From contig NZ_JARDUA010000002.1 of NCBI RefSeq assembly GCF_029360645.1, positions 248,001-312,000 of the forward strand: a DNA stretch of 64,000 nucleotides, written 5' to 3'. How positions within the stretch are numbered: position 1 is the first letter of the stretch; each line of letters starts with the position of its first letter. A program made the translations under genes and the position numbers. The notes under the pieces were generated by a model that was not told the origin of the DNA, made no database searches, and saw only the letters and a program-made list of their open reading frames with translations. This DNA comes from Pontibacter litorisediminis. Its GTDB lineage: Bacteria; Bacteroidota; Bacteroidia; Cytophagales; Hymenobacteraceae. Below, piece after piece: positions 1-64,000 of the stretch.

Positions 1-171
1 CTCAGGCTTAAGCTCTACACATCAGCTCTTACTTTCCTTTTCGCCTGCTTCCGCAGCTTTTCCAGCATTTCTGATAAAAAAGCCTTAATTTAAGCTGCCG
101 AATACTTACGTCCTGTCAAAAGCGGGTAAAACTAACGAAACTATAACCTACAATTCTCTGCCTGAATCACC

Positions 172-1626
172 ATGGAAAACATCATCAGTTTTATTAACGA
201 CATTGTCTGGAGCAACGCCCTGATTATACTTTGCCTGGGGGCAGGGGTCTATTTCTCCTTTGTCACCAAGTTTTTACAGATCCGCTATCTCCGCGAAATG
301 CTGCGCCTGCTGTTCAACGGGCAGTCGTCGCAGAAGGGCATCAGCTCGTTTCAGGCTTTTACCGTAGCCATTGCGGGGCGGGTAGGAACGGGTAACATCG
401 CCGGTGTGGCCACGGCCATTGCCATGGGCGGCCCGGGCGCCGTTTTCTGGATGTGGGCCATTGCCTTTCTGGGCAGCGCCTCTGCCTTTGTGGAAGCAAC
501 CCTGGGCCAGATTTACAAGCAGGTGAAGGACGGGCAGTACCGGGGCGGCCCCGCCTACTACATCGAGAAGGGGCTGGGCGTAAAATGGTACGCGGTGGTA
601 TTTGCCGTGGCCACCATCATCAGCATGGCTGTCCTCCTGCCAGGCGTGCAGAGCAACAGCATCGCCTCCGGTGTCAGCAATGCCTTCCAGGTAGAGCCCA
701 TGTACACGGGTGGCCTGGTAACTATCCTGCTGGGCCTCATCATCATTGGTGGCGTAAAGCGCATTGGCAAGGTAGCCCAGGTGGTGGTGCCGTTTATGGC
801 GGCTGCCTACATCCTGATGTCGGTGGTGATCATCTTTATGAACCTGGCAGAGGTGCCAGCCATACTTAGCCTGATCATCCGCTCTGCCTTCGATGTGGAG
901 CCAGCCTTTGCGGGCGTGTTTGGCATGGCCATCTCGTGGGGCGTGAAGCGCGGCATCTACTCCAACGAGGCCGGACAGGGCACGGCACCACACGCCGCCG
1001 CCGCTGCCGCCGTGAGCCACCCCGCCAAGCAGGGCCTGGTACAGGCCTTCTCCGTTTATGTAGATACGCTCTTTGTCTGCACCGCCACAGCCTTCATGAT
1101 CCTGTTTACCGGGCAGTACAACGTGGTTAGCCCGGAAGGCGGCTTTATTGTGGAGAACCTGCCGGGGGTGCCGTTTGGGCCGGAGTATACGCAATCGGCC
1201 GTAAACACACACTTTCCGGCACTGGGCAGCGGCTTTATTGCCGTATCGCTGTTCTTCTTTGCCTTTACCACCATTATGGCCTACTACTATATCGCCGAAA
1301 CCAACCTGAGCTACCTGAACCGGAAGGGCAACCCCTGGGCCATTTGGGCGCTGCGCCTGCTCATACTCGTCTCTACCTTCTACGGCTCCATTAAAACGGC
1401 TGAGTCTGCCTGGATGCTGGGCGATGTGGGTGTGGGTGTGATGGCCTGGCTGAACGTGGTGGCGATCCTGTTGCTGCGGAAGCCTGCCCTGCGTGCCCTG
1501 AGGGATTACCAGGAACAGCGCAAAGCCGGCCTCGACCCGGTGTTCACCCCGCGTAAGCTCGGCATCGAAAATGCGGAGTACTGGGATACAGCCGCTCAGG
1601 AAGAAAAAGAGCTGCAGGCCGTGTAA
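172..1626 (+). CDS. Sodium:alanine symporter family protein (AGCS)
   Basis: The 484-aa polytopic membrane protein is predicted to import alanine or glycine coupled to sodium across the inner membrane. The N-terminus (FINDIVWSNALIILCLGAGVYFS) runs straight into the first helix and is typical of the AlsT/DagA/AgcS family. About ten further hydrophobic segments follow, with the family-like GRVGTGNIAGVATAI stretch near residues 70-84 and the SNEAGQGTAPHAAAAA stretch near 265-280. Length matches the usual 450-550 aa. It stands alone, followed by a strong terminator. The substrate (alanine versus glycine or glutamine) cannot be fixed from sequence. Family assignment is secure. Confidence 0.93.
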   Translation: MENIISFINDIVWSNALIILCLGAGVYFSFVTKFLQIRYLREMLRLLFNGQSSQKGISSFQAFTVAIAGRVGTGNIAGVATAIAMGGPGAVFWMWAIAFLGSASAFVEATLGQIYKQVKDGQYRGGPAYYIEKGLGVKWYAVVFAVATIISMAVLLPGVQSNSIASGVSNAFQVEPMYTGGLVTILLGLIIIGGVKRIGKVAQVVVPFMAAAYILMSVVIIFMNLAEVPAILSLIIRSAFDVEPAFAGVFGMAISWGVKRGIYSNEAGQGTAPHAAAAAAVSHPAKQGLVQAFSVYVDTLFVCTATAFMILFTGQYNVVSPEGGFIVENLPGVPFGPEYTQSAVNTHFPALGSGFIAVSLFFFAFTTIMAYYYIAETNLSYLNRKGNPWAIWALRLLILVSTFYGSIKTAESAWMLGDVGVGVMAWLNVVAILLLRKPALRALRDYQEQRKAGLDPVFTPRKLGIENAEYWDTAAQEEKELQAV

Positions 1627-1657
1627 CAGCAGCTTGTAAACAGCACGACAACGTATG

Positions 1658-1690
1658 GCGGGGGCACCAGCAGGTGCCCCCGCTTCTTTT
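1658..1690 (+). terminator. Rho-independent terminator after the AGCS symporter
   Basis: A perfect 11-bp GC-rich stem (1658-1668 with 1673-1683) and an AGCA loop are followed by TTCTTTTT, 32 bp after the symporter stop codon. Confidence 0.88.
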
Positions 1691-1744
1691 TAGGCCACAG
1701 CCTGAGGGCGGTAAATTTTACGTTATACTTCTGCCAACGTGCAC

Positions 1745-1771
1745 TTTTAGTGCCGCTGCTCCCTATATTTG
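1745..1771 (+). promoter_or_regulatory. Bacteroidota-type promoter (TATATTTG box) with no annotated gene downstream
   Basis: TATATTTG at 1764-1771 is an exact match to the Bacteroidota -7 consensus TAnnTTTG. TTTT at 1745-1748 is a weak match to the -33 TTTG. No convincing gene follows before 2222. A 21-codon reading frame (ATG at 1811, stop at 1874-1876) and a T-rich tract at about 2003-2012 lie downstream. The segment could therefore produce a small RNA or short peptide of unknown role. The rest of 1691-2221 shows nothing recognisable. Confidence 0.4.
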
Positions 1772-2221
1772 CACCCAAAATGGCGCAGCACTGGCAAAGT
1801 CGTTGTTTGCATGTCACAAAATCCAGACAAAGTGCAATTACAACATTTACGGGGCTCGTATGAATCAGTAGGCTAACCTTTTACAGCCACTGCGGCGGGG
1901 CTTCTAAAAAATCACCTTAAAGAAACCAGAAGCAAGATCCTGGTTTTGCGGGAGTACATAACAGCCCTCCGGCACAGCGCGTGTAGCAGACACCCGGCAG
2001 CTTGTTTTTTTACTAAAATGGTGGTTTAAAATGGAGTAAGTGCACAACGGCAAAGAGACTTTGCTTCACTTATGCGAGATTTGAATTTTTATCGTTAAGG
2101 TCCTGTTAAGCCTCTGTGTAGCACCGACGACTATAACGGGTTGGTTTGTAGGGCAAAAGGTATCTTACCCGTCCCTGCCCCTAAGTATAGGGGATTTAGG
2201 CGGGTTATTTTGAAATAGTTT

Positions 2222-2686
2222 ATGTTGGAGACACTCATCCATACTTTTTTACTTAGCATTTCTCCTTTCGGGGAGGCACGGGCTGGTATTCCCTATGCAA
2301 TCCTGAACAACGTTCACCTGGTGTGGGCTATTCTGGTGGGCATTGTGGGCAATATCCTGGTATACCCCATGTTCCTGTGGCTCGTGGACAAATTCAGCAA
2401 GCGCTTCTGGCCGCTCCGCGCCTACAAGCGGGGCGTGGTGTACTTCTGCAAAAGGGCCAAGAAAATGGTGGGCCGCAACGTAGACAAGTATGGCTTTTGG
2501 GGCCTGATGGTATTCGTGATGATACCGCTTCCGGGTACGGGCGCTTATATGGGCGCTATCGCGGCAGAGATCTTTAAGATAGAGCGCAAGCGGGCCTTTG
2601 CGGCTATTACGATCGGCGTGGTGGTGTCCTCCATACTTGTAGGTGCCAGCACCTACCTGGGCCTTCTTGGCATCGAGAAACTCTAA
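2222..2686 (+). CDS. Small multidrug export family protein (COG2426-like)
   Basis: A 154-aa inner-membrane protein with about four hydrophobic segments. The start (ETLIHTFLLSISPFGEARAGIPYAI) and the central IPLPGTGAYMGAIAAEIF segment are characteristic of the Sm_multidrug_ex (PF06695) family. The family name is historical; the transported substrate is not established. The ATG at 2222 is the first in frame and puts the Met directly before the family N-terminus. It is monocistronic, followed by a strong terminator. No signal peptide is seen. Confidence 0.82.
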   Translation: MLETLIHTFLLSISPFGEARAGIPYAILNNVHLVWAILVGIVGNILVYPMFLWLVDKFSKRFWPLRAYKRGVVYFCKRAKKMVGRNVDKYGFWGLMVFVMIPLPGTGAYMGAIAAEIFKIERKRAFAAITIGVVVSSILVGASTYLGLLGIEKL

Positions 2687-2706
2687 GAAGTATAGCAAGT
2701 CTTTTC

Positions 2707-2742
2707 AAAAGCCCCCACAGCTCTGGAGTTGTGGGGGCTTTT
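2707..2742 (+). terminator. Terminator after the small multidrug export gene
   Basis: A stem AAAAGCCCCCACA / TGTGGGGGCTTTT separated by a short loop, 20 bp past the stop codon. The A/T flanks make it potentially bidirectional. Confidence 0.88.
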
Positions 2743-3133
2743 GGCTTATCACCCTCAGACGAACACCTCCCACGCCTCCGTCTGGTTGCTCTCACCCTTC
2801 GAGTCAGCCCAATCGGGAGGCAGTTACGACCTATCACCTATCAGCTTTGGCGATACCTGCAGTGGGAGTAACCGGGTTAAAGTATATGAGGTCCAAGGAT
2901 GCTAGCCGGCTTACCACTCCTACTTCTGCCTGTTAAGAATAACCCAAACAGCCGGGCCACTGATCGCTTTCCGTTGGTGCGCGCCGGCAAAGACGGGAGC
3001 TTTAGACTAGCTAGTGTGGCCGCCTCATAACACGTGCAGATGCTATGCAGCACAAAATGCAGCCGGTGCCGCTCCACCCTTTTACCATTCCGCCTTTTCT
3101 GCGTTAAATGGGATAAATCAAAACCTTCCGCTT
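2743..3133. other. Gene-free stretch upstream of the DinB gene
   Basis: About 390 bp with no supportable gene or RNA. One AAGTATA 7-mer lies near 2880. The in-frame region upstream of the DinB start (from 3014) has no family similarity and is treated as untranslated. Confidence 0.5.
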
Positions 3134-3610
3134 ATGGAGAACAACGATGCACTACGCGAGCACCTGGTAAAGCTGCTTCAGGGTGGCCAGGCCTACCAAC
3201 CTCTGGAGGTACTGCTGCAGGGAATAACAGCCGAAGTGGCAGGCAAAACAGTAGACGGCCTACCGTATACTATTTGGCAGTTGCTGGAGCACATGCGGTT
3301 CACGCTGCAGGACATCCTGGACTTTATCCGTGACCCGGATTACAAAGAGCCCAACTGGCCCGACGATTACTGGCCTTCGGAAAAAGCGCCTGCCAACCAG
3401 GCCGCCGTGGATAAGAGCGTGGCCGCCATTCAGGCACACCGGGATGAAATGATACAGCTGGTTCAGACGTCAACCAGCGACTTATACCGGCCTATTCCGC
3501 AGGGCAACGGGCAAACCCTGCTGCGCGAGGCACTGCTGGTGGCCGAGCATAACGCCTATCATACAGGTGAGGTGGTGGTGCTCAGGAGGTTGCTGGGAGA
3601 CTGGCAGTAA
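3134..3610 (+). CDS. DinB-like (DfsB/YfiT-type) four-helix protein
   Basis: A 158-aa soluble protein of the DinB/YfiT putative metalloenzyme superfamily. These are four-helix bundles with three metal-binding histidines, several of which are thiol transferases. The visible candidates are the early TIWQLLEHMRFT histidine (about residue 56) and the late AEHNAYHTGEVVVLRRLLG segment (about 137-156). The ATG at 3134 was chosen because it begins directly at the domain; an in-frame upstream start at 3014 adds 40 unrelated residues. The thiol cofactor and substrate are unknown. It stands alone between two terminators. Confidence 0.78.
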   Translation: MENNDALREHLVKLLQGGQAYQPLEVLLQGITAEVAGKTVDGLPYTIWQLLEHMRFTLQDILDFIRDPDYKEPNWPDDYWPSEKAPANQAAVDKSVAAIQAHRDEMIQLVQTSTSDLYRPIPQGNGQTLLREALLVAEHNAYHTGEVVVLRRLLGDWQ

Positions 3611-3862
3611 CACTGCTGCGACAGCAATGCACGCTTTGTGGCCAGCAATATAGGCCCGACTTAACCGGGGAAAAGCCGCCTCAAGTATAAAATAAGGAAC
3701 AAAAAACCCCGCCTTTAAGTATATAGGCCCTGAGGCTGAAAAAGGTAAATTGAAACATTAACAATCTATTACCTCGTAAGCCAAGTATACTATACTAATA
3801 GTTCATGCGCATTTCAATAGGAATAAAGCGCTTCATCAATTTTAAACTAAAAAGTTACGATA

Positions 3863-4081
3863 ATGAAAAAGTTATTTTTAGCAGGTGCCGTTGTATTTAC
3901 ATCTTTTGGATTTTATGCTTGTGGTGGCAATGATGGCACTACAGCAGGAGAAGGAGACGGTACAGTGATCGACACCGACACAACAGTTTCGGAGCTGGAA
4001 GTAGAGCGTACTGTTCGTGATGTGGATACAACCGTTACAACTGAAACGGAAACGGTAGATCCGCAGGAAGACCAGCAGTAA
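3863..4081 (+). CDS. Small acidic Thr/Asp-rich lipoprotein
   Basis: A 72-aa protein. Residues 1-19 form a lipoprotein signal (MKKLFLAGAVVF...) ending in the lipobox GFYA-C at Cys20. The mature part is about 50 residues, rich in Thr, Val, Asp and Glu with alternating TTV-type repeats, and looks unstructured or beta-prone and strongly acidic. There is no recognisable domain. Such small lipoproteins are common in Bacteroidota and probably sit in a membrane leaflet. A good terminator follows, supporting an independent transcript. Function unknown. Confidence 0.72.
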   Translation: MKKLFLAGAVVFTSFGFYACGGNDGTTAGEGDGTVIDTDTTVSELEVERTVRDVDTTVTTETETVDPQEDQQ

Positions 4082-4109
4082 TTCCAGAACCAGAATAAAT
4101 AATGTAAAG

Positions 4110-4152
4110 AAGTGCCAGGGAAACAGTCCGTTTCCCTGGCACTTTTCTTTTT
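4110..4152 (+). terminator. Terminator after the small lipoprotein
   Basis: A 14-bp stem (4110-4123 with 4131-4144) with a 7-nt loop, followed by TTCTTTTT. Confidence 0.9.
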
Positions 4153-4415
4153 GCACAGGGTGAGGGATAAGCTATCCAAAGCTGCCTCTCCCGCAAGTTG
4201 TTCTACGCCCAAAAGATGAGCGGCCCCTTTTGCTTTTAAGAGTTGCTACTCCTGAGGGGCATCAGTACCTGGGCCTCCTCCCCCCACGTTGGCACTACCG
4301 AGATGGGGATTTCGAGGCTAGTGAGCGTAACGCTGAGGAGTTGAGGGCAACTGATACCGGACATACAGCGATCCTACTGGTCACCAAAGCCCTGAAATCC
4401 CGCCTTAGACAAAAA

Positions 4416-4450
4416 AGACCTCGCGGCGTCTCCAAGCCCCGCGAGCGTCT
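4416..4450 (-). repeat. 35-bp dispersed palindromic repeat, copy 1 (inverted)
   Basis: Reads AGACCTCGCGGCGTC...CGCGAGCGTCT. Its reverse complement matches the copy at 4483-4517 at most positions, and the copy at 14276-14310 is the third member. Each unit is itself an imperfect palindrome (AGAC-CTCGC arms). Together with copy 2 it forms a long inverted repeat with a 32-bp spacer between lipoprotein and hrpB. No gene is supportable in 4153-4558 outside this. Confidence 0.7.
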
Positions 4451-4482
4451 AGGGCTTGCTACGTAGCTACGCTATTCCACCC

Positions 4483-4517
4483 AGACACTCGCAGGACCTC
4501 CGGACGCTGCGAGGTCT
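4483..4517 (+). repeat. 35-bp dispersed palindromic repeat, copy 2
   Basis: Starts AGACACTCGC and ends GACGCTGCGAGGTCT. It shares both end blocks with the repeat at 14276-14310 and is inverted relative to 4416-4450. It lies 42 bp past the hrpB stop codon (hrpB is on the minus strand), so it may also act as a 3' hairpin there. Confidence 0.7.
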
Positions 4518-4558
4518 AAGTAACTCTCTAACTCCTAAATTCTCTAACTCTCAAACTC

Positions 4559-7009
4559 CTAATCTCTCTCCCACTTCACCTCCGGGAACACCACCTCCAG
4601 CTGCCGTTTGATGACGCGGTAGTTGCCTTTCCAGAAACTCGCCAGGTCCGACACCGTGGTGATCGACTTCAGGTCCGGGGTAAGCAAGGCCAGCTCCACC
4701 GTCATCTCGCCTTCGTCTACCTTGGGGCTTTCCTCCCAGCCAAGTATATCCTGCAGGCGTATCTCCAGTGTTGGCTGTGCGCCGTCGGGTTTATACTCCA
4801 GTTCTATAGGTGAGCTATCCGGCAGATTTATACTTGCCGGAGCCAGTACCTCCAGCCTTGCCCGCTGCTCTTCGTTCAGGTACTTCTTTTCCAGTATTGG
4901 CAACAGTTCCAGCTCCATCAGCTCGTCGGGGTGCTCGATGTCGTACAGGTAGGGCTTTAGCCAATCGCAGTTGGTCATGAGCAGGGTACTGGTGCTCACG
5001 TCGGGCCAGAACTCGGAGGGGCGCCATTTGCGGAGGCTCATCACACGGTTTTGCCATTGGGTAAGCTCGTGGTTGAAGTCCAGCAGGTGCTCGCCTTCCA
5101 CTTTGATGGCTTCGGACATGGCGGGTACGCGGTGCTTCTCGTCGGGTGGTGGTAGCGGCTTGCTTTGCAAAACTATACTTCCGATGCAGGTGTCCAGCGA
5201 GGCGGTGAGTTCGCCGTCGTTCACGTCCCACGTATACGTTTCCTGCTGCTTTACGAGCGGTGCCAGGTCGCGGGGGTTGAGCGGTGAGGCCAGGAAAATG
5301 CGGCCGGGGTTATCGCCGGTGCCGGCGTGCAGGTGCGCGATAGCCAGCCAGGGCTCGTGAGCCAAATCATCTCTATGACCGGCAGCCGCATATTGGCCAC
5401 TGGCCAACTGGAACTGCGCGTTGTTGCCGGGGCGGGCGTAGGCGATGCGCTCGGGGTAGCAATGCGCCAGCAGCACACCGGTTTCGTACTCATCGAAAGT
5501 GCCGTTATCAGGCTCCACCTCGAACAGCTGGCGGTACGAACGGGCGATCTTCTCGATTCTGGTAAAGCGCTTGCCCTGCCCCTGCTCTTTTCTATACCTG
5601 CGCAGGGCTTCCACTCTCAAGTTAATGTCGATGCCGGCGTTGCGGTCCAGCGGGTCGCGCTCTTCCAGGACGGCGGCAATATCACTTGCCAGCGGCACCT
5701 GTTCTGTTTCTTCGGCTTTGAGCAGCATGTGCGCGATACGCGGGTGGCAAGGCAGCGTGTGCATGCGCTTGCCGTGCTCCGTGATGCGGCCATGCTCCAG
5801 CGCCTGCAGCTGGTGCAGCATGTCGGTGGCCGATTGCAGGGCGGCACGTGGCGGCGGGTTCAGCCAGGTCAGGCCCCGGATATCCGTAATGCCCCATTGC
5901 GCCATGTCCAGCACCAGGTTTGCCAGGTCTGCTTCCATGATCTCGGGGGTGCGGTGCGGGGCCATGCGCTCCTGCGTGGTTTTGCTCCACATGCGGTAAG
6001 CGGTGCCGGGGCCCAAGCGTCCGGCGCGACCGGCGCGCTGGTCGGCGGCGTCTTTGGAGATGCGCACTGTTTCGAGGCGCGACAAACCTGACTTCGGATC
6101 GAAGCGAGAGGTTTTGCCAAAGCCTGTATCCACCACCACCGAAATGCCTTCTATGGTTAAGCTGGTCTCGGCTATACTTGTAGCGAGTACCACTTTGCGC
6201 CTGCCCTGGCGGTCGGGCATGATGGCGGCGTACTGCTTGCCGAAGGGCAGCATGCCGAACAGCGGGTGTATCTGCACGCCGCGCATTTGCTTGCGCAGTA
6301 TGATCTCTACTTTCCGGATGTCGTTTTCGCCGGGCAGGAACACGAGGATATCGCCTTCCTGCTCCTTTGCTGCCTGCTGCACCACTTTGGCCGTCATTTC
6401 GGGCAGCATGCGGTCGTCGGCGTCGCCGGTGTAAATGGTGTTGATGGGGTATTGCCGCCCCATACTTTGGGCCACCGGGGCCTGCAGCAGTTTGGTGAGC
6501 TGGGGCATATCCAGGGTGGCCGACATCACCATAATGCGCAGGTCCGGGCGAAGCGCCTGTTGCGCCTCCCGGCTCAGAGCCATGGCCACGTCGGCATGGA
6601 TGCTGCGCTCATGAAACTCATCGAAGATCACGATGCCGATGCCCGTCAGCGAGCGGTCGCTGTGGATCATGCGGGTGAGGATGCCTTCTGTTACGACCTC
6701 GATGCGGGTAGCAGCGGAGGTGCGGTTCTCAAAACGGATGCGGTAGCCGACAGTCTGACCTACCTCCTCGCCCAGCAGCTGCGCCAGGCGCTCGGCAATG
6801 GTTTTGGCCGCCAGGCGCCGGGGCTCCAGCATTATAATTTTCTGATCTTTCAGCCATACTTCATCGAGTATAGCCAGCGGCAGCAAGGTGCTTTTACCGG
6901 CTCCGGGAGGTGCGTTTACAATCAGCGTATTCTGCGCCGCCAGGTGCTCCCTAACAGCAGGTATAATTCCCCGAACGGGTAAGTCTATGGTAAATGGGTT
7001 GAAGGGCAA
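4559..7009 (-). CDS. hrpB: ATP-dependent helicase HrpB
   Basis: An 816-aa DEAH/RHA-family helicase. Walker A is at about residues 33-41 (APPGAGKST), motif II is the HrpB-specific DEFH at 130-133 within FDEFHERSIHAD, and motif III SAT is at 163-165. The C-terminal recA lobe carries TSIAETSLTIEGI and the DQRAGRAGR motif. The unique HrpB C-terminal domain (PF08482-like) ends the protein at the usual length. The DEFH-HERS signature separates HrpB from HrpA. The cellular role of HrpB is poorly defined. Its ATG at 7007-7009 lies only 37 bp from the 3' end of the AT-rich ABC-3C operon, so its native promoter may have been displaced. Confidence 0.95.
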   Translation of the reverse strand: MPFNPFTIDLPVRGIIPAVREHLAAQNTLIVNAPPGAGKSTLLPLAILDEVWLKDQKIIMLEPRRLAAKTIAERLAQLLGEEVGQTVGYRIRFENRTSAATRIEVVTEGILTRMIHSDRSLTGIGIVIFDEFHERSIHADVAMALSREAQQALRPDLRIMVMSATLDMPQLTKLLQAPVAQSMGRQYPINTIYTGDADDRMLPEMTAKVVQQAAKEQEGDILVFLPGENDIRKVEIILRKQMRGVQIHPLFGMLPFGKQYAAIMPDRQGRRKVVLATSIAETSLTIEGISVVVDTGFGKTSRFDPKSGLSRLETVRISKDAADQRAGRAGRLGPGTAYRMWSKTTQERMAPHRTPEIMEADLANLVLDMAQWGITDIRGLTWLNPPPRAALQSATDMLHQLQALEHGRITEHGKRMHTLPCHPRIAHMLLKAEETEQVPLASDIAAVLEERDPLDRNAGIDINLRVEALRRYRKEQGQGKRFTRIEKIARSYRQLFEVEPDNGTFDEYETGVLLAHCYPERIAYARPGNNAQFQLASGQYAAAGHRDDLAHEPWLAIAHLHAGTGDNPGRIFLASPLNPRDLAPLVKQQETYTWDVNDGELTASLDTCIGSIVLQSKPLPPPDEKHRVPAMSEAIKVEGEHLLDFNHELTQWQNRVMSLRKWRPSEFWPDVSTSTLLMTNCDWLKPYLYDIEHPDELMELELLPILEKKYLNEEQRARLEVLAPASINLPDSSPIELEYKPDGAQPTLEIRLQDILGWEESPKVDEGEMTVELALLTPDLKSITTVSDLASFWKGNYRVIKRQLEVVFPEVKWERD

Positions 7010-7046
7010 GGGGGTAAAAGTTTAATAATATCTAATTGATAAATTA

Positions 7047-9182
7047 TTAATTTTCAAGCAAATGTATACTTTTCCCTACTTCATCAAGCTTATAAATGAA
7101 ATAATCTTGTTCTTCAACTAAATCTTTGAGTAAAATAGTAAGATCAATTTTATCATCATCTGATAATTGTTTATCAACAGATGTAAAAATAATAATTTGT
7201 TTATCACGAATTTCTGCTGAAGATTCAAATAGAGCCTTGAGACTTTCGCTATCAATTCTATGCTGGCCTGGTTCATCAAATATCACTAGGCCTGGATGGT
7301 TATCCCCTTCTTGTAATAAGGCTATAGAATATGCCCATAAGTTTCTTACAAAATCGGAGGCAGAAGAGTTGACCCTAATTGACTGAGGTTGATTATCGTC
7401 TTGATGAAATTTATAGACAGGAAAATATCTAAAAGGATCTTTTAATTGAATTGAAATATTCCAAAGAGGGTTACTATCATACTTAAACTTTCTGAGATAC
7501 TTATTCTTATAAGTCTTTTCAAAACGATCTAATTTTGCTTTATCTTCTTCATAATTTCTTTCAAGTTTTTCCTCGTCTTGAAGTAGGTTGAAGAATCTAT
7601 CCGCTAATTCTCCTAATGAGCTAACATATTGTATAAATTTAGAATTCAAATATGTGTAATCACTTATCTGTTTTTCAAGACGAACCCTACTTAAGGCGTC
7701 AAATTCTGAGAACTCTCTGTCATCAGCAATAAGCTCATTCGAAATTACTTTAATTTCGTCTTCTAAATCTCTTTGTTGTATTATATAATACTTCCTAAGT
7801 ATTTCTTTCTCTTTTACAACCTTACTTAGTGATTCTAAAGAACTTTGTATGAGTTTTCTCTGTCCTTCAAGGTATGCTACATTCTCATCTAAACTAAGTT
7901 TTTCGATATGAATATTATTTGTAGACATCAAATCTACTGATACATCTTGGGTACAAGTAGGACATCGATTATAAACCTCCTCCTTAACAAGAGATTGATT
8001 AAATATTTTTTGAATTCCTTTATGTTTCGAGAGCTCTTTAAGGATATCCTTTTCGTGTCTTTCAAGAGTTTGTAATTGATTCTTTTGCAAATCAAATTTT
8101 ATGTCAAACTCTCTCAGTTTATTCAGAAGGGCTTTATATTCTTTCTTTTTTTCTTCAATCTTTTCTTTCAGATGCATTTTATTATCGCCCACCTTAAGTA
8201 TTGGTAATACTCTTAAGGAGTTCAATAGTGTGTTCTTTTGTTCAATCAAAATTCCCAATGGTACAGGCAAGCTATCTTTACCTTCTTGTATCAAAACATT
8301 ACTTATAGATAAAGATTTTTTATCTTCTGTGATTGCAACTGGTATATCCTTTAATATACCATCGCTCTCTGCAGCCAAAAGTTCAATCTTACTATATATT
8401 GATTTCCAAGCAGATTCTAAATCTTTCTTTTCTTTTGTTATTTTATCTTTTTCGGTCGATACTTCTAATTCATTGAGAGCTAGGATAAATTCTACTACCT
8501 TTTCTTTAACTTTTGGTATCCCAAAATAAGGTGTTGTTGCAAAAAAGTCAGACCAACCTTTAGTTTGCTCAATAAACAAGGAAGGAAAAATTGTTTGGAG
8601 ATAAAGTGGACTATAGCCGTTTTTTTTAGACAAATTAGTAACGGTGGGAAGATTTAGACCAATAAACTCAGCAAGCCAGTTGTAAAAACCGTATTCATTC
8701 TCATTATTGTTTCGTGCCCTTAGGTATAATGTTTTTGTTTTAGTTAAAGAGGATATACTAGAAAGAGGGCTATCGAAAATTGTAGCAAATTTTGATTTGT
8801 CCTCATCCGCTTGATCCTTAGGACCTTGATTAATAAATCTTTGAATTGTGACGGTGTTACCAATTGAATTTGATACTTCTAATAAAACCTTTGATGTTAA
8901 GATAGTATAAGTATTGACTTTTTTAGTTGGTGCGTTTGGATTAAAAATATTGAATGAGGACTTTAGTGATTTATCTAAAGCTTTATCATTTTGCCCCCCA
9001 AGTAGTTCTTCCATTCCTAACCCAAAGTAAATACACGAACTGATAGTAGTTTTCCCTTTTGAGTTATGCCCCGCAACAATATTAAGACCATTTTCAAATG
9101 GTATATCGAAACCAAATACTGAGTCTACATTTGGTTGTTCAATAGTTTTTATTTCTAATCTAAGTCTGTTTAGTCTAAACAT
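7047..9182 (-). CDS. Rad50/SMC-like ABC ATPase of an ABC-3C system
   Basis: A 711-aa ATPase. Walker A GHNSKGKTT is at 38-46. Coiled-coil segments span roughly 230-470 and 480-560 and are interrupted by a zinc-hook-like CPTC at 407-410. A degenerate signature region (SSASDFVRNLWAYSIALL, about 606-623) precedes Walker B LVIFDEP at 632-638. This is the layout of the ATPase component of ABC-three-component systems. Its ATG overlaps the stop of the middle component by 8 bp. Codon and base use are strongly AT-rich, unlike hrpB beside it. It is expected to act as the nucleic-acid-sensing or remodelling subunit (inference from family). Confidence 0.82.
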   Translation of the reverse strand: MFRLNRLRLEIKTIEQPNVDSVFGFDIPFENGLNIVAGHNSKGKTTISSCIYFGLGMEELLGGQNDKALDKSLKSSFNIFNPNAPTKKVNTYTILTSKVLLEVSNSIGNTVTIQRFINQGPKDQADEDKSKFATIFDSPLSSISSLTKTKTLYLRARNNNENEYGFYNWLAEFIGLNLPTVTNLSKKNGYSPLYLQTIFPSLFIEQTKGWSDFFATTPYFGIPKVKEKVVEFILALNELEVSTEKDKITKEKKDLESAWKSIYSKIELLAAESDGILKDIPVAITEDKKSLSISNVLIQEGKDSLPVPLGILIEQKNTLLNSLRVLPILKVGDNKMHLKEKIEEKKKEYKALLNKLREFDIKFDLQKNQLQTLERHEKDILKELSKHKGIQKIFNQSLVKEEVYNRCPTCTQDVSVDLMSTNNIHIEKLSLDENVAYLEGQRKLIQSSLESLSKVVKEKEILRKYYIIQQRDLEDEIKVISNELIADDREFSEFDALSRVRLEKQISDYTYLNSKFIQYVSSLGELADRFFNLLQDEEKLERNYEEDKAKLDRFEKTYKNKYLRKFKYDSNPLWNISIQLKDPFRYFPVYKFHQDDNQPQSIRVNSSASDFVRNLWAYSIALLQEGDNHPGLVIFDEPGQHRIDSESLKALFESSAEIRDKQIIIFTSVDKQLSDDDKIDLTILLKDLVEEQDYFIYKLDEVGKSIHLLEN

Positions 9183-9645
9183 CTTTATAATTTAAGGCCC
9201 AGTTTGTGCTCGCTTTGGTTATAATAGATTTGGGTATGATACCCAGAGATTTTAATTTGTTGATGTCATCTTCGAAAACACCAATTTCTTCAACCTGTCT
9301 TAAAAAGTCTTCTCCTGCCCTAGTAAGCTTGATTTCTAAATTTTTTGAAACAATTTCTCTAGTACAATAATTGTTTACTACCCCAAGAATAATTGTCTTA
9401 TCTAATCCTGGCTCAAAGGTCCAAGGAGCAAGAGTGTCCCTAGATTTATTAGCAATACTACTAACTACTTTGTAGTTCTCTTCTGATCTTAACCCCCACA
9501 TAAATACGTGTAGACTAAGTAGTGGTGCCTTGTATGGTTTACTGGTACCGTATCTTAAGATCGCTAGAAGAACTACAAGTTTATATATTGGTTGGTAAAT
9601 CAACGGTACAGGTATTGGTTTACCTTGCAACTTTACCTCTATCAT
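9175..9645 (-). CDS. ABC-3C middle-component-like protein
   Basis: A 156-aa small protein starting MIEVKLQGKPIPVPLIYQP, with a conserved-looking YKLVVLLAILRYG helix and a helix-turn-helix-like C-terminal half (EIKLTRAGEDFLRQVEE). Size, position between the effector and ATPase genes, and the 'K-L-x-LLAILRYG' style N-terminus fit the middle components that bridge effector and ATPase in ABC-3C systems. The specific MC subfamily cannot be named. I chose the ATG at 9643-9645, one base after the upstream stop (TAA-A-ATG), over the in-frame ATG at 9669, which lies inside the protease gene. It overlaps the ATPase start by 8 bp. Confidence 0.68.
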   Translation of the reverse strand: MIEVKLQGKPIPVPLIYQPIYKLVVLLAILRYGTSKPYKAPLLSLHVFMWGLRSEENYKVVSSIANKSRDTLAPWTFEPGLDKTIILGVVNNYCTREIVSKNLEIKLTRAGEDFLRQVEEIGVFEDDINKLKSLGIIPKSIITKASTNWALNYKDV

Positions 9646-9646
9646 T

Positions 9647-10786
9647 TTATTCTTCTTCTTGAAAATCAAATGAGCAATTCATTAACCATTCAGTAACTTT
9701 ATGTCGCGCTAGTTCTGTATTTAAGTAATTACTGTCATCTTTGAAAATATCCTTGATGAATAGAGCGAAATCTGATTCTAATTTTCCTAGCAAGTCTTTA
9801 GCTAAATCTCTATCTGTTACGTTACGTGTATAAGCCTGTTTGACACGTTTTTCAAATGTTACTGCTGTCCTTTCATACTTAGCTAATAGGTCACCATTGT
9901 CTTTTCTAATATTATCAAGAATAGCATTTTGACAAAGGAATTCTAATATTCTATCACTTGTAAATTCAACAGCTTTTTTTTCAGAGTAGAGTACTCTATG
10001 TTTTCTTATTAAATTCTCGAAATCCTCAACATTATTCTCGGACCATCTCTCAACATCTTCTTCAGACTTAGCTTGATCCACTTCTTTTACATATTGCTCT
10101 AAAAGATTTAGATCACTTAAATTTTTATAATCGTCAGTTAAGCTATCCAACAAATTTGTTATTGAACAACAATCTAGATCATCATTCAAAGCTTTATCAC
10201 CTACTACACTTTTTAGAATCCCAATCAGGTAAAGTTCTTTGCCTCTAAGAATAAACACTCCACTACCTGACAAACCTTTTGCTAGTAAAACACCTTCTTC
10301 CCCACCCTGATCAAAGGTTTTATCTTCTAGGGTTATTTTGAACTGGTCTTTGCTTTTAGAGATTGTCAATACTTTAGCCTTCCAAGGCCTATATTCATTA
10401 GGATTTTTGTTTTGGTACCCACAAAAATGTACTTGTTCTTCTTCAACGAAGTTCTTTCCTCTATAAATTTCAAGAAAACTGCAATCTTCAATACATGGGT
10501 CCTCAATTTTTAATAAAACCCAATCATTATTATCACAGAACTTGACAATTTCAAGTACCTTGACTCTACTAAATTCACTTGTATAACCGTTTTGTATCTC
10601 TACACAAATATTATCTACAGTTATATCACAGTACTCATTATCTTCTCCGAAAACACAATGATGAGCAGTAATCAAAAAGAAACATCCACTATCTAAAACT
10701 ATTACTCCACTGCCTTGATTTGCATATTCATCATCAGAAATTTTGATAGACGTTCTAGCACAACATTGCTGAATTCTCCTTGGCAT
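9647..10786 (-). CDS. Trypsin-like serine protease with C-terminal ABC-3C-type domain
   Basis: A 379-aa protein with no signal peptide, so cytoplasmic. The N-terminal half (about 1-190) is a chymotrypsin-fold protease with an intact-looking triad: His43 in ITAHHC, Asp88 in NNDWVLLKI and Ser173 in GLSGSGVF. The C-terminal half (about 220-379) is helical and charged, and probably docks the effector onto the ATPase complex, as the CTD modules of ABC-3C systems do (inference). The gene starts 2 bp after the upstream MBL gene and ends one base before the next start. It would be the effector: protein cleavage upon activation. Substrate unknown. Confidence 0.78.
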   Translation of the reverse strand: MPRRIQQCCARTSIKISDDEYANQGSGVIVLDSGCFFLITAHHCVFGEDNEYCDITVDNICVEIQNGYTSEFSRVKVLEIVKFCDNNDWVLLKIEDPCIEDCSFLEIYRGKNFVEEEQVHFCGYQNKNPNEYRPWKAKVLTISKSKDQFKITLEDKTFDQGGEEGVLLAKGLSGSGVFILRGKELYLIGILKSVVGDKALNDDLDCCSITNLLDSLTDDYKNLSDLNLLEQYVKEVDQAKSEEDVERWSENNVEDFENLIRKHRVLYSEKKAVEFTSDRILEFLCQNAILDNIRKDNGDLLAKYERTAVTFEKRVKQAYTRNVTDRDLAKDLLGKLESDFALFIKDIFKDDSNYLNTELARHKVTEWLMNCSFDFQEEE

Positions 10787-10788
10787 AT

Positions 10789-11850
10789 CTATAAAGGTAC
10801 TTCGGTGATAGAATCAATGAATTTCCAGTTCCCCACGCTTAAGTCATGGTCATTAATTAACAGTCCACTCTTACTTTGGATATCTTTTAAAGGATAGTTG
10901 AAGTAAATTAATCTTTCAATTTCTTCATCTCTTTCAGGGTGAAATAATATTCTAGCAATCACCTCCCTATCAGGATGTTTATGATTTGCATTTCCTCCAT
11001 TAGTTGATATCCCATATTTTTCACACTCAATTATATCTAATAAATCACAACTTGTATTATTAATACTTCCATGGTGGGATACTTTCACAAAATCAACTGA
11101 TAACTTATTTTCTTTTGTGTAGCCCTTATCTTTTAATGATTTCAGTATCACTTCAGGTCTTGCATCTCCTAATAATAGGAAAGACATATCAGGAGTTTTA
11201 AGAATAAATGCTATGGATGAAGCATTAAACAAATCTTTCTCTATGCTTTTAGAAGGCTTAAAACCTTCTTTTGCAAGGTCTTTTAAATCACCTCTAGGTA
11301 TCTGAGAAGATGTTCCAGTAGATGCTTTAATTTTAACACTTGTAGTGTCAAGTCTTTTTGATAGTGTATGCCACTCTGTATATAGAGAATTAAGAATTGC
11401 AGTAGTAGGTGACAGAACTTCTATTTCTATTCCACTAGGTAAGGAGGGAGAAAATTCATTTGTAACAAAAGAAAATATCGTAGATTGATTTACCTTATTA
11501 TCGATAATGAGCTGTTCAATAGATTTACCTTGGTTATAGCTTATTTTTTCCCCACTAGAAATTTTAAATAAGTTCGCTCCATTAATCCAATAATTATTGA
11601 TCTTGATTTTTTCGAATAAAGAATTTTTGAAAAACCTAATTAAACCTGCGATATGATCTGAATCAATATGAGTTAAAATGAGCAAATCAATTTTCGAAAT
11701 AAGTTTTAACTCATTTCTTAAACTATAGTCAAAAGTTGAAGCAGTCCCTCCATCAATAAGGATTGTAAAGTCATTGCCAGAGCTATCAAAGGTTTTAATC
11801 AGAATGCAGTCACCATGATATGCTTTAAGCAGTTTAAGCTGTGTTTTCAA
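10789..11850 (-). CDS. ComEC/Rec2-like metallo-beta-lactamase-fold hydrolase
   Basis: A 353-aa soluble MBL-fold enzyme. It carries DGG at 33-35, the metal-binding THIDSDH at 60-66, LLLGDA (Asp229) at 226-230 and VKVSHHG with His259/His260 at 256-261, followed by an ANHKHPD histidine near 290. This is the metal-ligand order of the ComEC C-terminal MBL domain, without the membrane channel. It is the first gene of the four-gene AT-rich operon and is separated from the protease gene by 2 bp. It could be a second effector (nuclease or phosphodiesterase) or a signal processor. The activity is not determinable from sequence. Confidence 0.8.
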   Translation of the reverse strand: MKTQLKLLKAYHGDCILIKTFDSSGNDFTILIDGGTASTFDYSLRNELKLISKIDLLILTHIDSDHIAGLIRFFKNSLFEKIKINNYWINGANLFKISSGEKISYNQGKSIEQLIIDNKVNQSTIFSFVTNEFSPSLPSGIEIEVLSPTTAILNSLYTEWHTLSKRLDTTSVKIKASTGTSSQIPRGDLKDLAKEGFKPSKSIEKDLFNASSIAFILKTPDMSFLLLGDARPEVILKSLKDKGYTKENKLSVDFVKVSHHGSINNTSCDLLDIIECEKYGISTNGGNANHKHPDREVIARILFHPERDEEIERLIYFNYPLKDIQSKSGLLINDHDLSVGNWKFIDSITEVPL

Positions 11851-11954
11851 TAGGTATGATTAGATTACTAGTTTTTTGCGTTCAATTGATCGAGCGAATA
11901 TAATATTTTGATTTTTGAATATACAGTTTTTACTTTTATAAATCTTCTCCCTTT

Positions 11955-12017
11955 GACGCTAACTTACAGCTCGTGCCTTTTCTTTTCCACGCAGCTATAC
12001 CTTCAGCACGAGTAACA
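11955..12017 (+). repeat. REP-like repeat copy a
   Basis: A block beginning GACGCTAACTTACAGCTCG and ending CTATACCTTCAGCACGAG. Aligned over about 58 bp with 13681-13740, it shares GCTCGTGCC-TTTTC and CGCAG-TATAC segments; with 16340-16397 it shares the ending TATACCTTCAGCAC. The left palindrome arm is decayed. It lies between the ABC-3C operon and the broken RAYT gene. Confidence 0.68.
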
Positions 12018-12122
12018 GAACGTGCTACAAACTCGCACTAGCATAGAATAACCCGGCATTGAATATCACTAGCGTAATAATACCAAAACCTGTACGCATC
12101 AGTTCTAAGTATAAGCAGGAAC

Positions 12123-12712
12123 ATGAGCAGGAAGTATAAATTTCATAACCAGGAAGGGCTATACTTTGTCAGTTTTGCGGTGGTGTACTGGATAGACGTG
12201 TTTACACGGGAGGAGTACTTTGCCCTGCTTACCGATAGCCTGGATTAAGCCGGAAGAACAAAGGTATGGAGCTCTATACCTGGTGCATCATGCCTAGCCA
12301 CGTGCACCTTCTCTTCCGGGCCAACGGCAACAACCCGGGCGTGCTGCTGAAGGAGCTGAAAACGTATACTTCCAAGCAAATAACATCCCCCTACCCCCTT
12401 CTTCATCGAGGGCCTCTACCCCCAAGGGGAACTAAGTATTGCCGAGCACAACCAGGAGAGCCGGAAAGAGTGGAAGCTCTGGCTGATGGAGCGGGCCGGC
12501 CCGAAGAACAGCAACGTAAAGCACCGGCTTTCTGGCAGCAGCACAACAAGCCTATCGAACTATGGAGCGCTGCTGTGAAAGACCAGAAGATTGACTACAT
12601 CCACAACAACCCTGTGGAAGCAGGCTTTGTGTCGGAGCCGCACCATTGGAAGTATAGCAGCGCGATAGACTTTAGTGGCGGCAAGGGTATGCTGGAGATT
12701 GATCTGGCGTAA
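12123..12712 (+). pseudogene. Decayed REP-associated tyrosine transposase (RAYT, IS200/Y1 family)
   Basis: A Y1_Tnp-family single-strand transposase read in several frames. Frame one (12123-12247) gives MSRKYKFHNQEGLYFVSFAVV and stops; a one-base loss restores MELYTWCIMPSHVHLLFRANG from about 12248, with the HUH motif HVH. At about 12385-12435 roughly 50 bp of C-rich DNA (CCCCCTACCCCC...CCCCCAAGGGG) interrupts the gene, after which NQESRKEWKLWLMERAG appears in another frame. A further one-base shift near 12530 returns to FWQQHNKPIELW and QKIDYIHNNPVEAGF, which holds the catalytic Tyr. At least three lesions make this inactive. RAYTs mobilise REP sequences, and REP-like repeats flank it here. 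Confidence 0.85.
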
Positions 12713-12716
12713 TGGA

Positions 12717-12741
12717 GTCACGGGCTGCAGGCTCGCGCCAG
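12717..12741 (+). repeat. REP-like palindrome core (partial copy b)
   Basis: Contains GGGCTGCAGGCTCGCGCCAG immediately after the RAYT pseudogene. It is the same CTGCA-centred GGCGCG...CGCGCC core as the copy at 16340, without the 3' half. Confidence 0.5.
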
Positions 12742-12829
12742 CGTAGGGCCAGCGGGGACTGATGACCTACGGCCAGCAACATTCGATTGCTACCATAAGC
12801 TATTAACTAGGAAACTAGTACCGCAAGTG

Positions 12830-13591
12830 TTAGTCCTTGCCAAGTGTAAACTCATACAACACCCTGACCGAAGCATCCCAGTCGGGATGGTTTAAACTGC
12901 GACGTACACCTGCAATAAATTCCCAGCCACTCAAATGGTTGATGTCAATACCAGTACCCACATACCAGTCTGCTTTTTCCTGGTAGGTGCCTGCTACTTC
13001 CAGCAGCGGGTGCCAGCACCCGGCTCCATATACGGCTGCCGCATTGTAGAACCAGTTGGCTTCGCCTGCCTGTAGTTCCGTGCCACCACTCAGGTGCAGT
13101 TGTGTTTGGCCAAACTGCCGGGCATAGATCAATGCAGGTGAATAAGACAAGGCATCTTCTTCGGCTCCTGCTATTTCTGTATCAGGTTTGTTAAGCGGAA
13201 ACTCTACATCCAGGGCAAACGTGGCCGCCTGTTGGGGAGAATTAAAAATTCGGATCATGATGCCCGATTCCAGGCGACGCAAGGTGTAATCTCTGTCAGA
13301 GCCTCGCAAAAGGTTATTTTCTAACTCCGTCGAAAGCTGTATCCAATCCCTTAGGCCATATTCCAGGTCCAGGCTCAGCGAATTACCCACCTGTATGTCA
13401 GCCTCCGTCCTGTAATAACTTAAGGTTGCCTGCACTTCACGGCGCTCCTGCAGATACACTGCCTCTGAAAACAAAAACTCCTGGATAAGCTGATGGAAGC
13501 CCTGCTCCTCTTCTTCCTGTTCCTGCGCCAATACGGTAGAAGTACTACCAACAAATAGCAACAGGAGAAAGAACAGGTTGTAGCTCTTCAT
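12830..13591 (-). CDS. Outer-membrane beta-barrel protein, unknown function
   Basis: A 253-aa protein with a clear Sec signal peptide (about residues 1-22, cleaved after TVLAQ) and a Glu-rich mature N-terminus. Amphipathic beta-strand-like segments follow (LSLDLEYGLRDWIQLSTELE, ATFALDVEFPL, QTQLHLSGGTEL), ending in a terminal strand SVRVLYEFTLGKD. This resembles small outer-membrane barrels annotated as putative transporters or DUF2490-like proteins in Bacteroidota. No enzymatic motif is seen. It is monocistronic and flanked by REP-like repeats. A channel or structural role is inference only. Confidence 0.65.
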   Translation of the reverse strand: MKSYNLFFLLLLFVGSTSTVLAQEQEEEEQGFHQLIQEFLFSEAVYLQERREVQATLSYYRTEADIQVGNSLSLDLEYGLRDWIQLSTELENNLLRGSDRDYTLRRLESGIMIRIFNSPQQAATFALDVEFPLNKPDTEIAGAEEDALSYSPALIYARQFGQTQLHLSGGTELQAGEANWFYNAAAVYGAGCWHPLLEVAGTYQEKADWYVGTGIDINHLSGWEFIAGVRRSLNHPDWDASVRVLYEFTLGKD

Positions 13592-13680
13592 AGTACAGCA
13601 GCAACAGTTTATACTTGTACCAAAACTTTGCCCCTGAAGTTGCTTTCCCTCCCAATGCCAGACTGCCGTTTTTGCCAGCT

Positions 13681-13740
13681 GGCGCGAGCTTATAGTTCGT
13701 GCCTTTTCCTCTCCGCGCAGTTATACTTTCTGGCGCAGCC
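13681..13740 (+). repeat. REP-like repeat copy c
   Basis: Starts with the inverted repeat GGCGCGAGC-TTATA-GTTCGTGCC, then TTTTCCTCTCCGCGCAG and TTATACTTTC. It aligns with copy a over about 58 bp, with roughly three quarters of positions identical by eye. Confidence 0.7.
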
Positions 13741-13841
13741 TATACTTCCTTTCCTAGGGTGCAGTCCCGTTATGCGTTAACTTCAGCACCAGGCCTTCGT
13801 ACCTATTATATTCCAGTTTAAACCAAATTAAACACCTGCAT

Positions 13842-14246
13842 ATGGAGGAGAATAAAACGTCGGTTGGCGCTGCTGAACGCAGCCTTGTGGAAAGGCTGGC
13901 CGAAAGATTGGGCACAGCAGCCAATAGCGCTACTATTTATGGTGAGCCGGTGGAACGGGATGGCGTTACGGTTATTCCTGTTGCAAAAGCTGCGTATGGG
14001 TTTGGGGGCGGTGCAGGTAGTGGCACAGAGAAAAAAGGAGAAGGTTATGGCGGCGGCGGTGGCATGCATTTAACGCCGGTAGGCTATATCGAAATCAAAG
14101 ACGGAACTACCCGGTTTCGCACTATACGCGACCCTCAAACAGTGGTAAAAATAGTAGCCATCGGTAGCCTGGCCTTGTTGCTGACCACCAAGAGCATTGT
14201 CAGTATCTTTAAAAACAAGAAGCTGGTTAAGCTACTGAAGAAGTAG
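13842..14246 (+). CDS. GerW/YtfJ-family protein
   Basis: A 134-aa protein of the GerW (YtfJ, PF09579) family. It contains TIYGEPVERDGVTVIPVAKAAYGFGGGAG at about 32-60, then a Gly/Lys-rich linker ending GGGGGMHLTPVGYIEIKDG at about 71-90. A C-terminal hydrophobic helix (KIVAIGSLALLLTTKSIVSIF) follows. In Firmicutes the family member is a spore protein. Here there is no sign of sporulation, so the role is unknown. The C-terminal segment suggests membrane attachment. Family call is confident; function is not. Confidence 0.82.
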   Translation: MEENKTSVGAAERSLVERLAERLGTAANSATIYGEPVERDGVTVIPVAKAAYGFGGGAGSGTEKKGEGYGGGGGMHLTPVGYIEIKDGTTRFRTIRDPQTVVKIVAIGSLALLLTTKSIVSIFKNKKLVKLLKK

Positions 14247-14275
14247 GGGTTCGGTGGCTGTCGCTATGTCGCCAT

Positions 14276-14310
14276 AGACACTCGCGGGGCATTCAGACGC
14301 TGCGCAGTCT
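14276..14310 (+). repeat. 35-bp dispersed palindromic repeat, copy 3
   Basis: Begins AGACACTCGCGGGGC and ends GACGCTGCGCAGTCT, with the same end blocks as 4483-4517. It lies 30 bp after the GerW-like gene and could serve as its 3' hairpin (TTTT follows). Confidence 0.7.
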
Positions 14311-14405
14311 TTTGTGCCCCCGCTGCTGATCTCACCCGTTAGCACCTTTTGGAATATAAACTACTGTAATCCGTTGCTATTCCCCCTAAAGCCGTACACT
14401 ATAGT

Positions 14406-14582
14406 ATGACCGAGAATAAATTTCCCATTGGATCCGATGTGTTCGCAAAAGTGAATCCGGATCTGGTATTAACCATTCGCCAATACCTGAAACGCATCTA
14501 TTACTGTACTGTAAAAGATCATCCTTCGCAGAAGGACCTGGTATACTTCGAGCGGGAGTTAGTAGCTGTACCGATACGTTAA
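14406..14582 (+). CDS. Short conserved-looking 58-aa protein, function unknown
   Basis: A short gene with ATG at 14406 and TAA at 14580-14582. The product starts MTENKFPIGSDVFAKVNPD and continues through an RQYLKRIYYCTV segment to FERELVAVPIR. The composition is that of a folded small protein (mixed charged and hydrophobic, one Cys). A strong terminator follows just 6 bp after the stop, which supports a real transcription unit. I do not recognise a family with certainty. The pattern of Val, Pro and Lys near the start hints at a beta-barrel-like modulator fold. No neighbour suggests a pathway. Confidence 0.62.
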   Translation: MTENKFPIGSDVFAKVNPDLVLTIRQYLKRIYYCTVKDHPSQKDLVYFERELVAVPIR

Positions 14583-14588
14583 ACCATG

Positions 14589-14617
14589 AAGCCCCTGTTC
14601 AAGCAGGGGCTTTTTTA
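14589..14617 (+). terminator. Terminator after the 58-aa gene
   Basis: A stem AAGCCCCTG / CAGGGGCTT with a 6-nt loop, followed by TTTTT. It may also serve the converging gene at 14642-15013. Confidence 0.85.
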
Positions 14618-14641
14618 TGCCTTCTAAATCATCGCTTTAGG

Positions 14642-15013
14642 TCAATCTTCAAAGCCTTCCCGCAGTTCTTTTGACTGGGCATAGCACACGGGGCTGCTGT
14701 TTTCCTTCCGCTCTGCCTTTTCCTTTACCAGCTCCTCGTAGTTGGCTGGGGTAGAGAGTATCCTGCACTTCGGGTAAAGCACTACTCCCCGCCGCACGAT
14801 CTTGCTGTTCGCTTCTATCTCATGCGCATTCACCCCTTCCGCCCCATACACGTGGATTGTGAAGAAATGATAGTTCGTTTTCTTGGCGTACCCTTCTGCC
14901 GTTATCCTGCCCGTTATCGTCCGCTCCCCGATAAAGTCTGATGTCTCCCCTGCCACATAGGGCGTGTACACCGACTCTGTCCACTCTACTTTACATCCTA
15001 CTGTCAGATTCAT
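14642..15013 (-). CDS. Conserved-looking hypothetical protein, 123 aa
   Basis: A cytoplasmic-looking protein (no signal peptide or membrane helix). The N-terminal two thirds is rich in beta-type sequence (LTVGCKVEW, RTITGRITAEGYAKK, YHFFTIHVYGAEG), and the last third is a charged helix (YEELVKEKAERKENSS). The first half reads like a small OB- or SH3-type barrel, but no family can be named. It converges with the 58-aa gene and shares the terminator between them. The ATG at 15011-15013 is the first in frame. Confidence 0.6.
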   Translation of the reverse strand: MNLTVGCKVEWTESVYTPYVAGETSDFIGERTITGRITAEGYAKKTNYHFFTIHVYGAEGVNAHEIEANSKIVRRGVVLYPKCRILSTPANYEELVKEKAERKENSSPVCYAQSKELREGFED

Positions 15014-15235
15014 AATTCTGTGATATGCTTTAGTAGCTTTACGTTAACCGTGCCGCAAAATATAAATTCTCTGGCTCAATCTTAGGTATAACCGGCACCG
15101 CCCGCTGGCGCAGCCTAGCTCCTGCAACTGTAATACCCGCCTATCGTTTAGAGACAACAGGTACGGCGGCACGAGCAAAACCCACTGAGTTGTAGGGCCC
15201 AGTAGTACCTGCATGCAACACTAAAGAACGGGTAT

Positions 15236-16138
15236 ATGCAAGAAGAAATCCGCAACTCTTCAACTGATCTGTTTACGGTCCTTAACTACTACTGGGAGAA
15301 GTTCCTGTTCCTGCTCCCCAACATTCTGCTTACCATCGTTATTTTTGTTGTGGCGGTGTGGCTGGCTGGGAAGATCAGGAACTGGCTGGAGGGCAGGCTA
15401 ACGACTAAAGCGCACGATGAGATCACCGGCAGGTACATCGCACTGGTTACGCGGTGGGTCATTATCTTTATCGGCCTGTTGCTGGGCTTGCAGGCGCTGG
15501 GCCTGAGTGGCGTGGCCGGTGGCTTGCTGGCAAGTGCAGGCTTATCTGCTTTTGTGATCGGGTTTGCCTTCAAGGACATTGCCGAGAACTTTCTGGCTGG
15601 CCTTATCCTTGCCTTTAACCGCCCTTTCGAGATAAACGACACCATAGAGGTAGAAGACACGACCGGGAAAGTGCAAAACCTGCACCTGCGCACCACCCAC
15701 ATCCTCACCTTCGACAGCCGCGACGTGTACATCCCGAATGCCAAGATCCTGAGTTCCAAAGTAACCAACCTGACCCATAACGGCCGCATCCGGATGGATT
15801 TTATAGTAGGCCTTGATTACAACAACGATGCTCAGGAGGCCATCGACCTGATTGAAAAGACAGCTTTGGGCGTTGAAGGCGTTTTACGGGAAGACCCGCC
15901 CTACGCCACCGTTGACGAACTCGGCGTGAGCACGTTGAACATCAAGGTATTTTTCTGGGCCGAAACCGATGATTACAAAAAAGGGGTTGTGTTGCTGAAA
16001 GGCCGCATCATGCAGGCTGTCACAAAGGCCCTGTTGGATAACGGCTTCGGGCTTCCGGCTAACATACAGGAGCTCAAGCTTTACGATTACCAGCAAGACC
16101 TGCCCATCCGTATGGTGGAAAAGCCGGTGCAGGAGTAA
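15236..16138 (+). CDS. mscS: Mechanosensitive ion channel, MscS family
   Basis: A 300-aa inner-membrane channel that should open on hypo-osmotic membrane tension. Three membrane segments are visible at about 25-50, 66-90 and 92-120. The third is the pore helix VAGGLLASAGLSAFVIGFAFKD with the Gly/Ala packing of MscS, followed by IAENFLAGLILAFNRPFEINDTIEV, the start of the beta domain. The cytoplasmic alpha/beta vestibule continues to about residue 280. Length is close to E. coli MscS (286 aa). It stands alone, with a REP-like hairpin about 200 bp downstream. Confidence 0.93.
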   Translation: MQEEIRNSSTDLFTVLNYYWEKFLFLLPNILLTIVIFVVAVWLAGKIRNWLEGRLTTKAHDEITGRYIALVTRWVIIFIGLLLGLQALGLSGVAGGLLASAGLSAFVIGFAFKDIAENFLAGLILAFNRPFEINDTIEVEDTTGKVQNLHLRTTHILTFDSRDVYIPNAKILSSKVTNLTHNGRIRMDFIVGLDYNNDAQEAIDLIEKTALGVEGVLREDPPYATVDELGVSTLNIKVFFWAETDDYKKGVVLLKGRIMQAVTKALLDNGFGLPANIQELKLYDYQQDLPIRMVEKPVQE

Positions 16139-16339
16139 GTTCAGGGTACTGTAGGCCGCCAGTGGCAAAGAAGAAAAAGGAAATGAAACAAGTGAGGAGA
16201 ATCGGCATGTATTTTAACTAGCAGCTGCTCCTACTCCCGGCTAAAACTCATTTCTCTGGCCTACAGGAAAAGTAACTGAACATACGCCGGCACAGCCTTA
16301 ACATCACACGCCGGATTTACCTATAACCTGGCATCCACT

Positions 16340-16397
16340 GGCGCGGGCCTGCAGCTCGCGCCAGTTTTTTCCGACTGGCTATACCTTCAGCACAAGC
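16340..16397 (+). repeat. REP-like repeat copy e (also terminator-like)
   Basis: Left arm GGCGCGGGC and right arm GCTCGCGCC around CTGCA, followed by AGTTTTTTCC, then CTATACCTTCAGCAC as in copy a. The stem plus T6 tract could also terminate mscS transcription. The flanking 16139-16441 contains no gene. Confidence 0.68.
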
Positions 16398-16441
16398 AAC
16401 GTTGCGCGCAAAAAGCGGGCACCAGCCAAAGGAAAGTCTAG

Positions 16442-16960
16442 TCACAGCCGGCCGCTCTCTTTGGCTTGCTCATAGTCAGCCTGATCGAAAACCTTAACTC
16501 CGCTAAAGCCGAGCTGTTTATACTTTAGCAACCGAAACATGTGTTTGTCGTCCGGATAATCGGCATAATAGTCCAGTTGCGCTACCCCTTCTAACGTGCT
16601 TCCTTCGGAGACAGGACGCATTTTGCGCCGGCGAAACGTCTTCTGGATTTTTCGGAAAGTGTTGCCTGCGTAAGCGTTATATAAAATGCGCGAAGGGCTG
16701 GCATCGTTGTAGTAAAGGACACACCAGGCCGTAGCTCCCTCACCCGTTTTACTTGGGCTATAAGCCCATACCGCCTTGCCCATCAGCTCATCCGTTGGTT
16801 TGCTGTCAGACATAAACTTCCAGCCTTTTCTGGAAAGCTTTTTGTCTGCCTCGGCAACGTCCATTTCTCTTAGCTTCTGCAGGTTTCGGAGCGTAAGGTC
16901 TTGGGCTAGTGCCGGAGCAGAGAAAGCTACCAGGAAAAAGCAAAGGAAGCGTAGTTTCAT
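16442..16960 (-). CDS. Secreted hypothetical protein
   Basis: A 172-aa protein with a Sec signal peptide (MKLRFLCFFLVAFSAPALAQ). I chose the ATG at 16958-16960, which starts the signal; an in-frame upstream extension to 17065 has no protein-like character. The mature part has a charged helix (LRNLQKLREMDVAEADKKLSRKGW) followed by a mixed region ending FDQADYEQAKESGRL. The pattern 'AWCVLYYND' suggests a beta-sheet core. No known family is recognised. It is probably periplasmic. Confidence 0.65.
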   Translation of the reverse strand: MKLRFLCFFLVAFSAPALAQDLTLRNLQKLREMDVAEADKKLSRKGWKFMSDSKPTDELMGKAVWAYSPSKTGEGATAWCVLYYNDASPSRILYNAYAGNTFRKIQKTFRRRKMRPVSEGSTLEGVAQLDYYADYPDDKHMFRLLKYKQLGFSGVKVFDQADYEQAKESGRL

Positions 16961-17159
16961 AAGAGACGTAGGATACCAGTGATTAAATATAGTATAATAA
17001 TTGGAAAGAGCTGTTCCGCAAGCGCTCTCCCCTACTGCTCCGCCTCTGCCCGTTACGCCGGCCATCGCGCATAACCTTTAAGCTTCTATCTAGTTAAAGT
17101 ATAAACCTGTGCACAAAGCACCGCAACCTGTATATCCACAACCCAAAAACAAACTTATT

Positions 17160-17996
17160 ATGCCATTTATTGAAACGGAAGATGTCCAGAGAAACGAAAA
17201 TGTGTACCTCAACTACCAGGACCACGGCGATGGACAGCCGGTGATCCTGTTACACGGATGGCCGCTCAGCCACAAGATGTGGGAACACCAGGTACAGGCC
17301 TTGGTAAATGCCGGCTTCCGCTGTATTGCCTACGACCGCCGCGGCTTCGGCGACTCCGACCGCCCCTGGCGCAACTACGACTACACCTCTCTTGCCCAGG
17401 ACCTGCGCGCCCTGATAGAGCAGCTGGACCTGCGGGACTGTATCCTGGTGGGCTTCTCGATGGGCGGCGGTGAGGTAGTGCGCTACCTGTCTATGTTCGG
17501 CAACGACCGGGTAGACAAGGCTGTGCTCATCAGCTCGATTATCCCTATCGTGAAAAAGACGGACGATAACCCGGACGGAGTTCCCGAAGACAAACTGAGC
17601 GAGATCATGGAGGCCCTGAAGACGAAGCGGGTCACGTTTCTGGCTGAGTTCGCAAAGCAGTTCTACAACTACAGCGACAACAAAGACACGGTGAGCGAAG
17701 AGAACCTGAAGTATGACTGGGCCATTACCTCTGCGGCATCGCCCCATGCGACCATTGAAACAGCCAAGGCCTGGGCAAACACTGATTTTCGCCGGGAGTT
17801 ACAAAACGTGAGGGTGCCCACGCTTATCATACACGGCGATGCCGACCAGATCGTGCCCATCGAAACCAGCAGCGAGCAGTCTTCCAAAGAGATCCGGGAT
17901 AACAAATACATTGTTGTGAAGGATGGCCCGCACGGGCTGTTCCTGACGCACAAGGAAGAGGTGAACAGTGCCCTGCTCGACTTCCTGAGGCGGTAG
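17160..17996 (+). CDS. Alpha/beta hydrolase, non-heme haloperoxidase-like
   Basis: A 278-aa alpha/beta-hydrolase of the cofactor-free haloperoxidase/esterase group. The oxyanion-hole motif HGWPLSHKMW is at 32-41, the nucleophile elbow GFSMGGGE places Ser100, and LIIHGDADQIVP supplies the acid. The catalytic His is in GPHGLFLTHKEE near the C-terminus. The ATG at 17160 was preferred over the GTG at 17109 because the domain begins directly at MPFIETED. Many relatives are perhydrolases or lactonases; the natural substrate is unknown. It converges with the sigma/anti-sigma pair, with a shared terminator between. Confidence 0.88.
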   Translation: MPFIETEDVQRNENVYLNYQDHGDGQPVILLHGWPLSHKMWEHQVQALVNAGFRCIAYDRRGFGDSDRPWRNYDYTSLAQDLRALIEQLDLRDCILVGFSMGGGEVVRYLSMFGNDRVDKAVLISSIIPIVKKTDDNPDGVPEDKLSEIMEALKTKRVTFLAEFAKQFYNYSDNKDTVSEENLKYDWAITSAASPHATIETAKAWANTDFRRELQNVRVPTLIIHGDADQIVPIETSSEQSSKEIRDNKYIVVKDGPHGLFLTHKEEVNSALLDFLRR

Positions 17997-18024
17997 AAGC
18001 GTTTCGGACACTATACTTAAGGCT

Positions 18025-18062
18025 GGCAGCGCCCTTGCATGAAGCAAGGGCGCTGCCCTTTA
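18025..18062. terminator. Bidirectional terminator between converging genes
   Basis: A perfect 14-bp stem (18025-18038 with 18044-18057) and 5-nt loop between the hydrolase (+) and the anti-sigma gene (-). Confidence 0.85.
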
Positions 18063-18071
18063 TAGGGTAGG

Positions 18072-18686
18072 TTATACTATGCTCAGGCGTTGCAGAATGG
18101 CTTTACATGGTGTTGCCGAGGTAACCACTACATGGTGGGGCGTGTGCAGCGGCACCTCCAGAAAGTCTCCTGCGGCCAGGTGGTGGACGGTGTCTCCCGT
18201 CGTGAACCGGCAGGCCCCTTCCAGAATCAGGAAACGCTCATACTCATCATGGTGGATCTCCTCTTCGGACCTATCCTTTACCCACAGAATGGCTGTTGTG
18301 GACTTTGGGGTATAGCCAATAATCTTGGCATACATGCTATCTGCACCGTCGGGCATTACGGCATCTTCTCTGTTCAGCCATTTCGCATAATCGCTAATGC
18401 GGGAGTCGGGGGTTAAAATGGGCGGCGACTCTGGCAGCTCCCCCTGCTTCATGCGCTCCAGGTAATCTATGGTAGCTAAAAGCAGAGTTTTAACCGTACG
18501 TCGCGGCTTTACGGCATGTGCCTGTGCATAATGCTCCATTGCCAGCCGGGTCTGCTCTATTTCCTGCTGCACCTCAGGGTGGGCGGCGGCCATTTCTTCA
18601 ACGGCAAGCACCTCCTCCGGGCTGGCAACACCCATCACATACAGTTCCAAAACCCCGGATTCTATAAACGCTGTAATAGGGTTCAT
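18072..18686 (-). CDS. Cupin-type (ChrR-like) anti-sigma factor
   Basis: A 204-aa protein. The N-terminus (about 1-60) resembles the helical anti-sigma domain of ChrR/RskA-type factors (ESGVLELYVMGVASPEEVLAVEEM). The C-terminal half (about 115-200) is a cupin with HHDEYERFLILEGACRF and GDFLEVPLHTPHHV, which carry likely metal-binding histidines. ChrR-family cupins sense singlet oxygen or organic peroxide; the stimulus here is unknown. The start overlaps the sigma gene stop by 4 bp (ATGA-type coupling), typical of a sigma/anti-sigma pair. It should hold the sigma factor inactive. Confidence 0.82.
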   Translation of the reverse strand: MNPITAFIESGVLELYVMGVASPEEVLAVEEMAAAHPEVQQEIEQTRLAMEHYAQAHAVKPRRTVKTLLLATIDYLERMKQGELPESPPILTPDSRISDYAKWLNREDAVMPDGADSMYAKIIGYTPKSTTAILWVKDRSEEEIHHDEYERFLILEGACRFTTGDTVHHLAAGDFLEVPLHTPHHVVVTSATPCKAILQRLSIV

Positions 18687-19213
18687 ACTGGCTTCTCTGC
18701 TTTAAGATAGGTAAATGCTCTTTTTAAAACTACTCTCACTTCCGCTTCGGCTATACCCAGTTCCGCTGCTGTCTCGGCGCAGGTGCGGCCCTTCAGGTAG
18801 AGCTGCTCCAGCACTGCTTTTTCCAGCGGAGCAAGGCGACAAAGGTCCTCCTTTTTGATAGGGCTGTGCTGCAAAGATACACTTTTATTTTCCTGCAAAG
18901 CGTTCGGCTTTGCCTGGGTGTTTTGCGTGTTGTCTTTTAAGGTCTCGAGCGCCACCTCCCGGGCGATGGCCAGGCTCCAGGTGAGCAGCCTTTCTTTAGC
19001 GCCGTCATAGCGCCCGATGCGCGTCCAGATCGCCACAAAACTATTTTTCAGCACTTCTTCGGCTACATCGGCATCCTCTACGATCCTGCTGATAAGGCCC
19101 ATCATCACGGGAGCATAGGCATCGTAGAGTTTGGCTAACATTTCCTGATCCCCCTGCCGGATGGCAGCTATCAGACTTTTTTCCGTCTCACCCTTAAGAT
19201 TTATTCCTGGCAT
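18683..19213 (-). CDS. ECF RNA polymerase sigma factor
   Basis: A 176-aa ECF sigma. Sigma-2 spans about 12-85 (LIAAIRQGDQEMLAKLYDAYAP, DADVAEEVLKNSFVAIWTRIGRYDG) and sigma-4 about 120-172 (LAPLEKAVLEQLYLKGRTCAETAAELGIAEAEVRVVLKRAF). The length is normal. It is upstream of and coupled to a cupin anti-sigma factor, which suggests control of an oxidative-type stress regulon (inference). No autoregulatory promoter motif was recognisable upstream. Confidence 0.9.
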   Translation of the reverse strand: MPGINLKGETEKSLIAAIRQGDQEMLAKLYDAYAPVMMGLISRIVEDADVAEEVLKNSFVAIWTRIGRYDGAKERLLTWSLAIAREVALETLKDNTQNTQAKPNALQENKSVSLQHSPIKKEDLCRLAPLEKAVLEQLYLKGRTCAETAAELGIAEAEVRVVLKRAFTYLKAEKPV

Positions 19214-19514
19214 ACTGGTTCCACACTGGCAGCACCGTCTTAGGCGAAGGCGGCCGGCATTTATGTTAATGGTACAAAAAGCGCTAACGCTATCCCGGCT
19301 TGTGCCGGAGAATCAATACGCACCGCTACGTAATAATACGTAATCCTTCTCAAATTTCTGCTATTAATTCTACCCAATACCCTTCCATCAGCGGAAGCAA
19401 AGCAATCCTTTCTTTAAACTGCCTGCCATAAGGCTTTAAATCGGCAGGAAACGACACGCTAAGAGATGCTTATGCGTATTTAACACTGTTGTATCTCTTT
19501 TCAGGGCAACAGCC
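19214..19514. other. Divergent intergenic region
   Basis: About 300 bp between the ECF sigma gene (-) and the DUF748-like pseudogene (+). It presumably holds both promoters, but no confident box or gene was seen. Confidence 0.4.
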
Positions 19515-20554
19515 ATGGTCTTGAGGAAATCATATATGCTAGCAGCCTTTGCCGTTCTCCTGCTGATCGCGCTTCGGCTGGCACTGCCCTACCTGGTGAA
19601 GGACTATGTGAACAGGACCCTGGAGGGGCTGCCCGGCTACACGGGCCATGTAGCGGATATTGACCTGCACCTTTACCGCGGAGCCTATGCCATCGACGGC
19701 CTGGTGCTGGAAGAAGAGGGCGGCAATCCCGATCACCCTTTTCTAAGAATTCCCCGAACCGACCTCTCCATCGTGGGGAGGTCGTGATGGAAAGCCCCGA
19801 GGTGAACTTGGTAGAGGCGAACGCGGACACTGCCTCCAAAGAGGAACCTACCCGGGCGCATTGGTCTGAGGTGGTAAAAGACCTGATGCCGATGACCATC
19901 AACCGCTTTGTGGTGAACAACGGCCGGTTGGCCTACCTTGACTTCAGCAAGAAACAGCAGATAGACCTGCACCTGTCTGAACTACAACTGGTGGCCTTGA
20001 ACCTGGCCAATGTGGAGGAAGCCGCCAACGAATTACCCTCTACAATACACCTAACGGCAAAATCGGTGGGCGGTGGCGCCCTGAAGGGGGACATGAAGGC
20101 CAACCTGCTGAAGGAGATACCCGATTTTGACATGAACATGCAGCTTACCCACGTAAACCTGACCAGCATAAACGATTTTATCAAAGCGCACGGCAAGTTT
20201 GATGTGGAGCGTGGCCGTATGGACGTGTACAGCGAGCTGCAACTTAAAGACGGCCAGCTGGACGGATACATAAAGCCTTTTTTTGAAAACGTGAAGGTGC
20301 TTAACTGGGAAAAGGACAAGAAAGAGGGAGGTCTTTTACAGACAGCCTGGGAGGCCATTGCAGGTTTGTTTGTTGAGGCGGCAGAGAACCAGCCACGGGA
20401 CCAGATCGCCACCAAGGTTCCGATCAGGGGCAATGTGAAACAGCCTGATACCGACGTCTCCGCCACGATCTTTAACCTGCTGCGCCATGCTTTCATCAAG
20501 GCCTTTAATAAGGGCATAGAGGCAGAAGCAACTGCTGCCGAAGAAGAGGAATGA
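19515..20554 (+). pseudogene. DUF748/AsmA-like membrane protein, frameshifted
   Basis: Two overlapping frames belong to one protein. The first (19515-19787, 90 aa) has an N-terminal membrane anchor (MLAAFAVLLLIALRLALPYLV) and the family start YVNRTLEGLPGYTGHVADIDLHLYRGAYAIDGL, then runs off at DLSIV. The second, from about 19775, continues GEVVMESPEVNLVEA to the end at 20554, as in DUF748 proteins. Relatives have a few more residues (an 'EW-x-ALF'-type segment) between DLSI and GEVVMESP, so a short internal deletion plus a frame change is the best reading. A sequencing error would explain the frame change but not the missing residues. DUF748 proteins are AsmA-like envelope proteins. Confidence 0.78.
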
Positions 20555-20750
20555 GCCACAGCAGGGCTATGTTACCGGCTCTCCGGTAGGCTCAGGCGGC
20601 AGGCGGTAAATGCCCCGGAACCCAGGCGTGAGTGGCGCTTTTACCACTCTGCCTCCTTAGCTTCTTTTTCTGCCTAACCGCGTACTTCCTATCGTAAAAT
20701 CCTTATATTTATACGTGCTTCCAACACCTAACCCACCTAACCTAACGACC

Positions 20751-21833
20751 ATGAAAAACCTTTACACGACGCTGGCCCTGGGGCTGGTCCTGCTCCTGCA
20801 GGCTTGTTCCCCATCAGCAGACCAGGCTGCCTCTGAAAACGCCACTTCTCAGACTGCCTCTCCCGAGCTGGCAACTTACCTGGACTACTCCGGTACAGAG
20901 ACTGAACTCAGCGGCGGCGCCCGCAGGATCACCATCACCACCCCGAAAGGCGATTTTTACGTCTGGACGAAGCGGGTGGGCAACAATCCTACCATGAAAG
21001 TGCTGTTGCTGCACGGCGGCCCCGGCGGCACCCACGAGGCCTTCGAGTGTTTCGACAGCTATTTACCCAAAGCCGGCATAGAGTATTATTACTACGACCA
21101 GCTGGGCTCCCACTACAGCGATCAGCCCAACGACACCAGCCTCTGGAACATCGACCGTTTTGTGGAAGAAGTGGAGCAGGTGCGACAGGCCCTGAACCTG
21201 GATGAGCGTAATTTCTACCTGCTGGGCCACTCGTGGGGCGGCATCCTGGCCACCGAGTACGCACTCAAGTACCAGCAGCACCTCAAGGGCCTGATCATCT
21301 CGAACATGGTGTCGAGTATACCGAGCTACAACCAGTATGCCGACCAGGTGCTGGGGCCGCAGATGCCGGCTGAGGTGCTGGCCGAGATAAAGCAGATAGA
21401 GGCTAAAAACGATTTCGCGAACCCGCGCTACATGGAGCTGCTGCTGCCGTACTTTTATACCCAGCACGCCCTGCGCATGCCGCTGGAGCAATGGCCGGAC
21501 CCGGTGCTGCGCATGTTCGACCACATGAACCAGACGGTGTACGTGCAGATGCAGGGGCCGAGCGAGTTCGGTATCCGGGGGAATGCCTCGCTCCTTAACT
21601 GGGACCGCTCCAAGGACCTGCCCCGCATCAAGGTGCCTACGCTAACCATAGGGGGCCAGTACGATACCATGGATCCCAAGCACATGGAGTGGATGGCCAC
21701 GCAGTTTCCGAACGGCCGCTACCTGTACTGCCCCGAAGGCAGCCACATGTCCTTCTACGACGACCAGAAAACGTACTTTAACGGCCTGGTTGATTTTATA
21801 AAGGATGTAGACAGCGGAAAAGTGACGCAGTAA
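20751..21833 (+). CDS. Proline iminopeptidase-family lipoprotein hydrolase
   Basis: A 360-aa alpha/beta hydrolase. A lipoprotein signal ends at Cys19 (LLLQA-C), so it is membrane-anchored outside the cytoplasm. The prolyl-aminopeptidase hallmarks are HGGPGGTHE near 88-95 and GHSWGG with nucleophile Ser161; TIGGQYDTM supplies the acid and PEGSHMSFYD the His. The ATG at 20751 begins the signal peptide; the in-frame ATG at 20715 adds an unlikely Pro-rich tail. A TATATTTA box about 40 bp upstream is a weak promoter candidate. Probably releases N-terminal residues from short peptides in the periplasm; substrate preference is inferred from family. Confidence 0.87.
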   Translation: MKNLYTTLALGLVLLLQACSPSADQAASENATSQTASPELATYLDYSGTETELSGGARRITITTPKGDFYVWTKRVGNNPTMKVLLLHGGPGGTHEAFECFDSYLPKAGIEYYYYDQLGSHYSDQPNDTSLWNIDRFVEEVEQVRQALNLDERNFYLLGHSWGGILATEYALKYQQHLKGLIISNMVSSIPSYNQYADQVLGPQMPAEVLAEIKQIEAKNDFANPRYMELLLPYFYTQHALRMPLEQWPDPVLRMFDHMNQTVYVQMQGPSEFGIRGNASLLNWDRSKDLPRIKVPTLTIGGQYDTMDPKHMEWMATQFPNGRYLYCPEGSHMSFYDDQKTYFNGLVDFIKDVDSGKVTQ

Positions 21834-21899
21834 TACTCTTTCTCAGGAAAGCGTGACAGGCTGCTGGCATTTCGGCTTTTCAAGCTATAGGTTGAATAA

Positions 21900-21974
21900 G
21901 CGGTGCTTGCGCCCGGGCAGCTGCCAGGCCGCAAGCACCGCGGCTCCTCCGCACTGGCGGGGGAGCCGCGGTGC
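21900..21974. promoter_or_regulatory. Two mutually exclusive long hairpins (switch-like element)
   Basis: Stem 1 pairs 21900-21911 with 21930-21941 (12 bp, perfect, GCGGTGCTTGCG arms). Stem 2 pairs 21935-21947 with 21962-21974 (13 bp, perfect). The arms overlap at 21935-21941 (GCACCGC), so both cannot form at once. The element lies 67 bp after the peptidase gene and 182 bp before the cytochrome gene. It could be an attenuator, a double terminator or a mobile palindrome. No T-tract follows stem 2, which argues against a plain terminator. Confidence 0.6.
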
Positions 21975-22108
21975 AGGTTTAAGGCCTCCTCCCAAGCTCC
22001 CACCTTCTTATGCCTTCCGTTGCCTGAACTGCTCCTTTAGCCCTTGCTGCCAAGCTGTTCACTATATATCTCAGTTTCTTATACTTTCTGTCCTAAAGAG
22101 AGCTTACC

Positions 22109-22136
22109 TTGAGTAAGTTCTGCCAGGTAGTATTTG
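22109..22136 (+). promoter_or_regulatory. Possible promoter of the cytochrome c gene
   Basis: TTG at 22109-22111 and a TAGTATTTG box at 22128-22136 (one base longer than TAnnTTTG), 20 bp before the ATG, with GAGG in the ribosome-binding position. Confidence 0.35.
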
Positions 22137-22155
22137 CACATTAAAACTTGAGGTT

Positions 22156-22767
22156 ATGAAAAACAAACAGCTCTATACCGCGCTGGCCGTGTTCGTGGCC
22201 GTTGCGCTATTTACCCACTTTTCCAGTGGCCCTGCCACCGTGGCCGCACCGGCTGGCTCTACCCCTCAGTTACAGTCAGATCAGGAACTAATTAAACATG
22301 GGGAGCGGCTGGTGATGATCGCCGGTTGCCACGACTGCCACACGCCCAAGAAAATGACAGACAAAGGACCTGTCATGGACTTCTCCCGCGCCTTGTCGGG
22401 GCACCCGGCACAGATGCCGCCGCCTGATGTTAACCGCAAGGAAGTTGAGGAGAAAGGCCTTGCCGTTACCCAAACATTAACTTCCTGGGTGGGGCCCTGG
22501 GGAATTTCCTATGCCGCCAACCTCACCTCCGACCCCACCGGCATCGGCAACTGGACTGAGAAGCACTTCTTCACAGCCATCCGCGAAGGCAAGCACAAAG
22601 GCCTAGAATCCGGCCGCATGCTGTTGCCGCCCATGCCCTGGGAGATGCTCCGGCACATGACGGACGAAGAGCTGCGGGCCGTCTACACGTACCTGAAATC
22701 CACCAAGCCCATTAAAAACGTTGTGCCGCCAGCGCAGCCGCCGGTATCGGCAGCACCCGGCAAATAA
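22156..22767 (+). CDS. Periplasmic c-type cytochrome
   Basis: A 203-aa protein with an N-terminal signal/anchor (residues 5-22) and one haem-c motif C-H-D-C-H near residues 58-62 (MIAGCHDCHTPKKM). The candidate Met ligand is in LLPPMPWEMLRHM near 155-167. The closing helix DEELRAVYTYLKSTKPIKNVVP is typical of the cytochrome c fold. A Pro/Ala-rich tail ends the protein. It should carry electrons in the periplasm; the partner is not evident, since neighbours are a peptidase and a lipoprotein. Confidence 0.85.
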   Translation: MKNKQLYTALAVFVAVALFTHFSSGPATVAAPAGSTPQLQSDQELIKHGERLVMIAGCHDCHTPKKMTDKGPVMDFSRALSGHPAQMPPPDVNRKEVEEKGLAVTQTLTSWVGPWGISYAANLTSDPTGIGNWTEKHFFTAIREGKHKGLESGRMLLPPMPWEMLRHMTDEELRAVYTYLKSTKPIKNVVPPAQPPVSAAPGK

Positions 22768-22840
22768 AGGCTCCTGCCGTAGTTTTCCGCTTGCGGGGCA
22801 AAGGTGGCGTGCCACCTGAAGGCATAAGGTTTGGGTTGGT

Positions 22841-23527
22841 TTACTGCTTCACCGAAGCGATCATGAACGACTGCACAAGCAGGGTATCGCCTGTCTGCAG
22901 CAGGTTCAGACCCTCGGGGTCAAAGGCGTTAGAGGTACCCACTGTTACCGTCGCTCCGTTCGGCCTTTTAAGGGTGATGAACATGCGGTGCATGTGCAGC
23001 CCCTTATCTTTGAACTCGCCGTAAAACCGGCTTCTTGTTTTGTAGGTATAGGCATAGCCCGTTGCGGGTGCCAGCTCCTGTTTCTCGGTTCTGATAGGTT
23101 TATACTTGGATAGGCCCTCCAGTAAGTCGCTGAGGTATACCTGGCTTGCAGGCACCATTACGCTGCCCTCCTCTTTACTCGTAAACAGCAACACTTTTCC
23201 TTCCTGCTGCACATCCAAGGCATCTGTAGTCCCGTCTGAGTTCGTGACCTCTGCCTCTCCCGCAGAGAGTAGGGTCAGGAGTTGTGTGGCGCTTACGGGC
23301 TCCTCCTTGTTCTCCAGAAAGTACCTCTCGCCCCTCTTTTTGGCAAAAGCATGAATCACAGCCTGGTCTTTTACCTCCCCGACACTGGTGAACATGTAGA
23401 CAGGCGTGGTGTTGTAGATCGTCTCGCTCTTGTAGGTGGCCGGGTATGTTATACCGGGGGAAGCGTCCTCCTTATCGCAGCTTGTGAAAAGGAAACAGGA
23501 AAGCAGGATAAAGCATGTTTTCTTCAT
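22841..23527 (-). CDS. Hypothetical lipoprotein, 228 aa
   Basis: Starts MKKTCFILLSCFLFTSC, a lipoprotein signal with lipobox FTS-C at Cys17. The ATG at 23525-23527 was chosen because the longer frame (to 23776) has no protein-like sequence before the signal. The mature part contains VFMFTSVGEVKDQAVIHAFAKKRGERY, an STAT-like VSATQLLTLLSAGEAEVT region, and ends RPNGATVTVGTSNAFDPEGLN...VQSFMIASVKQ. No known domain. Probably surface or periplasmic. It lies 150 bp downstream of an ABC exporter on the same strand, so it could be in its operon. Confidence 0.65.
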   Translation of the reverse strand: MKKTCFILLSCFLFTSCDKEDASPGITYPATYKSETIYNTTPVYMFTSVGEVKDQAVIHAFAKKRGERYFLENKEEPVSATQLLTLLSAGEAEVTNSDGTTDALDVQQEGKVLLFTSKEEGSVMVPASQVYLSDLLEGLSKYKPIRTEKQELAPATGYAYTYKTRSRFYGEFKDKGLHMHRMFITLKRPNGATVTVGTSNAFDPEGLNLLQTGDTLLVQSFMIASVKQ

Positions 23528-23678
23528 ATAAGTTTGTTTATATAGCTTTTCAAGTATAGCGCTAATCGTTATATTTTCCACACATCCTGAAAAGTATATT
23601 TCCTTGCCTCCGCAACTTCGTACTGGTGCCTTTCTACGCGCGGGAAGAGACCTGGCGAAACGGCCTATGGTGCCGGGG

Positions 23679-25427
23679 CTAGATCCGTGCCTGGTACGTG
23701 TACAGCTGGTAATACCTCCCCTGCCTCTCCAGTAGTGCTTCGTGCCTCCCCTGCTCTGCAATGCGCCCCTGCTCAATCACCAGGATCTGGTCGGCCTGCC
23801 GGATGGTGCTGAGGCGGTGGGCGATAACGAAGGTAGTGCGCCCCTGCATCAGGGTTTTGAGGCTGGCCTGTATCAGGCTCTCGCTCTCGGTGTCGAGGTT
23901 AGAGGTAGCTTCATCGAGAATAAGTATGCGCGGGTCGGCAAGTATGGCCCGGGCGATGGCAATGCGCTGCCGCTGCCCGCCCGAGAGCTTCACGCCACGC
24001 TCCCCGATGCGCGTGTCCAGCCCCTCGGGGAAGCGGCTGGTAAACTCCTGCACGTGCGCTGCCTGCACGGCCTGCATCAGCTGCGCTTCCGAGGCATTAG
24101 GCCGTGGGAACAGGATGTTCTCCCGGATCGTGCCCTCAAACAGAAAATCGTCCTGCAGCACTACACCCAGCTGGCTGCGGTAGCTCTGGAGGCTAACGGT
24201 CTGCAGGTCGTGCCCGTCCACCGTAATCGTGCCGCTGTCAGGGTTCAGGAAAGAAGCCGCCAGTCCCGCAATCGTGGTTTTGCCAGAGCCGGAGGTGCCT
24301 ACCAAAGCCGTAACAGAACCGGCCGGTGCCCGGAAGCTGATTTCCTTCACCACGTCCTTCCCGGTTTCATAGGCAAAAGAGACGTTGTCAAACACGATGT
24401 CGCCATGAATGGAATCGAGCTGCAGGGTTCGATGGCCGGTGGCATCCTCCAGCGGCGAGTTCAGGATCTCCTGCGTGCGGTCGAGGCCGGCAAAAGCCTC
24501 GGTAAACTGGCTTCCGATGTTGCTCATCTGCAGGATAGGCGCAATCATGAAACCCAGGTACAGCGTAAAGGCCAGGAAATCGCCGAAGGTCAGCTCCCCG
24601 TTCATGATCAGGTAACCGCCGATGCCCATGATGCCCGCCGAGGCCAGGCCCAGCAAAAGCGTCGCGGCCGAAGTGACCATACTGGTGGTGATCAGGCTCT
24701 TCTTCACGTTCAGGAACAGCCGCGTCACGCCATCCTCAAAAGTCCTGATCTCCTGCTCCTCAGCGTTAAAACCTTTGATCACGCGCACCCCACCCAAGGT
24801 TTCGGTCAGGCGGCCGGTTACCTCTGCGTTGATCACCCCGCGCTCCCGAAAGATAGGCCGAATCTTGCCAAAGGCCTTTAGAGAGATCAGCCCGAATATC
24901 GCTACCGGTATCAACGCAAAACCGGTCATCAAAGGACTGATGTAAATGAGCAGCACAAGGCAGATGAGGGAGGTCAGCACCCCGCCTACCATTTGGGCAA
25001 AGCCGGTGCCCACCAGGTTCCGCACCCCTTCCACGTCCGTCATGATGCGCGACACCAGCTCGCCGGTCCTGGTGTTGTCAAAAAAGCGGATGGGCAGCTG
25101 GATGATGTGCCGCTGTACCTTAGCCCGTAGCTGTGAGATCAGGTGCTGCGCCTCCACGCTCAGGATCTGCGTAAGCGCAAAGGAGGTAACCGACTGGACC
25201 ACGATTGCCGCCACCACCGCCCCGATGAGCCACCACAGCATGGTGCTGTCGTTGTTCGGGATCACCTCATCTACCAGGTACTTGCTTGCCCCCGGCAACA
25301 CCAGCCCCGCTATCCTGCTGATGACGATCAGTACCAGCCCGATGAACAGGTACTTCCTGCGGGGCCAGATAATGGTTTTGAAGACCTGCGCGACGCTAAC
25401 GTTCTGAAGTTTCTTTGATTTTGGCAT
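23679..25427 (-). CDS. ABC exporter (fused permease and ATPase), MsbA/BmrA type
   Basis: A 582-aa half-transporter. Six membrane helices span about 25-315, followed by a nucleotide-binding domain from about 345. Walker A is GTSGSGKTT near 372-380, the ABC signature LSGGQRQRIA is near 480, and Walker B ILILDEATSN near 500, with the H-loop in VIAHRLSTI. The protein forms homodimers that export lipids, peptides or drugs from the cytoplasm. Substrate cannot be fixed from sequence. The ATG at 25425-25427 follows an upstream AAGTATA-containing leader. Confidence 0.92.
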   Translation of the reverse strand: MPKSKKLQNVSVAQVFKTIIWPRRKYLFIGLVLIVISRIAGLVLPGASKYLVDEVIPNNDSTMLWWLIGAVVAAIVVQSVTSFALTQILSVEAQHLISQLRAKVQRHIIQLPIRFFDNTRTGELVSRIMTDVEGVRNLVGTGFAQMVGGVLTSLICLVLLIYISPLMTGFALIPVAIFGLISLKAFGKIRPIFRERGVINAEVTGRLTETLGGVRVIKGFNAEEQEIRTFEDGVTRLFLNVKKSLITTSMVTSAATLLLGLASAGIMGIGGYLIMNGELTFGDFLAFTLYLGFMIAPILQMSNIGSQFTEAFAGLDRTQEILNSPLEDATGHRTLQLDSIHGDIVFDNVSFAYETGKDVVKEISFRAPAGSVTALVGTSGSGKTTIAGLAASFLNPDSGTITVDGHDLQTVSLQSYRSQLGVVLQDDFLFEGTIRENILFPRPNASEAQLMQAVQAAHVQEFTSRFPEGLDTRIGERGVKLSGGQRQRIAIARAILADPRILILDEATSNLDTESESLIQASLKTLMQGRTTFVIAHRLSTIRQADQILVIEQGRIAEQGRHEALLERQGRYYQLYTYQARI

Positions 25428-25856
25428 GGGTATCGAGGTAATAGCAAGTATAAAGGTAGTTATTTTTGCCCTCCCTGTAAGCTATTTGGCAACCCGGACT
25501 TTACGATTGAATAAGCCCTCCCTGCTGCTTCCCCGGCGAGCTTCTTTAAAACCGTTCCCTGCTCCTTATCTTCTCAGTTTCTGCCAACGCCCACACCCTT
25601 CCAGGGCATTCCCTACCTCAAGCCCTTGGCCTGCAATAGCTGTGGCTCGGTTACCGATGGCCGCTCCTTTTTCTCACCACCTATAGCCATGACTTACAGC
25701 CACTTCTGCACCTCCTGCATACTTTTATAAAATTTCCGATGAACCTTGTCTTAGGCAACACGTACTATGGTTGCAAAAAGGTTTAAAACATCAGCTAATT
25801 CACTATCGAAACACCTCTCCTCTAATTGCCATTTTTCACCCTTATTGTATTATTCT
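25428..25856. other. Divergent intergenic region, no gene seen
   Basis: About 430 bp between the ABC exporter (-) and a lipoprotein gene (+). No supportable gene, RNA or box. One AAGTATA near 25449. Confidence 0.4.
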
Positions 25857-26333
25857 ATGAAAAAGCTTTTTATTATACCTTTATGCTTTTCCCTGTTTTT
25901 TACCTCTTGTAACGATGAGGAAGAGGCTGTGATACCAGTGGTTTCGGAGCTGGATGCTGATATGAGAGGCGACTGGACAAACACGGCGGTAGAGCGGGTA
26001 TACTACTCTACCAGTGACGAGGTAATGTATGCCGATACCTCAAAGCGCCAGGCAAACTTCCATTTCGACGGTCAGAAAATGACGGTGACACTGCCCGGCA
26101 GCTCTGACAAGGATGTATGGAAATACAGCTTCCCGGACCCCAACGACTCCACCTATATCCGCCTGCAACGAGACACCGCCACCACGGATTACATCATCAC
26201 CAGCATGTCAGGCAACGAGATGATCTGGGTAGACGAGATAGACTGGGCGGGTTATCCGGAGGAGGTTCCGGACGAGGAGAAGACGACCTCCCGCCGTGGT
26301 GTTTATACCTGGAAATTTGTTCGAAAGCAGTAA
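25857..26333 (+). CDS. Hypothetical lipoprotein, 158 aa
   Basis: Starts MKKLFIIPLCFSLFFTSC (lipobox FTS-C). The ATG at 25857 was preferred over the upstream in-frame ATG at 25767, which would bury the signal. The mature region, of lipocalin-like length, has DMRGDWTNTAVERVYYSTSDE, FHFDGQKMTVTLPGS and SMSGNEMIWVDEIDW. It reads like a small beta-barrel of the 'lipocalin-like/DUF' lipoproteins in Bacteroidota, but a family cannot be named. A terminator follows 26 bp after the stop. Confidence 0.65.
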   Translation: MKKLFIIPLCFSLFFTSCNDEEEAVIPVVSELDADMRGDWTNTAVERVYYSTSDEVMYADTSKRQANFHFDGQKMTVTLPGSSDKDVWKYSFPDPNDSTYIRLQRDTATTDYIITSMSGNEMIWVDEIDWAGYPEEVPDEEKTTSRRGVYTWKFVRKQ

Positions 26334-26358
26334 GGTCTTAACCGACAGCAAATACTTT

Positions 26359-26389
26359 AAAGGCACGGGCATTAAACCCGTGCCTTTTT
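26359..26389 (+). terminator. Terminator after the 158-aa lipoprotein
   Basis: A stem AAAGGCACGGG / CCCGTGCCTTT with a short loop and TT tail. Confidence 0.82.
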
Positions 26390-26401
26390 GATGCCCGTGC
26401 C

Positions 26402-26776
26402 TTATCCCCTAGCCAGGCGGTACAGCAGGATCAGCACGCTAAGAAGCACGATAGAAGTATAGATCTGCTTGTTGTACCTGGCCAGCCAGTTGGGGAGGTA
26501 TATGTCAAAGTTATCCCGGGTAGAGGCAGAATACCTGCGGGCTACGACCGTAATGGGGCACATGTTCCTGAAAGCCAGCAACACAAGTCCCTCCAGCGCA
26601 ATCAGGCCGAGGCAAATCCACACCCACCTGTTAATTCTGTTCGTTAGCACGGCATACAGCAGGTAAAATATCACGACATTGAAAAAGACCCAGATCAGGG
26701 TATGCACCACCTTGATCAGGACCAGCATGCTGCTGCCCCCTTGCCCTCTTCCATCCTTCCCTTCCGCCTTCATCAT
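26402..26776 (-). CDS. Small integral membrane protein, unknown function
   Basis: A 124-aa protein with three hydrophobic segments at about 18-44 (MLVLIKVVHTLIWVFFNVVIFYLLYAVL), 52-69 and 105-120. A loop NMCPITVVARRYS-TRDNFDIYLP lies before the last helix. The combination of a short polytopic protein and a CPxT-type loop is seen in conserved hypothetical membrane proteins; I cannot assign a transport activity. Start is uncertain: an ATG at 26728 has a better ribosome-binding sequence. It diverges from the lipoprotein at 26878. Confidence 0.6.
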   Translation of the reverse strand: MMKAEGKDGRGQGGSSMLVLIKVVHTLIWVFFNVVIFYLLYAVLTNRINRWVWICLGLIALEGLVLLAFRNMCPITVVARRYSASTRDNFDIYLPNWLARYNKQIYTSIVLLSVLILLYRLARG

Positions 26777-26877
26777 CGTAACTCTTACTGTTTATACTTT
26801 AAAAACGGCGTAACAGGCTAAAGACATCCTGCAGCTTTTTGTTACCGTTAGTAAGAGAAAGCACAACTCCTAAAGCC

Positions 26878-27282
26878 ATGAGAGTAAAACACATAAAACA
26901 TCTCCTGTTATCGCTGGCCTTGCTCAGCGCATGCTGGCTTACCGGCTGCCGCACAGTAACGGCACCTGCCGATGGAACCGTACCAGGAAGCATGGCTCCT
27001 CAGCGGGTGGATATCAGAGGAAGCGTTGTATCGAGCCGTTACAGCGAGGGGCAGGTGGTACTGGAGGTAGAGAATTTCATGCCTTCCGTCAACTCACGCT
27101 ACGACCGGGCTTATGTACTGGTACAACCCACTGCGCAGATGCTCGGCGTCGACGGTCAGCCGATCAGTGTCAGTGAACTGCACCAGGGCCAGAACGTAGC
27201 GATCCTGCTAAGGGGCGGCGGCCAAGGAACACGCATAGGCGTGGGCATTGCACGCAAGCTCTGGGTTGAAGAAGGCTTGTGA
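26878..27282 (+). CDS. Hypothetical lipoprotein, 134 aa
   Basis: Starts MRVKHIKHLLLSLALLSACWLTGC, a lipoprotein signal with lipobox LTG-C at Cys24. The mature part is mostly beta-type (VDIRGSVVSSRYSEGQVVLEVENFMP, YDRAYVLVQPTAQML, QNVAILLRGGGQGTRIGVGIARKLWVEEGL). The composition resembles a small OB-fold stress lipoprotein of the YdeI/BOF kind, but this is only a shape-level guess. The ATG at 26878 was chosen because it begins the signal. Confidence 0.6.
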   Translation: MRVKHIKHLLLSLALLSACWLTGCRTVTAPADGTVPGSMAPQRVDIRGSVVSSRYSEGQVVLEVENFMPSVNSRYDRAYVLVQPTAQMLGVDGQPISVSELHQGQNVAILLRGGGQGTRIGVGIARKLWVEEGL

Positions 27283-27547
27283 GCAACTTTATACTTTGGC
27301 AGGCAAAACAGCAAGACAACTGCTAGGTTCCCCTGCGCTTTCTCCTCTTACCGGAAGGGTGTCCTCCCCCTGTAAACTGGCTTGTTTCCCCTGCCACCCG
27401 GCAAGGTTTGCCTTGTGCTGAGCGCGGGCACCAGCTGTGAATAGTTAAGAAAGTACATGGATGCTAGCGCAGCTGTAAGACACGTGCGGATCTGCTGACG
27501 GGCTTGCTTTAAAGCAACAGTAACGAGACACCTACCTCTTGTAAAAC

Positions 27548-27582
27548 AAAGCAGCCGCTGCCCTGAGGGCAGCGGCTGCTTT
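27548..27582. terminator. Bidirectional terminator
   Basis: A perfect 16-bp stem (27548-27563 with 27567-27582) with AAA/TTT at its ends. It serves the leftward disordered-protein gene and possibly the rightward lipoprotein. The rest of 27283-27605 shows no gene. Confidence 0.82.
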
Positions 27583-27605
27583 TGCTAAGTTCTATTTACT
27601 TTCCG

Positions 27606-28454
27606 TTAGAATCCACCAAATTCCCTGGTGCCTCTGTCGGTATTGTGCGAGGTGCCTTCCCTGCCGCTGTTGCTGCGCCCCCCGTAGGTGCCGCCTCCCA
27701 TGGAGCTGGTGCCACCGTAGTTTCCTGAAGAAGAGCCGTAGACCTCGTTTCCGAACGCACCGCCGCGGTGGCCGCCCGAGTAGCCGGTGCCGCCGCCATA
27801 ATTGCTGCCCCCGTAGGAGCTGCCAGTGCCGTAGCTATCGCTATAGTTGCGCATGCCGTAGGTGGTATCCGGCACCCCGCGGTTAGAGCCCGGGAAGGAG
27901 TCTCCCATGCTGCCGCCGCGTCCATATCCGCCTGTGGCGCCACCGCCGTAGTAGGACTGATTATCTCCAGCCCCTCCTCTGTTCCGGTCGCTGTTCAGGG
28001 TGTTGTAACGGTCAGAGGTGCCGGCGTAGCTGGAAATGCCGTAGCCTTGCCGGATGTTGCCGCGCAGGTCACGGTCGCTGCTGCTGCCCCAGCCCCTGTT
28101 TTCCTTACCTTGGTAGCTGCGGTAGTCGTCCTGGTAATTGCTGTACCTGTCGCGGTCGCGGTTGTAGCTATCCGGATAGGTGCTGCCCCGGCCGTGGTCG
28201 CTCCAGCGGTTCTCGCCACTGTTGCTGTAGCCGCGGCCCTCCCGGCTAAGGCGCTCATAGGCATTGCCCATGTCGCCCTCGTGGTAGCTGCGGTGGGGCT
28301 GGCTGCGGTCGTTGTCCCAATGGCCCCTTTCGCGCTGGTAGTGGCGCTCAAAATCATTCGTCAGGTTTCTGGCACTGTGGTAATGCTCATCGTTTCTATA
28401 ATCTCCGTAACCACTGTAATCGGATTCGTAACGCTCTCTTTCGTGTCTGTTCAT
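27606..28454 (-). CDS. Tyr/Gly/Arg/Ser-rich disordered protein
   Basis: A 282-aa protein with almost no hydrophobic residues and no signal peptide. The N-terminal half is rich in Arg, Asp, Tyr and Asn (ERERYESDYSGYGDYRNDEHYH); the C-terminal half in Gly, Ser and Tyr (SYGGSNYGGGTGYSGG). It is predicted to be intrinsically disordered with regular Tyr and Arg spacing, like prion-like RNA-binding domains that condense. A compositional relative sits at 55868-56569, also starting MNR. Function unknown; stress-associated roles are plausible but unproved. Standalone, with its own terminator. The opposite strand holds long Ala/Val frames that are shadows. Confidence 0.7.
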   Translation of the reverse strand: MNRHERERYESDYSGYGDYRNDEHYHSARNLTNDFERHYQRERGHWDNDRSQPHRSYHEGDMGNAYERLSREGRGYSNSGENRWSDHGRGSTYPDSYNRDRDRYSNYQDDYRSYQGKENRGWGSSSDRDLRGNIRQGYGISSYAGTSDRYNTLNSDRNRGGAGDNQSYYGGGATGGYGRGGSMGDSFPGSNRGVPDTTYGMRNYSDSYGTGSSYGGSNYGGGTGYSGGHRGGAFGNEVYGSSSGNYGGTSSMGGGTYGGRSNSGREGTSHNTDRGTREFGGF

Positions 28455-28571
28455 AGCTTTTAATATAGGTTACACATAAATTCACTTCCCTTTAAACGAG
28501 GATGTGGCCCATCGGTTTAAACCAGGTTCATTCGCTTGCCTCTCCCGCTTTACTGCCCCAAAAGCCAGGGC

Positions 28572-29126
28572 TCACGCTTCTGTATCCCGCACCCGGGCGG
28601 CCAATAGCTTAAACAGGATGTAGAGCACCGCAAAAACAGCCATGGCCACCAGCGCCCAGCGCTTCTTACGGTTCAGGTCGCGCCAGTAGTCGCGGTCGGC
28701 CTCTGTCTCCTGCAGGCGTTGTCGTATCACGCCGTTGGCCATGCGCTCGATCCGAAGCTCACGGCTCAGGGAGTCCAGCTGCACGGTGTCGGGCAGGTAA
28801 ATGGTCTGGGTGATGTAAGTGGCCGTGCACGCGGGGCAGGGAGCGCTCCTCACGGCAGATTGGTCGCGGGGCAGGTCGGCAAGAAGGGGGCCAAGTTGCA
28901 ACCGATCGGGGCGAAGGGCAGGCGGTGCGTAAATGGCCGGTGGGTAGAGCCGGGGCGGGAAGTGTTTGGCTGCATAGGCTTTGCCGTACTCCCGGGTGTA
29001 CGCCTCGTTTTTATCCACGTACTCCGCCAGCTTCTCCGGGTTCTCCTCGAAGAACTTCTCGGCCTGGCGCTGGGTAGCGCAGGAACCCAGGAGCAGCAGC
29101 AAAAGTAGTATAAACGTGTGCCTCAT
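28572..29126 (-). CDS. Lipoprotein with C-terminal membrane helix (phage spanin-like layout)
   Basis: A 184-aa protein. Lipoprotein signal MRHTFILLLLLLLGSC with Cys16, then an N-terminal charged helix (QRQAEKFFEENPEKLAEYVDKNEAY), a Pro-rich middle, a CPAC pair near 97-100, a coiled-coil segment near 120-145, and one C-terminal membrane helix (KRWALVAMAVFAVLYILFKLL). This order recalls short proteins in Bacteroidota prophages and conjugative elements, which may bridge two membranes. No other phage genes lie nearby, so this is a weak resemblance. No family is asserted. Confidence 0.6.
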   Translation of the reverse strand: MRHTFILLLLLLLGSCATQRQAEKFFEENPEKLAEYVDKNEAYTREYGKAYAAKHFPPRLYPPAIYAPPALRPDRLQLGPLLADLPRDQSAVRSAPCPACTATYITQTIYLPDTVQLDSLSRELRIERMANGVIRQRLQETEADRDYWRDLNRKKRWALVAMAVFAVLYILFKLLAARVRDTEA

Positions 29127-29518
29127 ATTGCGGTACCCTTGCCGGTTTACGGCTACTCGATGGATGTGTAACGAATGCGACCGTGTGCCCCTTGCCCTGA
29201 GTATGGCCGGTGAGAGCTGCAGCCAGAGTTCTTATACGAGAGTATACGCCACACGCTATATTTTTATACTTCTTTATTATGCCGCCGCCGCAGCGCCATG
29301 GCGCTGCTTTCCGTTTCCTGCATGCTTCCCAACTGCTTGCCAAATGCCTGCTGCCTGCCGTTTTGCTTAGGACTGGAGCAGCAGCATGCCTTGTGGAGCA
29401 CCTGCTGTCAGAAGGGCAACCTCATCCCCTTATATACATTTCACCCTTCGTTGCGATACTTTCGCCTGCACCCATGCTACTTGTACTCAAAAGTGTGCTG
29501 CACCTGCCTTAAATTTAA

Positions 29519-29526
29519 TACATTTG
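29519..29526 (+). promoter_or_regulatory. TAnnTTTG promoter box before the GAF gene
   Basis: TACATTTG, an exact match to the Bacteroidota -7 consensus, ends 27 bp before the ATG at 29554. The -33 element is not clear. The rest of 29127-29518 shows no gene. Confidence 0.45.
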
Positions 29527-29553
29527 GCTTTTCTGTAACACACAGATTCCCAT

Positions 29554-30072
29554 ATGGAGTACAGACACGTTCACTATTGGCAATATGAACCGGGCGACGC
29601 AGAGGAGGTGGTGCTGGAGAGGGCCTTGTCGCTATGCCAGAAAGGGCGGCATGACGCGCTGCTCTCTGAGATAGCCTCCTTCATAACAGAGCAGACAGGG
29701 GTAAAATTTCTACTGATAGGACGCTTGTCTGACGACTTGCAGCACATCCACACGCTGGTTTTCATGGAGGACGGCAAGGCGATGGAAAATTACACGTACT
29801 CCCTTAAAGGCACCCCCTGCGACCAGACATTGTTGCAGCGCTTCTGCTACTACCCGTTTGGCGTGGCCCCCTGTTTTCCGGAGGACAAGGATCTGGAGGA
29901 CCTGCAGATCGAGAGTTACCTGGGCAGCATGCTTCTCTCCGAGGATAACGAGCCTATAGGCCTGGTTGCGCTGATGGACACCAAGCAGATTGACAAAGCC
30001 GCCTTTGCCGAGCACCTGATCATGGTGCTGAGCCCGGCCATCGAAGAAGAGATAAAGATGATGCGGCTCTAG
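29554..30072 (+). CDS. GAF-domain protein
   Basis: A 172-aa cytoplasmic protein. The core (about 20-165) reads as a GAF domain: LSLCQKGRHDALLSEIASFITEQTGVKFLLIGRLSDD, the middle FMEDGKAMENYTYSLKGTPCDQTLLQRFCYYPFGVAPCFPED, which is the typical GAF segment before a ligand pocket, then YLGSMLLSEDNEPIGLVALMDTKQ. No kinase, cyclase or DNA-binding partner domain follows, so it may be a stand-alone sensor. It is 50 bp upstream of the VLRF1 gene on the same strand. Confidence 0.8.
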   Translation: MEYRHVHYWQYEPGDAEEVVLERALSLCQKGRHDALLSEIASFITEQTGVKFLLIGRLSDDLQHIHTLVFMEDGKAMENYTYSLKGTPCDQTLLQRFCYYPFGVAPCFPEDKDLEDLQIESYLGSMLLSEDNEPIGLVALMDTKQIDKAAFAEHLIMVLSPAIEEEIKMMRL

Positions 30073-30122
30073 CCACGGCTTTGCAGGCTGCCAAATACTG
30101 CTATTGTCCGTATCTTTACCCC

Positions 30123-30908
30123 ATGAACCGTTTCCTCTCCAGAACACAGGCAGCAGACCTGTTGCAGCACCTGCTCTCGTCCGGCATCCCCACCGAGTAT
30201 GAGCCAGAGAAGCACCGACTGGCGCTCCTTAGCGAGACAAGGGATGTGCTGGCGCATTTCCGGTTGCCGATCACGCTGCCCTTCCCGGAGACGGGGCGAC
30301 TGGTAAACTACGTGATCCTGCTCATACAGTCCGGCAACTGCGCCATGGGCTTTTTCAGGGATGGCGTAAACCTGGACCACAAGGTATGGCGCTCGTACAT
30401 GGTGCGTAAGAAGCAGGGCAAAAGCCAGATCAAGTACCTCAAGACTAAAGGCAAGTCCAGGGCAGGCTCGCGGGTGCGGCTGGGGGAAACGGCAGAGTTC
30501 TTCGAAAACATAAACGGCAGGCTGCAGGAGTATTTTGAAGAGCACGAAGTGCACCGGATTGCTATCAGCTGCTCTAAAACACTGCTCCCCTACCTCTACA
30601 ATTCCAAGGTAGCCACTCCATTCGACAAGCACGACCCGCGCCTCTTCAAGATCCCCAGGCACATCCACCCCCCCATTTATGAGGTGCTGCTGGACGCTAA
30701 CCGCTTTCTGCAACGCGGCGAACTGATTTACGGCGATGCGCAGCAGGCAATGGCTGAAAAACTGCTGCTAAGCGCCGGGATCTCCGCCGAGGCAATGGCA
30801 ATACCAGAGGAAACTTACCCGGATGGCGGGACGGAATGGGATGAGGACTTCGTTGACGAGGATGAAATCTACCTTGACGAGGAAGAGGATGATATAACGG
30901 AGTGGTAA
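30123..30908 (+). CDS. Vms1-like release factor (bacterial VLRF1)
   Basis: A 261-aa protein of the Vms1/ANKZF1-like release-factor-1 superfamily. The key catalytic-loop motif MVRKKQGKSQ, with Gln102, sits at 93-102, followed by KTKGKSRAGSRVRLGETAEFFENINGRLQEYF, the second conserved element. The core ends at RGELIYGD near 223, followed by an acidic tail of about 30 residues. In eukaryotes Vms1 releases stalled nascent chains from 60S-bound peptidyl-tRNA; bacterial relatives are thought to act similarly on ribosome subunits. The ATG at 30123 begins the domain; an upstream ATG at 30081 adds unlikely residues. It follows the GAF gene closely. Confidence 0.82.
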   Translation: MNRFLSRTQAADLLQHLLSSGIPTEYEPEKHRLALLSETRDVLAHFRLPITLPFPETGRLVNYVILLIQSGNCAMGFFRDGVNLDHKVWRSYMVRKKQGKSQIKYLKTKGKSRAGSRVRLGETAEFFENINGRLQEYFEEHEVHRIAISCSKTLLPYLYNSKVATPFDKHDPRLFKIPRHIHPPIYEVLLDANRFLQRGELIYGDAQQAMAEKLLLSAGISAEAMAIPEETYPDGGTEWDEDFVDEDEIYLDEEEDDITEW

Positions 30909-31259
30909 GGAGTTAGGGAGTGACCATGCGGCCTGAAGTACGGCGCTTACGGCACCCCATTGTCTTGGATCCTGACTTTTAGCTGCTCGGCCATTTTCAG
31001 GATCACTTTCACTACACCTCCTGGGCATGCTTGCCGGCCTGCGCCAACACCTCCTGCTCGGTTTTCCTTTTAATCACCTCCGCAGCCGAAGCCGACATCG
31101 CAGCATGCGAGCGTTTTCATAGGCTCCGTATGTAAACCGGAACGATTGGCCCTGATACTAGCAGGTACTCGCAACGCGTGATGATAATTTATACTTATGG
31201 TGCGCCACGAATTATACTTTGCCATAGTGATACAACACCAGAAATATCCTATGCGTGTT
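30909..31259. other. Convergent intergenic region, no gene seen
   Basis: About 350 bp between VLRF1 (+) and the HTTM gene (-). No clear terminator, gene or RNA. TATACTT occurs near 31188 and 31213. Confidence 0.4.
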
Positions 31260-32660
31260 TTAGCGGTGTATAGGTGGGTTCTCTCCTTCTGCCTTAGCTG
31301 GTGCCTTTTTGGCCCAGGGCCAGCCGTCAGCCTGCGGGCGTGGTGTTACCCAGCTTTTGGCACCCCAGGCATAGGGCACAGCGGCCAGGTTCACTTCAGG
31401 GTCTACGATCGGGTGGCGTCGGTAGCCGTTGAGGCTGAGCTGGGAGATGGCATACACCTCCGGCTCCTGCATGCCCTGCCGTTTGTACTCGGCTTTCAGA
31501 AACTGCGCGAACTGCCAGATCATGTCGGGGTGCTTCGGCAGCTCTTTTAGCTGCTCCTTCACAAGATACCTCCTGGGGAAAACGGTTTCCTGATGCCCGG
31601 TGGCGGCGTCTTTCACCCTGTAGTACACGGAGCCTTGCTTGGTGCGCAGCATCATGCGCCACGAAAAACGGTGCCCCTCCTCGGTCCAGTTCACATCGCC
31701 CGGGATAAAGAAGTGCCGCAGCGGGAACAGCAGTTGCCAGCCCAGATAAAGTATAAAGAACTGCACCCCCAGCCGCAGCTGCCAGCGTGGTTGCTGCAGG
31801 GGCAGGCGCTCCAGCAGCCGTGGGTCCGTCTCCTTTCTGAAAAACCAGCGGGCTATCTGCTCCGGTGTAAAGAATAGCACGTTGGCCGCGATCATGAAGT
31901 AGGGGAACACGCCCACATGAAAGACTGCGGAGTTGAAGATGTGGAAACCAAAGGCTACCCAAAAAGCCGCCATGCGCGTGCGGGGCCACAGTAGCGCAAA
32001 GCCGATCAGGAAATCAAACATCACACCGCCCCACACCACCAGCTGTATCATGGCAGGCGTGTTCAGGTAGGGCCCGATCACGTAGAAGTGCGTTTTGGCT
32101 CCCATCCAGATGCTCATCGACTTAGCCGCCAACCAATCGGGCTGCACCTTGGCCACGCCGGCGTAGAAGTATACCAACAGCAGCTGCAGGCGGAAAAGCC
32201 AAAGCGTCCATTGCGGGGCCACCTCGCTTTCCAGCTCCGGCCGCCGCCGTACGTCCCAGGACAGCTTGCGGTGTGCCGGCAGCAGCACCATGAGCCCGCT
32301 CACGAGCATGATAAGATAGTGGTGGTTGAGGTAATGCGTCTTCTCGGAGAAGAAGCTGTAACTGAACAGCAGAAAGAACAGGAAAGAAGCCAGTTTGTAA
32401 TGCCAGCCCACCAGGATCAGGAGGCCCAGCAGCGCCATCAGCAAGTATACGTACACCATGCCATTGCCCGGCAGCGGCTTTATCCACTCCAGCCCGATGT
32501 AGCCAAAGTGGAAGGTTGGCTCCACGTAATGCTCCTGCACCCAGTCGATAAGCACGGCCCCTACCCCCTCACAAAACATCAGCAGCCCGAAAAGTATACG
32601 GAAGTATACCAGCGGGTAAATCCCGATCGGCTTCAGGAGCTGTCTCACAAGTATACGCAT
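31260..32660 (-). CDS. HTTM / vitamin K-dependent gamma-carboxylase-like membrane protein
   Basis: A 466-aa protein (484 aa if the in-frame ATG at 32714 is used) with about eight membrane segments and a C-terminal soluble domain (about 345-466). The four-plus-four-TM HTTM layout shows FRILFGLLMFCEGVGAVLIDW at the start, HYLNHHYLIMLVSGLMVLLPAHR, and the conserved LQLLLVYFYAGVAKVQPDWL segment. That region is shared with vitamin K-dependent gamma-glutamyl carboxylases. Bacterial members probably do not carboxylate glutamate in the same way; the substrate is unknown. The start at 32660 was preferred because it matches the family's N-terminus. Confidence 0.82.
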   Translation of the reverse strand: MRILVRQLLKPIGIYPLVYFRILFGLLMFCEGVGAVLIDWVQEHYVEPTFHFGYIGLEWIKPLPGNGMVYVYLLMALLGLLILVGWHYKLASFLFFLLFSYSFFSEKTHYLNHHYLIMLVSGLMVLLPAHRKLSWDVRRRPELESEVAPQWTLWLFRLQLLLVYFYAGVAKVQPDWLAAKSMSIWMGAKTHFYVIGPYLNTPAMIQLVVWGGVMFDFLIGFALLWPRTRMAAFWVAFGFHIFNSAVFHVGVFPYFMIAANVLFFTPEQIARWFFRKETDPRLLERLPLQQPRWQLRLGVQFFILYLGWQLLFPLRHFFIPGDVNWTEEGHRFSWRMMLRTKQGSVYYRVKDAATGHQETVFPRRYLVKEQLKELPKHPDMIWQFAQFLKAEYKRQGMQEPEVYAISQLSLNGYRRHPIVDPEVNLAAVPYAWGAKSWVTPRPQADGWPWAKKAPAKAEGENPPIHR

Positions 32661-32910
32661 CTTGGATGGAGGCTGGTTATACCTACGAAAGTATAAATTA
32701 TACTGATGATTCAAAGTATAATACCACCTCGGTTTCAGCTTCTTTTAAGAAATGCCTTGCACTGTGCCTGCATACCGTAAAACCTGCACCGCCTTCCTGT
32801 AAAATACTGATCAGAAGCATTCTTTCACCTGAGCTTTGTCATCGGTCACGTATACCCTGTTCTAGACCTTTGCGGAACCATATCGGAAGATCAACTTAAA
32901 TCAATAAACT

Positions 32911-33675
32911 ATGGAAGGAAGCACAGCAAGACAATTTGCGGGTAAAGTGGCCCTGGTAACAGGGGCCTCCTCGGGTATAGGCAAGGCGGCAGCCTTGCAG
33001 TATGCGCGCGAGGGTGCCCGTGTAGTGGTGTCAGACATTACCCAAGACAGGGGCCAGCAGGTGGTGGAGGAGATAAAGCAGGCTGGCGGTGATGCCATCT
33101 TCGTGACGGCGGATGTTGCCCGGCCGGAGGATTGCGAGCAGTTGGTGCAGCAAACGGTAAAGGAGTTTGGCCGCCTGGACATTGCCTTCAACAACGCCGG
33201 CATTGGTGGTGAGCAGAACCCCGTGGGCGAGATGAGCATCGAAGGCTGGAACAAAGTAATTGCAGTTAACCTGAGCAGCGTGTTTTACTGCATGCACTAC
33301 CAGATCCGCCAAATGCTGCAAAATGGTGGCGGGGCCATTGTGAACAACTCCTCCATCCTGGGGCAGGTGGGCTTTGCCAACTCGGCGGCCTATGTCGCGG
33401 CCAAGCATGGCGTGGTGGGCCTCACCCAAAACGCCGCGCTGGAGTACTCTGCCAAGGGCGTACGCGTCAACGCCGTAGGCCCAGCCTTTATCCGCACCCC
33501 TTTGATAGCAGACATGGGCGAGGATGTGCTGCAGATGCTCACCAAAATGCATCCCATCGGGCGGCTGGGCGAGGCAGAAGAGGTATCGGAGCTGGTCATC
33601 TGGCTGAGTTCAGACAAAGCCTCCTTCGTAACCGGTGCCTACTATACCGTGGACGGCGCTTACCTGGCGCAGTGA
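32911..33675 (+). CDS. Short-chain dehydrogenase/reductase (SDR)
   Basis: A 254-aa classical SDR. The NAD(P) motif TGASSGIG is at 17-24, NNAG at 94-97, and the catalytic Tyr and Lys at 161 and 165 (YVAAK), with the active-site Ser in NNSSILG near 148. The acidic residue at the end of strand 2 (VVVSDIT) favours NAD over NADP. Glucose-1-dehydrogenase-like sequences are the nearest in style; the substrate is unknown. Monocistronic and followed by a strong terminator. Confidence 0.92.
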   Translation: MEGSTARQFAGKVALVTGASSGIGKAAALQYAREGARVVVSDITQDRGQQVVEEIKQAGGDAIFVTADVARPEDCEQLVQQTVKEFGRLDIAFNNAGIGGEQNPVGEMSIEGWNKVIAVNLSSVFYCMHYQIRQMLQNGGGAIVNNSSILGQVGFANSAAYVAAKHGVVGLTQNAALEYSAKGVRVNAVGPAFIRTPLIADMGEDVLQMLTKMHPIGRLGEAEEVSELVIWLSSDKASFVTGAYYTVDGAYLAQ

Positions 33676-33681
33676 GGTATA

Positions 33682-33736
33682 AAATATAGGCCAGGCAGGT
33701 GTAGAGCTACTCTCTGCCTGGCCTATATTTCTTTTT
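33682..33736 (+). terminator. Terminator after the SDR gene
   Basis: A perfect 17-bp stem (33682-33698 with 33714-33730), 15-nt loop, then CTTTTT. Confidence 0.9.
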
Positions 33737-33816
33737 CCTGGCGCTGTGCCTTTGCACAGCCCCTGCCTTGGGCTGCCGCAGTTACCTTACAAGCGGCTGT
33801 GACGGATCAGGAAAGG

Positions 33817-34431
33817 TTACTCTACTGTCGCGTACGCACAGCTTACAGTGGGATTAAAGGGAGCGTACATACCGGAAGGATTGTGCTTCCACACCCAGGC
33901 ATGTAGCTGGTAATGCGGGAAAGGAGGTCCGCCAGAGCCCGGGGCACGGTGATCATCAAACGCTACGCTGCCTAACATAGGCGGGCTGTCGTGCAAAGGG
34001 TCCCAGGCAGCGGCTACGACCACATATTCAGCGGCCACAAGCTGCATGCGGCCGTTTTTCTGTGGCTCGTAAACAAGTGTCTCTGGCATGGTGGGGTCCA
34101 CTACCCCGTCAACCAGCGCACCTTTTACATAGTGATGCCCCATGCCGCCGAGCGGGGTGGCAACACACTCGCTGGACAGCACATAACCGTCGGCCTCAGC
34201 GGCCTCCACCCGGTGGTAACGAGCTGTTGCGCGCCTGATCTGGGCCTCCAGCCTCACCTGCATCACAGCAGCTGACAGATCCGGCCCTGTAGCTTCCTGC
34301 CGGCTCTCGCTTGCCAGTTCTGCTGGAGCCGGCGCCTCGTCTGCCCCGGGGTCGCAGCCAGAAAAGAGCAGCGGCAGAGCCAAGAGCATCAAATTCCTGA
34401 AAATTTGAAAGTAATTTTTACGTGTAACCAT
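33817..34431 (-). CDS. Secreted lipoprotein, conserved-looking, unknown function
   Basis: A 204-aa protein. Lipoprotein signal near residues 1-26 (FRNLMLLALPLLFSGC). The mature part holds RYHRVEAAEADGYVLSSECVATPLGGMGHHYV near 75-107, an ALVDGVVDPTMPETLVYEPQKNG segment, and a C-terminal HYQLHAWVWKHNPSGMYAPFNPTVSC. The GGMGHHYV and HYQLHAWVW histidines could bind a metal or form an active site. The pattern is distinctive and recurs in secreted proteins of diverse bacteria as I recall, but I cannot name a function. The ATG at 34429-34431 begins the signal. Confidence 0.7.
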   Translation of the reverse strand: MVTRKNYFQIFRNLMLLALPLLFSGCDPGADEAPAPAELASESRQEATGPDLSAAVMQVRLEAQIRRATARYHRVEAAEADGYVLSSECVATPLGGMGHHYVKGALVDGVVDPTMPETLVYEPQKNGRMQLVAAEYVVVAAAWDPLHDSPPMLGSVAFDDHRAPGSGGPPFPHYQLHAWVWKHNPSGMYAPFNPTVSCAYATVE

Positions 34432-34793
34432 AGTAGAGAATAGAATTATACTTAAAACACACAGACATACAAGCACCTACAGCCTGCTTCCCTCCATTCT
34501 GGAAGAAGCAAGGCATGCGTAACGAAGAGGCTGAACTAACAAAGGCCAGCGGTTACAAGAGGCAGGTAACCAGGGTGTTTTGGCTGGCAAGCAAGTAGTT
34601 GATTGCGATCTGTTCTGTGCTTCCCGAAAGGCAAGGCACAGCTGACACTGACAGCTCTTCCTATACGGAACGCATTACTTTTGTTGCCTTTTATAAATAA
34701 AAAATATAATAAATCATACTCAGGAATACTATCACAGCTTAACAAGAAAGTAAGCTGTAACAATTTCTAAGTAAAACGAGCGACACCTTACCC
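34432..34793. other. Divergent intergenic region, no gene seen
   Basis: About 360 bp. AT-rich near 34680-34745, presumably holding the promoter of the P-type ATPase. No confident box. Confidence 0.4.
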
Positions 34794-37562
34794 ATGCAAG
34801 TAACCGAGGACAGAAAACCTAGCCAACAGGCCCTGAAGCTGGACAGGCAGCATCCGTGGCATAGCCTGGAGTCTGCAGAAGTGCTCCGCCTCCTGCAAAC
34901 CTCCCCTGATGAAGGGCTTAGCGATGAAGAAGTGGAACAGCGTAAAGAGCAGTTCGGGCTCAACCTCATGACGCCTAAAAAGCAACAAAGCGCCTGGACA
35001 AGGTTCCTGCTGCAGTTTCATCAGCCGCTTATTTATATTCTGCTGGCTGCCACGGTGGTTACCCTGTTTCTGGAGGAGTACATCGATGCGATCGTCATTT
35101 TTGCGGTCGTGTTTGTGAACGCCATTATCGGCTATGTGCAGGAGTCGAAGGCGCTGGAGGCCATTGATGCACTGGCAAAAAGCATGACGGCCCGGGCACA
35201 GGTGATCCGGAACGGCAAAAAACAGCACATGGAGGCACAGGAGCTGGTACCCGGCGATATCGTGCTGGTGCAGTCCGGCGACAAGTTTCCGGCCGATGTG
35301 CGCCTGGTACGAACCCGCGACCTGAAGGTAGATGAATCGGCACTGACCGGGGAGTCTGTGGCCGTGGAGAAGGAGGATGCCCCTGTAGCCGCTGATGATG
35401 TGCTGGGCGACCGTGTGGGCATGGGCTTCTCCTCTACCGTGGTTACCTATGGGCAAGGCAAAGGCGTTGTAACCGCCACCGGCGACCACACGGAGGTGGG
35501 GAAGATACAAACCTCTATTTCTGCAGCCCAGGACATGGAAACGCCGCTTACCCGCAAAATAAAGGAATTCAGCAGCCTGCTGCTATGGGTTATCCTGGGC
35601 TTGTCGGCCGCCCTTTTTGCCGTAGAGTACCTCCGGGGCGCGCCGGCAGGCGAAACGTTTATGGTGGCTGTGGCCCTGGCCGTGGGCGCTATTCCGGAGG
35701 GCTTGCCGGTAGCCGTTACCATCATGCTGGCGTTGGGGGTATCCAAAATGGCCAGGCGCCGCGCCATTATCCGCAAGCTGGTAGCCGTGGAAACCCTGGG
35801 CAGCACCAACGTGATCTGCTCTGACAAAACGGGGACACTCACGGAGAACCAAATGACGGTGCAGCAGGTAATGGCCGGGGGCAAAAAGTATAGTGTGTCC
35901 GGCCTGGGGTACAGGCCAGATGGCGAAGTGCTGGAAGAGGACAAGCCTGCCGACCTAAGTATAAACGCGGCACTGGAGCAGTGCCTGAAAGCCGGCCTGC
36001 TCTGCAACGACAGCACCCTGCGCGAGAAGGAAGGCCAATGGGCCATAGAGGGCGACCCAACCGAGGGCGCCCTGATCGTGGCTGCTAAAAAAGCTAAGTT
36101 GGAGGCGGGCAAGCTGGAGAAGGAGCACCCGCGCAAAGACGCTATCCCGTTTGAATCGGAGTACCAGTACATGGCCACCCTCCACGGCGGGTCTGGGCCC
36201 GTCATCTACCTGAAGGGATCTGTTGAGGCCATACTGGAACGCAGCGCTGAAATGATGCTGCCGGACGGCGAAATAACTGCCCTGGACCGGGAGGCAATAA
36301 ACCGGCAGGTGGAACAAATGGCAGCGGAAGGCTTGCGCGTACTGGCTTTTGCCATGGGCAAGGCTCCTGCAGATACAACCCACATTGCGCATGACAGCAC
36401 CCGGAGAGGCATGGTGTTTCTGGGGGTGCAGGGTATGATAGATCCGCCGCGCAAGGAAGCAATGGAGGCTGTAAAGCTATGCCAGCAGGCAGGCATAGAG
36501 GTGAAGATGATTACCGGCGACCATGCCGTAACAGCCGCGGCCATCTCCAGCCAGATAGGCCTGAAAGGCCGCGAAGAGAACGGGAAGCTGGTAGCCATAA
36601 CGGGCAAGGAGCTGCAGCAGATAGATGACAAAACCCTGGAGACGGTGGCGGAGGAGGTAGCGGTTTTCGCACGCGTGGCGCCCGACCAGAAACTGCGCCT
36701 GGTAAAGGCGCTGCAGGCCCGCGACCACATTGTGGCCATGACGGGCGATGGCGTGAATGACGGCCCGGCCCTAAAGCAGGCCAACATCGGCATCGCCATG
36801 GGCATTACGGGTACCGATGTGGCCAAGGATGCCTCTGACATGGTGCTTACCGACGACAACTTCTCATCCATTGAAGGAGCCGTGGAAGAGGGCCGCAGCG
36901 TGTTCGACAACCTCACGAAGTTCATCGTCTGGACACTGCCGACCAACCTGGGCGAAGGGTTGGCGATACTCTCTGCCGTTATACTTGGCACGCAGCTGCC
37001 CTTGCAGCCGGTGCAACTGCTGTGGATCAACATGACCACCTCCGTCCTGTTGGGACTTACCCTAGCCTTCGAGCCAAAAGAGCCCGGCATCATGGATAGG
37101 CCGCCGCGCCCATCAGAGGAGCCGATCCTTACCTTTGACCTGATCATGCGGACCCTACTGGTGGGGGTGTTGCTACTGATCGCGTCCTATGGATTATACC
37201 TGTACGAAGTGAGCCAAGGGGCCTCAAGGCCGGAGGCGCAGACCGTGGCCACCACCGTGTTTGTGGTACTGGAGTCTTTTTACCTGCTTAACTGCCGCTC
37301 TTTGGTTAGGCCAATGGGCACGATCGGTTTCTTCACCAACATGTGGGTGTACTACGGCATCGCCATCATGTTCTTTCTTCAGGCACTGTTCATCTACACG
37401 CCGCTCATGAACACCTTATTCGGCTCCAGCCCACTGGGGGTGTGGCAGGTGCTGCGTGTTTTCGGGGCCGGCGTAGCGCTGCTTGCCATCGTTTCTACCG
37501 AAAAGTATATCCGTTTTAAACTGGCTAGCCGCAAACCCGCCCCTGCAGACAGCAAGAGGTAG
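34794..37562 (+). CDS. P2-type cation-transporting ATPase (Ca2+-ATPase-like)
   Basis: A 922-aa P-type ATPase. The actuator motif TGESVAVEK lies near 185, the M4 motif PEGLP near 300, the phosphorylation site Asp344 in DKTGTLTEN, and the hinge GDGVNDGPALKQANIGIAMG near 645. The N-terminal cation-ATPase domain spans about 15-85. PEGLP fits calcium or other divalent-cation pumps of the P2A/P2B kind. In M6, the Asn-Thr-Asp triad of SERCA appears as NMTTSVLLG, so one expected carboxylate is missing and specificity is unclear. Monocistronic with a terminator. Confidence 0.9.
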   Translation: MQVTEDRKPSQQALKLDRQHPWHSLESAEVLRLLQTSPDEGLSDEEVEQRKEQFGLNLMTPKKQQSAWTRFLLQFHQPLIYILLAATVVTLFLEEYIDAIVIFAVVFVNAIIGYVQESKALEAIDALAKSMTARAQVIRNGKKQHMEAQELVPGDIVLVQSGDKFPADVRLVRTRDLKVDESALTGESVAVEKEDAPVAADDVLGDRVGMGFSSTVVTYGQGKGVVTATGDHTEVGKIQTSISAAQDMETPLTRKIKEFSSLLLWVILGLSAALFAVEYLRGAPAGETFMVAVALAVGAIPEGLPVAVTIMLALGVSKMARRRAIIRKLVAVETLGSTNVICSDKTGTLTENQMTVQQVMAGGKKYSVSGLGYRPDGEVLEEDKPADLSINAALEQCLKAGLLCNDSTLREKEGQWAIEGDPTEGALIVAAKKAKLEAGKLEKEHPRKDAIPFESEYQYMATLHGGSGPVIYLKGSVEAILERSAEMMLPDGEITALDREAINRQVEQMAAEGLRVLAFAMGKAPADTTHIAHDSTRRGMVFLGVQGMIDPPRKEAMEAVKLCQQAGIEVKMITGDHAVTAAAISSQIGLKGREENGKLVAITGKELQQIDDKTLETVAEEVAVFARVAPDQKLRLVKALQARDHIVAMTGDGVNDGPALKQANIGIAMGITGTDVAKDASDMVLTDDNFSSIEGAVEEGRSVFDNLTKFIVWTLPTNLGEGLAILSAVILGTQLPLQPVQLLWINMTTSVLLGLTLAFEPKEPGIMDRPPRPSEEPILTFDLIMRTLLVGVLLLIASYGLYLYEVSQGASRPEAQTVATTVFVVLESFYLLNCRSLVRPMGTIGFFTNMWVYYGIAIMFFLQALFIYTPLMNTLFGSSPLGVWQVLRVFGAGVALLAIVSTEKYIRFKLASRKPAPADSKR

Positions 37563-37575
37563 CCACTCAGGTAAA

Positions 37576-37613
37576 GAAAAGCCCCAGGCACAGTAACAGT
37601 ACCTGGGGCTTTC
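37576..37613. terminator. Terminator between converging genes
   Basis: A stem AAAGCCCCAGG / CCTGGGGCTTT with a 13-nt loop between the ATPase (+) and a minus-strand gene. Confidence 0.82.
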
Positions 37614-37637
37614 GCTGCTTTCAGTCTATTTGCTGGC

Positions 37638-38153
37638 TTAACGCTCCATTAGTTTGTAGAACCACTTTTTGCGTTTCTTCTCTCCGGCAAACATCAGCAC
37701 GATGCCGCCCACTACGGCAGCGCCAACGGCCACACGCGTTATCATTCCGGCTGGGTCATGCTTCCATTGGGCTCCATAACCTTTCTCGGCAAAGATATTT
37801 GGCGCTTTACCATCCTTCATATCCTCTACAAGCCCCTCTACCACGTTCACGCGGTCAGCTATCAGCAGCGGAAGCCAGTGCAGGTAGCTGTTCTCGCTGT
37901 ACTTGAAGGCAAACCTGCGGATCATGCCGCTCAGCCCACTGGGCGGGGCGGCCGTTCCGAACACAGCCGTGACATTTGGCCTCTCGATAGAATGCAGCAC
38001 CTCCATGTTGATAGGCTGCTGCGGTGGCCGCTCCCAGGAGTAGCCTTTCTGCTCCTCGTCGGTGCGGTGCTTTATGGGATAAGTCGGATCGTTTTTCGGA
38101 TCTGCGTCAATACCCCAGCCATTTATATGCGAATAATCTTTTACTTCGTCCAT
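37638..38153 (-). CDS. Hypothetical protein with C-terminal membrane helix
   Basis: A 171-aa protein. The N-terminus is charged (DYSHINGWGIDADPKNDPTYPIKHRTDEEQKGYSWERPPQQP). A middle region NVTAVFGTAAPPSGLSGMIRRFAFKYSENSYLHWLPLLIADRVNVVEG follows, and the C-terminal membrane helix (VAVGAAVVGGIVLMFAG) ends in a basic tail. The ATG at 38151-38153 lies directly before the charged start; a longer frame to 38240 has no support. It follows the alcohol dehydrogenase gene by 10 bp on the same strand, so the two are probably cotranscribed. Function unknown. Confidence 0.68.
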   Translation of the reverse strand: MDEVKDYSHINGWGIDADPKNDPTYPIKHRTDEEQKGYSWERPPQQPINMEVLHSIERPNVTAVFGTAAPPSGLSGMIRRFAFKYSENSYLHWLPLLIADRVNVVEGLVEDMKDGKAPNIFAEKGYGAQWKHDPAGMITRVAVGAAVVGGIVLMFAGEKKRKKWFYKLMER

Positions 38154-38163
38154 AGTTCTTGGT

Positions 38164-39318
38164 TTACATGTTTGCTGATGGTGGAATAAGAACTGGCTTA
38201 ATGCAGTTGTCGAGCTTCTCTGCGAAGATACGGTAGGCATCTGCTACCTCCTCCAGCGGCACGCGGTGCGTGATCAGCTGCTTTGGTTTAATCACCCCGT
38301 TCTGCACGTGATCGATCAAGCGCGGCAGCAGGCGCTTCACGGAGGCTTGGTTGGCGCGGATAGTAATGCCTTTATTCAGCACGTTACCGATCGGCACCAG
38401 GTTATCAGTTGGCCCATACACGCCCACTATCGATACAATACCTCCTTTCTTCACGGCGTTGATGGCCCAATGCAAGGCCGTGGCTGAGCCTGCCTGTAGC
38501 AATAGCTTGCGCCCGGTAATGGTTTGCAGCACGTTACCGGCCGCCTCTGCGCCAACCGCGTCGATACAGACGTCTGCCCCCATCCAATCGGTGGTCTTTT
38601 TCACGAACACCACCGGGTCGTCCATCTCCAAGAAGTTATAAGCCTCGCACTGCGAGTAGTTGCGGGCAAACTCCAGGCGGTAATCCTCTTTGTCGATCAC
38701 GATCACGCGACCGGCGCCGAAGAGCCAGGAGCACTTGGCCGCCATAATCCCGATTGGCCCGGCCCCGAAAACCACCACAGTGTCTCCTTTCTGTATACCT
38801 CCCATCTCGGCGGCCTGATAGCCCGTTGGCACCACGTCAGTCAGCATCACGGCGTCGTCCAGGTCCATACCTTCTGGTATCACGGTTGGCCCCACGTCGG
38901 CATAAGGCACACGCACATACTCTGCCTGCCCGCCATTATAGCCCCCGGCCGTATGGGAGTAACCGAAAATGCCCCCTACAGCGGTGGCCTGAGAATTAGC
39001 CTCATGGCAGTTGCCGTACAGCTCCTGCTTGCAGAAGGCGCACCGGCCACAGGCGATGTTGAAAGGCACAATAACCTTATCACCCACTTTCAGTTTCTGC
39101 ACATCAGGCCCAATTTCTTCCACTACGCCCACAAACTCGTGGCCAAAGGTGGAGCCAACGCGGGTATCGGGTACGTTGCCGTTATACAGGTGGAGGTCGG
39201 AGCCACAGATACAGGAGCGGAGCACCCGGACGATGGCATCTTCCGGATGCAATATCTCGGGCATGGGTTTGTCATCAATGCGGACCCTTTTGGGCCCACG
39301 ATAGTTCATGGCCTTCAT
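38164..39318 (-). CDS. Zinc-dependent alcohol dehydrogenase (formaldehyde-dehydrogenase-like)
   Basis: A 384-aa medium-chain dehydrogenase. Catalytic zinc ligands Cys38 and His60-Glu61 (GHEFVG) are visible. The structural zinc set is Cys90, Cys93, Cys96 and Cys104 (CGRC-FC-x7-C). The Rossmann motif GAGPIG is near 186. It resembles the glutathione-independent formaldehyde dehydrogenase/threonine-dehydrogenase branch, though the exact substrate cannot be told. It sits 10 bp upstream of the membrane-anchored gene. Confidence 0.88.
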   Translation of the reverse strand: MKAMNYRGPKRVRIDDKPMPEILHPEDAIVRVLRSCICGSDLHLYNGNVPDTRVGSTFGHEFVGVVEEIGPDVQKLKVGDKVIVPFNIACGRCAFCKQELYGNCHEANSQATAVGGIFGYSHTAGGYNGGQAEYVRVPYADVGPTVIPEGMDLDDAVMLTDVVPTGYQAAEMGGIQKGDTVVVFGAGPIGIMAAKCSWLFGAGRVIVIDKEDYRLEFARNYSQCEAYNFLEMDDPVVFVKKTTDWMGADVCIDAVGAEAAGNVLQTITGRKLLLQAGSATALHWAINAVKKGGIVSIVGVYGPTDNLVPIGNVLNKGITIRANQASVKRLLPRLIDHVQNGVIKPKQLITHRVPLEEVADAYRIFAEKLDNCIKPVLIPPSANM

Positions 39319-39599
39319 AAGCTTGTTTTCAGTTTACGTTACAAAATTTCATCTCAGGTGCGTTTCCTGCACACAGGCCTAGATTCCTGGGCAGAGACAG
39401 GGCAAGCGCCTTGGATATATCCATACTTATATGCACCTCCAAAGTTTCAGAAAGGGTGATTTTGTGCAGTGGCTCTATATTTAAAAAATACTATAAAGCA
39501 GGCACAAAGCAGGGGCCAGGAGGTCTAAAATGGTAGGATGAACAGCAGCCTCTGCCTCAGGATGGGGTCGCCTGTAGATTAAGCTTTGCCTGCTTGCCG

Positions 39600-40280
39600 C
39601 TAGTGGCGGATAATCCGGCCGTCCTCCATCTCGATGATGCGGCCGCTCCGCTCGGCAAAGCTTTGGTCGTGCGTTACGATGAGCAGGGTCTGGTTGTGCT
39701 CCTGGGCCAGCTCCTTGAAGATGTCGAACACCATGTCGCTGTTCTTCATATCCAGGTTGCCGGTGGGCTCGTCGCCCATGATGATGTGCGGGTCGTTGAT
39801 AAGGGCGCGGGCAATGGCCACCCGCTGTTTTTCTCCCCCGGATATCCGAAAGGCATTTTTGGTGGCCAGGTGGTCGATGCCCAGAATCTTGAGGCGCTCT
39901 ATGGCCCGGTGCTCCACTTCCTGCTCACTGTACTTGCCCAGCTTCAGGCCCGGCAGCATAACGTTGCGCAGCACCGTAAACTCGTTGAGCAGGTAGTGAA
40001 ACTGAAACACGAAGCCGATCTTCTCGTTCCGCACCCGCGCCAGTTCCACGTCGCTCTTGCCGGTCATCAGCTCATTGTCTATCAGCAATTCGCCCTGGTA
40101 ATCGGTGTCCATGGTGGAAAGGATGTACAGCAGCGTGGACTTGCCGCACCCCGACTTGCCGATCACCGACACAAACTCTCCTTTCCGTACCGAGAAGGTA
40201 ATATCCGACAGCACCTGCACCGTTACCGGGTCGTGGAACTGCTTGTTGATGTGCCTTGCCTCCAGAATGATGTCGTGCAT
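39600..40280 (-). CDS. ABC transporter ATP-binding protein (LolD/MacB type)
   Basis: A 226-aa ATPase starting MHDIILEARHINKQF, with Walker A GKSGCGKST near 40-48, signature ISGGEKQRVA near 145 and Walker B HIIMGDEPTG near 163. The size and QFHYLLNEFTVLRNVMLPG lobe match the MacB/LolD family. It is the third gene of an adaptor-permease-ATPase operon. The ATG at 40278-40280 was chosen because the first 18 codons of the longer frame add unrelated residues. Confidence 0.88.
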   Translation of the reverse strand: MHDIILEARHINKQFHDPVTVQVLSDITFSVRKGEFVSVIGKSGCGKSTLLYILSTMDTDYQGELLIDNELMTGKSDVELARVRNEKIGFVFQFHYLLNEFTVLRNVMLPGLKLGKYSEQEVEHRAIERLKILGIDHLATKNAFRISGGEKQRVAIARALINDPHIIMGDEPTGNLDMKNSDMVFDIFKELAQEHNQTLLIVTHDQSFAERSGRIIEMEDGRIIRH

Positions 40281-40341
40281 GCTATGCGCTGTTCGGTGTT
40301 GTAAAGTATACATTTGTTTCCCCGCCTGCCCCACAAACAGC

Positions 40342-41601
40342 TTATTTCCCCCTGATGATCTCCACCGGATCTACCTTGCTGGCTTTCCGGGCCGGGAAGA
40401 AACCCGCAAAATAGGTGGTGATGAGCGAGAAGGAGCCGCCGATAAAATAGTAAATCGGGTTGTAGTTGACCGGGTATGTTTTGATGGTGGGGAGCGCTGC
40501 CGTGTTGAAAGGGATGCTGTCGATGATGAGGGAAAAGATGAAGCCAAAGACCAAGCCGACCACCCCGCCGAAGAAGCCGATGCTCAGGGCGATCAGCAGG
40601 AACACGCGGTTCACGTCGCTCCCCGAGAAGCCGGTGGCCTTCAGGATGGCAATGGAATCCATTTTCTCATAGATCATCATGTTCAGGATATTGAAGATGC
40701 CGAAGCCCGCCACGATGAGCAACACAATGCCCACCGCGTAGGAGATCAGCGACCTGATGTTGCTGCCCGTCTCAAACTGCGCGTTGGCAGTTTGGATATC
40801 CTCCGCGTCTACCCCAAACTTCTCGCTGTAGGCCGCCGCCACGGCAGGTGCCAGGCTAAGGTCGTGCAGCTTCACCTGGATGTCGGTCACGTAGCTGGCC
40901 GGCTTGCCCAGCAGTTTCTGCGTGGTGCTGATGGAGGCATAGCTCTGCACCTTATCGATCTCCTGTATCCCTGACTGAAAATAGCCTACCACTTTGAGTG
41001 AAAAGCGCTCGCCCTGCGGGGTGGTTACCTGCACCACATCGCCTATATCCGCCACCAGGATCTCGGCCAGGCCTTTGCCAAGTATAATACTGTTAGCCAC
41101 ATTCTTCACGTCTATCGCGTTGCCCGCCGTCACATAGTCCTCGAAGTTGAACAGCCGCATCTCCTCCTCCACCTCAATGCCGCTGATGGTGCCGGAGATA
41201 TCAATGGTGCCCTCATTGAAAAAAACCTGCGTATTAAGCTTTGGTGCCACCCCCAGCACCCGCGCATCGTTTCTGACGGCCTGCATAATAGGGCCGCTGT
41301 TGTAGATCTCCTGCCGCGAGACGCCCGACTTTACCGAGCTGATGAAGTTGTAGGTGTCCTTGTAATCGGGGTGTGCCAGCACAGGCTGGTTTTCGCTGGG
41401 CTTAATCTCGTTGTAGAGCCGGATGTGCGGCGTCCGGTTAAGGATGAGACCGTCCAGCAAATCGTTGAGGCCGTTCATAAAGCCCAGCAGCGTGATGAAC
41501 ATGGCGATACTGAACGTTACCCCGACGGCAGCCACCAGCGTCTGCCGCCAGCGGGCCAGCAGCAGCGATTTGGCTATGCCGAAGATGAGTCTGCTGTTCA
41601 T
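40342..41601 (-). CDS. ABC transporter permease (MacB/FtsX-like)
   Basis: A 419-aa permease. One N-terminal membrane helix (MAFITLLGFMNG region, about 22-44) precedes a large periplasmic domain (about 55-275). A C-terminal FtsX module with three helices covers about 285-410 (SYAVGIVLLIVAGFGIFNILNMMIYEK, DSIAILKATG, FFGGVVGLVFGFIFS). It should pair with the ATPase immediately downstream and the HlyD-type adaptor upstream. Its start overlaps the adaptor stop by 4 bp. The exported substrate is unknown. Confidence 0.88.
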   Translation of the reverse strand: MNSRLIFGIAKSLLLARWRQTLVAAVGVTFSIAMFITLLGFMNGLNDLLDGLILNRTPHIRLYNEIKPSENQPVLAHPDYKDTYNFISSVKSGVSRQEIYNSGPIMQAVRNDARVLGVAPKLNTQVFFNEGTIDISGTISGIEVEEEMRLFNFEDYVTAGNAIDVKNVANSIILGKGLAEILVADIGDVVQVTTPQGERFSLKVVGYFQSGIQEIDKVQSYASISTTQKLLGKPASYVTDIQVKLHDLSLAPAVAAAYSEKFGVDAEDIQTANAQFETGSNIRSLISYAVGIVLLIVAGFGIFNILNMMIYEKMDSIAILKATGFSGSDVNRVFLLIALSIGFFGGVVGLVFGFIFSLIIDSIPFNTAALPTIKTYPVNYNPIYYFIGGSFSLITTYFAGFFPARKASKVDPVEIIRGK

Positions 41602-42680
41602 CGTCCTGGTTTTAGTAGCACCTCCCCCTCGCTTACCCCCTTCAGTATCTCCACCTTCTGGTAATCCATCAACCCGGTTTCAACAGGTACCTTCTCCTGC
41701 TCTTCCGTCAGCACATACCCCCCGTCCACCAGGTACTCGCGCGGTATGGTGAGCGCGTTCTTTTTGGCCTGTATGATGATGTTGGCCTCGGTGGTGAGGT
41801 TCGGGTAAAGGGCAGGCGGCGCGGTAACGAAAGTAGCCTCCACGGTAAAGGAGCGGGTGCGCTCGTTCATGGCCGGGTTTATCTTGGATACCTTGCCCTC
41901 AAACACCTGCCCTTTGTAGCTATCCAGGTTCAGCAGGACCTTTTGCCCTGGCTTCACCCGCGCGATGTCATACTCATCCACCTGCAGCTCCAGGATAAAG
42001 TCCCCGGCGCTGCCCACCACGGCCACCGGCGTCTGCGGGCTCACCAGTTCGCCCTGCTCCCGCAGCACGTCGTATACTTTGCCGTTTGTCTCGCTTTTCA
42101 CCGTGTAGTCCTCCGTCAGGGTGCGGCTTATCTCCAAGCTCTTTTGCGACTGGCGCGCGGCAAACTCCAGCTGCTTTTTAAGGTCGTTGTAGCGGAGCGC
42201 GGCAGACTTGTAGGCGGTAAGGGAGTTCTGGTAGCTAAGCTCCCGCTGCTCCAGTTCTACCTTCGTGCCGATCTGGTTAGCCCAGAGGTTGCGCTGACGG
42301 GCCAGCAGCAGCGAGTCTGTTTTCATTTTGCTCCGTGCCAACTCTATCGCCTCCTGCGCCTCCTTTAGTTTTTCAGTGTTGGCCCCCACCCGGTTATACT
42401 CTGCCGCGATGCGGGCATTTTCGGTGTTCAGGCGCGCGGTTTCGTTGTCCAGCCTCATCAGTGGGTCGCCTTTCTTCACCACGTCTCCTTCTGTCACCAA
42501 TATCTGCTGTATCACCCCGCTTACAGTCGGGAACACCTGGTGCTGGTTCTGGCTCTTCACTACACCCGAGGCATAGACAGACTCTGTGATATCCTCCACT
42601 GTAGGCTGCGTCTTCTCCTGCTTCTCGCCACACGCGGCAAGTAGAAGCAGGCCCAGGATGGGAAGTAAGTATGGCTTCAT
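41598..42680 (-). CDS. HlyD/MacA-type efflux adaptor lipoprotein
   Basis: A 360-aa periplasmic adaptor. Lipoprotein signal ends LLLAA-C. The lipoyl/barrel-sandwich half motif VFPTVSGVIQQILVTEGDVVKKGDPL lies near 50-78 and its partner later (TNGKVYDVLREQGELVSPQTPV). A helical hairpin of about 90 residues lies between the two. A C-terminal beta-barrel covers about 220-330. It forms the adaptor of a MacAB-type system; no TolC-like outer-membrane gene is in the window. I prefer the ATG at 42678-42680. Confidence 0.87.
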   Translation of the reverse strand: MKPYLLPILGLLLLAACGEKQEKTQPTVEDITESVYASGVVKSQNQHQVFPTVSGVIQQILVTEGDVVKKGDPLMRLDNETARLNTENARIAAEYNRVGANTEKLKEAQEAIELARSKMKTDSLLLARQRNLWANQIGTKVELEQRELSYQNSLTAYKSAALRYNDLKKQLEFAARQSQKSLEISRTLTEDYTVKSETNGKVYDVLREQGELVSPQTPVAVVGSAGDFILELQVDEYDIARVKPGQKVLLNLDSYKGQVFEGKVSKINPAMNERTRSFTVEATFVTAPPALYPNLTTEANIIIQAKKNALTIPREYLVDGGYVLTEEQEKVPVETGLMDYQKVEILKGVSEGEVLLKPGR

Positions 42681-42846
42681 GCGGTTCCTCATTTTGCTAC
42701 CCCTGTTGTTTTTCGGGCTTCTGAAGTAGATGAGCTGGGTAAAGCCCTGAACCCGCTCAAATGTAGCAGAAACTCAGGTATGAAAACATGATATTATACG
42801 TTTTTGTGTGCCTGCACCAAGTATAACACCTACCCTTTATACTTGG

Positions 42847-44538
42847 TTAGAACCCGGCGGCGGCATCATCGCCCCGTGGGTCTGCCCCGCCCTCCAGCCT
42901 GCCGCCGGGCAGCACCAGGATACCGGCAGCGCGCCCGATTCCGCCCGTGCGCGGCACTATCTTATGGCCCATGAACCACAGCCTCAGCCCGGGCCAGAAC
43001 CCAATCGCTCCCCACTCCGACAGCACCCAGTCTGGCACCCACTGGTGGTGGAAGCGCCCCGCGTTAACGGCCCCCTGCATGGTGTGCCCATGCACCGTCA
43101 CGTTCAGGATGATTTGGAACACAGTGGTGATGATGGTAGAGCCGCCCATACTTCCCACCACTATGTATAACTCCCCATCCTTCTCCAGGATGGTGGGGGT
43201 CATGGAGCTGAGCATGCGCTTGCCGGGAGCTATGGCGTTGGCCTCGCCGCCTACCAGGCCATAGTTGTTCGGGATGCCCGGCTTCACGCTGAAATCGTCC
43301 ATCTCGTTGTTTAGGAGGAAACCCGCCCCCGCCACAAACACTTTGGCCCCGAAGCTGCTGTTGAGCGTGGTGGTAACGGAGATGGCATTGCCTGCGGCAT
43401 CCACAATAGAGTAGTGGGTGGTGTTGGGACTCTCAGGCGGCGCTGGCGTGCCGGCGCCCACCTCTTCGCTGTCGGTGGCCTCCTCTGGGTCAAAACCTTT
43501 CATCCTGCTTTTGATGTAGGCAGGCTGCAACAGCCCCTGCACCGGCACTTTGTAAAAGTCCGGGTCGCCCAGGTGCATGGCCCGGTCGGCATATACCCTG
43601 CGCTCCGCCTCGATCATGAAATGAGCTCTTTCTGCCGTTTTGTAGCCCCACTCCTGCAGCGGGTAATCCTCTGCCAGGGTAAGCAGCTGTATTAGCGCAA
43701 TGCCCCCGCTGGATGGTGGCGGCATGGAAATGATGCGGTAACCGTTTGCCTCTCCGGTTACCGGAGTGCGCCATTCCGAAGTATAGGCGGCCAGGTCTTC
43801 TTTGCTGATGATGCCTCCGCCCCGCGCCATCTCCGCCACGAGCAGGTCCGCGGTGGCGCCTTCGTAAAAGCCCACCCTGCCTTCGTCTCGGATCCGCTCC
43901 AGGGTTTGGGCCAGGTCCTGCAGGCGCAGCGTATCGCCCTGCCGCCAGCGCCCCCTAAGTATAAAACCGGGCCTTTTGGTGTTGTACCGGATAAAGTCCT
44001 GGCGTTGCCTGTTCAGTTTGCGGGCTTCCTTCTTCGTAAGCGGGAACCCGCGGGCGGCCAGTTCTATGGCCGGCTGCACCAGCTCCCGCCAGGGCATGCT
44101 GCCATACTTCCGGTGCAGTTTCACCATGCCATCCACAGTGCCGGGCACTCCCGCTGCCAGATGGCCTTTCGAGCTCAGGTTCTCTTCCACCTCCCCCTCC
44201 TTGTTCAGGTACATGTCGCGGTGCGCAGCCTGCGGGGCTTTTTCGCGGTAATCCAGGGCATCTATGCTGCCATCCTGCTGCCGCAGCACCAGAAAGCCGC
44301 CCCCGCCAATATTGCCGGCATCGGGGTACACCACCGCCAGCGCAAACTGCACCGCAATGGCTGCATCCGCCGCATTGCCGCCCCTTCTCATGATCTCTGC
44401 CCCCACCTCTGAGGCAAGTGGGTGCGCCGTCACCACCATGGCTTTATCGGTAACCAGCCCCCGCTCGTATACATCTCTGCCGCCGCAGCCTGTTAAAAGT
44501 ATAACTACAAAAAAGAAGGTGATCTTTCGGATTAGCAC
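42847..44538 (-). CDS. ggt: Gamma-glutamyltransferase, lipoprotein type
   Basis: A 563-aa Ntn-hydrolase. The autoprocessing site and catalytic Thr are in the NTTHYSI segment, followed by VTTTLNSSFG, as in E. coli GGT. The N-terminal half shows AIAVQFALAVVYPDAGNIGGGGFLV, and the C-terminal half shows SSMTPTILEKDG and GSMGGSTIITTV. It starts at a GTG (44536-44538) directly before the lipoprotein signal VLIRKITFFFVVILLTG-C; no ATG is near, and the longer frame to 44814 has no signal. It is probably periplasmic or surface, degrading gamma-glutamyl peptides. It diverges from the amidoligase gene. Confidence 0.9.
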   Translation of the reverse strand: MLIRKITFFFVVILLTGCGGRDVYERGLVTDKAMVVTAHPLASEVGAEIMRRGGNAADAAIAVQFALAVVYPDAGNIGGGGFLVLRQQDGSIDALDYREKAPQAAHRDMYLNKEGEVEENLSSKGHLAAGVPGTVDGMVKLHRKYGSMPWRELVQPAIELAARGFPLTKKEARKLNRQRQDFIRYNTKRPGFILRGRWRQGDTLRLQDLAQTLERIRDEGRVGFYEGATADLLVAEMARGGGIISKEDLAAYTSEWRTPVTGEANGYRIISMPPPSSGGIALIQLLTLAEDYPLQEWGYKTAERAHFMIEAERRVYADRAMHLGDPDFYKVPVQGLLQPAYIKSRMKGFDPEEATDSEEVGAGTPAPPESPNTTHYSIVDAAGNAISVTTTLNSSFGAKVFVAGAGFLLNNEMDDFSVKPGIPNNYGLVGGEANAIAPGKRMLSSMTPTILEKDGELYIVVGSMGGSTIITTVFQIILNVTVHGHTMQGAVNAGRFHHQWVPDWVLSEWGAIGFWPGLRLWFMGHKIVPRTGGIGRAAGILVLPGGRLEGGADPRGDDAAAGF

Positions 44539-44725
44539 GGGTATTGTCTTAGGTTCTGCTTTTTGATAAAGACTGTACCCATTCGCGGGCCTGTAGGTTG
44601 TAAACTGAGGCTGGAACAAACACTTCCACCTACTATTTCCTGCCCCCTTGCCGGTTGCCTGAGGCAGGTGACGGAACAGAATCTGCTGCTTGCCGTTCTT
44701 ATCTAAACAACAGATATCACAGCCT

Positions 44726-45736
44726 ATGGCGTTTAAACAACCTCCGGTACTGCATAACGAGCAAGGCGACGTTCGAAAGGTCGGATTTGAGCTGGAATAT
44801 GCCAATGTAAGCATAGAGGATGCAGTACGTATTATTCAGGGGCTTTTCGGAGGGCAGCAGCAGCAGGAGAACCGCTTTAAGTGGCAGGTGCAACACACCT
44901 CCTTGGGCGACTTTACCGTGGAGTTCGACCTGACGCTGCTAACCGAGAAGAAGTATAAAAAGGCCTTTGAGCTACTCAACATCAGGCCCGAGGAGATAAA
45001 GCTGGGCGGGCGCCACACCCTGGAGAGCGAGGTGGAAACGGCATTGGAAAGTGTGGTGGCCAAGGTCTTCCCTTATGAGATCGCCTGCCCCCCCGTTCCC
45101 TGCACCCAACTAGAGCCGCTGGAGACGCTGCGGGAGGCGCTATACCGTCACCATGCCGAGGGCACGAAGTCTTTCCTCACCAACGCGTTTGGCACCCACA
45201 TCAACACAGAGGCCCCGGCCACCGATACTGATACGTTGCTGGCGTACCTCCGGGCTTTTCTGCTGCTCTACCCCTGGCTGCTGGAGGCAGGCCACACCGA
45301 TCTGGCGCGCAAGATCAGCCCGTTTATAGCCCCCTACCCCACTGTTTATGCAGACATGGTGCTCCACGCAGCGTACCAGCCCGATCAAAAGGGGCTGATC
45401 TCCGATTATCATAAGTATAACCCCGACCGTAACCGCCCCCTGGACTTGTACCCGCTGTTCGCCTTTCTGCAGGAGGACCTGCTTAAGCAGTTTCACGGAC
45501 TAGGCAAGGTGAAGGCGCGCAACACGTTCCATTACCGGCTGCCGAACAGCTCTATTGGCCAGCCCGGATGGACACTGGCCCAGGAGTGGAACAACTGGGT
45601 GATGGTGGAGGAACTGGCCAGCGACCGCGACAAGATCTACCATATGAGCCAGGAGTATCTATCCCTGAAAGAGCACACGCTGATGGGTTTTGAGGGTAAA
45701 TGGGCAAAGCGAACGGAACTGTGGCTATTTTCCTGA
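44726..45736 (+). CDS. GCS2-fold amidoligase (putative amidoligase family)
   Basis: A 336-aa enzyme of the amidoligase family (PF12224 type, glutamine-synthetase/glutamate-cysteine-ligase fold). Visible features are VGFELEYAN near the start (Glu metal ligands), FTVEFDLTLL near 60-75, and NAFGTHINTEAP near 155-166. A C-terminal NTFHYRLPNSSIGQPGWTLAQEWNNW region is typical of the C-terminal active-site arm. It should form an amide bond using ATP; the amine and carboxylate substrates are unknown. Its 3' end overlaps the amidotransferase gene by 37 bp. The ATG at 44726 begins the domain. Confidence 0.8.
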   Translation: MAFKQPPVLHNEQGDVRKVGFELEYANVSIEDAVRIIQGLFGGQQQQENRFKWQVQHTSLGDFTVEFDLTLLTEKKYKKAFELLNIRPEEIKLGGRHTLESEVETALESVVAKVFPYEIACPPVPCTQLEPLETLREALYRHHAEGTKSFLTNAFGTHINTEAPATDTDTLLAYLRAFLLLYPWLLEAGHTDLARKISPFIAPYPTVYADMVLHAAYQPDQKGLISDYHKYNPDRNRPLDLYPLFAFLQEDLLKQFHGLGKVKARNTFHYRLPNSSIGQPGWTLAQEWNNWVMVEELASDRDKIYHMSQEYLSLKEHTLMGFEGKWAKRTELWLFS

Positions 45737-46644
45737 AACATAGAAACCAGATAAACCGCACCAGGCCAACCATCGGCATCACCGGACCGGACAAGGGTGG
45801 CGAGGCTGCCTGGCTGTTTACGGCCCTGTCGGTGCTGCTGGCCGGTGGAAAGCCTGTGCACATTACGCCCTCCCGCCCCCGCACCGCCGACGGGTTGCAA
45901 GGCCTGATCATCGGAGGCGGCGCCGACGTGGACCCCAGCACCTATGAGCAGGAGCACGTGCTGGACAGTTACCTGCAGCGCACGATCCGCCAGCCCAATA
46001 AAAACATTTTTCAACGCATAGGCCGCTTTACCCGTTGGCTGTACTTCCCGGCGCTGTTCTTTGTGCGCAAAATGCTCAGCCGTAAGCTCACCTTTGGGCT
46101 GGACAAGGCCCGCGACAACCTGGAACTGCAACTGCTGGACCAAGCCGCCAAAAAGAACCTGCCGGTGATGGGCATTTGCCGCGGAGCCCAGCTCATGAAC
46201 GTGTACTTTCGCGGTACGCTATTCCAGAGCATCCGCGCCTTTTACGTGGAACACCCCAACCCTTCGAGCATCTTTCCGGTGAAGACAGTAGCCATACAGG
46301 CCGGCAGCAGGCTGGCGCAGGTGCTGGGCGTGCAGCACCTGCAGGTAAATGCCCTGCACAACCAAGCCGTTAAAGCTCCCGGTGAAGGCATCGCCATTGT
46401 GGCCCGGGAGCCGAACCAGGTGGTGCAGGGCATTGAGCACACGGGGCTGCGCTACATGCTGGGGGTGCAGTGGCACCCGGAGTACCTGCCACAGTACAAA
46501 ACGCACCGACGCCTGTTTCAGGGACTGGTGCAGAAGGCAAGGCTGGTAAACCAGCAGATAGAGGAGACTGACATGCAGGAAGCCTTGGCAAAGCCTGAAA
46601 AAGAAGCAGAAAACCTATTGAAAGAGCAAACCGAGAACAGTTGA
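45700..46644 (+). CDS. Class I glutamine amidotransferase-like protein (peptidase C26)
   Basis: A 314-aa protein. The core (about 25-285) is a class I GATase/gamma-glutamyl hydrolase with the nucleophile Cys in MGICRGAQLMNVYFRG near 155-170, the start TRPTIGITGPDKGG near 21-34, and the catalytic His-Glu in QWHPEYLPQ near 255-263. A charged C-terminal tail of about 40 residues (QEALAKPEKEAENLLKEQ) is unusual. The start at 45700 lies within the amidoligase gene; a GTG at 45721 is an alternative. The pair with an amidoligase suggests that one makes and the other cleaves or transfers a gamma-glutamyl or amide bond. Confidence 0.82.
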   Translation: MGKANGTVAIFLKHRNQINRTRPTIGITGPDKGGEAAWLFTALSVLLAGGKPVHITPSRPRTADGLQGLIIGGGADVDPSTYEQEHVLDSYLQRTIRQPNKNIFQRIGRFTRWLYFPALFFVRKMLSRKLTFGLDKARDNLELQLLDQAAKKNLPVMGICRGAQLMNVYFRGTLFQSIRAFYVEHPNPSSIFPVKTVAIQAGSRLAQVLGVQHLQVNALHNQAVKAPGEGIAIVAREPNQVVQGIEHTGLRYMLGVQWHPEYLPQYKTHRRLFQGLVQKARLVNQQIEETDMQEALAKPEKEAENLLKEQTENS

Positions 46645-46692
46645 ATTATTCTTATAATATTTTAGAAAACTCTCCGCCACCCCAGCCACCCC

Positions 46693-47496
46693 TTGCGTAG
46701 TATAATCTATATAGCAGCCATACCTCTAACGCTTTACCTGTTTCTCATGGGCCTAGGATTCTTACAGCAGGAGAGCTTTATCTTCTTTCCGGAGAAGCTG
46801 CCCCAGGGGCATCAGTTTGATTTCGGGCTGGAGCATGAGGAAGTATTTATATCCGCCAAGGATGGTGTTCAGCTACACGGCCTTCTGTTTAAGGCAAACG
46901 CCCCCAAAGGACTGGTGTTTTACCTGCACGGCAACGCTGGCTGCGTAGCCTCCTGGGGCTCCATTGCCCCCACCTACACCCGCCTGGGCTATGATATTTT
47001 TATGCTGGACTACCGGGGCTACGGCAAAAGCGGCGGCCAGATAAGCAATGAAAGGCAGTTCTACGAAGATGTGCAGGCTGCTTATGACCACCTGAAGGCA
47101 AAGTACCAGGAGAGCACCATAGTGGTGGCAGGCTACTCCATTGGCTCTGCCGCCGCAGCCATGCTGGCCGCCCATAACAGCCCCAGGTTGCTGCTGCTGC
47201 AGGCCCCATACTACAGCCTTTCCGACCTGGTGCGCACCCTCTACCCCTTCCTTCCTGTGTTTATGCTAAAGTATAAGTTCGAGACTTTCCGCTTTGTGGA
47301 AGGCACCATGACTCCGATCGTACTCTTCCATGGCGATCAGGACGAGATCATTTACCACGGCTCCTCAAAAAAACTGAAGGCCCACCTGAAACCGACCGAC
47401 AAAATCATTATTCTGAAGGGCCAGCGCCACAACGGCATGAACGAGAACCCCGACTTTCAGCGCGAATTGGCAAAGGTGTTAACAAAAACAAACTAA
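46693..47496 (+). CDS. Alpha/beta hydrolase (BEM46/ABHD13-like)
   Basis: A 267-aa protein with an N-terminal membrane anchor (IIYIAAIPLTLYLFLMGLGF). The catalytic domain shows the HGNAGCVASW oxyanion motif near 74-83, the nucleophile GYSIGSA near 141, FHGDQDEIIY with the acid near 215, and a final RHNGMNE with the His. It starts with TTG at 46693. The BEM46 group contains membrane-bound thioesterase/lipase-like proteins; substrate unknown. It lies 48 bp downstream of the amidotransferase gene on the same strand, so it may belong to that operon. Confidence 0.82.
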   Translation: MRSIIYIAAIPLTLYLFLMGLGFLQQESFIFFPEKLPQGHQFDFGLEHEEVFISAKDGVQLHGLLFKANAPKGLVFYLHGNAGCVASWGSIAPTYTRLGYDIFMLDYRGYGKSGGQISNERQFYEDVQAAYDHLKAKYQESTIVVAGYSIGSAAAAMLAAHNSPRLLLLQAPYYSLSDLVRTLYPFLPVFMLKYKFETFRFVEGTMTPIVLFHGDQDEIIYHGSSKKLKAHLKPTDKIIILKGQRHNGMNENPDFQRELAKVLTKTN

Positions 47497-47541
47497 AAGC
47501 AGGGGACGAGGGCCTGCATAACCTATGGGCGTGTAGAGTTG

Positions 47542-47898
47542 CTAAGCTACAGCCCGGAAGTAAATCTTTTCGGGGAATTTCTGCAGTACAAACAGCGTTA
47601 CGTCGCAAAGCCACACGGATTGGATGCTGTGGTTGGCAGGCCTGTAGTATGCGCCGCCTCCGGGCTCGCCCAGCTTTACAAGCTCCAGCTCCAGTGCGCC
47701 CTCAAAGGGAAGCTGGCTCATCTCCACCTCTACATGCTTCCCTCCTTTTGCCAGGTAGTCTAGCATGTCGTCGGCACCGGCCACCATAGCCAGGTCCCCC
47801 TTCGGCCCAGGATAGTCAGGCAGGTCGATGTACCAGGTGCCATGGGCCTCCTTGTTGAAGCGAAACGTCCTCTTCTCAGCAGGCAGCTCTTTCATCAT
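47542..47898 (-). CDS. Conserved hypothetical protein (DUF6717-like)
   Basis: A 118-aa protein beginning with a charged KELPAEKRTFRFNKEAHGTWYIDLPDYPGPKGDLAMVAGADDMLDYLAKGG. It continues with beta-type VEVEMSQLPFEGALELELVKLGEPGGGAYY and ends in WLCDVTLFVLQKFPEKIYFRA. The WYIDLPDYPG and VAGADDMLDYLA segments and the VWLCDVTLFV end resemble a small family that I recall as DUF6717, though I am not certain of the number. No activity is known. It lies 15 bp downstream of the frameshifted esterase, so the two are probably cotranscribed. Confidence 0.65.
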   Translation of the reverse strand: MMKELPAEKRTFRFNKEAHGTWYIDLPDYPGPKGDLAMVAGADDMLDYLAKGGKHVEVEMSQLPFEGALELELVKLGEPGGGAYYRPANHSIQSVWLCDVTLFVLQKFPEKIYFRAVA

Positions 47899-47913
47899 AC
47901 TTGTACTTAACGC

Positions 47914-48644
47914 TCAGGCAACAAGCCAGGCTGCTGCCTCCTGGGCTATAGCTTGCGGTACTTCGTGCTTCCCATCAAACTCTTTGTAAACCACCTGCAC
48001 GCCCGACCGCTGCAGTTGTGGCACAATGCGCCTGCCGCATGGGTCTATGGGTAACACAGGGTCATGTATGCCATGCGAGAGAAAGACAGCCGGACTTCCG
48101 TTCCTTTCCAGGGAAGTGGCAAAGCCGGGAGAAAAGGCTATGATGTGGGTGAAGAGGTCTCCGTTCGTAAGTCCCAGGCACAGCGCATAGGACGCACCGT
48201 CTGAGAAGCCGCCGATGGCGATGCGCGCCGGATCAACGGCATAGTTTTGAAACACGTATGCCAGGGCCTGGTCTAAGAGAGCCGCGTCTGGCCCGAAATG
48301 CCTGGAGGCAATGATATCCCAGGAGTAGGACCTGGAGGAGGGGCCAGCAGGATGAGGTTAAGCTTGTCTGCCTGACTCTGCAGCAAGGACAGGCCTTGTT
48401 CTGCCCGGCCACCGGCGCCATGCAGCATCACCGCCAGGGCCGCTGGCCGGCTGCTGTCATACCCTTTGGGAACATAGAGCAAGCCCGCCTGCTGCTCTTG
48501 TACAGAAAGCGGCTGCACACCTGCCGGTTTCGGCCCGCTGGCAGCGGGAGTTCCCGGCCTTGAGGTTAGCCTTCCTGTCTTATAGTTATGCCTTGTTGCT
48601 ACCATACCATCCACTCCATAAAAAATATAAATACCTTTTGTCAT
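47914..48644 (-). pseudogene. Dienelactone-hydrolase/phospholipase-like esterase, frameshifted
   Basis: Two frames make one alpha/beta-hydrolase. The upstream frame (start at 48644 or the ATG further in) gives LLYVPKGYDSSRPAALAVMLHGAGGRAEQG, then changes in a C/T-rich run near 48335 and stops at TAG (48273-48275). The downstream reading SRSYSWDIIASRHFGPDAALLDQALAYVFQNYAVDPARIAIGGFSDG runs through to 47914. It contains the nucleophile GGFSDG, HGIHDPVLPID (acid) and GKHEVP (His). One base is missing at the CCCCTCCTCC run, so this could be true decay, slippage or a sequencing error. It is otherwise complete. Confidence 0.8.
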
Positions 48645-48688
48645 ACGCTGTATTTGCCTGAACATGCACCCCCAGCAGGGCTAAAAGC

Positions 48689-48716
48689 AAAAAAGGAGCA
48701 CCAGGCTCCTTTTTTC
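48689..48716 (-). terminator. Terminator after the 122-aa gene
   Basis: A stem AAAAAGGAGC / GCTCCTTTTT with a 5-nt loop, between the 122-aa gene and the esterase. Confidence 0.8.
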
Positions 48717-48731
48717 ATGTATCGAATGGAT

Positions 48732-49100
48732 TTAGAATCTGTCCGAGGTGTCGGCTTTGCCTACCGCCTCAAAATGCGTGGCCTGCCGGATCGTCTTTTC
48801 TTTACCTTCAGCATCTTCATAAGTGCGTTCCTCCACTTCCACAGAGAGGCTCTTTCCCTTCAGCTCCTTCGAGTCTACCTCCTGCTTGTGAATGCCGAGC
48901 GCCTTCAGAAAAGAAGCCAGTATCGGCTGCCCCGGCTCGCTCAGGTAAAAGCGCTGGTTCACGAAACCGTCTTCATTTTCTAAGCGGCAGTTAATGAATG
49001 GAATGTCCTTGTTTTCACTTCTGCCTTCTTCTACTTCCGTTATTTTCACCACGTGCCGGCCCTCCGGCAGAAATGGCTTTTCATCTATCTTCAACTTCAT
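48732..49100 (-). CDS. Hypothetical protein, possible DUF669-like
   Basis: A 122-aa protein starting LKIDEKPFLPEGRHVVKITEVEEGRSENKDIPFINCRLENEDGFVNQRFYLSEPGQPILASFLKALGIH. The end is a charged HFEAVGKADTSDRF. The style (small beta protein with a PEGxHVVKITxVE start and RFYLSEPG) is like phage-derived DUF669 single-strand-DNA-associated proteins, but no phage genes are near and the match is only by eye. No membrane or secretion signal. Isolated and followed by a terminator. Confidence 0.62.
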   Translation of the reverse strand: MKLKIDEKPFLPEGRHVVKITEVEEGRSENKDIPFINCRLENEDGFVNQRFYLSEPGQPILASFLKALGIHKQEVDSKELKGKSLSVEVEERTYEDAEGKEKTIRQATHFEAVGKADTSDRF

Positions 49101-49194
49101 AACTTTCTGTTTTTGCTAATATTTTACGCAAAAACAGACCTATAGGTTATAATATTACCAAAACAAACTCTTAATTGCTAACCATATTAGTAAT

Positions 49195-49641
49195 TTATAC
49201 TTTCAGGTGGATCAGGCTTTCGGAGTTGATGCAGTAGCGCACCCCAGCCGGCTGGGGCCCGTCCGGAAACACATGGCCCAAGTGCCCGTCGCACACATTG
49301 CAGAGCACTTCTATGCGCTCCATGTTGTGGCTGTTGTCGAAGGCATACTTGGCGGCTCCCCGGGTGGCAGGCTGGGTGAAGCTAGGCCAGCCGGAAATAG
49401 CGTGGTACTTTTCGCTGGCATTGAACAAAAGGCTCCCGCACCCGGCGCAAGTATACTGCCCGGGCTCGTACGACCGGCAATAGGCATTTCGGTAAGGGGG
49501 CTCCGTTTCCTTTTTCCGCAGAATGCGGTACCGTGACGGCTCCAGCAGCTGCCGCCACTCCTCCTCCGTTTTCTCCACCCTTCTGGCAGGCTCCGGATTA
49601 CTGTATTTGGCGTAGTAAATAATATCTTTCCAGCGAAGCAT
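49195..49641 (-). CDS. msrB: Peptide-methionine (R)-S-oxide reductase MsrB
   Basis: A 148-aa enzyme that repairs methionine-R-sulfoxide in proteins. Two zinc CxxC pairs are seen: CAGC near 63-66 and CNVC near 113-116. The catalytic region is GVRYCINSESLIHLK at the C-terminus (Cys near 137). The core ISGWPSFTQP is diagnostic. It starts at MLRWKDIIYYAKYSN (ATG 49639-49641); a longer frame adds six residues. The N-terminal extension before KTEEEWRQLL is somewhat longer than in E. coli. No signal peptide, so cytoplasmic. Confidence 0.93.
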   Translation of the reverse strand: MLRWKDIIYYAKYSNPEPARRVEKTEEEWRQLLEPSRYRILRKKETEPPYRNAYCRSYEPGQYTCAGCGSLLFNASEKYHAISGWPSFTQPATRGAAKYAFDNSHNMERIEVLCNVCDGHLGHVFPDGPQPAGVRYCINSESLIHLKV

Positions 49642-49784
49642 AGTTTCAAAGGCATACAATGTACCCTTTCCGCTAACGATGCTAACCGCCTCTAAAGTTC
49701 TTTACCGGCCTCTTTCCCGCTGCCCTCAGGATTTGCCACATTGTTCAACGGAAGCGGTAAAGTGGATGTGGTAGCCAACGTATG

Positions 49785-50210
49785 TTATGTCACCCGATGG
49801 GTGGCCGTTACATCAGCCTGCGGCCCTCTGTGCAGGGCAGCGTCCACACTCCAGATGCCCGCTCCCCGCGCAGCCATGTACAGAAACAGGAAACAATAGA
49901 CCACCGCCATCTCACCCTGGTTTTCAATGGGCCATGCTGCCTGTGGGGCATGTGCTATAAAATAAGCGGCCGCCATCTCACCGCTTGCTATAAACGCCGC
50001 CCAGCTGGTCAAGAAGCCAAAGGCGATCAGCAGCCCGCCCACAAGCTCTATGATGCCGGCTATCCCCATCTGCGATGCCAGTTCCACGGTGTCACCACCC
50101 CCAGGCCAGCCAAATAGCTTCTGGGTGCCGTGCATGGCAAACAGTAGGCCGGCGACGATACGCAAAAGGGCATAAAGGTGCGGGCTGTAGGTACCTAAAA
50201 ATCTTTCCAT
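49785..50210 (-). CDS. DoxX family membrane protein
   Basis: A 141-aa protein with four hydrophobic segments: LLRIVAGLLFAMHGTQKLFGW (about 14-34), IAGIIELVGGLLIAFGFLTSWAAFIASGEMAAAYFIAHAP (about 50-89), and VYCFLFLYMAARGAG (about 104-118). The HGTQKLFGWPGG segment is typical of DoxX-type proteins. Members are often small inner-membrane proteins linked to quinones or thiosulfate metabolism, but the activity here is unknown. It ends with a soluble tail. No operon partner. Confidence 0.85.
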   Translation of the reverse strand: MERFLGTYSPHLYALLRIVAGLLFAMHGTQKLFGWPGGGDTVELASQMGIAGIIELVGGLLIAFGFLTSWAAFIASGEMAAAYFIAHAPQAAWPIENQGEMAVVYCFLFLYMAARGAGIWSVDAALHRGPQADVTATHRVT

Positions 50211-50403
50211 AGTGTTTCTCGTTTAGTTCCTCCAAAGTATGCGTACCAACCACAAATTATTGTTGCACAAATACTTAAACACGTAAACGTCTTCTTAAAA
50301 GATTAAGTTAGGAAAGCACGGGACGACCTCGTCTGCGTGCAGGATTTGGGCCGAAAAGAGGTTGAGCTGTTGATGTAAATACAGGCCAGCAGATGCGCTA
50401 AGG

Positions 50404-53400
50404 CTATTTTACCTCGGAGAAGGCTGTATCGATCTGGTAATGGTTCAGCACATCCTCAAATTCATTGCGCAGCACCAGCGATATGTCTTCCCGCTCCTTG
50501 CGGTTGCTGAGCTTTACCTTATACTTGTCCTGCTCCCGCACCAGCAGGAAGTGCTGCTTCATGTTGGTGTTCTTCAAGGCCAAGGAGTCCTCCTGTATCT
50601 GCTCTACACGACGCTCGTTGTTGCCGAACAGCACATTAAGCACGTTGATGTCCAGGCTAAGGTTTGCACTGCCCTTCATCGTATAGGATCCCCGTAGATC
50701 AAGGGCAGACAGGTTGTTGTTCAGGCTAAAGCCAGGGGCAATAAATTTGTTTTTATACAGCACAAAATCTGCCTCCACGTCCTCAAAGAACAGGTGCTCC
50801 GTGCGCTCTTTCCGCATGAACCCAAGGGCCTCCTGTATGGGCTTTACATCGATCAGCTCCATGTTACGGAAAGTGGCCCGGGAGTAAGCCACCGTGCGGT
50901 CGAAGCTCGGCGTAAAGGTTTGGTCCAGCTTGGTAAAGACGGCTACCTTACAGTCTGCCGTTCCTTCTATGTTGCGGCTGCCCAGCACGTCCAGCTCCAT
51001 CTGATCCGCCACCGCAAATAATTGCTTCAAGTCTACATTCTGCATCTGTGCCTTTAGCCTTACCGGAATGGTATCCGACGGCTCGTTCAGGTACATGGTG
51101 CCGTGTGAGAAGATCGTGCCGCCGAAGGCGTTCAGGTAGAGCTTGGCCAGCTGCGCCTGCTCCCGGTTCATCTGGGCATCCACTTCCAGGTTAGCCCCAT
51201 GCAGGTACTCGTACTGCAGTTCCTGCGCCTTGATGTTCAGCCCCAGGTCGTAAACCTTTTCCCGGAGCTTGCCTTTTTCGGTTGCCTCCCCGGAAGAGGC
51301 CTCCGGCGCTTCCGGGGGAAGGAGCGTTTTCAGCGCTGCAAAATTCTGCATGAACGCCTGCAGGTCCAGAAAGTCGTACTGCATCGTTACATCCAGGTAG
51401 GGTCTGCTTACTTTGGCGTTGAGGAACAGGAAACCGCCGTAAGCGGCGGCTGCCCCGCCCTTCGAGGTACGGAAGCGCATGTCCCGCATCAAGACCTGGT
51501 TCTTGTTTTTACGCATGCGTACAAAGAGATTCTCGACGTCCTCCTCCCCGGGCAGGTCGATGTGTTTGACCTGCAAAGAGAGCTGCGCCTTCTGAATCGG
51601 CAGCAAGTAATCCAGGCCTTTGCTTTTTTCGTCTCCGGCAGATCGTTTGGGGCCGGTTGCGCTGGCCATGGAGTTCACCTGCTCCATGGTAGTCAGGTCC
51701 AGCGAATCCATTTTTGCCGAGAGCTGCAGGTTTGCCGCATCCAGCCGCCTGCTGTCGTTGGGCACCGATACGCTCCCGTTTACGGTTATCCCCTGTGTCG
51801 TCAGCCCAATGTCAGACAGCGTAAGCAGCCTCCCGTTGCTCCTCAGCCGAGTGCTCACTTCTCGCATAGAGACCGTAGGTAAGTTCAGCTGCTGACACTG
51901 CAGGCGCATGTTGACGCGCAGGAAAGCGGGAAGTATAACTGCACTGTTTTTCTCTGTCGTAGCGACGGCCTTTCCAGGCTCTCCTCCGGTCTCTAATTTT
52001 AACCAGTCCGTGTCAAGCTGACGTAACCTGACCGCACCATTTACGGTGACTGTGCTGCGCTGGCCCAGCAGGTAATTCATGACATCCCTGGCAGAGCCTT
52101 CCACAGAAAAGGGCTTCCCGCCCACCTTGCCGCTTAGGTGCTGCAGCCGTAGCTCATTGCCTGTAAACCGGGCGGTTCCATTCACATCGGTACAGGCCAC
52201 CGCCAGCTTTGCCGGTTTAAACCCCACCTGCTGCAGGCGTATGGCCCCCTGCCACTGCAGATCCTGCTCCTTTCGGCGGTCCTGTTGCGCATGCAGGTTC
52301 CCTTTTACCACCACCTGCCCCGCCAGCGTGCCCCGAGGTAGCGAGATGTAGGTAGGCGGCAGCACCCTCCCGAGGCTGTCCAGGGTATAGCGGCCACTGA
52401 TTTGAGCATCGAGAAAAGGCTTGGTGAAATCGGTGATCCTGGCTTTCAGCAGTATACTGTCGTTTCCGGTGCGGGCTAGCAGCCGGTGCAATGTAAAGGA
52501 ACTGGACTCGGGTGTATGCTGCGGGCCGTTGTCCAGCTCCCCTTTTAGCTGCAGCTGCGACAAGGCGAAACGGCTGTTGGGCCAGTAGAGTTTGCCGTCC
52601 TGCAGGTCGAAGTATAGCTTGCTTCTGGGGCGTTGCGTTGGGCTGGAGTGGCCGGCAATCTGGTAGTGCAATTTTACACGCCCCTCGCTCTCCACCTGTT
52701 TCAGCAAAGGGATAGACCTGACAGAGGCCATTTGGTTAAGCAAAAACAGGAACGGCTGGTACCCTTGAAAGTGCAGGTCCAACTCAGAGCCCAGCCCGGA
52801 AGCCAGTTTCTGATGCGTCCCTGAAATCAGCACCTCGTTTCCGTTAAGAATGGCCCGGCTGTTCTGGATGCGGCCCTGCTTTTTACTGAGATCATAGGTA
52901 TAGGATGCGTCCGCAGTAAACGCTCGGTCGCGGAACAGGCGCAGGTCCCGGCTGGCAATGTGGTCGATCTTGCCTTCTAAGTTCCCCTTCAGGCGCAGGA
53001 CGTTGCCTTTTACCTCCGCAGTCAGCTCCGCATCGAGCACCTGCAGGGAGAAGGCGCTTTGCTTAAAGTGATTCTCACTCAGTACCCGTGCATTCTTTAC
53101 CTGCACCTGCCCGACAGTAAGGGTTAGGTCGCCAGAACCGGCGCTTTTCTTTTTATTTTTCCTGAAAGTAAGGCTGGCTTTGTTTCCGACCGAGTCAACG
53201 CGCTGATGAAAAGAAAGGCCCTCCAGGTATATTTTGCTGATACGGATACTGTTGAAAGGCAACTGCAGCACCGGCAGCAGCACCTCTGTGTGTTTTATAC
53301 TTAACACCTCTAACGGTTGGGTGCTGGAGGTATCCACCAACGAAATGTTCCGGAGAGAAACAGTTAGGTAGGGAAAGTTCTTCCAACCGGAGAGCTGCGT

Positions 53401-53568
53401 CTGGAAGGGAGCAAGGACCAAGTTTGACTCTTGGGTAACCTTTGCCCTAAGGTACGCGGGGGCTTTCTCCTGGAAAAGCGGCGGCAGCAGCAGCAAGGCT
53501 GCCAGAACCAGTAAAAGGAACAGTCCCGAAATCAGCAGGAGGAATTTGAGGAAAGGGTGCGTTCTCAT
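50404..53568 (-). CDS. Large AsmA-like outer-envelope protein
   Basis: A 1054-aa protein. It begins with a membrane anchor near residues 8-28 (LLLISGLFLLLVLAALLLLPPLF), then long stretches of repeating beta-strand sequence. The AsmA-family layout includes VSLRNISLVDTSSTQPLEVLSIKHTEVLLPVLQLPFNSIRISKIYLEGLS near 70-120 and an AsmA C-terminal-like region near 800-1020 (KDMRFRTSKGG, QNVDLKQLF). Such proteins form beta-groove bridges that move phospholipids between membranes. It is on its own strand segment, without an obvious operon. A DUF748 relative is at 19515. Confidence 0.82.
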   Translation of the reverse strand: MRTHPFLKFLLLISGLFLLLVLAALLLLPPLFQEKAPAYLRAKVTQESNLVLAPFQTQLSGWKNFPYLTVSLRNISLVDTSSTQPLEVLSIKHTEVLLPVLQLPFNSIRISKIYLEGLSFHQRVDSVGNKASLTFRKNKKKSAGSGDLTLTVGQVQVKNARVLSENHFKQSAFSLQVLDAELTAEVKGNVLRLKGNLEGKIDHIASRDLRLFRDRAFTADASYTYDLSKKQGRIQNSRAILNGNEVLISGTHQKLASGLGSELDLHFQGYQPFLFLLNQMASVRSIPLLKQVESEGRVKLHYQIAGHSSPTQRPRSKLYFDLQDGKLYWPNSRFALSQLQLKGELDNGPQHTPESSSFTLHRLLARTGNDSILLKARITDFTKPFLDAQISGRYTLDSLGRVLPPTYISLPRGTLAGQVVVKGNLHAQQDRRKEQDLQWQGAIRLQQVGFKPAKLAVACTDVNGTARFTGNELRLQHLSGKVGGKPFSVEGSARDVMNYLLGQRSTVTVNGAVRLRQLDTDWLKLETGGEPGKAVATTEKNSAVILPAFLRVNMRLQCQQLNLPTVSMREVSTRLRSNGRLLTLSDIGLTTQGITVNGSVSVPNDSRRLDAANLQLSAKMDSLDLTTMEQVNSMASATGPKRSAGDEKSKGLDYLLPIQKAQLSLQVKHIDLPGEEDVENLFVRMRKNKNQVLMRDMRFRTSKGGAAAAYGGFLFLNAKVSRPYLDVTMQYDFLDLQAFMQNFAALKTLLPPEAPEASSGEATEKGKLREKVYDLGLNIKAQELQYEYLHGANLEVDAQMNREQAQLAKLYLNAFGGTIFSHGTMYLNEPSDTIPVRLKAQMQNVDLKQLFAVADQMELDVLGSRNIEGTADCKVAVFTKLDQTFTPSFDRTVAYSRATFRNMELIDVKPIQEALGFMRKERTEHLFFEDVEADFVLYKNKFIAPGFSLNNNLSALDLRGSYTMKGSANLSLDINVLNVLFGNNERRVEQIQEDSLALKNTNMKQHFLLVREQDKYKVKLSNRKEREDISLVLRNEFEDVLNHYQIDTAFSEVK

Positions 53569-53858
53569 AGCTTGCAAGCGAAAGCTCTACGGAAGAAAAT
53601 CCTCCCTTAGCTCTTCCTTAAACTCACTTTTCAGCAGAAAGTTCTACGGCTACAACCTTAACGCAGGGCGAGGACCACGTTGTGCCGAAAGCTGTTGGCC
53701 CGGCTCCTGTTTTACCTGTGTAGGGGCAAGCAACACATTTACAGCAGGCAGAAATTGTACTCCTTTGCTAACCCAACCGCTGGTTTCCTCCGTAAACCTA
53801 AGTACCTCCGGTAAATTAGGAGGAGAAGATTCAATTTAAATCTAAAAGGAAACAAACG

Positions 53859-54200
53859 ATGAGCAGCAACAACAGAAATATCTCGGAAGACCCGAATTCA
53901 AGAAAAGGTGAAGGCGTGAGCGGATTAGGCAAAGGCAAACAGACTGGCCCTGTGGCTGGCGGTGCCGACAATACGCGCGGCGAGAACAAGCCAAGCCATG
54001 AAGGCAGCAGCGGCGGTGCCAAGAAGGGCAAAAATACGGATGGCAGAAGAGACGAGGTAACGCCACAGGACCCGCACGCGAACCTGACCACGACCTCCCG
54101 TGGCGCCGACAGCACAGATAAGGAGTTCCGCAACGACCAGCCTAACTCCAGCACCCTCAAGAGCCACAAAAGCAGTGCAGATATCAAGAAGAAGAAATAG
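53859..54200 (+). CDS. Hydrophilic disordered hypothetical protein
   Basis: A 113-aa protein with no hydrophobic segments, rich in Gly, Lys, Ser, Asn, Asp and Thr (ISEDPNSRKGEGVSGLGKGKQTGPVAGGADNTRGENKPSHEG). It ends in a run of lysines (SADIKKKK). It looks like a stress- or desiccation-related hydrophilin-type protein, but no motif repeats are definite. A terminator follows 24 bp after the stop, which supports a real transcript. Function unknown. Confidence 0.6.
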   Translation: MSSNNRNISEDPNSRKGEGVSGLGKGKQTGPVAGGADNTRGENKPSHEGSSGGAKKGKNTDGRRDEVTPQDPHANLTTTSRGADSTDKEFRNDQPNSSTLKSHKSSADIKKKK

Positions 54201-54224
54201 CTTCATACTTCACATGAAACAGCG

Positions 54225-54250
54225 AAGGCCCGGTAAATCCGGGCCTTTTG
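54225..54250 (+). terminator. Terminator after the hydrophilic protein gene
   Basis: A stem AAGGCCCGG (54225-54233) with CCGGGCCTT (54239-54247), a 5-nt loop and a TT tail; it lies between converging genes. Confidence 0.82.
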
Positions 54251-54277
54251 CTTTTATAGTATCCTTTACCGAAAGGG

Positions 54278-55669
54278 CTACTTGAGCTCATCCAGCACCA
54301 GGTACATCTTCTTGACAAGCGCGGAGGCCGAGCCGTTGTAGTTGTTCACGATAAAGGAAAAGACATACTCCTTGCCGTCCTTGCCTTTATGATAGCCGCA
54401 GAAGCCTTTGACGCCGCGTATGGTGCCGCTTTTCATTTTCATGCCGTTAAACACGGGCAGCGAAGTATAAAAACTTTTATACCAGGGCTGTGCCTGGGCG
54501 TGCTGCAGCAGCTGCACCTGCGCATGGGTGGTTACGCGGTTCAGCGGCGACAGCCCCGAGCCGTCCACCATGCTCAACTCTGTTTCCGGCAGGCCGCGCT
54601 GTTTCCAGAAAGCACGGATCTCCTGCAGGCCGTTACCCGTCTGGCTGTCGGAGGTATGCTTGTAGGCAATGGTTTTCACCAGCGCTTCGCCGTAGAGGTT
54701 GATGCTCTTGCGGTTGAACCAGTAGATGATGCTATCCAGCGGCGGGGAGGTAACGGTATGGAAAACAGTATAGCCAGAAGGCAACGGGGCATTGTGCTCT
54801 ACCGGCTGCTTCGGCAGCTTGATACCCAGCGTCTGCAAGGTATCGGACAGGGTGCTCACAAACTGCCGTGCCGCAGAGGGCATGGCGCCCGAAATTTTGA
54901 AGCTGCTCTCGTTTACCGGGATAGTGCCCCGTATGGTGGCCGATGGCGCACTCAACGGAAAGTAGATGTAGGCATTGTCGCCGGTGCCGGCCGCGGCCGA
55001 AGTCAGCTCAGAGCGCAGGCCATAGCCATTCAGTTCCGGCACTGTCTTCACGATCGCCACCGGGTCGCCTATACTTGGGCCCGATTTAAGGATAACGTCG
55101 TATTGGTTTTCACGCCAGTTCAGTTTGGCCGAACCGGCGCCGTAATAGTTGGCGATATCCTGCCACATCCAGCCGTCCGGCACGGTCTCATCGTTCCAGC
55201 TATGGTTGGCCACCGTTACCTGTTTAAAGGATTTTATACCTGTCCGCTGCAGGGATTTAGTAACTCCGGCCAGCACACGGTCTTCTTTGGTTTCGGCCCA
55301 GCGCCAGCTGCCAAAGGTAGGATCGCCGGAAGGAAGTATGACGAGCTCGTTGTTGCCCTTGTTTTTGCGGTAGGCAAGCTGTGTCTCATACCTGAAATCC
55401 TTGCCCAATAGCTCATAAGCGCTGATGCTGGTGATGACCTTTTGGGTGGAGGCAGGCGCCAACCCGATCCGGCTGTTGCGGTCGAAGACCACCTCGCCGG
55501 TTTTAGCGTCTGTGATGTAGAGGGAGGCAATAGCATTTTGCAGCTGCGGGTCCTGCTCAAATTTACTGTAGGCGGCCGCCAGTTTTTGCGGCACCGTCTG
55601 CGACCAGGCAACGGTTTGGAGCAACAGACAGGCCAGCACAAGTATGGCTTTAGGTGTAAAGGTTTTCAT
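54278..55669 (-). CDS. dacB: D-alanyl-D-alanine carboxypeptidase/endopeptidase (PBP4 family)
   Basis: A 463-aa periplasmic peptidase that trims or cleaves peptidoglycan crosslinks. Sec signal (KAILVLACLLLQTVAWSQ). The active-site SxxK is at 74-77 (APASTQKV), the SxN-type motif in DGSGLSPLNRV, and the KTG-like MKSGTIRGVKGFCGY. A large insert domain (about 85-270) is typical of the PBP4/DacB family. I start at 55669 (the second Met). No operon partner; a terminator for the next gene lies upstream of it. Confidence 0.92.
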   Translation of the reverse strand: MKTFTPKAILVLACLLLQTVAWSQTVPQKLAAAYSKFEQDPQLQNAIASLYITDAKTGEVVFDRNSRIGLAPASTQKVITSISAYELLGKDFRYETQLAYRKNKGNNELVILPSGDPTFGSWRWAETKEDRVLAGVTKSLQRTGIKSFKQVTVANHSWNDETVPDGWMWQDIANYYGAGSAKLNWRENQYDVILKSGPSIGDPVAIVKTVPELNGYGLRSELTSAAAGTGDNAYIYFPLSAPSATIRGTIPVNESSFKISGAMPSAARQFVSTLSDTLQTLGIKLPKQPVEHNAPLPSGYTVFHTVTSPPLDSIIYWFNRKSINLYGEALVKTIAYKHTSDSQTGNGLQEIRAFWKQRGLPETELSMVDGSGLSPLNRVTTHAQVQLLQHAQAQPWYKSFYTSLPVFNGMKMKSGTIRGVKGFCGYHKGKDGKEYVFSFIVNNYNGSASALVKKMYLVLDELK

Positions 55670-55747
55670 AGCCAAAAAGTAAGCATTTTAGCGGATTTAT
55701 ACCTACCCCTCCCTCTGATTTAGCTCCATAAGCCACGCTAAAACAAA

Positions 55748-55779
55748 AACAGCCGCCTGTTTTATGGCAGGCGGCTGTT
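55748..55779 (-). terminator. Terminator of the second disordered-protein gene
   Basis: A 12-bp perfect stem (AACAGCCGCCTG / CAGGCGGCTGTT) with an 8-nt loop, then TTTTGTTTT on the minus strand. Confidence 0.82.
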
Positions 55780-55867
55780 CAGATTCATACGCTAAAGTAT
55801 AAATGCCAGTGAAAATCGGCCTAAGCCTTAAATGACAAATCAGGCTTGGCTACTCCTAATTCTTGGC

Positions 55868-56569
55868 TTACCAGTTCTGGTGCCGGTTGCTGTTGCGCTC
55901 GTTGTAGCGGCGGCCTTCCTCCTCGCGGTAACCACGGTTACCGTAGGCGCTGCGCATGCGGTCTTCGTCGCGGTTGTTGTAGCCGGTAGCGCCGTAGCCT
56001 GTGCCGCCAAAGTCGCGGTAGCCGCGGTCGTAGCCGTAGTTTTCGCGGCGCTCATTGCCATAGCCCTGGTTGCCCTGGTAGCTGTCGTCGTAGCGGCGCT
56101 GATAGCCGCGGTTATCGCGGTTTCTGTTCTCGTTAATGTAGCCGCCGTCGCTGGTGCGGCCAAAGCTGTCGCTGAAGCGCTGGTCGCGGTTGCGGTAATG
56201 TTCCGAGTCGCCGTAGGCATCGTACTGCCTGCTGTCGGACCAGTTGTTTCTGTCGTGCTGTGTAAAGTGTGGCCCTTCCTGGCCAGACAAGCCGTAGTAG
56301 GAGTGGCCGTAAGCAGAGCCTCCGCCCTCGTAGCTTCCGCCTTCGCCGTAGCGGGTGCCGTGGCTCATGTCACCGTAGGCGCGGGCCGAGTTGGAGGTGT
56401 ATTCTCCGCGGCGGCGCTCGTCACGCGCCTGCCTGTCGCTGCCGTAGCTTCCTTCGGCATTGTAGCGCGAGAGGCTGTTCCGGTTGCCGGTCAGCGGGTT
56501 GCCATGCTCGTCAAAATCAGCGTAATGGTTCTTGCGTTGGCGGTTGTTGTTTTCATCGTATCTGTTCAT
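55868..56569 (-). CDS. Tyr/Arg/Asn/Gly-rich disordered protein
   Basis: A 233-aa protein with almost no aliphatic residues. It starts MNRYDENNNRQRKNHYADFDEHGNPLTGNRNSL and has many Tyr/Arg/Asp/Gly mini-repeats (RGYQRRYDDSYQGNQGYGNERRENYGYDRGYRDFGG). Like the protein at 27606-28454 it begins MNR, lacks a signal peptide, and has alternating Tyr and Arg 'stickers'. The two are probably compositional relatives rather than close homologs. Condensate-forming RNA-binding is a guess from composition alone. It has its own terminator. Confidence 0.7.
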   Translation of the reverse strand: MNRYDENNNRQRKNHYADFDEHGNPLTGNRNSLSRYNAEGSYGSDRQARDERRRGEYTSNSARAYGDMSHGTRYGEGGSYEGGGSAYGHSYYGLSGQEGPHFTQHDRNNWSDSRQYDAYGDSEHYRNRDQRFSDSFGRTSDGGYINENRNRDNRGYQRRYDDSYQGNQGYGNERRENYGYDRGYRDFGGTGYGATGYNNRDEDRMRSAYGNRGYREEEGRRYNERNSNRHQNW

Positions 56570-56675
56570 AGCGTCAGTTCATTTTAGGTTGTATACTTCC
56601 CCTAATAACGCAGCGAGCGGATACTTGTTCCTTTAACACGGTCTCCCCTTCTCCAGCCAAGTTTATACTTTGGCG

Positions 56676-57233
56676 CTAGAGCTTGTGCAACTGGAAGTAG
56701 CCCAGATGCATTTCGTCTTCTGCCGCGTTGTCTGTTTTAGAAACCTGCAGGCTATACTTTTGCTTCACGGCCTCCGGCAGGATATCCTCCACTTTATAGA
56801 GGTCATCCACATCCACGCCAAACTTATCATCGATGTGCGAGGTGGCGCCTTTAAAGCCGGTGTGCTTGTAAAAAGCAGTTTGCTTGGCCTGCTTCACGGC
56901 ACCGGCGGTATCTTCGGCCACGGCCAGCATCTTGTAGTGGAACTCGTCGAACTCGTTCGGCTTATACCCGCCCAGGTTCAGAAAAAAAAGCTTTTCCGCC
57001 GCTTCGGCGGCCTCCTGCTTGGGCACTACCGTGATGCGATAGCCGTTTACGTGCGTTACCTCGCGCCAGGCATCTACGTGTATGTCGCCCTTTGCCTCAG
57101 GCCAGAAAGCCTTGATCTCCGGTACCAGGTCTTTTACCGTTTCGGCCACGCTGAAGAAGATGTCGTGCTGCTCGGTGTTTCTGCCGGCGGGCGTGCAGCC
57201 CAGCATCAGCATAAAGAGTTTCGGTGTTTGCAT
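56676..57233 (-). CDS. DUF1543 domain protein
   Basis: A 185-aa protein. The start MQTPKLFMLMLGCTPAGRNTEQHDIFFSV and the following VPEIKAFWPEAKGDIHVDAWREVTHVNGYRITVV are typical of DUF1543. A second half (FDEFHYKMLAVAEDTAGAVKQAKQTAFYKHTGF) resembles the tandem repeat arrangement of the family. No signal peptide or membrane helix. The ATG at 57231-57233 matches the family start. Function unknown. Confidence 0.85.
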   Translation of the reverse strand: MQTPKLFMLMLGCTPAGRNTEQHDIFFSVAETVKDLVPEIKAFWPEAKGDIHVDAWREVTHVNGYRITVVPKQEAAEAAEKLFFLNLGGYKPNEFDEFHYKMLAVAEDTAGAVKQAKQTAFYKHTGFKGATSHIDDKFGVDVDDLYKVEDILPEAVKQKYSLQVSKTDNAAEDEMHLGYFQLHKL

Positions 57234-57264
57234 GCCGCAAGATAAGCAGAAGCAGTGGCAAAAA

Positions 57265-57298
57265 ATAAGCTCATGAGGCTTTACCCTCATGAGCTTAT
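57265..57298 (-). terminator. Terminator of the sigma/anti-sigma/DUF4097 operon
   Basis: A perfect 14-bp stem (57265-57278 with 57285-57298) and a 6-nt loop, then TTTTTT on the minus strand, 59 bp after the DUF4097 stop. Confidence 0.88.
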
Positions 57299-57356
57299 CT
57301 CCTCACACCGCACTTGTTATACTTCCTAAAGTACCGTAAAGGCTGCGGCCGGGTTT

Positions 57357-58190
57357 TTACTTGCCGCTCTTCCGGATGTAGATGTTGCCGTTCATACTTT
57401 TCACCATGATCTCGGCACCGCCGCCGTTCACCTTGCCCGTCACGAAGTTGGCCGTGCTCACCCGGTATACGCCTCCCTCTGTTCTGGCGCCGGACTTTAC
57501 CTGTGCCGGCTTGGTGTCTTTCGTGAGGTCGAAATCCGTGTATATCTCCCCTCTGTCGGAATTCAACTTGGCAGTGAATTTTGAACCCGCCGGCATGGTA
57601 ACGTCCACGTCGCCGTTCAGGGTAGAGAAGGCCATGGGCGACTTGTTATCCCACTTCAGGAAGTTAGCCTTTACTTTGCCGTTGGTGGTGTTGGCCAGCG
57701 CGTTGCCCGACACGTTCTCCAGCGTGATCGGTCCGTTCACGTTGTCCAGCTCAAAATTGCCGTTCACGTTGCGCACCAGAATCTCGCCATTGTTCACGGT
57801 CGAGAGTTTCAGGCTGAAGTTCTGCGGCACCTGTATCTCCAGGTTCACAATGCGGTTCATCGCCTCCGATAATACCTCCACGTTGTTGTTATGCTCTTCC
57901 ACCGTAATGCCCAGGCTGGTGTTGGCAATTCTCCTCAGGCCGCCTACCTCCTCACTTGCCCTTTCTCGCCCCTGCCGCCTGGCGTCTCTTTCCCCCAGGC
58001 TGGCTTTGATCACCACCTCTTTGGCCTTCGTGCCCGTCACCCGGATCGCGCCGGAAATAAGCCCTACTTCCAGGGTGCCGGCTTCGTTGGGCTTAGTCAG
58101 GGGCACTACAATTTCTTCGGTTGTACTACTTTGGGCAAAGCCGTATGTGCTCATAACCAAAAGTAGTAATACAAGTATGCTGCGTTTCAT
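57357..58190 (-). CDS. DUF4097-family beta-helix protein (2)
   Basis: A 277-aa secreted protein. Signal peptide (MKRSILVLLLLVMSTYGFAQ). The mature domain has successive short strands such as VLSEAMNRIVNLEIQVPQNFSLKLSTVNNGEILVRNVNGNFELDNVNGPITLENVSGNALANTTNGKVKANF, the 'x-V-x-N-x-N-G' turns of DUF4097/DUF4098 beta-helix proteins. Last gene of the sigma operon, 45 bp after the other DUF4097 gene. Probably an envelope component or ligand related to the sigma response; function is not known. Confidence 0.85.
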   Translation of the reverse strand: MKRSILVLLLLVMSTYGFAQSSTTEEIVVPLTKPNEAGTLEVGLISGAIRVTGTKAKEVVIKASLGERDARRQGRERASEEVGGLRRIANTSLGITVEEHNNNVEVLSEAMNRIVNLEIQVPQNFSLKLSTVNNGEILVRNVNGNFELDNVNGPITLENVSGNALANTTNGKVKANFLKWDNKSPMAFSTLNGDVDVTMPAGSKFTAKLNSDRGEIYTDFDLTKDTKPAQVKSGARTEGGVYRVSTANFVTGKVNGGGAEIMVKSMNGNIYIRKSGK

Positions 58191-58234
58191 TATGCTGTTT
58201 GTTGTGTTGGTTGAATATGATTCAGGGTAATAAA

Positions 58235-59098
58235 TTAGCCTCTCGCCTTCACGATCACTTTTCCGTTAAAGGTTTTCAGCTCCAGCCTGGCTGCGCCCGC
58301 ACCTGTTTTGAAGGATGCCGCCTGCCCCAGTCTATAAGTAGTACTCGATCCGTCGGAGCTGCTGACCTTCTCCACCTTGGGCGAGAGCTTTTGCAGGTCC
58401 TCCAGGTCGGTATAGAAGTCGCCGTTAAAGGAGCTGAAGTCGATGGTGGCTGAAAGCGCTTTCTGGTACAGCAGCTCAATGTTGCCGTTCAGCGTTTCCA
58501 GCCTCGCCTGCTTTTTTGGGTTCTCGCGGTAACTCACCACCACATTCCCGTTGATGGTTTTGGCGTCCACTTCCGCGGCAATGTTCTCCAGCAGGATCGC
58601 CCCGTTAATGTTAGAGGCCTCAATGTAGTCCGTGGAGATGTTCCGGATCTTGATGTCCCCGTTGTTGATCGTGATCAGGGAGAGGTTCGTGTGCTGCGGC
58701 ACCTTAATGGTGTAGTTGTGGGTAAAGCCGTACTCCAGCTCCCGGTCGATGTTGATTCCCCGGTTGCCTTTTGTGTTTGTTCGGTGGGATTGGATGTAGG
58801 GCGCCTTCAGGTAACTGATGATGCTGTCGCCGCTTACCTTAAACTCCACGCTTAGCTCCTTGGCCTTCTCCAGCCCGTTTGCGGCTTTGGGCCGGATGAT
58901 GCGCTCCACCTCAAACAGCACCTTATCACCGTTGTAGGGCTCCACGTGCACAAAGCCGTCTATGTTCTCCACCTTCAGCACATTGGCCGCCGACTTACGG
59001 GCAAAGCTTAGCTCCCGTACGATCTTCTCGGTGTGGTTCTGCGCCACCAGCCCCAGCCCGTTCAGCAGGAATACCAGCAGCATGATCAAAGACTTCAT
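58235..59098 (-). CDS. DUF4097-family beta-helix protein (1)
   Basis: A 287-aa protein. Signal peptide (KSLIMLLVFLLNGLGLVAQ). The beta-helix section has KVENIDGFVHVEPYNGDKVLFEVERIIRP, VPQHTNLSLITINNGDIKIRNISTDYIEASNINGAILLENIAAEVDAKTINGNVVVSYRENP, and NGNIELLYQ. It is a homolog of the next gene. It lies 15 bp after the anti-sigma gene. Starts with the third Met of the frame (59096-59098), directly before the signal. Confidence 0.85.
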   Translation of the reverse strand: MKSLIMLLVFLLNGLGLVAQNHTEKIVRELSFARKSAANVLKVENIDGFVHVEPYNGDKVLFEVERIIRPKAANGLEKAKELSVEFKVSGDSIISYLKAPYIQSHRTNTKGNRGINIDRELEYGFTHNYTIKVPQHTNLSLITINNGDIKIRNISTDYIEASNINGAILLENIAAEVDAKTINGNVVVSYRENPKKQARLETLNGNIELLYQKALSATIDFSSFNGDFYTDLEDLQKLSPKVEKVSSSDGSSTTYRLGQAASFKTGAGAARLELKTFNGKVIVKARG

Positions 59099-59113
59099 AT
59101 GTTCCATAGTTCT

Positions 59114-59926
59114 TTAGATTAAGACGTTTATACTTTCCTTGATTTTATCTTTCACCTGTTCGTTGGTGTTCTCATCCTGCAGCAGCTGTTTCAGTTGCGG
59201 CACCGCGTTTCGCTCCTGCAGGTCCTGCATCAGGTCGGCCAGCGCAATCTGCACCATCGGCGACTCCTGCTTGTTGATCGACAGGATGAGCTGCTCGCGC
59301 ACCTGAGGGTTGGCGGTGTGCTTTTTCAGGGCCTCTACGGCGGCTAAGCGCACGTTCACGTTGGGGTCATTGTTGAGGGAGTTAAACAGGGCACCGATTA
59401 CTTTCTCGTCGGCATCCACTATCTCGTTGGAGATGTTTACCGCCCGCAGTCGGTCTACCGCGGCCGGCTGCTCTATGAGGGTGGCAAACAGCATCTGCCT
59501 TACCTGGCTCAGTTCCATGGCCAGCATCTGGGTGTCTGTGTTTGGCTGCTGTTGCTGGCTTGGCGAGAAAGCCAGCCAGGCGGCAAAGAAGCCGAAGGCG
59601 AATACCACCAGCGTATAAGCCAGCCGCACAGGGCTCAGCAGGGTCTGCATACTTCGCCACAAATCAGCCCAGGTATACTGTGGCTTTGCCAGCTCCGCCT
59701 GCTCTATTTTGGCAGCCAGCATACGGTTGAACTTCGCCTGCAGGCCGGGGCCTGGCTGCGGGTCCGGCAGCGCGCTCATACTTGTGAAGGTAGCCTGCAG
59801 CGCCTGTAGCTCCTCCTCACGTATCTCCCCGGCCTGCACCAGCGCCTCGAACTCCTTTTGTTGCGCCTCGTCCAGGTTTCCCTCCAGGTAATCCAGGATC
59901 AGCACCTGTTGTCTCTCGTCTCTCAT
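59114..59926 (-). CDS. Membrane anti-sigma factor with HEAT repeats
   Basis: A 270-aa protein. The N-terminus (about 1-85) is an anti-sigma-type zinc-less domain (ILDYLEGNLDEAQQKEFEALVQ). One membrane helix is near 100-120 (LAYTLVVFAFGFFAAWLAF), then a Gln-rich linker. The C-terminal half (about 160-265) has HEAT-like helical pairs (NSLNNDPNVNVRLAAVEALKKHTANPQVREQLILSINKQESPMVQIALADLMQDL). It overlaps the sigma stop by 4 bp. It should hold the ECF sigma at the membrane; the HEAT part may sense a signal outside. Confidence 0.82.
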   Translation of the reverse strand: MRDERQQVLILDYLEGNLDEAQQKEFEALVQAGEIREEELQALQATFTSMSALPDPQPGPGLQAKFNRMLAAKIEQAELAKPQYTWADLWRSMQTLLSPVRLAYTLVVFAFGFFAAWLAFSPSQQQQPNTDTQMLAMELSQVRQMLFATLIEQPAAVDRLRAVNISNEIVDADEKVIGALFNSLNNDPNVNVRLAAVEALKKHTANPQVREQLILSINKQESPMVQIALADLMQDLQERNAVPQLKQLLQDENTNEQVKDKIKESINVLI

Positions 59927-60489
59927 ATGTTTATACCCTTCGCTTGTAGTTTTAGGAAGACCTCCCGCAGGTCGTTTACCGCCCGGAAAACCTTTACTTT
60001 CACATTCGTCTCGGTGCAGTTGTGCAGCGTGGCGATGTCCTTGTACTTGAGTCCCTGTAGCTTGGTGAGCAGCAGCAGCTCCTTCTTGTCCTCGCTCAGC
60101 TGGTCCAGCGCCAGCTCCATGAGCTGCAGGTGCTCTTCCTTCTGCTTGGCCTCCTCCGGCACCGACAGGTCCGGCAGCTTGTCCTGCTTCTGGTCAATGT
60201 CTGTGCTGATGCCCGCACGTTTGGTCTTCTTCAGGTGATCGGCCAGCACGTTGCGGGCCAGGTGGTAAAGCCAGGTGCTGAACTTGCCGTCGCCCCGGAA
60301 CGTGTGGCGGTACTTCAGCACACGCTCAAACACATCCTGCACCAGGTCCTCGCTCAGCTCCGCGTTCCGGGTCATGCGGAAGTAGAAGCCGTACAGGCTT
60401 TTACCGTACCGCTGGAAGAGCAGGCCGAGCTTGTCCAGGTCACCGGCCTTTACCTTGAGCATCAAAGCGTTGTCTGTAAATATGTCCAA
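59923..60489 (-). CDS. ECF sigma factor with likely autoregulated promoter
   Basis: A 188-aa ECF sigma. Sigma-2 is in LGLLFQRYGKSLYGFYFRMTRNAELSEDLVQDVFERVLKYRHTFRGDGKFSTWLYHLARNV; sigma-4 in LDQLSEDKKELLLLTKLQGLKYKDIATLHNCTETNVKVKVFRAVNDL. A frame extends to a TTG at 60609, but that start overlaps the TonB terminator and the promoter motif at 60520-60548, so translation must begin inside; I prefer TTG at 60487-60489 (an ATG at 60460-60462 would be short). First gene of a four-gene operon, overlapping the anti-sigma by 4 bp. Confidence 0.82.
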   Translation of the reverse strand: MDIFTDNALMLKVKAGDLDKLGLLFQRYGKSLYGFYFRMTRNAELSEDLVQDVFERVLKYRHTFRGDGKFSTWLYHLARNVLADHLKKTKRAGISTDIDQKQDKLPDLSVPEEAKQKEEHLQLMELALDQLSEDKKELLLLTKLQGLKYKDIATLHNCTETNVKVKVFRAVNDLREVFLKLQAKGINI

Positions 60490-60519
60490 CTGATCAGGTT
60501 TGGTTTGGTCTTCTATAAT

Positions 60520-60548
60520 GGAAACTGCGGTTTTGGGAAAAGTTACAG
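60520..60548 (-). promoter_or_regulatory. Shared ECF-type promoter motif upstream of the sigma operon
   Basis: On the minus strand, CTGTAACTTTTCCCAAAACC followed by GCAGTTTCC. It aligns with the motif upstream of the TonB receptor (63402-63431) at about 24 of 29 positions. This suggests the sigma regulates its own operon and the receptor. A -10-like ATTATAGA lies about 17 bp on. Confidence 0.62.
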
Positions 60549-60607
60549 GTTTTCTGCCGCTTTTTTTCGGGAAGATTACCCGGCAACTACCCGGTAGCTG
60601 TAAATGC

Positions 60608-60632
60608 AAGCGGGACTCAGAAAGTCCCGCTT
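60608..60632 (-). terminator. Terminator of the TonB receptor gene
   Basis: A 10-bp stem AAGCGGGACT / AGTCCCGCTT with a 5-nt loop, 30 bp after the receptor stop on the minus strand. Confidence 0.75.
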
Positions 60633-60661
60633 GTATCTTAAACTAAAAACACAATGTCCTA

Positions 60662-63139
60662 TCATCCGCCGGTGCGGTTCAGCTCCTCCAGGTTGTTGCG
60701 CTTGCGCTCCTCCAGCTTGGCGCCCCTGCTGAACTTGTAGCGCAGCGTAAACCCTATGTTGCGCTGCCGGAAATACTGGTCCCAATCACTCACATTGCCT
60801 TCGCCCACATTGGCCCCGATGATGAGGTGCTGGGTATGGAAAATATCGTTGGCGTTGACGGTCACGTCCAGCTTGTCATCCAGAAAGCTTCGCTTCAGCC
60901 CCACGTTCAGCCACCAGCGCGGATCCACCCGATACAGCGCATAGGCGCCGGCCCCCTGGTAGGTGCCATTGATCTCGGCCTTCAGCTTCCAGGGCAGCAG
61001 GATGGTGTGGTTGGACTGTAGCATGAAAAAGACCTGGTCATTCGTTACCTGCTGCCTATCCACGATGGTGCTAAACTCGTTGTAGGCCACCAGCAGGGTG
61101 TTGCTCGTATCCCACTTCTTCATGATCTGCACAGGCACCACCGCTGTCATGCTCAGGTTAATGGCGTCGTCCACGTTGCCAATAGTATAAATGGTTGTGG
61201 AGGTTTCGGCATCTATCATCGGAATTTCGGCGATTACGTCCTGCTGGAGCTGGTAGCTGAGCGCCAGGCTGTAGTTTTTCTTATAGGTCTGCGTGATGCC
61301 GAAGGAATGGGTGTATTGCGGCCGTAGGTACGGGTTTCCGAGCCAGTAGGTGTACGGGTCGCGGTAGGAGAAGAAGGGGTTGAGCGAGCCGTAGTTTGGC
61401 CGGTAAATGCGGCGGCTGTAGTTGTAGTTCAGCTCATAATCATCGCTCACCTCTTGCTTCAGGAAAAGGCTCGGAAAAAAATCCAGGTAATCACGCTCGG
61501 TTACCTGCCCCGTGGTCAGCGACTCCCCCTTGGATACGGTCTGCTCTGCCCGAAGGCCCGCCTGCAGGCTAAAGCGCTCCCCAAGTTTGCTGTTCCAGTT
61601 CACGTAAGCCGCATAGATGTCTTCGTCGTAGAGGAAGTGGTTGGTGCGCGAAAGGTCCGGCACGAGCACTGCACTGTTGTTAAAGTAGAAGCGGGAGTCC
61701 GCGTCCGAGGAAACCCGGCTGGCCTTCACGCCTAGCTCCAATTTTCGGCCCCTGGAGAGCGCTTTGGTGAAGTCTACTTTTCCCGAGTAAATATCAAAGC
61801 CCGAAGGCGTGTTGGTATAGAGGAAATCCTGCCTGTCGGCCCCCTCCCCCGTCAGGTCGTAGAAGTAGTTATAAAAGTTGGCGTCTCCCTTGTTTCGGAT
61901 CTTTACCAGGTCCAGGTCCGCGCTCAGCTGCGTACCCAGCGTGTCGAACTTGCCCACGTAGTGCAGGTTGCCGGTGTAGTTCGTGAAGCGGTTCTCCCTG
62001 AAGTTATCGGCATCTATAAACTGCGTTGGCTGGCCCGGCGCATTGCCCAGGTAAGTCTCTGTCAGGAAGTCGGCATTGAACTTGTTCGTCACAAAGTAGC
62101 CCATCACCCCCACGCTGTGGCGGTCGTTTAAGGAATAGTCGGTGCCCAGGCGCACTGCTGGCGGCCCCTGTACCTCATAGTCCTCGGTCGCCTCCTGGTC
62201 AAAGTATACAGATTCTTCCGCTCCCCTGAACACCCGGTTGAACGTAGCGTCGCGGCCTCCCACACGGCGGGCCGCGTCCAGGTTCAGGAAAGAGTTCCAG
62301 TTACCCGTTTTATAGTTGACCGTGGCACCGCCTGAATACCCCACCTGCTTGCCGTTATAGATGGTTCCGGCGTACACGCTGCCGTTCACGCCCTGCTGGG
62401 TATTCTTTTTCAAGTTGATGTTAAGGATGCCGGAGGATCCCTGGGCGTCATACTTGGCGGAGGGGTTGGTGATGATCTCGATGTTGCGGATGTTCTCTGC
62501 CGGCATGCCTTCCAGCAAGGAGCGCAGGTCGCGGGCCGAGAGATAGGTAAGCTTGCCGTCCAGCATCACAGTGACCCCGCTCCTGCCGTTTAGTTGTATG
62601 TTGCCTTCCTGGTCCACAAACACACCCGGAGAGGTAGCCAGCACATCATAGGCCGTTTTACCGGCGGCCAAGGCAGTACCCTCTATACTTACCACCAAGC
62701 GGTCTGCCTCCTGCGTAATGGTGGGCCGCAGCGCCTGTACTTGCACCTCCTGCAGGGTGGTGGCCGAGGAGGTGCCCAGAGCAACCTTGCCTATGCTTAC
62801 CTGCGGCCTGTCCGCCGTTACACGCACCTGCCGTATAGTTTTAGAAGAATAGCCGATAAAGCTAAAGGCAAGGTCATACGTTCCAAAACCGATATTTTCG
62901 AGCTTAAATTGCCCTTTCCCATCGGTAAGGGTACCCCCCACCGCCTGTGCAGAACCTTGCTGCAGCAAAGCCACGGTGGCATACTCCAGGGGTTTGCCGG
63001 TAAGCGAGTCGGTTAAAGTGCCGGTAATAGTGCCGTTAGCCCCAGCTTGCTGCGCACCATCCTGTGCCAGGCCCGAGAAGCTAAGCAGGCTGAGGAAAAG
63101 GCATAGGTATCCCAGCAAGAAGCGTCTTCTTTTTTTCAT
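60662..63139 (-). CDS. TonB-dependent outer-membrane receptor
   Basis: An 825-aa protein. Signal peptide (LLGYLCLFLSLLSFSGLAQ), a CarboxypepD_reg-like domain at about 36-110 (GTITGTLTDSLTGKPLEYATVALLQ, FSFIGYSSKTI), a plug domain near 135-230 (QEVQVQALRPTITQEADRLVVSIEGTALAAGKTAYDVLATSPGVFVDQEGNIQLNGRSGVTVMLDGKLTYLS) and a C-terminal barrel. It belongs to the 'outer membrane beta-barrel family' TonB receptors that lack a SusD partner. No SusD or ligand gene is adjacent. The ligand is unknown. The promoter-like motif upstream matches that of the sigma operon. Confidence 0.92.
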   Translation of the reverse strand: MKKRRRFLLGYLCLFLSLLSFSGLAQDGAQQAGANGTITGTLTDSLTGKPLEYATVALLQQGSAQAVGGTLTDGKGQFKLENIGFGTYDLAFSFIGYSSKTIRQVRVTADRPQVSIGKVALGTSSATTLQEVQVQALRPTITQEADRLVVSIEGTALAAGKTAYDVLATSPGVFVDQEGNIQLNGRSGVTVMLDGKLTYLSARDLRSLLEGMPAENIRNIEIITNPSAKYDAQGSSGILNINLKKNTQQGVNGSVYAGTIYNGKQVGYSGGATVNYKTGNWNSFLNLDAARRVGGRDATFNRVFRGAEESVYFDQEATEDYEVQGPPAVRLGTDYSLNDRHSVGVMGYFVTNKFNADFLTETYLGNAPGQPTQFIDADNFRENRFTNYTGNLHYVGKFDTLGTQLSADLDLVKIRNKGDANFYNYFYDLTGEGADRQDFLYTNTPSGFDIYSGKVDFTKALSRGRKLELGVKASRVSSDADSRFYFNNSAVLVPDLSRTNHFLYDEDIYAAYVNWNSKLGERFSLQAGLRAEQTVSKGESLTTGQVTERDYLDFFPSLFLKQEVSDDYELNYNYSRRIYRPNYGSLNPFFSYRDPYTYWLGNPYLRPQYTHSFGITQTYKKNYSLALSYQLQQDVIAEIPMIDAETSTTIYTIGNVDDAINLSMTAVVPVQIMKKWDTSNTLLVAYNEFSTIVDRQQVTNDQVFFMLQSNHTILLPWKLKAEINGTYQGAGAYALYRVDPRWWLNVGLKRSFLDDKLDVTVNANDIFHTQHLIIGANVGEGNVSDWDQYFRQRNIGFTLRYKFSRGAKLEERKRNNLEELNRTGG

Positions 63140-63401
63140 AGTTCAGTAGTTAAGGTGTGAAGGTGATAACTTGGTTCAGGTATAGCGTAAAGACAAAAGC
63201 TGTAAGCTACAGTTGCATGCCCACCAGAATTCCTTTAAAATTTAATCTATGTTGCCAAATCCAACAGATGCAGCCTGGCAACAACTGCTTGCTCCAAACT
63301 GGCTGCCGGCATCTTCAAAGTACCTCGTCAGGCACCGCTAAAGACGCTAAGGGTTGCTGCACCGCAAGGGTATACTTACCAGCCTGGCCGGTGCTCAATT
63401 A

Positions 63402-63431
63402 GGTAAACTTTGGTTTTCGGAAAGGTTACAG
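63402..63431 (-). promoter_or_regulatory. Shared ECF-type promoter motif upstream of the TonB receptor
   Basis: On the minus strand, CTGTAACCTTTCCGAAAACC followed by AAAGTTTACC, closely matching the element at 60520-60548. It lies about 265 bp before the receptor ATG, so the 5' leader would be long. No gene is seen in 63140-63401. Confidence 0.6.
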
Positions 63432-63478
63432 CTGCCGGAGCGATTTATTTTTGGCGGGACTGCAACTATAAAAGAAAT

Positions 63479-63525
63479 ATAGCCGCCGTGCCAGTTGCCT
63501 TTCTGGCAATCGGCACGGCGGCTAT
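63479..63525 (-). terminator. Terminator of the MacB-like permease
   Basis: A long stem ATAGCCGCCGTGCC / GGCACGGCGGCTAT extended by GTTGCC / GGCAAT around a short loop, then a TTTCTTTTAT run on the minus strand. Confidence 0.85.
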
Positions 63526-63527
63526 GA

Positions 63528-64000
63528 TCAGTCAAACCGGAGGTTGGCGACAGGGTTGGTAGAAGCGGCTTTCAGCGCCTGGTAACTCACCGTCAGGAAG
63601 GCCACCAGCGCTGCGGTTATTCCTGCCGCAAAGAACGCCCACACCGGGATATCAATGCGGTAAGCAAAGTTCTGCAGCCACACGCTCATGGCAAACCAAG
63701 CCAGCGGGAAGGCGATAAGCGCGGCCACGATAATGAGCGCCAGGAACTCCTTGGAGAGCAGCGCCACAATGGTTGCGTTCTCTGCTCCCAGTACTTTCCG
63801 GATGCCGATTTCCTTTTTCCGGCGCTCCGCGGCATAGGCTGCCAGGCCAAATAAGCCCAGGCAGGCCACAAAAATGGCTATCCCGGTGAAGATCCAGAGC
63901 AGTGTTTTCAGCTTGTCCTCGGCCTTGTACATTTTGGCAAAGTTCTCATCCATGAACACGTACTCGATCGGGTAATCCGGCGAGAACTTGCTCCATACTT
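63528..64000 (-). CDS. MacB-like ABC transporter permease, C-terminal part (runs off window)
   Basis: The final 156 or so residues of a permease that begins beyond the window's right edge. Reading from the edge gives VWSKFSPDYPIEYVFMDENFAKMYKAEDK, typical of MacB/FtsX proteins that carry PF12704 and PF02687 domains. Three membrane helices follow (LLWIFTGIAIFVACLGLFGLAAYAAERR, EFLALIIVAALIAFPLAWFAM, WAFFAAGITAALVAFLTVSYQAL). The cytoplasmic RRKKEIGIRKVLGAENATIVALLSKEF loop, which contacts the ATPase, is intact. These permeases, common in Bacteroidota, are usually adjacent to an ATPase and an adaptor. The missing part cannot be judged. Confidence 0.85.
   Translation of the reverse strand, partial: VWSKFSPDYPIEYVFMDENFAKMYKAEDKLKTLLWIFTGIAIFVACLGLFGLAAYAAERRKKEIGIRKVLGAENATIVALLSKEFLALIIVAALIAFPLAWFAMSVWLQNFAYRIDIPVWAFFAAGITAALVAFLTVSYQALKAASTNPVANLRFD

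Follow-up and report, generated by a model that had tools for sequence, protein, structure and literature searches.

The stretch of Pontibacter litorisediminis DNA analysed here (64,000 nucleotides, hereafter the window) carries a broken RAYT transposase gene among copies of a short palindromic repeat (REP), some of which stand as inverted pairs around a conserved spacer (REPINs). The main features, in window coordinates, are as follows.

4559-6832, minus strand: hrpB-type helicase gene, the left neighbour of the shuffling region in 19 of 27 fetched islands
11949-12042, plus strand: full REPIN unit 5' of the RAYT gene; matches the REPIN model, of which it is itself a row; aligned with the RAYT-flanking REPINs of 11 other genomes
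12123-12712, plus strand: broken RAYT gene; PF01797; 58 of 80 bits against NF047646; from frames and alignment
12382-12435 (approximate ends), no strand given: inserted C-rich hairpin element within the RAYT gene, from a second dispersed repeat family
12717-12739, minus strand: inverted REP directly 3' of the RAYT gene; pattern search and covariance model
12830-39318, no strand given: right part of the shuffling region, with accessory genes (Spore_YtfJ, DUF7699, MscS, hydrolases, a sigma factor with a cupin partner, cytochrome c, an ABC transporter, and others)
13676-13732, plus strand: partial REPIN, consisting of a REP (13681-13703, plus) and the first part of the spacer; pattern and REPIN-model match
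16334-16426, plus strand: second full REPIN, decayed, with a REP (16340-16362, plus), spacer, and inverted REP (16401-16423); REPIN-model match, itself a model row

REPs and REPINs around a broken RAYT gene

The original prediction, made from the sequence alone, had placed REP copies at four sites, and all four were recovered, at 11955-11977, 13681-13703, and 16340-16362 on the plus strand and as a palindrome core at 12717-12739 on the minus strand. It had not listed the inverted partners at 12017-12039 and 16401-16423 (the latter decayed), with which the units at 11949-12042 and 16334-16426 are complete REPINs. In the first unit, the REP is followed by a 39-nt spacer with TTTTC and TATAC, the inverted REP, and then AGC. 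The TTTTC tract and TATAC box that had been noticed as common to the copies both belong to the spacer of an ~94-nt inverted pair, with the two inverted REPs and conserved spacer that define a REPIN. The same ~94-nt REPIN stands 5' of the same RAYT gene in other Pontibacter genomes, and the three best REPIN matches of the present genome all lie in the window on the RAYT strand (two being model rows). Pairing holds for two full units and one partial unit in the window but not as a rule for every REP copy, since 16 of 18 neighbouring pairs no more than 400 nt apart in the genome are in direct, not inverted, order.

The REP family is real and widespread in the genome. When searched with up to three mismatches, a degenerate core occurs at 61 places versus 1 for the reversed control pattern, which rejects chance palindromes, and a covariance model gave at least 108 matches at E ≤ 1 (93 below 0.01), this being a lower bound because 150 of 2,077 candidates were scored, and 30 model rows matching by construction. 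Single REPs are scattered across the whole genome, and the densest cluster among the 108 matches is the window itself, with 5 in 4.5 kb (Poisson P of 7e-8 per stretch, or ~1e-4 when allowing for ~1,100 stretches). Covariation is 0.300, a value reached in 0 of 500 shuffles, versus 0.189 after shuffling.

The RAYT gene is the sole PF01797 match in the window, in keeping with the claim that it is the only transposase here. Its inactivation was also correctly called: relative to a full-frame orthologue, it shows two frameshifting 1-nt deletions and one ~46-nt insert, and the window holds no intact RAYT gene. Orthologues with full frames do exist. The C-rich hairpin insert occupies the same site in 4 other of the 22 RAYT rows displayed, and its family was found at 19 places versus 0 for the control, the diverged window copy not being among the 19. 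Elsewhere, the genome has three other open-frame RAYT genes, with different hairpins flanking them. The NF047646 cut-off is exceeded by L031-L033. In agreement with the HUH/Y1 family, the best PDB match of the RAYT profile is 4er8 (TnpAREP, E 9.7e-7). Among the 75 usable RAYT rows of 80 (5 frame-broken rows left out), HxH is found in 75, WQ in 64, and the Y-motif in 69, with a median length of 180 aa, and 78 of the 80 row titles are Bacteroidota. By motifs, length, and host phylum, the window-type RAYT fits the Bacteroidota subclass 2.6/group 5, with SHVH where the published motif is NH[LIV]H.

A hairpin plan shared by Bacteroidota RAYT loci

A common hairpin plan recurs at part of the Bacteroidota RAYT genes and follows the RAYT tree. 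A GCT tag stands 5' of the hairpin; counting from the foot of the stem, the fourth pair is a G·T wobble, over which six Watson-Crick pairs are stacked, and the loop, mostly of three bases, starts with T. Counting over all 80 RAYT loci, 35 have the plan and 45 have no G·T hairpin within 250 nt of the gene; these near flanks, 39 kb in all, hold 57 G·T hairpins (in 35 loci), whereas 222 kb of far flanks hold 18. Six pairs stand above the wobble in 55 of the 57, and the tag is well conserved among 56 hairpins (G 47, C 45, T 53). The arrangement around the gene is inverted, with 21 plus and 2 minus hairpins on its 5' side and 28 minus and 6 plus on its 3' side. When one hairpin per locus was taken (29 loci), the first loop base was T and the pair above the wobble C-G in 29/29, neither having been selected for. 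Row L027, judged by eye to be coding, was left out of A1. On the RAYT tree (L130, L136, L170, and L171 left out), hairpin type requires 13 changes versus 27.4 when shuffled (0 of 500), and in the clade holding the orthologues of the window RAYT, 22 of the 26 rows have the G·T type. The two strands of the hairpin are not equivalent, with predicted DNA folding of -10.0 versus -7.7 kcal/mol, the strand opposite the G·T pair carrying an A·C mismatch.

The proposed link between REPs and RAYT is borne out by the same hairpins flanking orthologous RAYT genes in other species. It also agrees with REP counts across the genus, with a median of 36 in genomes with a window-type RAYT (n = 23) versus 7 in those without (n = 27; Mann-Whitney p = 2e-5), in counts that saturate near 41 (at most 41-42), some of the 27 genomes still being REP-rich (up to 41). 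As a rough figure among the matches listed, 25 of 47 REPs lie within 2.5 kb of RAYT genes. With the shared tag, wobble position, and loop base, substrates can be specified for a first biochemical study of Bacteroidota RAYTs, in which the plan predicts that only the G·T strand would be processed, with a cut at AG.

REPIN islands and gene order in Pontibacter

In many Pontibacter genomes, the best-preserved REPINs gather within ~25 kb of the RAYT gene and nearly always on its strand. The matches listed are the best 150 of 291 and, in the 23 RAYT genomes, the best 92 of 202. Among these 92, 72 lie within 25 kb of RAYT (a share possibly as low as 72 of 202), with 70 of the 72 on the RAYT strand, while the far ones are split between 9 on that strand and 11 on the opposite. 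The model rows, 2 from the window and 15 from RAYT flanks in 11 genomes, match by construction; with these 17 left aside, 75 listed REPINs remain, of which at least 55 are near RAYT, 53 of the 55 on its strand. Within islands, 7 of 142 REPINs are inside an ORF, and decayed RAYT copies stand beside REPINs in related islands, several in some of them. REPIN matches number 33 in G125 and 52 in G008, whose REPINs are dispersed, 6 of the 11 listed being on other contigs. The original view of the locus as a relic of a local REP expansion is supported for the paired form, given the three best units of the genome in the window and the islands in relatives, but not for single REPs, which are genome-wide; in relatives too, REPIN islands surround RAYT, but some also have dispersed REPINs.

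We consider it probable (roughly two chances in three) that the locus is a decayed REPtron, the home of a Bacteroidota-type RAYT and of the REPs cognate to it, with putative strand-specific, fork-local REPIN movement. Guided by GCT, the Y1/HUH enzyme would bind the strand whose hairpin contains the G·T pair rather than the one with the A·C mismatch and would cut single-stranded DNA, with AG as the predicted site if the guide rule established for one published enzyme applies. REPIN copies may then be rejoined into single-stranded DNA close by at the same replication fork, a route that would keep their orientation. Whole-REPtron copies would also arise and then decay, and in the present genome, RAYT would have died, leaving a small REPIN relic and single REPs spread genome-wide. 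If confirmed, one-way REPINs near their transposase would argue for movement that is strand-specific and fork-local, something that is difficult to recognise when repeats are dispersed.

Gene order in the island region is shuffled far more than in one control region, with inversions almost absent, the control being a single region that contains another RAYT (L033) with other hairpins in the present genome. Its gene, with HHH_6 and an OB fold, is presumably dnaE; a peptidase S13 gene was dropped as control since it lies ~40 kb from RAYT in the present genome and similarly in several others. A region reordering its genes without inverting them deserves explanation whatever the cause. Evenly balanced, in our view, is the account in which other causes make this a hot spot for the turnover of accessory (perhaps stress) genes, and REPINs build up there as tolerated insertions, passengers of the shuffling. 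It fits the genes right of the last REPIN: their order discordance is 0.175 (0.221 in the remaining pairs), breaks occur in 389 of the 854 REPIN-free intervals there, and no strand-asymmetric repeat of 8 or 10 bases was seen. Since shuffling is equal beyond the REPINs, they are rejected as its sole cause, and a causal role stays putative. Against the hot spot, intervals inside the REPIN zone are broken in 306 of 637 comparisons with a REPIN versus 57 of 213 without, and breaks are more frequent in single-gene gaps that contain a REPIN (odds ratio 3.0, from comparisons that are not independent; 2.1 per gap, p = 0.058).

Somewhat less probable, though a serious contender, is that RecA recombination or replication slippage, acting on direct REPINs, produced the co-oriented islands (tandem duplication, then loss), RAYT having only seeded the first copies and having no present activity. 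In G125, G067, and G083, REPINs standing in tandem at a spacing of ~104-109 nt point to duplication by recombination as well, and the several decayed RAYT copies in some islands, 10 genome-family cases of within-island duplicates (two of which concern RAYT itself, while one is probably a split gene), and one homology block spanning REPIN to REPIN agree with it. However, slippage leaves unexplained the full REPINs and single REPs on other contigs, and many copies are separated by kilobases of DNA carrying other genes.

We find it unlikely that the island is a working platform for non-inverting gene shuffling, a cassette system resembling an integron but driven by an HUH enzyme that acts on single strands, in which modules bounded by co-oriented REPINs would be excised and rejoined in fixed orientation beside hrpB, older parts of the array having lost their REPINs. 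REPIN score shows only a weak trend with distance 3' of RAYT (rho -0.25, p = 0.05), so an integron-like age gradient is unsupported. Least probable is that the hairpins function as RNA, for instance as intrinsic terminators, and spread by ordinary means. Many copies do have T-rich sequence after the GC-rich hairpin, which would suit this, but it is rejected as the main account by the conserved 5' GCT tag, the G·T position, and the inverted arrangement around RAYT genes. Known RNA families are rejected too, Rfam giving 0 matches at gathering score for seven loci and for the whole window.

Comparison with known systems

Integrons hold gene modules between hairpin-forming sites and reorder them without inversion near one recombinase gene. 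The islands are alike in these respects but differ in having an HUH enzyme, gene families on either strand, and shuffling that continues past the sites. An integron with a tyrosine recombinase (IntI) is rejected, as PF00589 at E ≤ 0.001 gave no match inside the fetched islands of the 8 genomes searched.

Canonical REP/REPIN systems with group 2/3 RAYT are reportedly the subject of Bertels and Rainey 2011. As portrayed in Corneloup et al. 2021 (PMC8266576), they share with the present system a tag 5' of the hairpin, an irregular stem (group 2), and a RAYT gene flanked by its own REPs, with inverted pairs around a spacer. Many extragenic copies were likewise found here besides RAYT-flanking ones, the extragenic share having been counted for island REPINs only. 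In contrast to the canonical GTAG or GTGG, nearly all aligned copies have GCT immediately 5' of the hairpin, with a wobble instead of a bulge, and the best-preserved REPINs are concentrated and co-oriented near RAYT.

The CGTC-tagged repeats of Di Nocera et al. 2013 (PMC3733652) are also short tagged palindromes, occurring among others in Bacteroidota, and are stated there to be unassociated with transposase genes. They differ in their tag, CGTC at one end versus (C)GCT here.

The members of TnpA-Y1 subclass 2.6/RAYT group 5, as described in Quentin et al. 2018 (PMC6006769), are Bacteroidota proteins of ~180 aa with HxH, WQ, and YIH[QN]NP motifs, flanked by hairpins that have genomic copies and lack GT[AG]G. 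Their repeats, found by eye, were published there as 'atypical secondary structures', and Bacteroidota RAYTs have so far been left as a class with 'atypical' repeats; here, a shared plan (GCT, G·T at the fourth pair, 6 bp, and T-loop) and its fit to the RAYT tree are described.

The REP family and its REPINs

The suggestion that the palindromes around the broken RAYT form a REP-like family is supported by further copies found genome-wide. In the 5.0-Mb genome, in which the window is C2:248001-312000, the REP core pattern (at most three mismatches) was found at 61 places (36 forward and 25 reverse) versus one for the control, and a covariance model of the single REP (R1) detected at least 108 places at E ≤ 1, the RAYT locus being the densest genome-wide. 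When 30 copies were aligned, GCT was found ahead of the hairpin, its T invariant and its G and C each conserved in at least 90%, and the fourth hairpin pair is G·U in 27 of them. Covariation was 0.300 versus 0.189 for shuffled alignments, with 0 of 500 shuffles reaching 0.300. Many single REPs are embedded in mosaic intergenic repeats of 250-500 bp, present at L016:1340-1843 and in portions of most loci of the set L001-L030 (n=30). These repeats are ~70-83% alike across longer stretches and contain several hairpin modules, mostly in the same orientation. No Rfam match to these mosaics was found in the loci tested.

Many Pontibacter genomes carry a REPIN upstream of the RAYT. It spans ~94 nt in total and consists of a REP (+), an inverted REP and, between them, a ~39-nt spacer that holds TTTTCTTTTCC and GCTATACC. 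This structure explains the TTTTC tract and TATAC box that had been noticed after the palindrome, which are parts of the spacer. The window has two full REPIN units and part of a third:

11949-12042, RAYT (+) strand: full REPIN unit
12123-12712, + strand: RAYT, in pieces
13676-13732: partial REPIN
16334-16426, RAYT (+) strand: full REPIN unit

We then built a sequence-only REPIN model (R2) from 17 rows, two being window copies and 15 taken from sequence flanking the RAYT in 11 other genomes. In the host genome, R2 gave three matches better than 1e-8, all within the window on the RAYT strand (the two full units are themselves model rows), while the next best, on contig C7, matches both strands.

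Among 50 genus genomes, 23 have a window-type RAYT (at least 65% identity over some segment among the matches listed) and 27 do not. Median REP matches were 36 and 7, respectively (p=2e-5), with counts saturating near 41. R2 produced 291 REPIN matches in the 50 genomes at E ≤ 1e-8, with positions taken from the best 150. For the 23 RAYT genomes, the best 92 of 202 REPINs fall into four classes by distance from the RAYT: up to 1 kb (38), up to 5 kb (23), up to 25 kb (11), and far away (20). Of the 72 near ones, 70 share the strand of the RAYT; the far ones are split 9 same and 11 opposite. After removal of all 17 model rows, at least 55 of 75 REPINs among the matches listed are near, 53 of these 55 on the RAYT strand. 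The 110 lower-ranked matches weigh against this locality: in the worst case, 72 of all 202 matches are near, with a chance expectation of about 1% (50 kb of 5 Mb). Many of these lower-ranked matches are carried by two genomes, G008 (52 matches) and G125 (33). Since 6 of the 11 matches listed for G008 sit on contigs other than that of the RAYT, REPINs are dispersed in this genome.

The broken RAYT and its relatives

As noted earlier, the window transposase is inactivated. Relative to a full-frame orthologue, a single base is missing at each of two positions, and a C-rich stretch of ~46 bases has been inserted. This insert is a member of a different repeat family, a C-rich hairpin (CCCCCTRCCCCCTTCAAAGGGGGA) found at window 12382-12435 and 19 other genome places (0 for controls), and occupies an identical site in the RAYT genes of five genomes (5 of the 22 rows displayed, window counted). 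Stops or frameshifts interrupt four of the five genes; in the fifth (L068), the frame is open through the insert and the usual N-terminus is absent. A full RAYT frame is kept in at least 13 of 24 loci (L067-L090), and the closest named relatives in the genome collection are from Pontibacter species. On this basis the host is taken to be of Pontibacter type.

The host genome does contain RAYTs elsewhere, three proteins of 176-181 aa (L033 with an odd C-terminus), but these are flanked by hairpins differing from the window REP. Two more distant Y1 proteins are also encoded. The flanks of L031 and L033 display perfect-stem hairpins of the CTTTCGGATT-tgt-AATCCGAAAG type; because GCT also precedes some of these, the tag may occur more widely than the G·T wobble.

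One-stranded REPIN islands and gene order

In the window and 26 genomes, which together gave 27 fetched islands, strong REPINs share the RAYT strand in 108 cases and oppose it in two; 23 of the 108 come from four islands oriented by their own REPINs. One-stranded clusters are also present in genomes without the window-type RAYT, with seven REPINs in 14 kb (G121), six in about 12 kb (G101), and four in 4.3 kb (G105); no RAYT was found in these fetched cluster stretches. Decayed RAYT copies adjoin REPINs in several islands, showing that whole REPtrons are copied locally as well.

An hrpB-type gene lies at the left of 19 of the 27 islands; the 8 other fetched stretches, which have no such gene, may be too short or may differ. 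Of 54 gene families present in at least three islands (362 members), 52 are strictly one-stranded, and six of the 362 members lie on a minority strand. We compared gene order with a single control region, around one dnaE-type gene, in the 20 genomes common to both sets, using ORFs called by length rather than by a gene finder.

Gene order in 20 genomes (island; control)
Discordant gene order: 0.150; 0.003
Broken adjacencies: 242/576; 47/3,207
Strand flips: 8/677; 56/3,397
Family pairs found in both orders: 44/129; 3/433

Counting REPIN lines at nhmmer E<1e-5, without merging strands, gave 183 in 717 kb of island versus 2 in 736 kb of control. Within the REPIN zone, intervals that contain a REPIN are broken in 306 of 637 comparisons versus 57 of 213 for those without; to the right of the last REPIN, 389 of 854 REPIN-free intervals are broken. 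These comparisons share genomes and are non-independent. Base-by-base comparison of four genome pairs revealed that some homology blocks start or stop at REPINs, one G101-G105 block having all four ends inside REPINs, and that many others end elsewhere. Because breaks continue into the REPIN-free DNA, where no other one-stranded repeat was seen, the shuffling characterises a region larger than the REPIN zone. REPINs may be carried along by it or may promote it, and they may have been lost from the older part.

In intergenic DNA of the fetched islands' right zone (about 17-39 kb in the window), the palindrome AACTATAGTT, perhaps the operator of a regulon, is over-represented, and the octamer AACTATAG occurs 59 times in 76 kb. 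Just ahead of the RAYT, an AT-rich gene group at window 7047-11850, possibly a defence module, comprises genes of AAA-type ATPase, trypsin-like, and metallo-beta-lactamase-fold type; relatives of the latter two are found where the G101 island borders its surroundings.

A GCT-tagged G·T hairpin plan across Bacteroidota and putative cleavage

We scanned 80 named RAYT loci, obtained from one scan of genome contigs, for hairpins containing one non-Watson-Crick pair of any kind within 250 nt on each side of the gene, using DNA >900 nt away as control. In the 39,255 bases near RAYTs, this identified 57 hairpins with a G·T pair, spread over 35 loci, versus 18 in 222,438 bases of far control, while 45 of the 80 loci had no G·T hairpin within 250 nt. 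The opposite wobble, T·G, was found in 10 hairpins from 5 loci. The three bases preceding the foot are, in order, G in 47, C in 45, and T in 53 of 56 near hairpins, versus 9, 11, and 13 of 17 far ones, a shared leaning that is expected if the far hairpins are copies. Six pairs above the wobble are found in 55/57 near and 10/18 far hairpins. Among the near ones, 48 have a three-base loop and 49 are in inverted arrangement around the gene. With one hairpin per locus (n=29), the first loop base is always T and the pair above the wobble always C-G; covariation was 0.669 versus 0.177, which is partly built in since pairing was a selection criterion. On a RAYT tree of 83 rows, the G·T label changes 13 times versus 27.4 when labels are shuffled (as low in 0 of 500), and the clade of window orthologues (SH-aLRT 98) has the hairpin in 22 of 26 rows. 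The hairpin strand is predicted to fold better than its complement.

In open-licence papers, supplementary tables aside, we found no published account of the GCT/G·T plan, the REPIN islands, or gene order that changes without inversion next to a RAYT. What has already been described (PMC6006769) is subclass 2.6 RAYTs flanked by structures called "atypical". REPINs might move as single strands at the replication fork, and such fork-borne movement would be tied to their orientation. According to PMC8266576, TnpAREP of E. coli and two other TnpAREP cleave beside the REP at CT, one of them also at CA, and the E. coli and Stenotrophomonas enzymes leave the inverted REP uncut. In the same study, the tag chooses the dinucleotide for the Marinomonas enzyme (GTGG directing CC, GTAC directing GA and GT), and attempts at such a change with the other two enzymes failed. 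Applied by analogy to NGCT, the Marinomonas guide rule predicts cleavage at AG, and 16 of 17 aligned REPINs have AG after their inverted REP.
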